This document shows, in pieces, positions 1 to 38,599 of a DNA stretch of 38,599 bases. Position 1 is the first letter of the stretch; every line of letters begins with the position of its first letter. Source of the DNA: Burkholderiaceae bacterium (lineage in GTDB: Bacteria; Pseudomonadota; Gammaproteobacteria; Burkholderiales; Burkholderiaceae_E); NCBI GenBank assembly GCA_023383035.1, contig JAHDYE010000006.1, forward strand, positions 1-38,599, written 5' to 3'. A program made the translations under genes and the position numbers. The notes under the pieces are model-generated. The model was given only the letters and a program-made list of their open reading frames with translations, made no database searches and was not told where the DNA came from.

Positions 1-976
1 TGAGCAGCGTGGTGCCGCCGATGTAGAGGAAGTTCCAGCCCACGCCGAGCAGGATCAGCGCGCTCGCGAACGAGCCGAAGCCCGTGCCGGTCAGCACCAG
101 GAGGATGTGACCGAGGAACAGCACGATGCCCGTGAACATCATCCGCAGCACGCCGAAGCGGACGATCAACGAGCCCGTGACGAACGACGGCAGGAACATG
201 CCCAGCACGTGAAGCTGGATGACGGCAGCGGCCGTGCCCAGCGCATGGTCGTGGTGCACCATCGCGATCGGCGTGGCAGTCATCGCCAGGATCATGATGC
301 CGTAGCCCGTGGCCGCACCGAACAGCGCGACGAGATAGGCCGGCTGCAGGACGACCTCCTGCCACGGCCGGCCTTCGCCGACCGATTCGGCGGAAGCGGC
401 CGCTTGTACGGGAACGTGAAAGCCGAGCAGGACGCCGGCGGCGATCAGCGAGACGACCGCCATGATGAGGAACGACCCCAGGTATTCGGGCTGCAGCAGC
501 GGTCCGCCCAGGCGGGCCAGCATGGGGCCGGCCAGCGCGGCGACCACGCCGCCCGCCAGCACGAGCGAGATGGCCCGGGGCCGGAAGGCATCGTCGGCCA
601 CCTCGCTGGCCGCGAAGCGATAGAACTGCGCGAACGCCTGATAGTTGCCGAGCAGGAACGTGCCGAACGCGAGCAGCGTCAGTGACTCTTTCGACAGACC
701 GACAGCGGCCGTGAGGCCGCCGGCAACCCCCAGGAGCGTGCCGCACAGGAAGCCGGCCCGGCGGCCCACGCGGGCCATCCACATCGAGGCCGGGAACATC
801 ATGGTCGCCGTCCCCAGGAACATCGTAGCGATGGGCAAGGTGGCCCATCGCGGAGAGTGCGCGATCAAGGCGCCGGCCAGGCCGCCCACGGTCATGACGC
901 CGACCGAGACGATCTGGAACAGGGCTTGCGCGCTCGCCAGTATCAGCACCTGGCGGTGCATCGTGTGCATCGACAT
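1..976 (-). CDS. MFS transporter, 3' end outside window
   Basis: About 325 residues are visible, beginning MSMHTMHRQVLILASAQALF and running off the window start. They form a chain of hydrophobic helices separated by short charged loops, including an MxRxGRRAGF loop between predicted helices 2 and 3, which is the signature position of major facilitator superfamily proteins. Ten or so helices are visible of the expected twelve. The start is fixed by an in-frame stop shortly upstream; a second Met lies two codons on. The gene follows the ArsR-rhodanese regulator by 87 nt on the same strand, so the two are probably co-transcribed. The neighbour suggests a substrate linked to sulfur or redox chemistry, but nothing in the sequence identifies it. 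Family call is firm, substrate unknown. Confidence 0.85.
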   Translation of the reverse strand, partial: MSMHTMHRQVLILASAQALFQIVSVGVMTVGGLAGALIAHSPRWATLPIATMFLGTATMMFPASMWMARVGRRAGFLCGTLLGVAGGLTAAVGLSKESLTLLAFGTFLLGNYQAFAQFYRFAASEVADDAFRPRAISLVLAGGVVAALAGPMLARLGGPLLQPEYLGSFLIMAVVSLIAAGVLLGFHVPVQAAASAESVGEGRPWQEVVLQPAYLVALFGAATGYGIMILAMTATPIAMVHHDHALGTAAAVIQLHVLGMFLPSFVTGSLIVRFGVLRMMFTGIVLFLGHILLVLTGTGFGSFASALILLGVGWNFLYIGGTTLL

Positions 977-1063
977 GCAGGCCCTATCGGTTCCTCCGGC
1001 TCATCCCTGGCCACTCGCCGACTGCGATGCGCCGTACGCAGGAGCCGGTACCTTCTCGAGCGC

Positions 1064-1732
1064 TCAACGACTAGCCAGACGCAGGCCGGCGGCCTGCCAC
1101 TCGCTCACGCCGTCGAGGGTCTTGCTCGCGCGATAGCCGTGCTCGCGCAGCAGCTTCACCGCCTCGTCGGACATCAGGCAGAAGGGGCCACGGCAGTAGG
1201 CGACGATTTCGACATCGCGAGGCAGCTCGGCCAGCCGCTGCGCCAGCTCCGGCAGCGGCACCGAGCGCGCGAACGGCAGGTGCGCGGTATCGAACTCCTC
1301 GGATGGGCGTACGTCGAGCACGATCACCTCGCCCCGCTTGGCCTGCGCCAGCAGCTCCTTGCGGCCGACCCGCGCCAGTCGGTCCGGCTCGGCCATCATC
1401 TGCTGCAGGGCCAGCCTCAGCTCCACCAGGTGCTCTTCGGCCACTTGCCGCAGCGTCACGCCGAGCTGCGCGACGTCGCCCCCGCTGAGCCGATAGATCA
1501 TCCGCTTGCCTTCGCGCCGCCCCTGCACGAGGCGCGCTTCCTTCAAGGCCTTCAGGTGGGCACTGGCCAGCTTGACGTCGATCGCCACCTCGGCTGCCAC
1601 GGTTTCGACGGCCTTCTCTCCCTGCGCCAGCATTTCCAGGATTTCCAGCCGCTTGGGGCTGGCCAAGGCCTTACCGACACGGGCGACCTGTTCGTACAGA
1701 AGATCCTTGAGCCTTCGGTTGTTCACGAACAT
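1064..1732 (-). CDS. ArsR-family regulator fused to a rhodanese domain
   Basis: A 222-residue two-domain protein. Residues about 5-100 form an ArsR-type winged helix (LASPKRLEILEMLAQGEKAV, then a recognition-helix segment VKLASAHLKALKEA). Residues about 125-220 form a rhodanese domain with VIVLDVRPSEEF and the active-site loop YCRGPFC. The only cysteines are C180 and C185 in that loop, and the ArsR part lacks the metal-binding CxC motif. This points to sensing of a sulfur or redox signal through the rhodanese cysteines, as proposed for other ArsR-rhodanese proteins. It is the first gene of a probable operon with the MFS transporter. The ATG at 1732 lies directly against a good -10 box and inside a palindrome, so the real start may be the GTG at 1726 on a leaderless transcript. 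Confidence 0.9.
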   Translation of the reverse strand: MFVNNRRLKDLLYEQVARVGKALASPKRLEILEMLAQGEKAVETVAAEVAIDVKLASAHLKALKEARLVQGRREGKRMIYRLSGGDVAQLGVTLRQVAEEHLVELRLALQQMMAEPDRLARVGRKELLAQAKRGEVIVLDVRPSEEFDTAHLPFARSVPLPELAQRLAELPRDVEIVAYCRGPFCLMSDEAVKLLREHGYRASKTLDGVSEWQAAGLRLASR

Positions 1733-1760
1733 ATTCTAACGATCGTGCGAATAATTACAA
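1732..1760 (-). promoter_or_regulatory. promoter and ArsR-type operator of the ArsR-rhodanese operon
   Basis: Read on the minus strand, TTGTAA (1760-1755) and TAGAAT (1738-1733) are separated by 16 bp and form a good sigma-70 promoter. A 22-bp palindrome, TATTC-NN-ACGATCGT-NN-GAATA (1732-1753), has 9 of 11 symmetric pairs and covers the -10 box, spacer and annotated start. This is the usual placement for autorepression by ArsR proteins. Operator assignment is inference from position and symmetry. Confidence 0.6.
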
Positions 1761-1845
1761 GACTGCCGAACACGCTTCATGCTTCCGTCGACGCGCTCGT
1801 ATGCGCCTGGTAGCAAACCCGCACACGGTGACCCCGAACGGCAGA

Positions 1846-2418
1846 TCAGACCGAGCCTGCCTGATCAGGCGGATACGTGATCGACGTTCCGTCGATCCGC
1901 GCAAACGGCGTGAGCTCGTGCATTCGATGGCTGCCTGCCGACAGGATCTCCACCACCGGTACGCCACGTACGTTCAGTGCATCGGCCACCAGCGAACGGT
2001 GGCAGCGCCAGGGCACGGCTTCGGCACACATGATCGCCGTGCGCTTCTCGCGTCCCAGCCGGATGAGCGCTTCCAGCGCATCGCTGAATGCCGGGCTCTG
2101 CATGTAGTCCGCATAGCCGCGAAAGCTCTCGTTTCGCCAGCCGGTGTTGAGGGAATCCTTGCGTGCGTGCCGCAACCCTCCGAGTCCCGGCATGGGTACG
2201 TACTCGATGTGTTCCACCGCCAGATTGGGCGCCAGGGTGTCGGCATTGAATTGCGGATTGCGGCGCGAACGGGGCACCGTACGGATATCCGCCAGCCGTT
2301 CGATGTCATGGGTTTTCAGCAGGGCGATGAACTGGTCGCCGGTCAAGGTCGAGTGCCCGATGGTGAATATCGCGCCATCGGGCCAATGCGATCCATCCGC
2401 ACGCCGGCGTCCGGTCAT
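1846..2418 (-). CDS. DUF488 family protein
   Basis: A 190-residue protein with the DUF488 hallmarks: an early TIGHS segment (residues about 18-23), a DIRTVPRSRRNPQF block, a GGLR segment and a late MCAEAVPWRCHRSLVADAL block containing the conserved Cys and CHR. The length fits the family. No biochemical role is firmly established for DUF488 proteins; the conserved Cys/His/Arg residues suggest a small enzyme or nucleic-acid-related role. It is transcribed away from the Rieske-FAD oxidoreductase, with a 195-bp divergent intergenic region between them. Family assignment is secure, function is unknown. Confidence 0.9.
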   Translation of the reverse strand: MTGRRRADGSHWPDGAIFTIGHSTLTGDQFIALLKTHDIERLADIRTVPRSRRNPQFNADTLAPNLAVEHIEYVPMPGLGGLRHARKDSLNTGWRNESFRGYADYMQSPAFSDALEALIRLGREKRTAIMCAEAVPWRCHRSLVADALNVRGVPVVEILSAGSHRMHELTPFARIDGTSITYPPDQAGSV

Positions 2419-2613
2419 CCGCCCGCTCCCATGCGGCGCAGCGAATCCGCGATCGTCGCGGCGACGTCGGCAGCGCCCGCTCGCATCCTCTCTGCCCCAT
2501 CATGGACAACGGCCGATCCGTGGCGAGCGGGCGTGATAATGGGTTTGCTGCATGGCCGAACCCGACATCGGGTGGCCTCGCCGGCCGCGCGACGCATCAC
2601 ACGGAGATCCGAC

Positions 2614-4164
2614 ATGACTTCACACGAAGCTCAGGATGCGGGCCCCGATCTGACCCGCGGCGTCACACTCGGCGACTTCGCCGGGCGCGCGATGCTGCGC
2701 GGCCATGTCGGCGGCGAGGCGGTGCTGCTCGCGCGCGTGGGGGAAGCGGTGCTCGCGGTGGGCGCCACCTGCACCCATTACGGCGGCCCGCTCGAGCATG
2801 GCGCGCTCGAAGACGAGACGGTACGGTGTCCGCTGCACCACGCCTGCTTTTCGCTGCGCACCGGCGAGGCGCTTGGCGCCCCCGCCTTCGACCCGATCGC
2901 CTGCTGGAAAGTCGAGCGTGAGGGCGACCGGTTCTTCGTGCGCGAACGAGTCGCGCAGGCTCGGCGCCCGGTGCACGCGGCTGCGGCGGATCAGCCCGCG
3001 CGCATCGTCATCATCGGTGGCGGCGCGGCGGGATTCGCTGCGGCCGAGATGCTGCGCCGGCGCGGCTGGCAGGGGCAGCTCACGATGCTGAGCGCCGACG
3101 CCGATGCCCCTTGCGACCGGCCCAACCTGTCGAAGGACTACCTGGCCGGCAACGCCCCGGAGGAATGGATCCCGCTGCGCGGCGACGACTTCTATCCGGA
3201 GAACCGCATCGACCTGCGGCTTTCCACCAGGGTGAGCCGTATCGACACGGCCGCGCGCACCGTCGTCACGGAAGACGGCAGCAGCCATGCGTACGACCGC
3301 CTGCTCGTTGCCACCGGTGCGGAGCCCGTGCGCCTGCCGCTCCCCGGCGCCGATCTGCCGCATGTATTCACGCTGCGCTCGCTGGCCGACAGCCGCGCCA
3401 TCATCGCGCGGGCCGCGGGTGCGAAATCCGCCGTCGTGCTCGGCTCGGGCTTCATCGGACTCGAAGCGGCTGCCGCGCTGACTGCGCGCGGCCTCGAGGT
3501 GCACGTGGTGTCGCTCGACGCCCGACCGCTCGAGCGGGTGCTGGGAACGGCGCTGGCCGACTTCGTTCGCAAGGTGCACGAGGACCAAGGCGAGATCTTC
3601 CACATGGGCACCTCGATCGCCTCGATCGACGCCGGCTCCGTTGCCCTGGACAACGGAGGGCAGATCGCCGCCGATCTCGTCGTCATCGGCGTCGGGGTGA
3701 AGCCACGCCTCGCGCTGGCCGAGGCTGCGGGTCTTGCCGTGGATCGCGGCATTGTCGTGAACGGGTATCTCGAAGCCTCCCGGCCGGGCATCTTCGCCGC
3801 CGGCGATGTGGCCTGTTGGCCGCACGGTGCGGAGGGCGGAACGGCGCGTGTCGAACACTGGGTGGTGGCCGAACGGCAGGGGCAGGTCGCGGCCGAAAAC
3901 ATGCTGGGAGCGCGCAAGCCCTACCGCGACGTGCCCTTCTTCTGGAGCGCCCATCACGAAGTGACGATCCGCTACGTCGGCCACGCGCCGGCGTGGAACG
4001 AGATCCGCATCGACGGCGACATCGCCGCGCGCGATTGCATGGTCAGCTATGTGAAGGGAGGAAAGACTCTCGCGGTCGCCACCATCGGGCGCGATGCGCA
4101 GGCGCTGGAACAAGCGCAGCTGCTGGCCATCGAGGTAGCGCACACCGGGAAGGATAGTCCGTGA
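2614..4164 (+). CDS. Rieske domain fused to FAD/NAD(P)-dependent oxidoreductase
   Basis: A 516-residue protein. The N-terminal Rieske domain binds a [2Fe-2S] cluster through CTHYGG (C53, H55) and CPLHHACF (C72, H75). It is followed by a pyridine nucleotide-disulfide reductase fold with an FAD-binding Rossmann motif (IVIIGGGAAGFAAAEML, from about residue 131), an NAD(P) motif (VVLGSGFIGLEAAAAL) and the second FAD contact GIFAAGDVA. The arrangement matches the AIF-like/ferredoxin reductase family with an N-terminal Rieske domain, which passes electrons from NAD(P)H through flavin to the cluster. I chose the ATG at 2614 because it has a GGAG-type ribosome-binding site 7 nt upstream and the Rieske domain begins right after it, although the frame is open much further upstream. 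No oxygenase partner is nearby, so its electron acceptor is unknown. Confidence 0.9.
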   Translation: MTSHEAQDAGPDLTRGVTLGDFAGRAMLRGHVGGEAVLLARVGEAVLAVGATCTHYGGPLEHGALEDETVRCPLHHACFSLRTGEALGAPAFDPIACWKVEREGDRFFVRERVAQARRPVHAAAADQPARIVIIGGGAAGFAAAEMLRRRGWQGQLTMLSADADAPCDRPNLSKDYLAGNAPEEWIPLRGDDFYPENRIDLRLSTRVSRIDTAARTVVTEDGSSHAYDRLLVATGAEPVRLPLPGADLPHVFTLRSLADSRAIIARAAGAKSAVVLGSGFIGLEAAAALTARGLEVHVVSLDARPLERVLGTALADFVRKVHEDQGEIFHMGTSIASIDAGSVALDNGGQIAADLVVIGVGVKPRLALAEAAGLAVDRGIVVNGYLEASRPGIFAAGDVACWPHGAEGGTARVEHWVVAERQGQVAAENMLGARKPYRDVPFFWSAHHEVTIRYVGHAPAWNEIRIDGDIAARDCMVSYVKGGKTLAVATIGRDAQALEQAQLLAIEVAHTGKDSP

Positions 4165-4215
4165 TCGATGCCCACGATCGCCGAAACGCCTTTCGCGAGT
4201 CGCTCGGCTGATCGA

Positions 4216-5598
4216 CTAGGAGGACAAGGCCCTTGCCAGTATGTCGAACACCCGCCTGTCCGCGGATTGCGCGACATTGAAACGCAGGAAGCCGCTCGCA
4301 CTCGACGATTGGCTGAAGGCATTGCCGGGAGCCAGCACCATGCCCTCCTTCAGGCAGGAACGAGCGGTGTCCGCGGCGTCGACGCCTCGGGGCAGGCGGC
4401 ACCAGAGGAACATGCCTGCCTGCGGGACGATCCAGGGCGTGACTTCCATTGCATTGAGACGAGCAATGGTTCTGCTCCTCGCCTCGGCCAGCCGGACGCG
4501 TACTTCCTCCATGTGTTTGCGGTATCCGCTGTCGGTCAATGCGACGAGCAGGACGGCAGCGGCCAGTTGGCCGCCTCCGAAGCTGGTCGCGATCTTGAGG
4601 TCGGCCAGACCGTCGATCCAGTCGGCGCGCGCGGCGATGTAGCCGCAGCGCAGCGAGGCCGAGATGGTCTTGGAGAAGCTGCCGATATGGATCACGCGCG
4701 AAAGGCCATCGAAGGCGGCCAGCCTCGGCGCCGGGCTGACCTCGAAGTCCGCGAAGATGTCGTCTTCGACGATGACGAGATTCGCGTCATCGGCCAGTTT
4801 CAGGAGTCGATGCGCGGTGACCGAGGAAAGCGTCGCGCCCGTGGGGTTGTGGATGCCCGAGTTGGTGATGTAGAGCCGCGGCGAATGCGCCCGCAAGGCG
4901 ACCTCGAACGCCACCACGTCCGGCCCGCCCGGAGTGAACGGCACTCCCACCGCCTTCACGCGATGCGCTCGCAGCAAGGCGTGGAAATTGAAGTAGCACG
5001 GGTCGTCCACCAGCACGGTGTCACCCGGCTCCAGGAAGAAGCGGCAGATCAGGTCGATGGCCTGGGTGCCGGACTCGGTCAGCATGATCTGTTCAGGCGG
5101 CGCTTCGATGTCCGCGGCGGCCATGCGCCGGGCGAGAAACTGGCGTAGCGCCGGCAGGCCCAACGGCGTGGCGTAGTCCGTGAGCACCGCGGTGTCGGCT
5201 CGCGCGGTGGCACGCAGCGCCCGGCGCATCCCCGTCTCGTACATCCACGAGGCGGGAAGCCAGCCGCAGCCGGGCTTGAGCAACGTCGGGCCGGCTTCCA
5301 GCGATTGGCGCGAAATCCAGAGCGGATCGACCTCCCGCTCGAGTTTCGGCCCGGTTCCGGACAGGGCCAGAGGAGCGACAGGCCCGCAGACGTAGAACCC
5401 GGAACCCCGACGGGCGCGAACGACCTCCTCGGCGGCCAATCGCTCATAGGCTTCCACCACGGTGGACACCGAAAGTCCCATCGCCTTCGCCTGCGCACGC
5501 ACGGAGGGCAGGCGCGTGCCCGGCGAATAGGAGCGAGATGCGATTCTCGACCGGATCGCATCCATGACCGCATCGATGCGCGTCTGGCCTTGTTTCAC
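4216..5598 (-). CDS. MocR/PdxR-type GntR regulator with aminotransferase domain
   Basis: A 460-residue protein. Residues about 1-75 are a GntR winged helix (YSPGTRLPSVRAQAKAMGLS, ending RRGSGFYV). The rest is a fold-type I aminotransferase domain with HNPTG and the PLP lysine segment GSFSKTISASLRCGY. In the EDDIFADF motif, the Tyr that contacts PLP in aspartate aminotransferases is Phe. MocR proteins bind PLP and usually act as regulators, not as transaminases. The start is a GTG preceded by GAGAGAGG. The gene is divergent from an EamA exporter, the commonest genomic context for MocR regulators, and probably controls it through the tandem repeat in the shared intergenic region. Confidence 0.92.
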   Translation of the reverse strand: MKQGQTRIDAVMDAIRSRIASRSYSPGTRLPSVRAQAKAMGLSVSTVVEAYERLAAEEVVRARRGSGFYVCGPVAPLALSGTGPKLEREVDPLWISRQSLEAGPTLLKPGCGWLPASWMYETGMRRALRATARADTAVLTDYATPLGLPALRQFLARRMAAADIEAPPEQIMLTESGTQAIDLICRFFLEPGDTVLVDDPCYFNFHALLRAHRVKAVGVPFTPGGPDVVAFEVALRAHSPRLYITNSGIHNPTGATLSSVTAHRLLKLADDANLVIVEDDIFADFEVSPAPRLAAFDGLSRVIHIGSFSKTISASLRCGYIAARADWIDGLADLKIATSFGGGQLAAAVLLVALTDSGYRKHMEEVRVRLAEARSRTIARLNAMEVTPWIVPQAGMFLWCRLPRGVDAADTARSCLKEGMVLAPGNAFSQSSSASGFLRFNVAQSADRRVFDILARALSS

Positions 5599-5650
5599 CT
5601 GCAGCCTCTCTCGGCTATCCGTACTGGCTTCCAGTGCATGACAGTTACTT

Positions 5651-5670
5651 TTGATTGTATTGGATTGTAT
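5651..5670. promoter_or_regulatory. tandem 10-bp direct repeat, candidate MocR operator
   Basis: TTGATTGTAT is followed immediately by TGGATTGTAT, 9 of 10 bases identical, in the 127-bp region between the mocR-like gene and the EamA gene. The block is AT-rich against a GC-rich background. MocR-family regulators are known to bind direct repeats, so this is the obvious candidate operator. The assignment is inference. Confidence 0.55.
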
Positions 5671-5725
5671 GTGGCCGACGCGGCGTTCCCGTGATCAACT
5701 GCGAGGCGATCGGAACGGGACAACG

Positions 5726-6589
5726 ATGAACAAGACGGCAAGCGGGTGGGTCAACGGTTTCGTCGGCGTAGTGATCTTCGCGGGTTCGCTGCCCGCCACG
5801 CGCGCAGCCGTCATGGATCTCGACCCCGTCTTCCTCACATGCGCCAGGGCGGCCATTGCAGCGTCGTTGGGCCTGGCCTTGCTGCTGGTGCTTCGACAAC
5901 GCCGCCCCGCTCCGGCGGAAGTGCCGTCGTTGGCTGTCGTGGTGTCGGGCGTGGTGATCGGTTTTCCGCTGCTGACCGCTCTGGCACTGCAGCATGTTTC
6001 TTCCGCGCATTCGATCGTCTTCCTGGGATTGTTGCCGTTATGCACCGCGATCTTTGGCGTGATGCGCGGAGGCGAACGCCCCCGGCCGGCTTTCTGGCTG
6101 TTCTCCCTGCTTGGAAGCGCGTTCGTCGCAGGCTACGCCGCCCGAGGAGGCATCGAGGCATCCCTGAAGGGCGACCTCTTGATGTTGGCCGCTGTCGTCG
6201 TGTGCGGCCTGGGCTATGCGGAAGGTGCGCGCCTGTCTCGTCACCTCGGCGGCTGGCAGGTCATCAGCTGGGCACTGGTGCTGGCGCTACCCGTCATGCT
6301 CCCATTGACGCTGTTCACGATGCCCGCATCGTTCGAGCATGTGAGTGCATCGGCATGGTTCGGACTCGCCTATGTCTCTCTGTTCAGCATGCTGATCGGC
6401 TTCATATTCTGGTATCGCGGCCTGGCGCAGGGCGGCATCGCCGCGGTCAGCCAGTTGCAGTTGCTTCAACCGTTCTTCGGCTTCGGCCTGGCGGCGGCGT
6501 TTCTCGACGAGACGGTGAGCGCAACCATGCTGGTCGCGACGCTAGGCGCGGTCTTTTGCGTAGCCGGGGCAAGGAAGTTCGCCACCTGA
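5726..6589 (+). CDS. EamA/DMT-family transporter
   Basis: A 287-residue integral membrane protein with about ten hydrophobic segments arranged as two five-helix EamA repeats. Recognisable parts are the first-repeat block CARAAIAASLGLALLL and the second-repeat end FGFGLAAAFLDETV. Drug/metabolite transporters of this type export amino acids or other small metabolites from the cytoplasm. The start at 5726 begins just before the first helix; upstream reading frame is open but gives no membrane or signal sequence. It is divergent from the MocR gene and is probably its target. The substrate cannot be told from sequence. Confidence 0.9.
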   Translation: MNKTASGWVNGFVGVVIFAGSLPATRAAVMDLDPVFLTCARAAIAASLGLALLLVLRQRRPAPAEVPSLAVVVSGVVIGFPLLTALALQHVSSAHSIVFLGLLPLCTAIFGVMRGGERPRPAFWLFSLLGSAFVAGYAARGGIEASLKGDLLMLAAVVVCGLGYAEGARLSRHLGGWQVISWALVLALPVMLPLTLFTMPASFEHVSASAWFGLAYVSLFSMLIGFIFWYRGLAQGGIAAVSQLQLLQPFFGFGLAAAFLDETVSATMLVATLGAVFCVAGARKFAT

Positions 6590-6635
6590 ACCCGTGTGAT
6601 CAAGGGGATCGGCTGCTCGAAGGCATCCGATTACC

Positions 6636-9600
6636 ATGTCGCTGGACGAGTGGACCGGCCGTGGATCGCGGACGGTTCGCGGCGTGATGCCCTCGATGGA
6701 GACTGCAACGGCCGATCCACTTGCAAGGTTCACTCCCGCCACCCGCATCTGGTTCGGCTCGACATTCACGTCACCGACTGCTGCGCAGGCGGCCGCGTGG
6801 GCAGCCATCGGCGAAGGCGAGAACGCGCTGGTGATCGCGCCGACCGGTTCGGGCAAGACCCTGGCCGCGTTCATGCATGCGATCGACCAGCTTTTCGGCG
6901 AACGCGAACAGGAGGCGGTCGCCGAAGCGACCAGGCCGCCCAGGGCGGCCACCCGCGTCCTCTACATCTCGCCCGCCAAGGCGCTCGGCGCCGACATCCA
7001 GCGCAATCTGCGCGTTCCGCTTCGAGGCGTCGGCGCGGAGCGGACGCGGCGCGGCGACCCGCCCATCGACATCTCCGTGGGCATGCGCACCGGCGACACG
7101 CCCACGGCCGAACGGGCGAGCCTGGTGCGCCGCCCTCCCGACATCCTCATCACCACGCCCGAGTCGCTCTACCTGATGCTGACATCGAGGGCACGCGAGA
7201 GCTTGCGCGGCGTGCGCACCGTGATCGTCGACGAGGTTCACGCGGTGGCCGGCACCAAGCGCGGCTCGCATCTGGCCCTGAGCCTGGAACGTCTGGACGC
7301 GCTGCTGGCGGCACCGACCCAGCGCGTCGGGCTGTCCGCGACCGTGCGCCCGGTGGATCGGATGGCGCAATTCCTGGGCGGGAGCCGGCCGGTCACGGTG
7401 GTGAACCCGCCCTCCAGTCGCCGGCTCGATCTGAGAATCGTGGTGCCCGTGGAGGACATGAGCGACATTGCGGCGTCCGGCAACCCGTCCGGCCACGCTG
7501 AACGGGGCGCGCGGGCAGGCTCGATCTGGCCGCACGTCGAGGCGAGCATCCTCGACCAGGTTCTCGCCCGGCGCTCGACGATCGTCTTCGCCAATTCGCG
7601 TGGCCTTGCCGAGAAGCTGACCGCAAGGCTCAACGAGCTCCATGCCGAACGATGCGCGGACGACATCCCGCTCCTGCCGCAGCGCGGCGCCGACCCGCCG
7701 GTCCAGTATCGATCGTCCTGCGGCGGCACCGAAGGGCGCTCGACGGGCGCGCCGCCGCTGATCGCGCGGTCCCACCATGGCTCGGTCTCGAAAGAGCAAC
7801 GCGCCGAGATCGAACGCGCCTTGAAATCCGGCGAGCTGCGCTGCGTCGTCGCGACATCGAGCCTCGAGCTCGGCATCGACATGGGTCTGGTCGATCTGGT
7901 GATCCAGGTTGCGGCGCCTCTTTCGGTGGCGAGCGCTCTGCAGCGGGTCGGCCGCGCCGGCCATCAGGTCGGCGGCACCTCGTCGGGGCTGATCTATCCG
8001 CGTACGCGGCGCGATCTGATCGATGCCGCCGTCACCGTCGACCGCATGCTCGCCGGCCGCATCGAGGCGATCGACTCGCCACGCAACCCGCTCGACGTGC
8101 TGGCTCAACAGACGGTAGCGGCGGTCGCCATGGATCCCCTCGATGTCGAGGGCTGGTATGCGACGGTGCGGCGCGCAGCGCCGTTTCGAACCCTGCCGCG
8201 CACTGTGTTCGATGCGACGCTCGACATGCTTGCCGGCCGCTATCCCTCCGATGATTTCGCCGAATTCCGCCCGCGCCTGGTCTGGAATCGCGAAACCGGC
8301 GTGCTGACGCCGCGCCCCGGCGCCCAGCAGCTCGCCGTCACCAGCGGCGGCACCATCCCCGACCGCGGCATGTTCACCGTCGTGCTGCCCGAAGGCGAGG
8401 AACGGGCCGGAGCGCGTCGCGTCGGGGAGCTCGACGAGGAGATGGTCTACGAGTCCCGGGTGAACGACGTGATCGCCCTCGGCGCGACATCCTGGCGCAT
8501 CGAGCAGATCACTCACGATCAGGTGATCGTGACGCCCGCACCGGGCCGTTCCGCCCGGCTGCCCTTCTGGCACGGCGACGGCGTCGGGCGACCCGCCGAG
8601 ATGGGAGAGGCGATCGGCGCTTTCCTCGGCGCGCTCGACGCCGGCACGAGCGGCCAGACCGGAGATGGCGACATCCCTCCCCGGTTGCAGGCGCGCCTGA
8701 AGGCGTCCGGACTCGACCGGAACGCCATTGCCAACATGTTCAGGCTCGTCGCGGAACAGCGGGAAGCGACCGGGACGCTGCCGACGGATCGGACACTGGT
8801 GATCGAACGCTGCCGCGACGAGCTGGGCGATTGGCGAGTGATTCTCCATTCGCCTTACGGGCGCCGCGTGCATGATCCCTGGGCGCTGGCGATCGCGGAA
8901 CGCATTCGCCGCCGCCTGGCGATCGATCCGTCGGTCGTCGCCAGCGACGACGGGATCATCGCCCGCATCCCCGACACCGAAGGCAGGGTGCCGGGCGCGG
9001 AGCTGTTCACCTTCGACCCGGACAGCCTTCGACAGACCGTGACCGATGCCGTCGGCGGCTCCGCCCTGTTCGCCGCCCGCTTCCGCGAATGCGCCGCCCG
9101 CGCGCTGCTTCTGCCGCGTCGCAGGCCAGGTCGCCGCTCGCCGCTCTGGCAGCAGCGGCTGCGCGCCGGCCAGTTGCTGCAGATCGCACAGAACTATCCG
9201 GACTTCCCGATCCTGATCGAGACCGCGCGCGAGTGCCTGCAGGACGTCTACGACCTCGCCGCGCTCGATGCGCTGATGCGCCGCCTGAACGACGGCGCGA
9301 TCCGCATCGCGGAGGTCACGACCGAAGTGCCTTCCCCTTTCGCGGCAAGCCTGTTGTTCGGCTATGTCGCCGAGTTCGTGTACGAGACGGACGCGCCGCT
9401 CGCCGAGCGGCGCGCCTCGGTGCTGTCGCTGGACAGCGGGTTGCTCGCCGACCTTCTCGGCCAGGTCGATCTTGGCGAGCTTCTCGATCCGGGGGTGATC
9501 GACGACGTGCAGAACGAGCTTCAGCGCCTGGCGCCCGATCGTCGGGCGAAGGGCGTGGAGGGCGTGGCCGACCTGCTGCGCGAACTCGGCCCGTTGCCGG

Positions 9601-11483
9601 CGCACGAGGTCGCGCGGCGACTTGCCGGCGAGAACGGCGACGCTGCCGCCCATCTCGCCGCACTCGAGGCTGCCCGACGAGTCATCCGGGTGCCGATCGC
9701 CGATGAGCAGCGCTTCGCCTCGGTCGAGGATGCCGCCCGGCTGCGCGACGCGCTCGGCGTGACACTGCCGGCCGGCATGCCCGACGTCTTCCTGCAGCCG
9801 GTCGCCGATCCGCTGCGCGACCTGGTCGCGCGCTACGCCCGCACCCATGCCCCCTTCAGCACCGGCCAAGTCGCGGCCCACTTCGGCCTCGGCGTCGCCG
9901 TGGCCGACGCAGCGCTGGAGCGGTTGCGCGAGCAGGGCAAGCTGCTGAAAGGGAACTTCGGCGTCGGGCGTCGTCTGGAGGCGCGGGACGTTCCCGGTGC
10001 CGGCATCAATCCTTTGACGCGCCACGAATGGGTGGGCGACGACGTGTTCCGGCGCCTGCGGCTGCGCTCCCTCCGGGCCGCGCGCGAGGCGACCCGTCCC
10101 GTGTCGAGGCAAGCCTATACGCGCCTGCTGCTGGAGCGCCAGGGTCTCGTCGCCGAAGCCGCCGGACATGCCGCCCTTCACTCGATGAGCGCAGGCAGGG
10201 GAGCGCTCGAGGGGATCGATGGCGTCGCCCGCGTCATCGAACAGCTTGCCGGTGTGCCCTTGCCGGCCTCGGTATGGGAGAGCCAGATCCTGCGCCCCCG
10301 CGTGCACGACTATGCGCCGGGCATGCTGGACGAGCTGCTCGCCACCGGCGCGGTCGTGTGGTGCGGCCATGGAAGGCTCAGCGAGGACGACGGCCTGGTG
10401 GCCCTTCATCTGCAGGAGTTCGCCGCCGAAACCCTGCCGGTCGAACCGGGCGGCGATGCAGGGAGGAACCTGTCGCCCCTTCAACGCTCGATCCTGGACG
10501 TTCTCGCCGATGGCGGGGCCTATTTCGGCTGGCAACTCGCGGCCCTCGCGCAAGCACGGCCGGCAGCGGGCTCGAACGAGACAGGCGGGCGGAGCCCCGA
10601 CCCGAGTCCGTCCGATCTTCACGCGGCACTCTGGGAGCTTGCCTGGGCCGGATACGTCACCACCGACACGTGGTCGCCGCTGCGCGCGCTCTCCGGCGCA
10701 CATTCTTTTCAACGACCCCGACAAACCCGGGTCTCCAGGCGGCGCGGCGGGCTTCGCGGGCTCGCGTCAGGCGAACGCCCGTCGCGACCCGGCGCATCGA
10801 CGTTCGGCGCTCCGACCCTGGCCGGCCGATGGTCGCTGCTGCATCGGGAGCCGGTCGGCGATACGGTGCGCGCGCTCGCGCTGGTCGAGGGCCTTCTCGA
10901 TCGCTACGGCGTGGTGACGCGCGGCGCCGCCATCGCCGAAGACGTGCCGGGCGGCTTTCCCGCGCTCCAGCCCGTTTTCCGCGGCATGGAGGATACCGGC
11001 CGAGTGCTGCGCGGCCGCTTCGTCGAGGGGCTCGGCGCCGCGCAGTTCGCCGAGCGCGCGACGATCGACCGGCTTCGCGAGCTGGCCGAGGCGCGGCCCG
11101 CCGAATCCGTTGCGGTCGCACTTTCCGCCGGCGATCCGGCCAATCCCTTCGGCGCGATCCTGCCCTGGCCTTCCCACCCCTCCACGGTCCGCCCCACGCG
11201 ACGCAGCGGCGCGTTCGTCGTCATCGTCGACGGACGCCTCATGCTCTATCTCGCCCAGGGCGGGCGCAACCTGCTTACCTATGTCGATGCCGAGGATCCC
11301 GCCGTCGCCAAGGCAGTGGCCGCCGGCTTGACGGCGCTCTCGGCCGCACTGAAACGCGAGAGGCAACGCACGTTCACGCTCGAGGCGGTCGACGACCGTC
11401 CTGTCGGAGCAACGGGGCTGGTCGACGCCCTGCGCGCCATCGGGTTCTCGAGGGTTCCGAGAGGGCTGAGCTGGGACGGTTGA
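6636..11483 (+). CDS. lhr: Lhr-type large ATP-dependent helicase
   Basis: A 1615-residue superfamily 2 helicase. Visible motifs are motif I APTGSGKT (68-75), motif II DEVH (199-202), motif III GLSATV, motif V-like SSLELGIDMG and motif VI QRVGRAGH. They are followed by the long Lhr core and C-terminal winged-helix/beta-barrel parts. The length matches full-length bacterial Lhr (about 1500-1600 residues) and not the short Lhr-Core form, and the frame is uninterrupted. Lhr proteins translocate on single-stranded DNA and unwind DNA-RNA and DNA-DNA duplexes; a role in DNA repair is proposed. The usual repair-gene neighbours (metallophosphoesterase, ligase) are absent here. The true start could also be the ATG at 6687. 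Confidence 0.93.
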   Translation: MSLDEWTGRGSRTVRGVMPSMETATADPLARFTPATRIWFGSTFTSPTAAQAAAWAAIGEGENALVIAPTGSGKTLAAFMHAIDQLFGEREQEAVAEATRPPRAATRVLYISPAKALGADIQRNLRVPLRGVGAERTRRGDPPIDISVGMRTGDTPTAERASLVRRPPDILITTPESLYLMLTSRARESLRGVRTVIVDEVHAVAGTKRGSHLALSLERLDALLAAPTQRVGLSATVRPVDRMAQFLGGSRPVTVVNPPSSRRLDLRIVVPVEDMSDIAASGNPSGHAERGARAGSIWPHVEASILDQVLARRSTIVFANSRGLAEKLTARLNELHAERCADDIPLLPQRGADPPVQYRSSCGGTEGRSTGAPPLIARSHHGSVSKEQRAEIERALKSGELRCVVATSSLELGIDMGLVDLVIQVAAPLSVASALQRVGRAGHQVGGTSSGLIYPRTRRDLIDAAVTVDRMLAGRIEAIDSPRNPLDVLAQQTVAAVAMDPLDVEGWYATVRRAAPFRTLPRTVFDATLDMLAGRYPSDDFAEFRPRLVWNRETGVLTPRPGAQQLAVTSGGTIPDRGMFTVVLPEGEERAGARRVGELDEEMVYESRVNDVIALGATSWRIEQITHDQVIVTPAPGRSARLPFWHGDGVGRPAEMGEAIGAFLGALDAGTSGQTGDGDIPPRLQARLKASGLDRNAIANMFRLVAEQREATGTLPTDRTLVIERCRDELGDWRVILHSPYGRRVHDPWALAIAERIRRRLAIDPSVVASDDGIIARIPDTEGRVPGAELFTFDPDSLRQTVTDAVGGSALFAARFRECAARALLLPRRRPGRRSPLWQQRLRAGQLLQIAQNYPDFPILIETARECLQDVYDLAALDALMRRLNDGAIRIAEVTTEVPSPFAASLLFGYVAEFVYETDAPLAERRASVLSLDSGLLADLLGQVDLGELLDPGVIDDVQNELQRLAPDRRAKGVEGVADLLRELGPLPAHEVARRLAGENGDAAAHLAALEAARRVIRVPIADEQRFASVEDAARLRDALGVTLPAGMPDVFLQPVADPLRDLVARYARTHAPFSTGQVAAHFGLGVAVADAALERLREQGKLLKGNFGVGRRLEARDVPGAGINPLTRHEWVGDDVFRRLRLRSLRAAREATRPVSRQAYTRLLLERQGLVAEAAGHAALHSMSAGRGALEGIDGVARVIEQLAGVPLPASVWESQILRPRVHDYAPGMLDELLATGAVVWCGHGRLSEDDGLVALHLQEFAAETLPVEPGGDAGRNLSPLQRSILDVLADGGAYFGWQLAALAQARPAAGSNETGGRSPDPSPSDLHAALWELAWAGYVTTDTWSPLRALSGAHSFQRPRQTRVSRRRGGLRGLASGERPSRPGASTFGAPTLAGRWSLLHREPVGDTVRALALVEGLLDRYGVVTRGAAIAEDVPGGFPALQPVFRGMEDTGRVLRGRFVEGLGAAQFAERATIDRLRELAEARPAESVAVALSAGDPANPFGAILPWPSHPSTVRPTRRSGAFVVIVDGRLMLYLAQGGRNLLTYVDAEDPAVAKAVAAGLTALSAALKRERQRTFTLEAVDDRPVGATGLVDALRAIGFSRVPRGLSWDG

Positions 11484-11536
11484 CGCGAGCGCGGCGGGAT
11501 CGTCTCGTCTCCAGAGCTTGCTTTGGAGCCCCTCTC

Positions 11537-12437
11537 ATGTCCCTGTTCTTCCCCCTGACGCTCCCCTGCGGTGCCGTCATCCCGAACCGCATCGCCAAGG
11601 CCGCGATGGAAGAAAACATGGCCGACGACGACCATGCCCCCTCGGCCGAACTGCTACGCCTCTACCAGGCCTGGGCCGAGGGCGAGGCCGGACTGATCGT
11701 GACCGGCAACGTGATGGTCGACGCCCGTGCGATGACCGGCCCCGGCGGCGTGGTGCTGGAAGACGATCGCCATCTCGACCGCTTCAGGGCCTGGGCCGAG
11801 GCCGCGCGCTCGCGCGGCGCGCAGGCGTGGATGCAGATCAATCATCCCGGGCGACAGATGCCGGCGGGCCTCGACCAGGAAACGCTGGCGCCGTCAGCGA
11901 TCGCGCTGGACCTCGGTGCGCTGTCGAAGCAGTTTGCGGTGCCGAGGGAGATGACCGAGGCGGACATCGCGGAGGTCGAGCGCCGGTTCGTGACCACCGC
12001 GATACTGGCCGAGCGGGCAGGATTCACCGGCGTGCAGATCCGAACTGTCCGGCGGCAGCTACGAGGCGCCGGCGATGATGGGCGCGGCGCGCGATGGGCG
12101 CAGCCTCGCACGTGAAGCCTATTTCCTCGAATTCGCCCGCGACATCGCTGCGGTCGCGACCATGCCGCTGATGGTCACCGGCGGCATCCGGCGCCGCGAG
12201 ATTGCACAGCAGGTCCTCGACAGCGGCATCGCGATGGTGGGGATCGCGACCGCACTCGCGATCGAGCCGGGCCTGCCCCGCCACTGGCGGCTCGGACGAT
12301 CCCCGGTTCCGATGCTCAGGCCCATCTCGTGGAAGAACAAACCGCTCGCCGCGACGGCGCACATGGCCGCCGCCAAGTACCAGTTGACCCGCCTCAGCCG
12401 CCAGCGGCAGCCGGCTCCCGGCGTTTCGCCGGCCTGA
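11537..12437 (+). pseudogene. NADH:flavin oxidoreductase (Old Yellow Enzyme family), internal deletion
   Basis: The N-terminal part in frame from 11537 is a normal OYE-type start (PNRIAKAAMEENMAD, then QINHPGRQ and RAGFTGVQI). At about 12040 the frame stops making sense, and the family sequence resumes one frame over as ELSGGSYEAPAMMG, followed by a normal C-terminal FMN-binding half (MVTGGIRRREIAQQVLDSGI) ending at 12437. In intact relatives, roughly 90-100 residues separate these two blocks, including the HAAHGYLLSQFL active-site loop. The gene has therefore lost an internal segment and its frame, and should give no active enzyme. It follows lhr by 53 nt. An assembly error is possible but would have to remove about 300 bp. 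Confidence 0.8.
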
Positions 12438-12802
12438 GCATTGATCGTCTCGCAGACGGATGCAAGATGCCGCGCTCGCCGCTATCGCCGCTGGATGGCT
12501 GAGCGAACGAATTCGCAACGTCCCGGTTCAGTGCATGGGACAACGTGAAATCGATGCCGCGCCCGTTCGGGTCAGTCGGGTTCGGCGCCGCGGCCGGGCC
12601 ACCGAGACGCCGTGCACTTCACTCGGGAACGGCACGTGGTAGAAGCAAAACGCGCGAAAATCGATCGTTCTCGTTCACGACGAGTCTTGCCGGAGCGAAT
12701 ACAGCCGGAAAGCGAGCGTTTCCGACGTCGACAGGCAGTGTCCGGCGCAATGGCGGAACCGCTCGAAGGCGGATGACGGTCATGGTCAGCGGGGTCATCT
12801 GA
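12438..12802. other. gene-free stretch upstream of the IclR gene
   Basis: No credible coding sequence was seen on either strand; the open frames here lack family resemblance. Near 12450 a short CGTCT/AGACG hairpin could form but has no T-run. The only clear structure is the inverted repeat at 12706-12724, listed separately. Confidence 0.5.
12706..12724. promoter_or_regulatory. perfect inverted repeat upstream of the IclR gene
   Basis: CGGAAA and TTTCCG are separated by 7 bp, about 80 bp before the start of the IclR-type gene. The arms resemble the GGAAA/TTTCC arms known from IclR-family operators, so autoregulation is plausible. This is inference. Confidence 0.35.
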
Positions 12803-13666
12803 ATGGACATGCAGAGAGGCAAGCCCGTGCGCGCGATCGAACGCGCGTTCGACGTGCTGCTGGCGGTCGCGGAGCTGAAGCCGGCTTCGCTGCTCGAGAT
12901 TCAGGAGCGGTCGGGGCTCCCACGGCCCACCGTGGCGCGGATTCTCAAGACGCTGACGGAGGTCGGCGCGATCCGGCGCGGGATGAAGGACGAGAAGTAC
13001 CACCTGGCGCACGTGATTGCCGACCTCGCACGCAGGCTCGACCCCAAGGACCTGCTGGCCGAAATCGCCGCACCGTATCTCGACGAGCTGTCGTCTGCGA
13101 TTCACTGGCCCGCCGTCGTCAGCGTCTACGAGCCCGATCCGGGCGAATACATGCTGGTGCTCGAGTCCAGCGTGAAACGCTCGCGTTTCTACGTGCGGCC
13201 CTCCGCCACCAAGGCGCACATCAACGTGCTGCTTTCGTCGCTCGGTGTGGCGTATCTCGCATTCCTCGATGAACCGCGGCGAGCGGTCGTCACGGCGCGG
13301 CTGCGGCAGTCGCGCGATTCGCACAACCTGGTTGGCATCGCCGCGGGCGAGCTCGAGCAGCGCCTGGAGCAGGTGCGCCGCCAGGGCTATGCGGGTCGTC
13401 ATCCCCTGTACCGGGGTGGCTCGTACAACGAGCCGCCGGCGGACGATGGCTTGAGCGGACTCGCAGTGCCGCTGCTGCATGACGACTGCGCTTTCGGATC
13501 GCTGAACGTGTACTGGAACCGGAAGGCGATGAAGGTGGAGGAAGCGGCCGTGCGCCACCTGGAGCGCATCAGGGAGGCGGCGAACCGCGTGAGCGCCGAA
13601 GCCGGGCGCTGCCTGGTGGCGCAGTCGCTCTTACAGGGGCAATGGCCCGCTGACCATCGGGGTTAA
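12803..13666 (+). CDS. IclR-family transcriptional regulator
   Basis: A 287-residue protein. Residues about 7-65 form the IclR winged helix (AIERAFDVLLAVAELKPASL, then RSGLPRPTVARILKTLTEVG). Residues about 80-260 are the effector-binding domain, ending with the typical GLAVPLLHDDCAFGSLNVYW block. The overall look is closest to MhpR-like activators of aromatic-acid pathways. The gene sits 121 bp upstream of, and in the same direction as, the enoyl-CoA hydratase/oxidoreductase/transporter operon, so it is the likely regulator of that operon. The ligand is probably the imported acid or a pathway intermediate (inference). Confidence 0.92.
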   Translation: MDMQRGKPVRAIERAFDVLLAVAELKPASLLEIQERSGLPRPTVARILKTLTEVGAIRRGMKDEKYHLAHVIADLARRLDPKDLLAEIAAPYLDELSSAIHWPAVVSVYEPDPGEYMLVLESSVKRSRFYVRPSATKAHINVLLSSLGVAYLAFLDEPRRAVVTARLRQSRDSHNLVGIAAGELEQRLEQVRRQGYAGRHPLYRGGSYNEPPADDGLSGLAVPLLHDDCAFGSLNVYWNRKAMKVEEAAVRHLERIREAANRVSAEAGRCLVAQSLLQGQWPADHRG

Positions 13667-13677
13667 CCCGGATTTTT
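13658..13677 (+). terminator. weak terminator-like hairpin at the IclR stop codon
   Basis: A CGGG stem, GTTAA loop (containing the TAA stop) and CCCG stem are followed by GATTTTT. The stem is only 4 bp, so termination would be partial at best. Confidence 0.3.
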
Positions 13678-13686
13678 CTGCCCTTC

Positions 13687-13711
13687 GTGGATTCGGTCCA
13701 CACAGCGGACC
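13687..13711. promoter_or_regulatory. overlapping inverted repeats, candidate operator of the catabolic operon
   Basis: Two perfect inverted repeats overlap: GTGGA-5 bp-TCCAC (13687-13701) and GGTCC-7 bp-GGACC (13695-13711). They lie about 80 bp upstream of the first structural gene. IclR proteins commonly bind several half-sites in such positions. They differ from the repeat upstream of the IclR gene itself, so at most one of the two is likely to be the IclR site. Confidence 0.4.
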
Positions 13712-13787
13712 AGTCGCGCATCAGAGAACAGCGTCGCTATCCCGCTTTCTACACTGCTCCGACTCGAATCACGAAGGAGCGGAGACG

Positions 13788-14540
13788 ATGGCGGAACTGG
13801 TATTGCGCGAGGACAGGAACGGGCTGACGACGCTCACCCTGAACCGCCCGGAGCGGCTGAACGCGCTGACGGTGGAGATGTTCGCCGAGCTGGAGGAGCA
13901 CGTGGACGCGATCGCGCGTTCGCCCGAAGGCATCGGGCTGGTGGTCCTGCGCGGCGCCGGCAAGTGCTTCTCCTCGGGACACGACGTGGCCGACATCGCC
14001 AGAGGAGAGAAGCTGCCCCGGCCGCACTTTTTCGCCCTGATCCTGCAGAAGCTGTCCAACCTGCCGCAGCCAGTGATCGCAGCGGTTCACGGTTACTGCT
14101 ACACGGGAGCGCTGGAGACGGCGATCGCCGCCGACGTGCTGTTCGCGGCCGAGGGAACCCGCTTCGCCGACACCCATGCCAAGCTGGGGCTGACGCCGAT
14201 CTGGGGCATGACCCAGCGCCTGCCCCGCCGCGTCGGCCGCAGCAAGGCACTCGAGATGCTGATGACGGCGCGCCCGTACACCGGGCGCGAGGCGTACGCG
14301 ATGGGGCTGGTAGACATCTGCGTGCCGGACGACTCGTTCGAGTCGGAACTGCGTCACCTCACCGACGGCATCCTGGAGCAATCGTGGCTCAGCTTCCAGC
14401 GCTACAAGAAGCTGCTGAAGGATACCGACGGCCTGCCGCTGGAAGCGGGCCTCGCGTACGAGATCCTGTACAGCCCGGGACGCGGGCCGGATACGCCGCA
14501 GCGGCTGCAGGCTTTCCTGAACCGGAAGAAGACGGCCTGA
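13788..14540 (+). CDS. enoyl-CoA hydratase/isomerase family protein
   Basis: A 250-residue crotonase-fold protein. The first oxyanion-hole segment is KCFSSGHDV and the second is GYCYTGALETAIAAD, which keeps the Glu (ALETA) equivalent to the first catalytic Glu of enoyl-CoA hydratase. The second catalytic Glu position (PEIKLG in the classic enzyme) reads THAKLG, so His replaces Glu. This is found in a number of crotonase relatives and argues for a reaction other than simple syn-hydration, such as hydrolysis, isomerisation or decarboxylation. The ribosome-binding site is GAAGGAGCGGAG just upstream. It is the first gene of a run shared with the oxidoreductase and tricarboxylate-type transporter, so it presumably acts on the CoA thioester made in that pathway. 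Confidence 0.9.
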   Translation: MAELVLREDRNGLTTLTLNRPERLNALTVEMFAELEEHVDAIARSPEGIGLVVLRGAGKCFSSGHDVADIARGEKLPRPHFFALILQKLSNLPQPVIAAVHGYCYTGALETAIAADVLFAAEGTRFADTHAKLGLTPIWGMTQRLPRRVGRSKALEMLMTARPYTGREAYAMGLVDICVPDDSFESELRHLTDGILEQSWLSFQRYKKLLKDTDGLPLEAGLAYEILYSPGRGPDTPQRLQAFLNRKKTA

Positions 14541-14580
14541 CGCTCGCAGCCGGCAACCGGTCCCTCCTGAGAGGCACTCG

Positions 14581-17500
14581 ATGCAGCTCCCGGCCGTCAC
14601 GCTCGAAGACAAGTACACGTTGCTCAACGGGCGCGTCTTCCTCTCCGCCACCCAGGCGCTGGTGCGGCTGCCGATGCTGCAGCGCGAGCGCGACCTGGCC
14701 GCAGGGCTCGACACCGGAGGGCTGATCTCCGGTTACCGGGGCTCGCCGCTGGGCAGCTACGACAAGGAGCTGTGGGAAGCCGCACCTCTGCTGAAGCGGC
14801 ACAACATCCGGTTCCAGCCGGGGTTGAACGAAGACCTTGCGGCCACGGCGATCTGGGGGAGCCAGCAGGTCGGGATGGTCGCCGGCGCCACCGTCGACGG
14901 GGTGTTCGGCATCTGGTACGGCAAAGGCTTCGGCGTAGACCGCTCGGTAGACGTCTTCAAGCACGCCAACTCGGCCGGCAGCTCGCGCCACGGCGGCGTG
15001 CTGGTGGTAGCGGGAGACGATCACGGCGCGACGTCCTCCTGGATCGCCCACCAGAGCGAGCAGGTGTTCATGGCCGCCATGATCCCGGTGCTCAATCCCG
15101 CGTCGGTGCAGGAATACCTCGACTTCGGCCTGTATGGGTTCGCCCTGTCGCGGTTCTCCGGCTGCTGGGTCGGTTTCAAGGCGATTTCGGAGACGCTCGG
15201 GAGTTCTGCGTCGGTGGAGATCGACCCGCAGCGGGTCCCGATTCACTTGCCGCAGGATTTCGAGATGCCGCCGGATGGCCTGAACATCCGGTGGCCGGAT
15301 CTGGCGCCCGATTCGGAGCGCCGCCTGCATGGGCCGAAGATGGCCGCCGTGGCCGCGTTCGCACGCGCCAACACCATCGACCGGCTGGTATTCGACGCAC
15401 CGCAGGCCCGCCTGGGAATACTTGCCGCAGGCAAGGGCTACCTGGACGTGCGCCAGGCGCTGGCGGACCTCGGTCTGGACGAGGATGGGATGCGGTCGTT
15501 GGGCATTCGCCTCTACAAGCCGGGCCTGACCTGGCCGCTGGAGGAAACCGGCGCGCTTCGTTTCGCGCAAGGACTCGCCGACGTGCTGGTGGTGGAGGAA
15601 AAGCGCGACTTCATCGAAAGCCAGCTGGTGCGCATCCTCTATCACATGGAGCCTGGCCGCCGGCCCAGCGTAGTCGGCAGGCGCGACGAATCGGGGCCGT
15701 TGCTGCCGTCCACCGGTGAACTGACTCCTGTCATGGTGGCACGCGCCATCGTGAAGCGGCTGCGGCGGCTGGGTGTCGAGCGCCCGGACTTCGTCGAGCG
15801 CCTCGCCCGCATGGAGTCCTTCGAGCGCGTGCTGCAATTGCCGCTGCCGAAGGTCCAGCGGACTGCCTCGTTCTGCTCCGGCTGTCCGCACAATACGTCC
15901 ACCCGCGTCCCGGCCGGCAGCCGGGCGCTGGCGGGTATCGGCTGCCACACGATGGCGCTGCGCATCCCCTCCCGCAACACCCAGTTCATCACCCAGATGG
16001 GCGGCGAGGGTGCCAACTGGATCGGACAGGCTGGCTTCACGCGCGAGAAGCACGTGTTCCAGAACCTGGGCGATGGCACCTACATGCATAGCGGCCTGCT
16101 GGCGGTCCGTGCCGCCGTCGCAGCCGGCGTGAACATCACTTACAAGATCCTGTTCAACGACGCGGTCGCCATGACCGGCGGGCAGCCCGTGGAAGGCCAG
16201 ATCACCGTCCCGCGGATCGTGCAGCAACTGCTTGCCGAGGGCGTGACGCAGGTGACGGTGGTGACCGACGAGCCGGCCAAATACGCGAGGAACGCGCTGC
16301 CAGCCGCAACGCCGGTGCGGCATCGGTCGCAGCTCGACGAGGTGCAGCGGCAACTTCGGGACATGGCAGGGGTAACGGCACTGGTGTACGACCAGACCTG
16401 CGCAGCCGAGAAGCGGCGGCGACGCAAGAAAGGCCTGTACCCGGATCCACCCCGGCGCGTGTTCATCAACGAAGCCGTCTGCGAGGGCTGCGGCGACTGT
16501 TCGGAGGCATCGAACTGCATCTCGCTTGCGCCGCACGAAACGGAACTGGGCCGCAAACGCCGGATATCACAGTCCAACTGCAACAAGGATTTCTCCTGCA
16601 TCGACGGGTTCTGCCCGAGCTTCGTGACCGTACACGGCGGATCGCTGCGCAGACTCGCACCGTCCGGGCGCGATCCGGCCGATGGCCTCCTGGCCGCGTT
16701 GCCGCAGCCGCAGCCGGCTGCGCTGGAGCGGCCCTATTCGATCCTGGTCACGGGCATCGGCGGCACGGGAGTGATCACCATCGGCGCACTGCTCGGGATG
16801 GCCGCGCACCTGGAAGGCAAGGCGTGCACCATCCTGGATTTCACCGGCGTGGCTCAGAAGAACGGCGCGGTGATGAGCCACGTGCGCCTGGCCGGCCGCC
16901 CCGACGAACTGCACGCGGTGCGCATCGCCGCGGGCAGCGCGGACCTCGTTCTGGCGTGCGACATGCTGGTGGCCGTCATGCCGCAGGCGCTGGCGCGCAT
17001 GGCGCAGGGGGTCACGCGCGCCGTAGTGAACAGCGACCTTCAGCCGACCGCCGCTTTCGCGCTCGACCCCGATCTCGATTTCGATGCGCCGTCCATGCGG
17101 CGCACTCTGGCCGACACCGTCGGCGCGACCGATGTCGACTTCCTGGATGCGACGACGATGGCGACCGCACTGCTCGGCGACGCGATCGCAACCAACCTGT
17201 TCATGCTGGGCTACGCATGGCAGAAAGGCCTGGTGCCCCTCGGACGCGAGGCGATCGAACGCGCCGTCGAGCTGAACGCCGCCGCCGTCGAGAGCAACAA
17301 GCTCGCGTTCGCGTGGGGCCGACTGGCTGCGCATGACTGCGCCCGCGTGCGGGAGGCGCTGCGGCCGCTGGCAAGCGAGCCGTCACCGCGACCGCGCAGC
17401 GCCGCAGAACTTCTGGAGGATCGAGCCCGCCGGCTCACCGAGTACCAGGACGCCGCGTATGCGCAACGCTATCGCGACGCGGTGGTCCAGGCGCAGGCGG

Positions 17501-18093
17501 CCGAACAGGCGCGCGTGCCGGGCAGCACCGCCTTCGCGGAGGCGGTGGCGCGCCAGCTGTACCGGCTGATGGCCTACAAGGACGAATACGAGGTGGCACG
17601 GCTCTACACGAACGGCGGTTTCACGCAGCGCCTGCGCGAACAGTTCGACGGCGACGTGAAGCTGACGTTCCATCTCGCTCCACCGCTGTTCGCGGCGCGC
17701 GATCCGGCCACCGGCAGGCTGCGCAAGCGTGCCTATGGTCCGTGGATGTTCACGGTCATGAAGATGCTGGCCCGCCTCAAGGCACTGCGCGGCTCCCCGT
17801 TCGACCCGTTCGGGCATACGGCCGAGCGCCGCACGGAACGGCGGCTGATCGGCGAATACGAAGAACAGGTGCGGGAACTGGCCGCGCAGCTCACGCCCGC
17901 GAACCATGCGTTGGCGGTGGAAATCGCGAGCGTGCCGGAACGTATCCGTGGCTTCGGCCACGTGAAGGAGAAGAACCTGACGGAGGCGACCAGGCGGCAG
18001 GATCAGTTGCTGACGCGGTTCCGCCAGCTGTCCGCTGCGACTGTCGTTTCGCAGCGCCGGGAAGAAGCGGAGGACGTCGCGGTTCCGCAATAA
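14581..18093 (+). CDS. fused indolepyruvate (2-oxoacid):ferredoxin oxidoreductase
   Basis: A 1170-residue single-chain enzyme. The N-terminal half has pyrimidine-binding and core domains (ISGYRGSPLGSYD) and a TPP-binding region (GGEGANWIGQAGF, LGDGTYMHSGLLA, ending at LFNDAVAMTGGQP). A cysteine-rich [4Fe-4S] segment follows: CEGCGDCSEASNC, then CNKDFSCIDGFCPSF. The gamma domain begins at GIGGTGVITIGALLGMAA. The order and length match the fused IorA-IorB type of aerobic proteobacteria. Such enzymes oxidatively decarboxylate 2-oxoacids, classically arylpyruvates, to acyl-CoA, passing electrons to a ferredoxin. The actual substrate here is unknown; the transporter context suggests a carboxylic acid. 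It lies 40 nt after the crotonase gene, with GAGAGG as ribosome-binding site. Confidence 0.93.
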   Translation: MQLPAVTLEDKYTLLNGRVFLSATQALVRLPMLQRERDLAAGLDTGGLISGYRGSPLGSYDKELWEAAPLLKRHNIRFQPGLNEDLAATAIWGSQQVGMVAGATVDGVFGIWYGKGFGVDRSVDVFKHANSAGSSRHGGVLVVAGDDHGATSSWIAHQSEQVFMAAMIPVLNPASVQEYLDFGLYGFALSRFSGCWVGFKAISETLGSSASVEIDPQRVPIHLPQDFEMPPDGLNIRWPDLAPDSERRLHGPKMAAVAAFARANTIDRLVFDAPQARLGILAAGKGYLDVRQALADLGLDEDGMRSLGIRLYKPGLTWPLEETGALRFAQGLADVLVVEEKRDFIESQLVRILYHMEPGRRPSVVGRRDESGPLLPSTGELTPVMVARAIVKRLRRLGVERPDFVERLARMESFERVLQLPLPKVQRTASFCSGCPHNTSTRVPAGSRALAGIGCHTMALRIPSRNTQFITQMGGEGANWIGQAGFTREKHVFQNLGDGTYMHSGLLAVRAAVAAGVNITYKILFNDAVAMTGGQPVEGQITVPRIVQQLLAEGVTQVTVVTDEPAKYARNALPAATPVRHRSQLDEVQRQLRDMAGVTALVYDQTCAAEKRRRRKKGLYPDPPRRVFINEAVCEGCGDCSEASNCISLAPHETELGRKRRISQSNCNKDFSCIDGFCPSFVTVHGGSLRRLAPSGRDPADGLLAALPQPQPAALERPYSILVTGIGGTGVITIGALLGMAAHLEGKACTILDFTGVAQKNGAVMSHVRLAGRPDELHAVRIAAGSADLVLACDMLVAVMPQALARMAQGVTRAVVNSDLQPTAAFALDPDLDFDAPSMRRTLADTVGATDVDFLDATTMATALLGDAIATNLFMLGYAWQKGLVPLGREAIERAVELNAAAVESNKLAFAWGRLAAHDCARVREALRPLASEPSPRPRSAAELLEDRARRLTEYQDAAYAQRYRDAVVQAQAAEQARVPGSTAFAEAVARQLYRLMAYKDEYEVARLYTNGGFTQRLREQFDGDVKLTFHLAPPLFAARDPATGRLRKRAYGPWMFTVMKMLARLKALRGSPFDPFGHTAERRTERRLIGEYEEQVRELAAQLTPANHALAVEIASVPERIRGFGHVKEKNLTEATRRQDQLLTRFRQLSAATVVSQRREEAEDVAVPQ

Positions 18094-18177
18094 GATGTCC
18101 CGCGCGGCCAGACGACCGGCATGGACGCCGACGCACGCTGGAGCGCACCCGTAACGATCATGCCAGGAGGTCATCCG

Positions 18178-19173
18178 ATGAACACATCTTTCGTCCTCCG
18201 CAGCCTGATGCTGCCGCTGCTGTTCGCCGCCTTCCAGCAGCCAACGCCTGCCATCGCCCGATCCGCGGGGGATAGCGGCGCCTACCCCAGCAAGCCTGTC
18301 GAGCTCGTCGTACCGTTCCCCGCGGGCGGTGCCACCGATGCGATCGGCCGGGCACTGGCCAGAGCCCTGCCGAAGTACCTGCCGAATCCGCAGCCGGTGG
18401 TAGTGATCAACATCCCCGGCGCAGGCGGCGTGGTTGGAACCACGGCGGTCTACAACGCCAAGCCCGATGGTTACCGCATCGGTCTGGCCGGCTACGGGTC
18501 GTTCAACATCCAGCCGCACTACGGCAACACCGTCTACGCCCACGACGGACTGCAGCAGATCGCGCGGGTGGTGAGCTATCCGATGGTGATGTTCGTGAGG
18601 AACGACGCTCCGTGGAAGTCGTTCGAGGAGTGGCTGGCCTACGTGAAGCAGAACCCGGACCGATTCGCCTACGCGGTGGCGGGCAACGGTTCGGCCACGC
18701 ACATCGCAATGGAGAACATCAACCAGAAGGCCGGCATCAAGACCAAGGCAGTGGTGTTTCCCGGCGGCGCGGCGCAGATCACCGCGTTGCTGGGAGGTCA
18801 CGTGCACGGCGCGATCCTGGGCGTGGGCGAAGCCAAGCCCTACCTGGAGTCGGGCGACCTGCGCATCCTGTTCAACGCCGGCAGCCAGCAAGACGAATAC
18901 ACCGCCGACGCGGCGTGGCTGAAGAGAAAGGGGATCGACGTGAGCGGAGACATCAGCTTCAGCGCGATCGCGCCCAAGGGCACTCCGCCGGCCATCGTGG
19001 CGACGTTGCACGACGCACTAAGCAAGGCGCTCGAAGACCCCGAAGTGATCGAACAGTATCGCAAGCTGGGCCTGAAGCCCGCCTACGCCAGCGGCGAGAG
19101 CGTGCAGAAGGAGCTCGGTGCCAGCTTCGCCGCCAATCGAGAGGTCCTGCTGAGGATCGGGCTGCTGAAATGA
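18178..19173 (+). CDS. Bug/TctC-type tripartite tricarboxylate transporter receptor, copy 1
   Basis: A 331-residue periplasmic solute receptor. It has a signal peptide of about 28 residues (MNTSFVLRSLMLPLLFAAF, cleavage probably after a later Ala), then the family opening YPSKPVELVVPFPAGGATD. I chose the ATG at 18178 for its AGGAGG site 8 nt upstream and because the signal peptide starts there. Bug proteins capture carboxylates (tricarboxylates, amino acids, aromatic acids) and deliver them to TctAB. The stop overlaps the tctB start by 4 nt (ATGA). It is closely similar along its length to the receptor at 21183, so the operon carries two related receptors around one transporter. Confidence 0.93.
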   Translation: MNTSFVLRSLMLPLLFAAFQQPTPAIARSAGDSGAYPSKPVELVVPFPAGGATDAIGRALARALPKYLPNPQPVVVINIPGAGGVVGTTAVYNAKPDGYRIGLAGYGSFNIQPHYGNTVYAHDGLQQIARVVSYPMVMFVRNDAPWKSFEEWLAYVKQNPDRFAYAVAGNGSATHIAMENINQKAGIKTKAVVFPGGAAQITALLGGHVHGAILGVGEAKPYLESGDLRILFNAGSQQDEYTADAAWLKRKGIDVSGDISFSAIAPKGTPPAIVATLHDALSKALEDPEVIEQYRKLGLKPAYASGESVQKELGASFAANREVLLRIGLLK

Positions 19174-19622
19174 GCCTGCGAGGCAAGTTCAACTCGGATA
19201 CCTGGGGAGGCCTCGCCTTCCTGACGCTCGCACTGGTGTTCGGCTGGCAATCGTTGGGACTGTCGTACACCAGCCCCGCAGGCCCGGGGCCGCGCTTTTT
19301 CCCGATCTGGCTCAGCGGCGCGCTGGCCTGCCTGTCGCTTCTCTACATCCGGGGTTCGCTGACGGGTGAGGAGCGCTCGGCGGAAACGGCCCGGCCGCCA
19401 CGGCCGGTGCTGGCCGTAAGCGCGTGGATGCTCCTGTTCATCGTGGCCCTGCCCCATGCCGGGTTCGTGCTGACCACCACCGCTTTCCTCTTCCTGCTGC
19501 TGAGCCGGGGCTACCGGTGGAAAGTCAGCCTGCCGCTCGCCATCGCGATGGCGCTGCTGCTGTTCTGGCTGTTCCGCTTCGCGCTGCGCATCCAGTTGCC
19601 GGTGAACAGCCTGGGGTTCTGA
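19170..19622 (+). CDS. TctB-family small permease subunit
   Basis: A 150-residue membrane protein with about four hydrophobic helices and the family block GPGPRFFPIWLSGALA near residue 38. It ends in a hydrophobic pair with RIQLPVNSLGF. TctB is the poorly conserved small membrane subunit of tripartite tricarboxylate transporters. The start overlaps the receptor stop (ATGA) and the gene is followed 6 nt later by tctA, so translation is probably coupled. Confidence 0.92.
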   Translation: MSLRGKFNSDTWGGLAFLTLALVFGWQSLGLSYTSPAGPGPRFFPIWLSGALACLSLLYIRGSLTGEERSAETARPPRPVLAVSAWMLLFIVALPHAGFVLTTTAFLFLLLSRGYRWKVSLPLAIAMALLLFWLFRFALRIQLPVNSLGF

Positions 19623-19628
19623 GCGGCC

Positions 19629-21134
19629 ATGGACTCCCTCGCGCTCCTGCTCCATGGCTTCGAGCTCGCGTTCACCTGGGTGAACCTGCTGTATTGCCTC
19701 GTCGGCGTAACGGTGGGGATGCTGGTCGGCGTGCTGCCGGGGCTCGGACCGGTAACCACCACCGCGCTGCTCCTGCCGATCACCTACGGCATGGAGCCGA
19801 TCTCCGCGATCATCATGCTCACGGGCATCTTCTACGCTGCGATGTACGGCGGCACGATCACGTCCGTCCTCATCAACGTGCCGGGCGAGGCGGCATCCAT
19901 CGTCACCTGCATCGACGGCTATCGCATGGCCAGGCAAGGCCGCGCGGGTGCCGCGCTGGGCGTGGCCGCAATCGGTTCCTTCATCGGCGGGATCGTGGCG
20001 GTGCTGGCCCTGGCTTTCCTGGGGCCGACGCTGGCTCGACTGGCGCTGCGGTTCGGGCCGCCCGAATACTTCGCGCTGCTCGTGTTCGGGTTGCTGATGG
20101 TCGTGGCGCTGATCGGCAAATCGGTGGTCAAGGGGATGATCGCCGCCGTCCTCGGCCTGCTGCTGTCCATGATCGGGCTGGACCCGGTCTCCGGCGCGAT
20201 GCGCTTCACCTTCGGACAAGCGAAGCTGCTCGACGGCCTGGACTTCGTCGTGCTGGTCATGGGCCTGTACGGTGTCGCCGAGATCCTGAGTTCGATCGAG
20301 AAGCAGGTCGAGATGAGTCGTCCCGCGCGCATCCAGGGATTGTTCCCGCAGCGCGACGAGTGGAAACCGACCTTGAAGGCGATGGGACGAGGCACCGCAC
20401 TGGGCATGGTTCTGGGGCTGATCCCGGGCGCCAACACCGTCATCTCTTCGATTCTCTCGTATGCACTGGAGAAGAAGGTTGCGAAAGACCCGTCGCGTTT
20501 CGGCAATGGTGCGATCGAAGGGGTCGCCGGGCCGGAAACGGCGAACAACGCGCATGCCGGCGCCGCGCTGATTCCGCTGTTCACCCTCGGCATCCCCGGC
20601 TCGGCCGCCACGGCGGTGCTCCTCGGCGGCTTCATCATGCACGGCCTGATGCCGGGCCCGGCCCTGTTCGCCAAGAACCCCGATGTGGTCTGGGGCGTGA
20701 TCGCCAGCATGTTCATCGGCAACGCGATCCTGCTGGTGTTCAATCTGCCGCTGGCCCGCATCTGGGCCAAGCTGACGCTAGTGCCCTACAAGTTGCTGTA
20801 CCCGATCATCCTGGTGTTCATCATGATGGGCACCTACAGCGTGAACGGCAGCGTCTGGGACATGGTGGCGACGCTGGTGTTCGGCCTCTTCGGCTACTGC
20901 ATGAACAAGCTGGAGATCCCGCTGGCAGCGACCATCCTCACCTTCGTGCTCGGCAGACAGATCGAAACCTCGCTGCTGCAGTCCCTGACCCTGTCCGAAA
21001 ACGGTGCGCTCATCTTCTTCCAGCGCCCCATCTCGGCCACCTTCCTGGTCCTGGCCATCGTCGCAGTGCTGGTGAGCGCGGTCGCGCGCATCCGGCGCGC
21101 CAGGACCCTGACGTACCGCCTGGACACCCATTAG
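19629..21134 (+). CDS. TctA-family large permease subunit
   Basis: A 501-residue polytopic protein of the usual TctA length. It carries the conserved first-repeat motif GVLPGLGPVTTTALLLPITY and the second-repeat motif GLIPGANTVISSI followed by GVAGPETANNAHAGAALIP and FTLGIPGSAATAVLLGG. These proline/glycine-rich motifs are characteristic of the transport core. With TctB and a Bug receptor it forms a sodium- or proton-driven secondary uptake system in the inner membrane. The substrate is not evident from sequence, but the genes on both sides suggest an organic acid that enters CoA-linked catabolism. Confidence 0.95.
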   Translation: MDSLALLLHGFELAFTWVNLLYCLVGVTVGMLVGVLPGLGPVTTTALLLPITYGMEPISAIIMLTGIFYAAMYGGTITSVLINVPGEAASIVTCIDGYRMARQGRAGAALGVAAIGSFIGGIVAVLALAFLGPTLARLALRFGPPEYFALLVFGLLMVVALIGKSVVKGMIAAVLGLLLSMIGLDPVSGAMRFTFGQAKLLDGLDFVVLVMGLYGVAEILSSIEKQVEMSRPARIQGLFPQRDEWKPTLKAMGRGTALGMVLGLIPGANTVISSILSYALEKKVAKDPSRFGNGAIEGVAGPETANNAHAGAALIPLFTLGIPGSAATAVLLGGFIMHGLMPGPALFAKNPDVVWGVIASMFIGNAILLVFNLPLARIWAKLTLVPYKLLYPIILVFIMMGTYSVNGSVWDMVATLVFGLFGYCMNKLEIPLAATILTFVLGRQIETSLLQSLTLSENGALIFFQRPISATFLVLAIVAVLVSAVARIRRARTLTYRLDTH

Positions 21135-21182
21135 CGCCGGGCGTCCGGGCCTATCCATGAAGGTCCCACGAGGAGACACGCG

Positions 21183-22153
21183 ATGCGACAGTTGAACATC
21201 GGGCGCCGCCGGGCGCTGGTCCTGATCGGCGCGACTGCATGCCAGCCGCTGTTCGCCGCAGAGGGTTTTCCCAGCCGGCCGATCGAGCTGGTGGTGCCGT
21301 TCCCGCCGGGCGGCACCACGGATCTGATGGGTCGCGCGCTCGCACGTGCCATGGCCAGGCATCTGCCCAACAACCAGTCGGTGGTGGTGGTGAATGTCTC
21401 GGGCGCCAGCGGCATCGTCGGGATCACCAGCGTGTACAACGCCAAGCCGGACGGCTACCGGATCGGACTGGCCGGCTACACGACGTTCTCGCTGCACCCG
21501 CACTATGGGCGGACCGCCTTCACGCACGACGGACTGCAGCACCTCGGCCGGGTCGCCAATTTCTCGCAGGTGATGCTGGTGCGGAAGGACGCGCCGTGGG
21601 AGACGTTCGAGGACTGGATCGCGCACGTGAAGCGGAACCCGGACAAGTTCACCTATGGCGTACCGGGGGTCGGGTCGATCCTGCACATCACGATGGAACT
21701 GATCAACCAGAAGGCGGGCCTGAAGACCCGGGCCGTGGCGTTCAACGGCGGCGCCGAGCAGATGGCAGCGCTGCTTGGAGGCCATGTGCAGGGCGCGATC
21801 TCCGGTGTGGGCGATGCCAAGACGTACCTCGATTCGGGCGAATTGCGGATCCTGTTCAACGCCGGCACCGGCAGTGACAGTTACACGGCGAAGGCGCCGA
21901 CGGTCAAGGAGAAAGGCGTCGACGTGGCGGTCGACATCGCCTTCAGCGCTGTTGCACCGAAGGGCATTCCGCCGGATGCGCTGTCCGTGCTGCAGGAGGC
22001 CGTGCGCAAGGCGCTCGACGATCCGCAGCTGGCCGAGCAGTTCCGGAACGTGGGACTGAAACCGGGTTATGCAACACCGCAGACGGTGCAACAGGAGATC
22101 GACGCGCAGTTCGCGGCCAACCGCGAGGTGTTGCTCAAGCTGGGCCTGATCAA

Positions 22154-22157
<4 letters not shown>
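21183..22157 (+). CDS. Bug/TctC-type receptor, copy 2
   Basis: A 324-residue receptor with a short signal peptide containing consecutive arginines (IGRRRALVLIGATA), compatible with Tat or Sec export. It is then homologous end to end with the receptor at 18178: VELVVPFPAGG/IELVVPFPPGG, VYNAKPDGYRIGLAGY, and the shared end FAANREVLL. The ribosome-binding site is GAGGAG, 10 nt upstream. The stop overlaps the next gene by 4 nt. The two receptors probably arose by duplication and may widen the substrate range of the single TctAB pair. Confidence 0.93.
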
Positions 22158-23976
<1,819 letters not shown>

Positions 23977-23999
23977 TCCGAAGCGATACGCTGCGCGGC

Positions 24000-24210
24000 G
24001 GTGATGGCGCGCTTGCCCCCAGGATCTCGCCGATGCGCTGGGCGGGTACGCCGATCTCCTTCGCCAGCCTGTAGTTGCTCATGCCAAGGGGCTTGAGGAA
24101 TTCCTCCGCCAGCATCTCGCCTTCAGCTGCTCCAGTCGGTTCGCTGGCGGTGCGCGCAGGTCCTCGATACGTCGCGCCAGATCGAGCTGTTTCAACTTGC
24201 GCAGCGCCGG
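24000..24210 (-). pseudogene. HigB-HigA toxin-antitoxin remnant with internal deletion
   Basis: The segment is homologous to the intact HigBA module at 37441-38054, in the same orientation. On the minus strand, 24210-24121 encodes PALRKLKQLDLARRIEDLR and on to RLEQLK, identical to the middle of the intact HigB. From 24120 down to 24000 it encodes LAEEFLKPLGMSNYRLAKEI and IGVPAQRIGEI of HigA, in another frame. About 150 bp present in the intact module (HigB C-terminus, junction, HigA N-terminus) are missing at the 24120/24121 join, where TCGCC is common to both original flanks. The HigB N-terminus and HigA C-terminus are also gone. No functional toxin or antitoxin can be made. The homology ends right beside the LysR stop codon. 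Confidence 0.85.
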
Positions 24211-24211
24211 C

Positions 24212-25126
24212 TCATCGCGCCCGCTGCCGCGTGAACCGTCGCGCCACGCTGACGAACAGCGCCGCGAGGTCCGCGGCCGCCGGCGTCGGCCGCGCATCGG
24301 CCCAGCGGATCAGCGACAGGCTGCCGCTACGGGGGCTGATCTCCAGCGGCAGCCGTACCAGCCCGGAGCCGGCCGGCAGCGCCTCGAACACCTCGGCCGG
24401 CAGGACGCCGACCAGATCGCTGCCGGACACCAGTCGCACCAGCCCGGTCAAGGTCTCGCAGTAGACCGGGCAGCGCGGCACGGGCAGCCGCGCACGCTGG
24501 AAGGCCGTGCGCACCATCCGCGCGGAGGAGCCGCTTGCATTGGGCATCACCCATTCGGCCTGCGCCAGTGCGGCGAGCGACTCGGCCTGGGCGAGCGGAT
24601 GGCCGCGCCGGACGATGGCGACCACGGTGCTGCTGATCAGCGGCGTGACCTGGAACTCGGGGCCGAGCCCGCCCGGCAGGTTGATCACTGCCAGGTCGGG
24701 CGTGCCTTCGCGCAGGCCGACGAAACGGTCCGGGAAGGCCGGTGCGACCACATGGACGACCACGTCCGGCCAGCGAGCGCGAAAGCTGCGCATCACCTCC
24801 GGCAGCAGCACGATGGTCGCCAGGTGCGACGCCGCCACCATGATCCGCCCCTCGCGCAGGCCGCGCAGCTGGGCGATCTCCTCCGTCGCCTGGCGGATCT
24901 GGTCGCGGACGATCCGCGCGCGCGGCAGCAGCGTCGCGCCGTAGGCGGTGGGCTCGACCCCGCGCAGACTGCGCTGGAACAGCAACACGCCCAGGCTCGC
25001 CTCGAATCGACGCAGTTGCTTCGTCAGTGCCGGCTGGGTACAGCCGAGCACCCGGGCAGCAGCGGTGAGGCTGCCCGCCTCGGCCAAGGTGGCGACCAGC
25101 GAGAAGGCGGCAGGATCGAGCGACAT
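24212..25126 (-). CDS. LysR-family transcriptional regulator
   Basis: A 304-residue protein. Residues about 1-60 form the LysR winged helix (FSLVATLAEAGSLTAAARVL, then TQPALTKQLRRFEASLGVLLF). Residues about 90-295 form the periplasmic-binding-like effector domain (GRIMVAASHLATIVLLPEVM). The start at 25126 is preceded by GGAG 9 nt upstream; longer in-frame starts exist. It is divergent from the decayed cupin gene and the kynureninase-like gene, the standard position for a LysR activator, and is probably their regulator. Its 3' end abuts a HigBA remnant and may have been altered by that rearrangement. Confidence 0.9.
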   Translation of the reverse strand: MSLDPAAFSLVATLAEAGSLTAAARVLGCTQPALTKQLRRFEASLGVLLFQRSLRGVEPTAYGATLLPRARIVRDQIRQATEEIAQLRGLREGRIMVAASHLATIVLLPEVMRSFRARWPDVVVHVVAPAFPDRFVGLREGTPDLAVINLPGGLGPEFQVTPLISSTVVAIVRRGHPLAQAESLAALAQAEWVMPNASGSSARMVRTAFQRARLPVPRCPVYCETLTGLVRLVSGSDLVGVLPAEVFEALPAGSGLVRLPLEISPRSGSLSLIRWADARPTPAAADLAALFVSVARRFTRQRAR

Positions 25127-25187
25127 CGGCAGGCTCCGGATCGATGGCGGGATTTCCGCGAGGACGTCGTTTTCCCCCGCGCCTTCA

Positions 25188-25200
25188 CCATAACCTATGG
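25188..25200. promoter_or_regulatory. inverted repeat, candidate LysR-type binding site
   Basis: CCATA-ACC-TATGG is a perfect 5-3-5 dyad in the region between the LysR gene and the divergent genes. It contains the T-N-A symmetry typical of LysR recognition boxes. Its role is inferred from position only. Confidence 0.4.
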
Positions 25201-25245
25201 GAATGGACATGAGCAATTCATGGCTGTTCCAGCATGTGTGGCGGC

Positions 25246-25251
25246 TATAGT
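25246..25251 (+). promoter_or_regulatory. candidate -10 box upstream of the cupin remnant
   Basis: TATAGT lies 8 nt before the ATG at 25260, with no good -35 at the normal distance. That fits an activator-dependent promoter, but the call rests on one hexamer. Confidence 0.3.
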
Positions 25252-25259
25252 GTTCAGCC

Positions 25260-25441
25260 ATGAGCACCGACTCGCTCGAACCGGCACCGGTGGGAAAGCC
25301 GCAAGGCCCCCGGTCGAGACCGGCGACGTGATCTTCCTGCCGAGAAAGCAGCTGCATTCGCTCGAATGCGCCAGCGCCGAGCCGATACAGCTCGTCGGCG
25401 CGATCCACCCGGGCGACAACCCCGGCATCAACGACTACTGA
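25260..25441 (+). pseudogene. cupin-domain protein remnant
   Basis: An ATG at 25260 opens a frame MSTDSLEPAPVGKPQG that soon stops. In another frame, the segment ending at 25441 reads VETGDVIFLPRKQLHSLE followed by AIHPGDNPGINDY, which is the second conserved cupin motif and C-terminus (G-D-x-x-x-x-P-x-x-x-x-H). The first cupin motif, with its metal-binding histidines, is missing. The simplest reading is a small cupin gene that lost its middle section and frame. It sits between the LysR gene and the kynureninase-like gene. Confidence 0.5.
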
Positions 25442-25493
25442 CCCGTCGGCCGGCTCGTCGCCGACCCTCGAACCGCCCCGCACGGAGACCGCG

Positions 25494-26780
25494 ATGAACG
25501 CCCCCGGCCGCATGCCCTCGAACCGCCCCGACGCCGCAGCCCGGTGCGACGACCTGACTCGCGAGGACTGCGTCGCCCTCGATGCCGGCGACCCGCTGGC
25601 CGCGATGCGGGCGGCCTTCATGCCGGCGCCCGAGGGCTGGATCTGCCTGGATGCGAATTCGCTCGGGGCCTGCCCGACGGCCGCGGCCGATCGGGTGCAG
25701 GCACTGATGCAGCAGCAATGGGCCGGCCTGCGCAGCCAGGCCTGGGGCCTCCCCGAATGGCTGGAAGGGCCGCAGCGGCTCGGCGCGGCCTTCGCGCCGC
25801 TGCTCGGCGCCCGGGCCGACGAGGTCGTCGCGGCCGACAACACCACGACGATGCTGTTCAAGCTGCTCGACTACGCGCTGCGGGTCGCGCAGGCCCGCGA
25901 TTCCGCACGTCGGGTCGTCGTCTATGAGGCCGACGGCTTCCCGACCGACTGCCACGTCATCCAGGGCATGATCCGGCATGCGGACGGCCGGCTGCAGGCC
26001 CGGACCCTCCCCACCAGTGCCGACCCGCAGGCGATGGATGCCGCGCTGGATGCGGCGCTGGGGCCGGACGTGGCGGTGGTGCTGCTGACCCACGGCGACT
26101 ACCGTAGCGGCCATCGCTGGGCAATCCCGGACGTGGTCCGCCGCGTTCATGCGGCCGGCGGCCTGACGCTCTGGGACCTGTCGCATACCGCCGGCGCGGT
26201 GCCGATCGCACTCGATGCGAGCCGCGCCGACTTCGCGGTGGGCTGCGGCTACAAGTACCTGTGCGGCGGCCCCGGAGCACCGGCGCTCGCCTACATCCGC
26301 AAGGACCTGCAGGACCTGGACTGGCCGACGCTGCCCGGCTGGCTCGGGCATGCCGACCCGATGGCCTTCGCCTGCGCCTACGAACCGGCCCGCGGCATGG
26401 CGAGCCTGATCGGCGGCACGATGCCGGTGCTGCAGAACGCGGTAATGGCCGCGGCCGCCGAAGTCTGGTCCATCGTCGACCCCGCGGCCGTGTTCGCCAA
26501 GCACCGGTCGCTGTCCTCGACGCTGATCCGCCTGCTCGACGAGCGCGCCGCCCGCCATGGCGTCGAGCTGATCTCGCCCCGCGACGCCGACCGGCGCGCC
26601 GGTCACGTCGCGATCCGCTGCCCGGGCGGTGCGACCACCGCCGACGCCCTCGCCGCAGCCGGCGTGATCGCGACCCTGCGCCGGCCCGACGTGCTGCGGC
26701 TGGGCATCTCGGCGCCGACGATCCGGCACGTCGACCTCTGGGACGCCGTCTCCCGCCTGCTCGACAGCCTGCCCCACTGA
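25494..26780 (+). CDS. kynureninase-like PLP-dependent enzyme
   Basis: A 428-residue fold-type I PLP enzyme, close to the usual kynureninase length. It shows the kynureninase opening ICLDANSLGACP, the PLP-ring segment WDLSHTAGAVPI and the PLP lysine motif CGYKYLCGGPGAPAL. Kynureninases cleave kynurenine or 3-hydroxykynurenine to (hydroxy)anthranilate and alanine. Neither kynA/kynB nor other tryptophan-catabolic genes are nearby, so it may act on another 4-oxo-2-aminobutanoate-type substrate. The ribosome-binding site is GGAGA, 5-10 nt upstream. It is followed by an orphan Bug receptor 50 nt later, which suggests it acts on something taken up from outside. Confidence 0.82.
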   Translation: MNAPGRMPSNRPDAAARCDDLTREDCVALDAGDPLAAMRAAFMPAPEGWICLDANSLGACPTAAADRVQALMQQQWAGLRSQAWGLPEWLEGPQRLGAAFAPLLGARADEVVAADNTTTMLFKLLDYALRVAQARDSARRVVVYEADGFPTDCHVIQGMIRHADGRLQARTLPTSADPQAMDAALDAALGPDVAVVLLTHGDYRSGHRWAIPDVVRRVHAAGGLTLWDLSHTAGAVPIALDASRADFAVGCGYKYLCGGPGAPALAYIRKDLQDLDWPTLPGWLGHADPMAFACAYEPARGMASLIGGTMPVLQNAVMAAAAEVWSIVDPAAVFAKHRSLSSTLIRLLDERAARHGVELISPRDADRRAGHVAIRCPGGATTADALAAAGVIATLRRPDVLRLGISAPTIRHVDLWDAVSRLLDSLPH

Positions 26781-26830
26781 CCCCGCCGACCCCTTTCCGC
26801 CTTCCCCAACCCGTCGACTGGAAGCCTGCC

Positions 26831-27829
26831 ATGTCATCGAACCGCCCCGCTCCGTTGCGCCGTCTGTCCCTGCTGACCGTGGGCGCCGCCGCCCTGGCCG
26901 CGTTCGCCGCCCCGGCGCCGGTACGCGCCGCCGACTACCAGGGCCCCGTGAAGCTGCTGGTCGGCTTCCCGCCCGGCGGCGCGACCGACGTGGTCGCCCG
27001 CACGTTGGGCAACAAGCTGCGGGAGGTGCTCGGCCAGCCGATCATCGTCGAGAACAAGGGCGGCGCCGGCGGCATGATCGCCACCCAGCAGTTGAAGGCC
27101 TCGCCCGCCGACGGCTCGACGGTGATGCTGACGATCGACCACTCGCACGTGATCGTGCCGCTGACCTTCAAGGCCCCGGGCTACAACCCGGCCACCGACT
27201 TCACCGCGATCGCCGGCGTGGCGCAATACTTCAACGCGCTGGCCGTCTCGAGCACGCTGGGCGTGAAGACCATGAAGGAGTTCGGCGCCTGGCTCAAGGC
27301 CAACCCCGGCAAGGCCAACTTCGGCGTGCCGGCCGCCGGCAGCGTGCCGCAGTTCGCCAGCCTGATCGTCGGCGACGCGCTGGGCGTGAAGGCGGTGCCG
27401 GTACCCTACCGCGGCGGCGCACCGCTGGTGGCCGACCTGCTGGCCGGCCAGGTGCCCGCCGGTATCGCCAGCCTCACCGAGGTGATCGAGCACCATCGGA
27501 CCGGCAAGATGCAGGTGCTCGCCGTTTCCGGCGAGGCTCGGGCCAAGGTGGCTCCCGACGTGCCGACCTTCAAGGACCTGGGCATGAAGGGCATCGACAA
27601 GAACCCCTGGCTGGCCTTCTTCGGCCCGAAGGACATGCCCATCGCCTTCGTCGAGCGCTTCTCCAAGGCCGTGGCCAAGGTGCTGCAGGACCCGGAAGTG
27701 ATCGAGAAGCTCGCCAAGATGGGCAACGAAGTCACCTATGCGCCGCCGGCCGAATTGGAGCGCTGGGTCATGGAAGCCACCGCGCACTGGGGCCCGGTGA
27801 TCAAGGCATCCGGCTACGAACTGCAGTAG
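26831..27829 (+). CDS. Bug/TctC-type receptor, orphan copy
   Basis: A 332-residue periplasmic receptor. It has a signal peptide of about 34 residues (RRLSLLTVGAAALAAFAAP, probable cleavage after VRA), then YQGPVKLLVGFPPGGATDVV, GGAGGMIATQQL and the second-domain motif VPYRGGAPLVADLLAGQV. It is more distant from the two receptors in the catabolic operon than they are from each other. No tctA or tctB gene accompanies it, as is common for the expanded Bug families of Bordetella and relatives; it may share a distant permease or act in sensing. It probably forms a unit with the kynureninase-like gene. Confidence 0.92.
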   Translation: MSSNRPAPLRRLSLLTVGAAALAAFAAPAPVRAADYQGPVKLLVGFPPGGATDVVARTLGNKLREVLGQPIIVENKGGAGGMIATQQLKASPADGSTVMLTIDHSHVIVPLTFKAPGYNPATDFTAIAGVAQYFNALAVSSTLGVKTMKEFGAWLKANPGKANFGVPAAGSVPQFASLIVGDALGVKAVPVPYRGGAPLVADLLAGQVPAGIASLTEVIEHHRTGKMQVLAVSGEARAKVAPDVPTFKDLGMKGIDKNPWLAFFGPKDMPIAFVERFSKAVAKVLQDPEVIEKLAKMGNEVTYAPPAELERWVMEATAHWGPVIKASGYELQ

Positions 27830-27880
27830 CCCTCGGGCCGGGCATCGCGACGGACGATGACGGGCGCTTCGGCGGCGCCC

Positions 27881-27902
27881 AGCCCGGGGTTCGCCCCGGG
27901 CT
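27881..27902. terminator. GC-rich hairpin with TTCG loop after the Bug gene
   Basis: AGCCCGGGG and CCCCGGGCT form a perfect 9-bp stem around a TTCG loop, 52 bp after the stop codon. There is no T-run, so it could act as a transcript end-stabiliser or a weak terminator for the kynureninase-Bug unit. Confidence 0.5.
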
Positions 27903-28035
27903 CGCGAGCCCTTTGGCGACTCGACGCGCAGCACCGCCCGGGCGCCGTGCTCGGAGCCGATGCTGCAAGTTTCATGGCGGGCGTGTCCGAGGCAGGCGCC
28001 GCTCAGCTGGCGCGGTCAAGTTCTGCCTCGCGCGT

Positions 28036-28079
28036 CCTCGCCTTCGGCGGAGGTGGTTGCCTGCCATCAGGCACCCTCC
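28036..28079. other. two mutually exclusive hairpins
   Basis: CCTCGCC-TTC-GGCGGAGG (28036-28053) can pair internally. The same GGAGG can instead pair with CCTCC at 28075-28079 around the perfect hairpin TGCCTG-CCAT-CAGGCA (28058-28073). The layout resembles alternative RNA folding, but no gene directly downstream would explain it. Confidence 0.25.
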
Positions 28080-28173
28080 GAAAAGCGTAGGCCGCACGCA
28101 CGTCAGAGCGGCATCTCGACCCTTCCCCTCACCGCCGCGCATCCTGCGCCGCGCGCGATCGCAGCGAAGAGCG

Positions 28174-28190
28174 CCCTACTCCCACTTGAT
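28174..28190. repeat. left copy of guaA-3'-end-like direct repeat
   Basis: The 17-bp CCCTACTCCCACTTGAT matches 37084-37100 at 16 of 17 bases. After it, TTAAG (28205-28209) and ATTGA (28212-28216) recur at exactly the same distances in the right copy. Read on the minus strand, the sequence encodes TIKWE-stop, like the C-terminus of GMP synthase, a known integration site for genomic islands. The truncated end of abiEii lies at this repeat. Confidence 0.5.
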
Positions 28191-28204
28191 GGTTTCCTGT
28201 CATC

Positions 28205-28582
28205 TTAAGTTATTGAAAAAACTAAGATCTTCTTGAAACCGAACAAGAAGCCCTTGATATCGAACGCGATGCCATCGTCCAGGTCGATCGCACGGATCTC
28301 GCGGAACGTCTCGAGCATGGGTTCGGGCGCCGGATCGCCATACCCGAGCAGATCCACGTCGCGGGTGGGGCGGTGCGGATCCTCGAACCATGTCGTTATC
28401 AGCATCGCGCCCTTGAGCACGAAGCGGTCGCGGTGCGATGAGACGCTGAGCCGATGCAGCAGGCGCTCGATGGCGTAGCGCGTCAGCAGAAGGTCGAACT
28501 GTTGGCCCTTCTGCTTCGCCAGATTGAGCAGGCGTGCTCGAACCGACGCACCGATGTCGCGGCGCTTCTTCGGCTCAGGCAT
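28205..28582 (-). pseudogene. AbiEii-type nucleotidyltransferase toxin, C-terminally truncated
   Basis: The 125-residue frame begins as a normal AbiEii/AbiGii toxin: RLLNLAKQKGQQFDLLLTRY, then FVLKGAMLITTWFEDP and RPTRDVDLLGYGD, the nucleotidyltransferase GG/KG and DxD motifs. After DDGIAFDIKGF the family resemblance is lost and the frame ends KKILVFSIT. Intact AbiEii proteins are about 250-300 residues, so more than half is missing, including later catalytic motifs. The truncation lies at the left guaA-like repeat, so the toxin was probably cut off by the recombination that formed this boundary. Its start overlaps the AbiEi stop by 8 nt, the normal abiE operon order. Toxicity is not expected. 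Confidence 0.8.
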
Positions 28583-29198
28583 CGGAGGTCAACGCGGTGA
28601 CGTACGGCTCCATGATCTTCCAGACCTTCGCCTTGACGGCCTGCCTGGCAATCTCGGCGGGCTGCGTCCTCCTTTGCCTCAGGCTCTCGCGCAGCCCTTC
28701 CAGCGCGACGTTGACGCCGACGGTCCGTCGATAGCGGAACAGGTCGGCGACGGTTCGCGCGACGCCGAAGATCGGCACCGACACGCCGTCGATGACATGC
28801 CGCTCCACGTCGTCTGCGAGGCGGTCCTCGGAGAAGCGGGCGAACCGAATGGCCGGATACGCGAGCTTCGGACGCCATTCCTTCAGTCCGATGGCCATCC
28901 AGACCTTCGGGGGGATCTGGTCGGTCAGGCCATGGAAGGCCAGCGCCGACGTGAGGCACACGACACCCTTGGGGACGAGCTTGGAGGCCTCGGCCAGTGT
29001 ATGGTTGGCGTCCAAGGGCACGTCCGGGAGCTGGTACAGCCCGCGGGTCAGCCGCACGATGGCCCCTTCCCGCTCCAGCCGCGAGACGGTTGCCGCGGTG
29101 ATGCCCTGCGCCATCAGCTCGCTCAGGCGAGCCATACCCGTGCCGCGCAGATGCGCGAGGGCAAGATCGCGTTGGCTCAGGGTGCGGCCGGATTCCAC
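28575..29198 (-). CDS. AbiEi-family antitoxin/transcriptional regulator
   Basis: A 207-residue protein with an N-terminal winged helix (SELMAQGITAATVSRLEREG, then IVRLTRGLYQLP) and the AbiEi C-terminal domain (CLTSALAFHGLTDQIPPKVW and VARTVADLFRYR). The length is full for the family. AbiEi neutralises the AbiEii nucleotidyltransferase in a type IV toxin-antitoxin system and represses its own promoter. The start is GTG with AAAGGA about 9 nt upstream. Its partner toxin is truncated, so this antitoxin may persist as a regulator or could protect against related toxins (inference). Confidence 0.9.
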   Translation of the reverse strand: MESGRTLSQRDLALAHLRGTGMARLSELMAQGITAATVSRLEREGAIVRLTRGLYQLPDVPLDANHTLAEASKLVPKGVVCLTSALAFHGLTDQIPPKVWMAIGLKEWRPKLAYPAIRFARFSEDRLADDVERHVIDGVSVPIFGVARTVADLFRYRRTVGVNVALEGLRESLRQRRTQPAEIARQAVKAKVWKIMEPYVTALTSDA

Positions 29199-29206
29199 TG
29201 ATACAA

Positions 29207-29234
29207 ATCCTTTGGGAAGGATAGAAACTATCCT
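29207..29234 (-). promoter_or_regulatory. overlapping inverted repeats, candidate AbiEi operator
   Basis: AGGATAG-AAA-CTATCCT (29218-29234) is a perfect 7-3-7 inverted repeat overlapping ATCCTT-TGGG-AAGGAT (29207-29222). Together they give three AGGAT-type half-sites directly upstream of the abiEi start, and one half-site overlaps the ribosome-binding site. AbiEi is known to repress its own operon through inverted repeats. Confidence 0.6.
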
Positions 29235-29570
29235 AGGTTTTATATCGCGTGTCCACCCCTAGCGGCATGCCGCTGTCGGACTCTCGGGCTGCGACCCGCG
29301 CTTCGTACCGAATCGCGGCCATCCGGCTTTGATCCCTGACGCTTCCGGCCCCTTCAAAGGCCCGCGCGCTGTGCTTGCAGCTGCGTCCTCCCTTAGCGGC
29401 CGCCTCCGAACCTGTGACGGCTGCACTGCCCCGTACAGCTGTCCGTCCCCGGCAATCCCGCCCGACCCTTCCGGAGCCGATCATGTCGAACGAACTCGTT
29501 CTCTACCTGACGTCCCTGGAACCATTCCTCTGCCCCCACTACGGCTTGGAACGGCGATGACGTCGATCTG

Positions 29571-29600
29571 TTGTGACAGAGGTCCATCTCTGCAGATAAA
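29571..29600 (+). promoter_or_regulatory. candidate promoter of the Wadjet operon
   Basis: TTGTGA (29571-29576) and GATAAA (29595-29600) are 18 bp apart. The spacer holds a perfect inverted repeat, CAGAG-6 bp-CTCTG (29577-29592), which could be an operator. It would give a leader of about 230 nt before jetA. Confidence 0.35.
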
Positions 29601-29784
29601 GCGCGTGGTAATTTTCTGACGCGACAACATCAACGAGAGGTCCCGGAATGCAACGGTGACCCGTCGACATCCGCTTCGACGAGGCAAGCTGTCACGCCAA
29701 GCCTGCTCGTCTCGTCGCAGTAGGTGGCTCGCCCGATGAACCAGTCGACCTGAACAATGCCTCTCGCGCTGGTGGCGGATCGTC

Positions 29785-29805
29785 GCCGCCTTCGGCGGCC
29801 TTTTT
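29785..29805 (+). terminator. intrinsic terminator just upstream of jetA
   Basis: GCCGCC-TTC-GGCGGC is followed by CTTTTT. The T-run ends only 34 bp before the jetA ATG. It must either end an upstream transcript or act as an attenuator in the jetA leader. Confidence 0.65.
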
Positions 29806-29839
29806 CCTGCCGTGAGCCTTGTGACAACCGGCCTTGGGT

Positions 29840-31315
29840 ATGAGCAACTACGGCGTTCTGGGACTGTACGACGACCTCAAGACCCTGCGCGAGCAACCGC
29901 ACTGGAAGCTGCTTGCCGCGCACGGTGCATCCGCCGTTGCAGCCAGCCTGTACTGCCTGTTCCTGGATGGTCCTGAACGGCAACTCCCTGCCTCCGCGGT
30001 GCATGAGCGACTGACTCGGCACCTCGAACTGCTGCGAAGCATCGGCGTGGACATGCCACAGACCGCCCAAGGCTACGTGCTGGACTGGCTCGCGCAGGGG
30101 TGGCTGCGGCGCGAGTACCCCGAAGGCGCAACCGAAGAACAGTACGAGCTTACCGCGGACGCCGCCGACACGCTGCGCCACCTGATGAGATTGAACCGGC
30201 CGCGGTCCTTCGCCACCGAGAGCCGACTCACGTCGGTTCTGCAGTTGCTCCATTCGCTGGCTGAGGCGACCGACACCAACCCGGAGACCCGAGTTGCCGC
30301 GCTGTTGGCCGAGCGCGAGCGCATTGACGCTCAGATCGAAGCAGTCAAGGCCGGTCGCTTCAGCACCTTGCCGGTAGACCGGGCGGTCGAACGCGCTCGT
30401 GAAGTCATCTCTCAGGGAGAGGAACTGCTGGGTGACTTCGACAAGGTTCGCGAACTCTTCGCGGAGATCAACCTGCAACTTCGCAAAGATTTGGTCGAGA
30501 ACGATGGCGCCCGCGGAGAGGTGCTGTCCAAGATCTTCGACGGCATCGACGTCCTCAAGCAAACCGATGCCGGCAAGGTGTTCGAGGCGTTCTGGAACCT
30601 GCTTATCGACCCGTTGGCCTCTGCACGATTCGAGGAGGCGCTGCAGCAGGCTGTCGCGCGGCCCTTCGCCGGCAGTCTCAGTATCGAAGAGCGACGCTTC
30701 CTAGCGCACCTCAAGTCACGGTTGGTCGATCACGCGGCCGTCGTCCACGGCGTGCAGTCCAGCTTCGCCTCGGGCCTGCAGTCGTTTGTGCGCAGCCGCG
30801 AGTTCGCCGAACAGCGACGCATCACCAAACTACTGAAGTCAGCACAGCAGGCTGCCCTCGCGGCAGCCGAAGACATCCGACCCAACAGGCGCCTAGACTT
30901 TTACCTCGTGCGCACGAGTGCCGCCATCCGTTCGGCATCGCAGTGGCTGCTGCATGACCCGCTCGTCCGGACGGCGGACACCTCCATGGAATCCTCCGAA
31001 CCTAGCAATCTGCGGCTGGAGGACATCCAGGACTTGGTACAGCGGTCGGAGATCGACGTGCGCACGCTGCGCAAGAACCTCCGAGCGGTCCTGGCAGAGG
31101 CTTCGCCAGTGACTATCGGGCAAGTCCTGCAGCGCCACCCAGCTCGCCAAGGCCTGGGCACGGTGGTGGGCTATCTGCACCTGGCAGTGCGGCACGCAGT
31201 TGCTGCCGAAGGCCGAGAAAGCATCCGCTGGGAAGGCGGCGATGGGACGTGGCGCCGCGCCAGCGCGCCGCTCTTCTACTTCGTCCAGGAGCGCACACAT
31301 GAGCTCGCCGATTGA
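29840..31315 (+). CDS. jetA: Wadjet subunit JetA (DUF3375, MukF/kleisin-like)
   Basis: A 491-residue protein of the DUF3375 family. It opens NYGVLGLYDDLKTLREQPHW, has a long helical middle (residues about 140-330 with ERERIDAQIEAVKAGR and SQGEELLGDFDKVRELFAEI) and ends in a DUF3375 C-terminal wing (VVGYLHLAVRHAVAAEGRES). JetA is the kleisin-type subunit that bridges the JetC heads and binds JetB; the complex extrudes DNA and lets JetD cut circular plasmids. The frame also allows a TTG two codons upstream; I use the ATG at 29840. No good Shine-Dalgarno is present. The gene overlaps jetB by 17 nt, and the order A-B-C-D is that of Wadjet type I. Confidence 0.93.
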   Translation: MSNYGVLGLYDDLKTLREQPHWKLLAAHGASAVAASLYCLFLDGPERQLPASAVHERLTRHLELLRSIGVDMPQTAQGYVLDWLAQGWLRREYPEGATEEQYELTADAADTLRHLMRLNRPRSFATESRLTSVLQLLHSLAEATDTNPETRVAALLAERERIDAQIEAVKAGRFSTLPVDRAVERAREVISQGEELLGDFDKVRELFAEINLQLRKDLVENDGARGEVLSKIFDGIDVLKQTDAGKVFEAFWNLLIDPLASARFEEALQQAVARPFAGSLSIEERRFLAHLKSRLVDHAAVVHGVQSSFASGLQSFVRSREFAEQRRITKLLKSAQQAALAAAEDIRPNRRLDFYLVRTSAAIRSASQWLLHDPLVRTADTSMESSEPSNLRLEDIQDLVQRSEIDVRTLRKNLRAVLAEASPVTIGQVLQRHPARQGLGTVVGYLHLAVRHAVAAEGRESIRWEGGDGTWRRASAPLFYFVQERTHELAD

Positions 31316-32156
31316 CGACACCTCGTCGAGCACCGGATTACCGGGGGACATCCCGCGCTTATTGTTGAAGCCGGAACTGCAAGAAGCGTCCACGGGATTT
31401 TCGGCACTGTCAGCCGTTCCGGAAGAGGTTCCCGGCGACGACATCAAGCTCGATTCGCAGGTTGACCTGCCTGATGACCGGCTGTTTGAGGGCGACACAG
31501 GCACACTCAAAGGCGAAACTCGCCGCTGCCTTGTTGTATTGCTCAGCGGCCCGAGCGTCGACGGGCGGCGCCAACCGGCGCTCTGGCAAGTGCTGGTTCG
31601 AGACCGGCGCGAGCTTCAATCCCGCCTACATGACATCTTTCTCGACCTGGTCGTCGACATCGACCAGCAGGTTGCGTTCATCCGGCAGATCGCGAGCGAG
31701 GATGGCGACAGCATTCCCATCCTCCTCCGCCGCCAGCAGCTGACCTTCATCGAATCGGCTCTGGTGCTGTTCTTGCGCCAACGTTTGACCGAGGCCGACT
31801 CCGTGAACGAACGTGCGGTTGTCTCTGCGTTGGAAATGACGGACCACCTGTCCGTCTTCGAGAAGGCGAACAACACGGATGGCGTGAAGTTCGACAAGCA
31901 GTGCGTCGCCGCCATCGAGAAGTGCAAGCAACTCAACCTCATCCGCCCGATCCGCGCAAGTGACGGCCGTTTCGAGGTCTCTCCTACCCTCAAGCTCCTG
32001 TTCGGCGCCGAAGACATTCAGGCGCTCACCGCGGCGTACGAGACATTCAAGATAGCGGCGGCCGACGATGACCTAGCGAGCCTGGACGAGGCAATCGCCA
32101 AAGGAATGGCTGAAGGTGCAGCGCCGGACTTCGAAGAAGCGCAGGGAGCGGATTGA
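31299..32156 (+). CDS. jetB: Wadjet subunit JetB (DUF4194, KITE-like)
   Basis: A 285-residue protein of the DUF4194 family. Residues 1-70 are acidic and probably disordered. The conserved part has RRCLVVLLSGPSVDGRRQPA, a winged-helix-like core and the late segment LNLIRPIRASDGRFEVSPTL. JetB is the MukE/KITE-like subunit that binds the kleisin JetA. The ATG at 31299 lies inside the end of jetA, and an upstream in-frame extension has no family resemblance. The stop overlaps the jetC start (TGATG), so translation of B and C is probably coupled. Confidence 0.92.
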   Translation: MSSPIDDTSSSTGLPGDIPRLLLKPELQEASTGFSALSAVPEEVPGDDIKLDSQVDLPDDRLFEGDTGTLKGETRRCLVVLLSGPSVDGRRQPALWQVLVRDRRELQSRLHDIFLDLVVDIDQQVAFIRQIASEDGDSIPILLRRQQLTFIESALVLFLRQRLTEADSVNERAVVSALEMTDHLSVFEKANNTDGVKFDKQCVAAIEKCKQLNLIRPIRASDGRFEVSPTLKLLFGAEDIQALTAAYETFKIAAADDDLASLDEAIAKGMAEGAAPDFEEAQGAD

Positions 32157-35100
32157 TGTTGGAGGACACCGACGCCGAGCAAGCTGCCAGGGAGCTTTTC
32201 GAGACTGCCGCGACACACGGTGCCGAGCAGGTCCTGCGCCTCAAGCGTGAAGAGCTTGAGCAATTCAAGCTTGTCCAGGTACAGAGCTTCAACTGGGGCA
32301 CGTTCAGCGGGCACCTCAAGGTTGACGTCGCACCCAAGGGGATGCTCTTCATTGGCCCCTCCGGTTCGGGCAAGTCCACCATCTTCGACTCGCACGCCTC
32401 GCTCCTGACGCCGCCGCGGTGGCTGAACTTCAACGTCGCGGCCCGCGAATCCGAAAGCCGCCAGGATCGCAACCTGGTCACCTACGTCCGAGGTGTGTGG
32501 GGCGAGCAAACCGGTAGTGCCGGCGAGATCTCCGACCAGCAGCTGCGTCCCAGGCCAACTTGGTCCGCAATCGCCGAGACCTACCGCAGCGGCGAAGGCA
32601 AGGTGGTGACGCTCGCACACGTCTATTGGATCCGCACGGCGTCCAACGCTTCGCGGGATGTCGGGAAGCGCTATCTCGTGGCTGAACGCGCTCTCGACCT
32701 GGCTGAGCTAAAGTTTTTTCCCGAGAGCCAGTTCAACGCGCGGCGCTTCAAGACCGATCTACCCGGCGTCTACGACACCGACGCCTTCAGCGAGTACCAG
32801 GAGCGCTTTCGCTCTCGGCTCGGTATCGACAGCGAACACGCGCTCAAGCTATTGCACAAGACTCAGTCAGCCAAGAACCTCGGCGGCCTGACCGATTTCT
32901 TGCGCGACTTCATGCTCGATGAGCCGCGCACTCGTGAGATGGCCGACGACTTGGTTGAGCAGTTCAGCAAGCTGGACAACGCCCACAACGAGGTGGTGTC
33001 GGCGGGCCGGCAGATTGAAACGCTCAAACCCGCGCGGGAAGCGAATGCCGAACGCCAACGCTTGTTGCAAAGGCGTGGCGAGCTCGAAGAGATCCGCACA
33101 GCGGTGGACAACTTCCAGCAGGAGCGCAGGGGCGAGCTGCTGCAGACGGAACGACGCTCCACCGCAACCCTGCTCGACGGTCAGGCCCAGTTGCTCACCA
33201 TCCTGGAGAAGCGAAAGGCAGAGGCGCGCGCTGATCTCGACCTCCTGGTTGAGCAGCGTCGCGGCATGGGCGGCGAGCAGTTGGAACGCCTGGATGCTGA
33301 TCGCCAACAGGCCGAGCAAGAGGCACAGGACCGAGAGGCCAAACGCGAGCGGGTTCGGCAAGCCTGCTCAGTGCTGGGAGCGACCCTGCCGGATGCGCCG
33401 CAGCGGCACGCGGAGCTGGTCGACTGGGCCAAGTCCGAACTTGAGCAAGCTTCCGAGGGAGACGGTGCAGACAGCGCCAAACGATCTGAACTGGCGGTGC
33501 AGGAGTCCGACCTGAATCGCCGGCTCGTTCAGATCCAGACGGAGCTTGCCAGCCTGGCCCGCCTGCAAAGCTCCAACGTTCCATCCCACCTGGCCGATAT
33601 TCGCTGGCAGCTTGCCAAGGCCCTGCACCTGCGCGAAGGCGAGCTTCCCTTCGCCGGCGAACTCATTGAGGTCAAGCAGCCGGAGAAGCGCTGGCAAGGC
33701 GCGATCGAGAGGGTATTGCGTGGCTTCGCACTGTCCATGCTGGTCGAAGAGCGGCTGTACTCGGCCGTGTCGCGTTACGTTGACCAAACCCACCTGAAGG
33801 GCAGGCTGGTCTATATCCGCATGCTCCCGCAGGCGGCACCCGCAGGCGCGCCGAAATCCAACTCGGTCATGCACAAGGTCGTCGTCTCTGACGGCGCGCA
33901 CCGGCAATGGGTGAGTGCCGAGCTGCGGCATCGGTTCGATCTCGAGTGCGTCGAGACCGCCGATGAGCTGCGAGACCTGGCTAGCGGCGTCACTCGCAAC
34001 GGCCTCATCAAGCAAGGAGGTCGTCGACACGAGAAGGATGACCGCTCGGGCGTCGACGACAGGCGCAACTGGGTGCTCGGCGCAGACACCACGGCGAAGG
34101 TCACGGCCCTGCAAAACGAAGCCGACAGCCTCAACGCGCAGCTGGGCGACGTGCGCCAGCAACTTCAGAAGCTGGACGACCGAAGCCGCAACCAGGTCAA
34201 GCGCGTGCGCGCTTGCCAGACGATCTCGGATCATCGCTGGCAGGACATCGACTCTGCCACGCCGGCGCAGCGAGCGCGCGAACTCATTCAGCAGGCGCAG
34301 CAGCTGCGCGACACCAGCCCTGACCTGGCGATCATCGATGCCCGCATCGAGGTCGCCAAGGGACTGTTGACAGCGGCTGAGAAGCAGCACACCGAGCAGG
34401 CCGCGCAGGTGCTGGCGACCTCTCGGCAATTGGACGATCTAGACAGGGAGATAGCCCGCCGCGCTGAGCTTGCGTTCGTGGCCCCCACGCCCTTTCAGCG
34501 CAACGCTTTGGACGAGCGGCTGGAAACTGCCGGACGAACGCCGACATTGGCGACGTTGGCCGACGACATGCGGTTCGTGGATCGCCGTCTCAGCAACGAA
34601 GTGAATGCCCTTGACGGGCAGTTGGCCGACCTTGTGCGCAAGATCGAGGACGCTTTTTCCGCGTACAACCGCGGCTGGCTCGCAGAGTCCGGTGGGCTGG
34701 ACCCAAAGATGGCGAGCTATGACGAGTACGACGCCAAACTCACCCGCCTGCAGATCGACGATCTGCCGCGAGTTGAAAAGAAGTTCAAGCAGTTGCTCAA
34801 CGAGCAGAGCAATCAGCACATCGCGTTGCTGGCCAACCAGATCGATCAGGAGCGCCGCGACATCAGCGAGAAGATGGACGCGGTCAATCGCAGCCTGCGC
34901 AACGCCGAGTTCAATCCCGGCACCTATCTGGTGATCGAGGTCGAGGACCGCACGCCTCCCGAGGCCAAGCAGTTCAAGGCTGACCTGCGTGCTGCCCTGG
35001 CCAATACGCTCAGCGTCGATGACCAGGCGGCCGAAGCGCGGTTCCAGGCATTCAAGGCCCTCATCAAACGGCTGGCAAGCCAGCAGACACCCGACGTCAA

Positions 35101-35566
35101 TTGGAAGACGCTGGCGCTCGACGTGCGGTTGCACGTGGAGTTCATCGCCCGCGAACTGCGGGAAGACGGCACGGAAGTGGAGGTCTACCGCAGCGGCGCC
35201 GGCAAGTCCGGTGGCCAGCGTCAGAAGCTTACCGCCACTTGCTTGGCGGCGGCCTTGCGCTATCAGTTGGGTGGCCCCGGCCGACTGCGGCCGACCTTCT
35301 CGACAGTCTTCCTCGACGAAGCGTTCGACAAGGCTGATGCCGATTTCACCGAAGCGGCGATGAAAATTTTCAAGATGTTCGGCTTCCAGCTCATCATCGC
35401 CACGCCCATCAAGTCGGTCATGACCATCGAGCCGTACGTTGGGGGCGCGGTGTTCGTGCATATCCAGGACCGAATGCACTCCAAGGTCTTGGTGCTGCCG
35501 TACGACGAAGAGGCACAGCGCATCGACTACGGAGTGCTTGACGGGCATGACCATGAGACGACCTGA
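32156..35566 (+). CDS. jetC: Wadjet subunit JetC (SMC/MukB-like ATPase)
   Basis: A 1136-residue SMC-type ATPase. Walker A is GPSGSGKST (67-75). Two long coiled-coil arms, rich in Glu, Arg and Leu, run at about 250-470 and 640-960, separated by a hinge region around residues 490-600 (FAGELIEVKQPEKRW, AIERVLRGFALSMLV). The ABC signature KSGGQRQKL is near residue 1017 and Walker B VFLDEAFD near 1052. All ATPase motifs are intact. In Wadjet, JetC dimers hydrolyse ATP to extrude DNA loops, which is how the complex senses small circular plasmids. The first ATG (32156) follows a TTG codon that is also in frame. It overlaps jetD by 20 nt. Confidence 0.95.
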   Translation: MLEDTDAEQAARELFETAATHGAEQVLRLKREELEQFKLVQVQSFNWGTFSGHLKVDVAPKGMLFIGPSGSGKSTIFDSHASLLTPPRWLNFNVAARESESRQDRNLVTYVRGVWGEQTGSAGEISDQQLRPRPTWSAIAETYRSGEGKVVTLAHVYWIRTASNASRDVGKRYLVAERALDLAELKFFPESQFNARRFKTDLPGVYDTDAFSEYQERFRSRLGIDSEHALKLLHKTQSAKNLGGLTDFLRDFMLDEPRTREMADDLVEQFSKLDNAHNEVVSAGRQIETLKPAREANAERQRLLQRRGELEEIRTAVDNFQQERRGELLQTERRSTATLLDGQAQLLTILEKRKAEARADLDLLVEQRRGMGGEQLERLDADRQQAEQEAQDREAKRERVRQACSVLGATLPDAPQRHAELVDWAKSELEQASEGDGADSAKRSELAVQESDLNRRLVQIQTELASLARLQSSNVPSHLADIRWQLAKALHLREGELPFAGELIEVKQPEKRWQGAIERVLRGFALSMLVEERLYSAVSRYVDQTHLKGRLVYIRMLPQAAPAGAPKSNSVMHKVVVSDGAHRQWVSAELRHRFDLECVETADELRDLASGVTRNGLIKQGGRRHEKDDRSGVDDRRNWVLGADTTAKVTALQNEADSLNAQLGDVRQQLQKLDDRSRNQVKRVRACQTISDHRWQDIDSATPAQRARELIQQAQQLRDTSPDLAIIDARIEVAKGLLTAAEKQHTEQAAQVLATSRQLDDLDREIARRAELAFVAPTPFQRNALDERLETAGRTPTLATLADDMRFVDRRLSNEVNALDGQLADLVRKIEDAFSAYNRGWLAESGGLDPKMASYDEYDAKLTRLQIDDLPRVEKKFKQLLNEQSNQHIALLANQIDQERRDISEKMDAVNRSLRNAEFNPGTYLVIEVEDRTPPEAKQFKADLRAALANTLSVDDQAAEARFQAFKALIKRLASQQTPDVNWKTLALDVRLHVEFIARELREDGTEVEVYRSGAGKSGGQRQKLTATCLAAALRYQLGGPGRLRPTFSTVFLDEAFDKADADFTEAAMKIFKMFGFQLIIATPIKSVMTIEPYVGGAVFVHIQDRMHSKVLVLPYDEEAQRIDYGVLDGHDHETT

Positions 35567-36749
35567 GGACGTCGTCAACTGGGCGCGGCAACGCTACAGC
35601 AACCAGCGCCGGCGATGGTTGGATGGTGCGGGCGAATGGCCGCTTACGGTGTCGCTGGAACGGCCAAGTGAACAGGCGGCGCTTCGAGACCCTGTTGCCG
35701 TTCGGGCCTGGTCCGAGGCTTGGGCCACGTGGACCCCAATGACCACTGATGTCGCGCTGGAAACCGAAGCGGTCGCCTGGCAACGTATTGGGACACAAAC
35801 CCTACCCTGCCGCATTTCATTTGCCACACCAGCATCCGTTGCCCGCCTCATCGGTGAAGGCTCATCTTGGCAGCGGGCCACCGTACGGCGTGTACAGCTC
35901 GTTCACCGATGGCCGCAGCTGGCCGAAGCTGGCCTGGGAACGCACTTCGATGTCTTGGCAAGCTGGCACGACTCGGACTTCGAGAGGCTCGGTGCGCTGC
36001 TGGAGTGGTTCGAGACGAATCCCCGCTCGGGCCTCTACTTGCGCCAACTTCCCGTTCGCGGCATCGACACAAAGTGGATCGACCTGCACCGACGCGGTGT
36101 GGTGTCAGACTTGCTGCGAAGACTTCGGGGAAACGGAATCGCGTCGAGCGATGAGCCGGACCAGGCGACGGGCCCGGACTTCTTCGAACTCTGTGGTCTT
36201 CGTCGGCCCACGGCCAGGATCAGAGTTCTGCTGCTGTCGCCGGAGCTCAGGCGCGCCGCCGGAGGGCTGAGAGACATTGAAGCGCCGCTGGAACAACTTC
36301 AGGCGCTCGACCTAACACCCCGGCGTGCGCTGTTGGTCGAAAACCTCGAGACGGCGTACGCGCTGCCCGATTTCGCGGGGACGGTCGCTTTCGTGAAGCT
36401 CGGCAACGCGGTCTCACTCGCCAGTCAGATGCCGTGGATGACTGATGCTCAGGTGGTGTACTGGGGTGACATCGACACCCACGGCTTCGGCATCCTTGCG
36501 CAGGCACGCAAGACCCTCAGCAACGTCACGTCGGTGCTGATGGACGAAGCGACACTGCTCGATCACCACGATAGATGCGTTCCGGAGCCGACCCAGACGC
36601 GCAATGCCGATGTCTCGATGCTCACAGATGCTGAAGCGGGCGTCTACAGAGGACTCCTCGACGGAACATGGGGACAGTCCCTTCGCCTCGAGCAAGAGCG
36701 GATTGAGTGGCTGTATGGGGTATCTCGGATTTCGCAGGCGCTGACCTGA
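35547..36749 (+). CDS. jetD: Wadjet nuclease subunit JetD (DUF3322/DUF2220, Toprim)
   Basis: A 400-residue protein. The N-terminal DUF3322-type part (residues about 1-190) contains YLRQLPVRGIDTKWIDLHR. The C-terminal DUF2220/Toprim part has the catalytic Glu in LLVENLET (E265) and the DxD in YWGDIDTHGF (D308, D310). The Toprim residues are intact, so nuclease activity is expected. JetD is the topoisomerase-VI-A-like endonuclease that cuts plasmid DNA once the JetABC motor has extruded it. The start is one of two ATGs (35547 or 35553) inside the end of jetC. It is the last gene of the operon; no terminator is evident after it. Confidence 0.94.
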   Translation: MTMRRPEDVVNWARQRYSNQRRRWLDGAGEWPLTVSLERPSEQAALRDPVAVRAWSEAWATWTPMTTDVALETEAVAWQRIGTQTLPCRISFATPASVARLIGEGSSWQRATVRRVQLVHRWPQLAEAGLGTHFDVLASWHDSDFERLGALLEWFETNPRSGLYLRQLPVRGIDTKWIDLHRRGVVSDLLRRLRGNGIASSDEPDQATGPDFFELCGLRRPTARIRVLLLSPELRRAAGGLRDIEAPLEQLQALDLTPRRALLVENLETAYALPDFAGTVAFVKLGNAVSLASQMPWMTDAQVVYWGDIDTHGFGILAQARKTLSNVTSVLMDEATLLDHHDRCVPEPTQTRNADVSMLTDAEAGVYRGLLDGTWGQSLRLEQERIEWLYGVSRISQALT

Positions 36750-37050
36750 CGCGGCCTGGGCAGCTGACTGGGTGTGGTCCGGCGTTTCGTTTGTTTCTAT
36801 TTTTTACCGTCAGCGCAACTCAGCCTTCAGATCGCCCGGAAGCCCGCATGAATGCTGGGCTTCGCGTCCGGAATTTACTGTCAACCTGAAAATCGACCTG
36901 ACGGTAAATCTCTGCCGGCAACTCGACGAAGCGATTTTACCGCCAGATTTACCGTCAATTCGCTCGGCATGCCGTCGATAGTCGTCGATAATCCTGAACA
37001 GACATTTCTCTGACAGATCAAGACCTTGCGTAGTAGAAAGCACGCCTATC

Positions 37051-37083
37051 GATAGTCCGCGATAGACGCCGATAGACCTCGAT
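37051..37083. repeat. 10-bp tandem repeat GATAGACNNC
   Basis: GATAGTCCGC, GATAGACGCC and GATAGACCTC follow each other directly, then GAT runs into the guaA-like repeat. Related CGATAG sequences occur just upstream near 36975-36990. Confidence 0.7.
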
Positions 37084-37100
37084 CCCTACTCCCACTCGAT
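37084..37100. repeat. right copy of guaA-3'-end-like direct repeat
   Basis: CCCTACTCCCACTCGAT matches the left copy at 28174-28190 with one difference, and TTAAG (37115-37119) and ATTGA (37122-37126) recur at the same offsets. On the minus strand it reads KKPLMIEWE-stop, resembling the KPPxTIEWE end of GMP synthase. The full guaA gene is not present to its right, so this is an island-borne or relic copy. Confidence 0.5.
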
Positions 37101-37265
37101 CATCAACGGCTTCTTTAAGCCATTGATTCGCCTGTACGACATCTCGAACCTCGCTGGTCTTACCGTCAGATGTACCGCCACTTCGCGCGGCATCCCCGCG
37201 CGCAGCTTCCACCATCGATCGACATCTATCGAGAACAGTCGGCGCGTCCACGATGACCAGCTTTC

Positions 37266-37285
37266 GAGATCTATCGAGATCTATC
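37266..37285. repeat. exact 10-bp tandem repeat
   Basis: GAGATCTATC occurs twice in direct succession. Its CTATCGA core is the reverse complement of the TCGATAG sequences on the other side of the guaA-like repeat, so the two groups face each other across it. A further CTATCGA lies near 37228. Confidence 0.6.
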
Positions 37286-37440
37286 GCTTCGTTGCATCCG
37301 ATCCCGCAGGTGGAAGCAGCCACTCGGACGCTCGAGTCGGAATCGAGAAGGTGCCGGCATCAGATGGCGTAACCTGTTGTTGCATCATGTCTTTCTGGCA
37401 GAAATTTTACCGTCACGACGCTGCCGAACGGGCGCGGCGA

Positions 37441-37761
37441 TCAGTGTGCATCCGCCGTCTGCTCCATTGCTTCCTTCCACGGCCTGATCTTCGCGAGCGT
37501 CTTCGCAAGGCCGGCCTTCGCCACCTCGGTATCGTAGTCCGCCTGCAGGCGCAGCCACCATCCATCCGAGAGCCCGAAGAAGCGGCACAGCCGCAGATCG
37601 GTATCCGCAGTGATGGCGCGCTTGCCGGCGACGATCTCGCCGATGCGCTGCGCGGGCACGCCGATCTCCTTTGCCAGACGGTAGTTGCTCATGCTCAAGG
37701 GCTTGAGGAACTCCTCGGCGAGCATCTCGCCCGGCGACACCGGCTTAAGTTTCCTGGTCAT
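37441..37761 (-). CDS. higA: HigA-family antitoxin (XRE helix-turn-helix)
   Basis: A 106-residue protein with the HigA/VapI opening PVSPGEMLAEEFLKPLSMSN, a helix-turn-helix (YRLAKEIGVPAQRIGEIVAG and KRAITADTDLRLCRFFG) and an SDGWWLRLQADYD tail. HigA binds the HigB toxin and represses the operon. It starts 11 nt after the higB stop, the toxin-first order typical of higBA. Parts are nearly identical to the remnant at 24000-24120. Confidence 0.92.
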   Translation of the reverse strand: MTRKLKPVSPGEMLAEEFLKPLSMSNYRLAKEIGVPAQRIGEIVAGKRAITADTDLRLCRFFGLSDGWWLRLQADYDTEVAKAGLAKTLAKIRPWKEAMEQTADAH

Positions 37762-37772
37762 CTCGTCTTGCC

Positions 37773-38054
37773 TCAGTGATAGTCCACGATCTCGACGTCT
37801 TCGGCGTCGCTTCCCGTCCAGCGAAAGCAGATGCGGAACTGATCGTTGACCCGCACGCTCCACTGGCCCGCGCGATCGCCCTTCAGCTGCTCGAGTCGGT
37901 TGGCCGGCGGCGCGCGGAGGTCCTCGATGCGACGTGCGAGGTCGAGTTGCTTCAGCTTGCGCAGCGCCGGACGCTCGATGTTGGCAAAGCGCGCCACGCG
38001 CCGCAGCTGGGACAGTGCCTCGGTGTCGGCGCACTTGAACGTCCGGATCGCCAC
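37773..38054 (-). CDS. higB: HigB-family mRNA interferase toxin (RelE fold)
   Basis: A 93-residue RelE/HigB-type protein. It contains ALRKLKQLDLARRIEDLRAP, the NRLEQLKGDRAGQWSVRVN core and the C-terminal RICFRW...VDYH, which holds the basic and His residues of this ribosome-dependent RNase family. I chose the GTG at 38054 because a good promoter places the transcript start there; a TTG at 38090 is also in frame but lies in the -35 box. It is followed by higA. The module appears intact and is probably active. Confidence 0.88.
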   Translation of the reverse strand: MAIRTFKCADTEALSQLRRVARFANIERPALRKLKQLDLARRIEDLRAPPANRLEQLKGDRAGQWSVRVNDQFRICFRWTGSDAEDVEIVDYH

Positions 38055-38061
38055 AGGCAGA

Positions 38062-38099
38062 ATAATAACGCAGTGCGTGATTAACGACAAGCGTGATTA
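38062..38099 (-). promoter_or_regulatory. higBA promoter and operator
   Basis: On the minus strand, TTGTCG (38090-38085) and TATTAT (38067-38062) are exactly 17 bp apart. TAATAACGC-AGT-GCGTGATTA (38063-38083) is an inverted repeat with 8 of 9 pairs, covering the -10 box and spacer, and a third GCGTGATTA half-site lies at 38091-38099. The -10 box ends 7 nt before the higB GTG, so the transcript may be leaderless. HigA repression at this site is inference. Confidence 0.65.
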
Positions 38100-38102
38100 T
38101 CG

Positions 38103-38599
38103 ATGACCAGACACGCAGCATACAAGTGGGCGTTCGGGCCGCGTTTTCGCCGGCACTCCTTCGGCTGGCGCTCGCAACCAGCCGTGCAGCGGGTCAGGGA
38201 AGCTAGCGCCGAGATCCAGAAGGTTGCGAGGAAAGACCCGGCATTGGCCGCTGCCGGCGCGGTCCTATTCCTGGAGAGGGTGTCGCCTGCGCTCGAACAG
38301 GTCGACAGTTCCTCCGGCGCCATCGGCACCGCCGTCAATCACGCGATCGAGACCTGCGCGACGATCATCGCCGCCGCGCCGGTCGACGACCGAACGCGAG
38401 ATCAGTGGCTCGACCGGCTCTGGGAAGCGCATCAGAACGACGAGATCCCCTACATCGAACGGCTGGCCGACTACTGGGGCGAGCTTTGTGCATCGCAGAC
38501 GCGCGCTTCTGCTTGGGCCGACAGACTGATTGGCGCCGTCGAGAGCATGTGGGGTTCGAACCGGAAGCCCGGAGGCTACTTCCACGGCACGATCGCCTG
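38103..38599 (+). CDS. conserved hypothetical protein, 3' end outside window
   Basis: About 165 residues are visible, beginning MTRHAAYKWAFGPRFRRHSF, then RDPALAAAGAVLFLERVSP-type helical sequence and YIERLADYWGELCAS. I recognise this as a proteobacterial protein of unknown function, largely alpha-helical, with no signal peptide or catalytic motif in the visible part. It is divergent from higBA and starts 4 nt from the outermost HigA half-site, so it could share that control. Confidence 0.75.
   Translation, partial: MTRHAAYKWAFGPRFRRHSFGWRSQPAVQRVREASAEIQKVARKDPALAAAGAVLFLERVSPALEQVDSSSGAIGTAVNHAIETCATIIAAAPVDDRTRDQWLDRLWEAHQNDEIPYIERLADYWGELCASQTRASAWADRLIGAVESMWGSNRKPGGYFHGTIA

Follow-up and report, generated by a model that had tools for sequence, protein, structure and literature searches.

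The window analysed here is a 38,599-nucleotide stretch from a Burkholderiaceae bacterium (assembly GCA_023383035.1, contig JAHDYE010000006.1), and its right-hand part holds two groups of genes on either side of the noncoding region 36750-37440. The left group begins at a core sequence resembling the end of guaA (28176..28193, + strand), which matches a degenerate core pattern with 0 mismatches and carries TCCCACTT, a divergent form of GAGTGGGA, at 28180-28187. Next come two minus-strand genes: a truncated AbiEii of 125 aa (28205..28582), in which residues 1-110 match a ~300-aa family and are followed by 14 unrelated residues, and an AbiEi-like antitoxin (28575..29198; Pfam AbiEi_4). The rest of the left group is a plus-strand Wadjet system composed of JetA (DUF3375; 29834..31315), a DUF4194 protein that we take to be JetB, a name drawn from established family knowledge (31200..32156), a JetC-like SMC ATPase (32153..35566; SbcC_Walker_B and AAA_29), and JetD (35439..36749). 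To the right of the noncoding region are minus-strand genes for a HigA-like antitoxin (HTH_3; 37441..37762, start codon inferred) and a HigB-like toxin (37773..38090; Pfam HigB-like_toxin). The noncoding region is the recombination joint of two stacked units, one carrying AbiE and Wadjet and the other HigAB.

The noncoding region is dense in short repeats. An earlier note on this DNA, made from the sequence alone, had reported at least eight copies of one motif in both orientations, two pairs of them exactly 12 bp apart, and 10-bp tandem repeats facing each other across a guaA-like core. All three descriptions held up. When both strands were scanned, exact copies of TTTACCGTCA were found at 36803+, 36899-, 36948+, and 37406+, copies with one mismatch at 36874+, 36936+, and 37159+, and a copy with two mismatches at 37171+. 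The copy at 36899 is inverted, and the pairs with exact 12-bp spacing are 36936/36948 and 37159/37171. CGATAGA-type repeats lie left of the core at 37050, 37060, and 37070 (+), in 10-bp steps, and face a set right of the core at 37225, 37270, and 37280 (-); the region holds additional one-mismatch copies of this family. The comparison with shuffled sequence that the note had proposed also came out in its favor: at up to one mismatch there are 7 copies of TTTACCGTCA in 36750-37440, with 0.03 expected from dinucleotide shuffles and a maximum of 1 in 300 such shuffles of the region. The best 10-mer family in each of 40 shuffles reached at most 4 copies at up to one mismatch, compared to the 7 observed. 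For CGATAGAC, of the CGATAGA family, 9 copies were found at up to one mismatch with 0.83 expected, and the count at up to two mismatches is not clearly above that of shuffles. The window’s four exact copies of TTTACCGTCA all fall inside the region, and the rest of the 4.1-Mb assembly has a single exact copy, at C41:1783, with no detectable arm or core in its surroundings. There was no match in an Rfam scan of 36600-37600, in a blastn search of the region against plasmids and phages, or when E. coli genomes were searched by blastn with the left part of the region. A separate GCCCGGAAACCCGCATGNATGCTGG-like element occurs at 36834-36858 of the window, at L102:9902, and at L103:10049; left arms contain it, right arms contain it in the opposite orientation, and it also turns up at loci where no arm was found, so that it may be an unrelated dispersed repeat.

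How are the repeats arranged? The guaA 3′-end-like core lies at 37086..37103 (+), with TCCCACTC, the reverse complement of GAGTGGGA, at 37090-37097. Across the assembly, only this sequence and the one at 28176-28193 match the degenerate guaA-like core pattern with zero mismatches. The left arm (36802..37012, +) contains the five TTTACCGTCA sites from 36803 to 36948 and a CGATAGT at 36976. Between this arm and the core, the three CGATAGA-type repeats (37050..37076, +) are proposed accessory sites of the excisionase type. The right arm (37106..37426, +) contains the TTTACCGTCA-type sites at 37159, 37171, and 37406 and the inverted CGATAGA repeats, as well as a minus-strand sequence at 37116..37128 with 0 mismatches to the IHF consensus WATCAANNNNTTR. 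The split into arms and core comes from a scripted comparison of relatives in which the window was included for profile building; the left-arm profile matches the window at 160 bits (the window being among its 11 sequences) and the right-arm profile at 260 bits (among its 16).

The same geometry recurs in relatives. A blastn search of the region against 300 related genomes gave matches in 56, some of them short and weak. To the right of the core, a TTTACCGTCA-type motif is found at +69 in 65 of 111 cores and at +81 in 55 of the 111; to the left, motifs are found at −276, −204, −180 (inverted), −144, and −132, each in 21-27 of the same 111. The IHF-like site is at +24 in 41 of 68 cores that do not adjoin guaA, with a background of ~0.001 per bin. 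CGATAGA copies within 60 bp left of cores average 0.6-2.5 in the larger core classes, compared to a background of 0.08, and one class without a left arm still has these repeats directly before the core. Thus, the region has arm-type sites at fixed geometry on both sides of a GAGTGGGA core located in guaA 3′-end-like sequence. A GCCCGGAAACCCGC-marked sub-type of left arm was considered as a sign of an integrase-free lineage and was dropped because GCCCGGAAACCCGC also occurs in right arms and at loci without arms. Two further arrangements were observed among the relatives. At L100:9790-10077, a left arm is fused to a right arm with the core missing between them, as if recombination between arm repeats had deleted the core. 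Left of several cores there is a second conserved unit-end of ~220 bp that lacks TTTACCGTCA and ends in a hairpin-like GGGCTG-type palindrome (L086:6014-6267, L086:7268-7524, L087:8055-8307, and L089:9594-9903); this is possibly a terminator.

The left arm is linked to a family of integrases. In at least 12 relatives, it fills the interval from the guaA 3′ end to a tyrosine integrase gene, lying directly upstream of the integrase start. These integrases are 73-100% identical to the copy in genome G013, have an Arm-DNA-bind_3 domain (PF13356) and a Phage_integrase domain, and are 54% identical to the integrase of pAB3. GIsul2 has been reported on pAB3; the same paper places the core GAGTGGGA at the 3′ end of guaA, describes an internal attLR, and demonstrates integrase-dependent excision and integration as well as mobilization of an integrase-free CR2-sul2 unit by the GIsul2 integrase (PMC9376610). 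The core of the region and the integrases of the relatives belong to this GIsul2 type. Upstream of ~70%-identity integrases in Sphingomonas and Acinetobacter, the left arm shows the same spacing of ~72/24/40/12 bp and the same inverted third site, with the motif letters shifted to ATACCGTCA. At these distant loci, the argument is conserved spacing rather than repeat number, because shuffle tests of repeat number are weak there: the observed count was reached in 2 to 10 of 60 shuffles per locus, and the pAB3 test picked up only a poly-A run. An AlpA-family gene follows the pAB3 integrase, and in four plasmid-borne relatives the integrase has a gene of the AlpA family next to it; none was seen directly downstream of int in five Burkholderiales loci inspected by eye. 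Between bacterial families, integrases are 96% identical and guaA genes 76% identical; this greater similarity indicates transfer, and the sequences establish that the integrase has spread horizontally between families. NZ_CP155767.1 (L132), a record of 3,975 bp that was submitted as a Sphingomonas plasmid, consists of guaA, a left arm, an integrase gene, and an AlpA-family gene; it may be a chromosomal fragment that was misassembled.

These comparisons bear on the interpretation offered in the earlier note, which had suggested either the core and arm sites of a tyrosine recombinase or iterons. The former is strongly supported by the fixed offsets and by the adjoining Arm-DNA-bind_3 integrase. 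The search of other genomes that the note had recommended revealed motifs at the same offsets flanking guaA-end cores at many sites, with the left arm upstream of a PF13356 integrase, so the motifs are not consistently distant from mobile elements, the pattern that the note had held would count against it. Its remark that no protein in the window explains the repeats is correct, because the guaA-type integrase is absent from the window. A cognate integrase gene is instead found beside the homologous arm in the relatives. Nor is this integrase among the assembly’s ten PF00589 hits, the best of which has 29% identity. There was also no match to guaA in the source assembly, which is 83% complete and in 479 contigs, so the link between the joint and guaA is by analogy. 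Since neither guaA nor a guaA-type integrase was found in this assembly, the integrase acting at the joint is presumably encoded elsewhere.

The left unit extends from 28176 to 37086 and the right unit from 37086 to beyond the contig end. Positions 37090-38599 are 84% identical to a unit of genome G004, with homology beginning at the G004 core. The core at 28176..28193 is the left boundary of the AbiE-Wadjet unit. The locus therefore has at least two elements bounded by the same core (28176 and 37086), as expected of tandem island accretion and as seen in the arrays of G004 and G210. The left unit does not qualify as a CIME, which has no integrase and keeps both attL and attR: it retains a left arm and has bare cores at both ends, and the right-arm profile found no right arm at 28176. 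A contig of the same genus, G002:C22 (L279), shares a 0.12-kb flank with the window up to CCCTACTCCCACT; homology breaks at the core and resumes inside AbiEii, which is intact there (302 aa) and retains ~110 residues in the window, where 62 bp of unrelated DNA follow directly after the core. This fits a deletion in the window lineage that would have removed the right arm and the end of AbiEii. At the corresponding core of G002:C22, a right arm was likewise not seen. The left flank at 24-28 kb could not be placed beside guaA in same-genus genomes; the contig of its best relative, G010:C198, ends ~0.3 kb past the match. Two features were noted by eye in these flanks. Left of the island, positions 24000-24230 of the window look like a decayed version of the HigA region (37.6-37.95 kb), which hints at an earlier unit of this type. 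At ~2000-2090 of L279, an open frame runs into the core and ends in GELLIEWE*, mimicking the GuaA C-terminus; guaA was not found on that contig.

Longer arrays are present in relatives. For example, G004:C2 has cores at 1268, 6246, 7503, 12719, 17210, and 21587, in addition to the guaA core at 28284, and G210 has three cores. A right arm opens each unit of these multi-unit arrays. Among 22 complete units, which do not include the left unit of the window because its left core scores low, the right arm is present in 22, the left arm in 5, and an integrase in 1; lengths range from 1.26 to 11.1 kb. The loci were found through arm motifs and many span only 8 kb, so this sample favors short units and hides long, integrase-bearing ones. 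Related units are common to different families, with homology starting at the core: units of G004 and G210 are 93% identical over 2.6 kb, and units of G008 and G102 are 95% identical over 2.1 kb. Most unit matches break off within the cargo or where a contig stops, and among the units compared no two genomes were found to share a complete unit, conserved up to both of its ends. An 8.4-kb cargo adjoining guaA is 98% identical between G034 and G069, which belong to two genera (L080:1-8371 and L100:1119-9507), and an integrase is present in only one of the two.

What do the units carry? Several small units have toxin-antitoxin or defence genes. Protein sets from a mechanical ORF picker were compared with PADLOC models at 1e-10: 79 unit proteins, five of them from the window, matched 119 families, and 68 proteins from the other side of guaA at nine loci matched 3. 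These figures count families rather than defence-positive proteins, and many models are near-duplicates, so they overstate the contrast between the units and the other side. The 25 commonest families listed are mostly AbiEi/AbiEii, PrimPol (TOTE), and PbeA. Pfam matches in the cargo include AbiEii (6), HTH_3 (5), RelE (2), PIN (2), AEP-TOTE (2), HigB, and the Wadjet domains of the window. Ordinary cargo is also present (EamA, TctC, and GGDEF), and many cargo proteins have no family match.

Taken together, the region is very probably the complete attachment region, with both arms, of a guaA-specific tyrosine recombinase in the GIsul2 family, located at the joint between two tandem units. The architecture, the fixed geometry, the link to an integrase family, the tandem units, and the unit boundaries at the core are all established at the level of sequence, and the region looks like a functional docking site for the integrase. 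In the proposed mechanism, the N-terminal domain of the integrase would hold the TTTACCGTCA arm sites, IHF-like bending at 37116-37128 would bring the arms to the core, and the catalytic domain would carry out strand exchange within the GAGTGGGA core. The 10-bp-stepped CGATAGA repeats would be bound by another protein, probably an excisionase of the wHTH type, that sets the direction of the reaction; we assign this repeat family to a second protein by inference only. The closest worked analogue of this mechanism is ICEMlSymR7A, whose attP of 283 bp contains an excisionase site and five arm-type sites for the integrase, although its integrase, target, and arm motif (TGKTGGTATC) differ from those described here (PMC11963761). 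All five of its arm-type sites are needed for efficient integration (PMC11963761).

Other functions for the repeats were considered. Iterons, or another replication or partition site, would also consist of clustered repeats in both orientations, and GIsul2 itself carries repA and repC. Nevertheless, we reject this explanation, the chance of which we regard as negligible: no replication gene, and hence no adjacent initiator gene of the kind that marks an iteron replicon, was found among the window proteins scanned; the repeats have a position and spacing that follow the guaA-end core and the integrase; and among viral contigs, a scan for pairs of the motif turned up no site with a matching arm or core. 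This disposes of the iteron alternative in the earlier note. The location of the left arm immediately upstream of the integrase start could mean that the repeats serve only autorepression of the integrase promoter rather than recombination. That is very improbable, given that the right arm has the same motifs at fixed distances from cores without a nearby integrase gene. Arm sites that double as operators would be compatible with the attachment-region explanation.

The origin of the integrase-free units is a separate matter, and the two accounts of it that follow are both compatible with an attachment region at the joint. The units may be products of decay and accretion only, that is, CIME remnants that have lost the integrase and left arm, with the window representing a dead tandem joint. 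We give this account, which concerns the fate of the units, slightly less than an even chance. The accepted route to such tandems is CIME formation and then accretion (PMC5704250), and decay is consistent with the integrase difference between G034 and G069, with the truncated AbiEii, and with the left core that lacks a right arm. However, random decay should erode both ends alike, so retention of the right arm in all 22 complete units, when the left arm is missing from 17 and the integrase from 21, argues against it, as do the recurrence of 1.26-2.7 kb units with an intact core and right arm and the sharing of related units, with homology starting at the core, between different families. This evidence is not decisive because the sampling favors short units and armed loci. 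Alternatively, units consisting of a core, a right arm, and cargo could be non-autonomous and putatively mobile, with a guaA-type integrase acting on them in trans much as integron cassettes are moved; we consider this a reasonable possibility that still falls short of an even chance. It would account for the universal right arm and the frequent lack of a left arm and integrase, for sizes down to 1.26 kb, and for the toxin-antitoxin or defence genes of several small units, and it has a precedent in the CR2-sul2 unit mobilized by the GIsul2 integrase (PMC9376610). On the other hand, some units hold several operons, and a unit conserved at both ends between two genomes was not found. A broader proposal, which we put forward tentatively and judge less likely than not, is that guaA ends in Burkholderiales host a cassette system. 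In this system, a resident integrase of the GIsul2 type, next to its five-site left arm, would take up and reshuffle small non-autonomous units, each made of nothing more than a core, a right arm, and cargo, with toxin-antitoxin or anti-phage genes as frequent cargo. Formally, such a capture would look like attL x attR recombination and would leave a full attP-like joint, as at 36.8-37.4 kb.

Integron cassette arrays combine a resident integrase beside an attachment site with rows of small units, several of which have toxin-antitoxin genes. The arrays described here may be likened to them by function rather than by sequence homology, as a resident integrase with rows of small units; the integrase is of the arm-binding type (Arm-DNA-bind_3) rather than IntI, and the sites are ~320-bp arm regions rather than attC. 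Points of resemblance in GIsul2 are an integrase at guaA, 54% identical to that of the relatives, with the core GAGTGGGA at the 3′ end of this gene, an internal attLR, and an integrase-free unit (CR2-sul2) that the GIsul2 integrase moves (PMC9376610). It differs in that the arm-motif letters upstream of int in pAB3 are not those of TTTACCGTCA, the units here lack sul2/rcr2 cargo, the arrays here have many units with a conserved right arm, and the five Burkholderiales loci showed no AlpA-family gene directly downstream of int. Tandem accretion at a gene end is already known (PMC5704250, PMC3146451). CIME and ICE tandems are likewise stacked elements bounded by copies of a target-gene end, some without integration genes, but CIMEs by definition keep attL and attR, whereas most units here retain a right arm alone, and the smallest measures 1.26 kb (PMC5704250). 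Dehalococcoides has multiple tandem islands at the end of ssrA, not all of which have an integration module; the recombinase there is a serine recombinase, and 16 islands have the six-gene module, compared to an integrase in 1 of 22 units here (PMC3146451). Defence genes also accumulate next to guaA in defence island #13 of Stenotrophomonas maltophilia, for which the available part of the report describes no attachment-site architecture (PMC11680222). The literature consulted, which is of partial coverage, yielded no description of arm-defined, mostly integrase-free arrays at guaA.

What are the implications of this architecture? It provides a concrete grammar of arms and core for a widespread family of guaA-specific integrases. 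In defence arrays without an integrase, the combination of a core and a right arm is a sequence handle by which the limits of each unit can be found. Movement of the units in trans, if it occurs, would represent a second cassette-type route for the spread of anti-phage and toxin-antitoxin genes.
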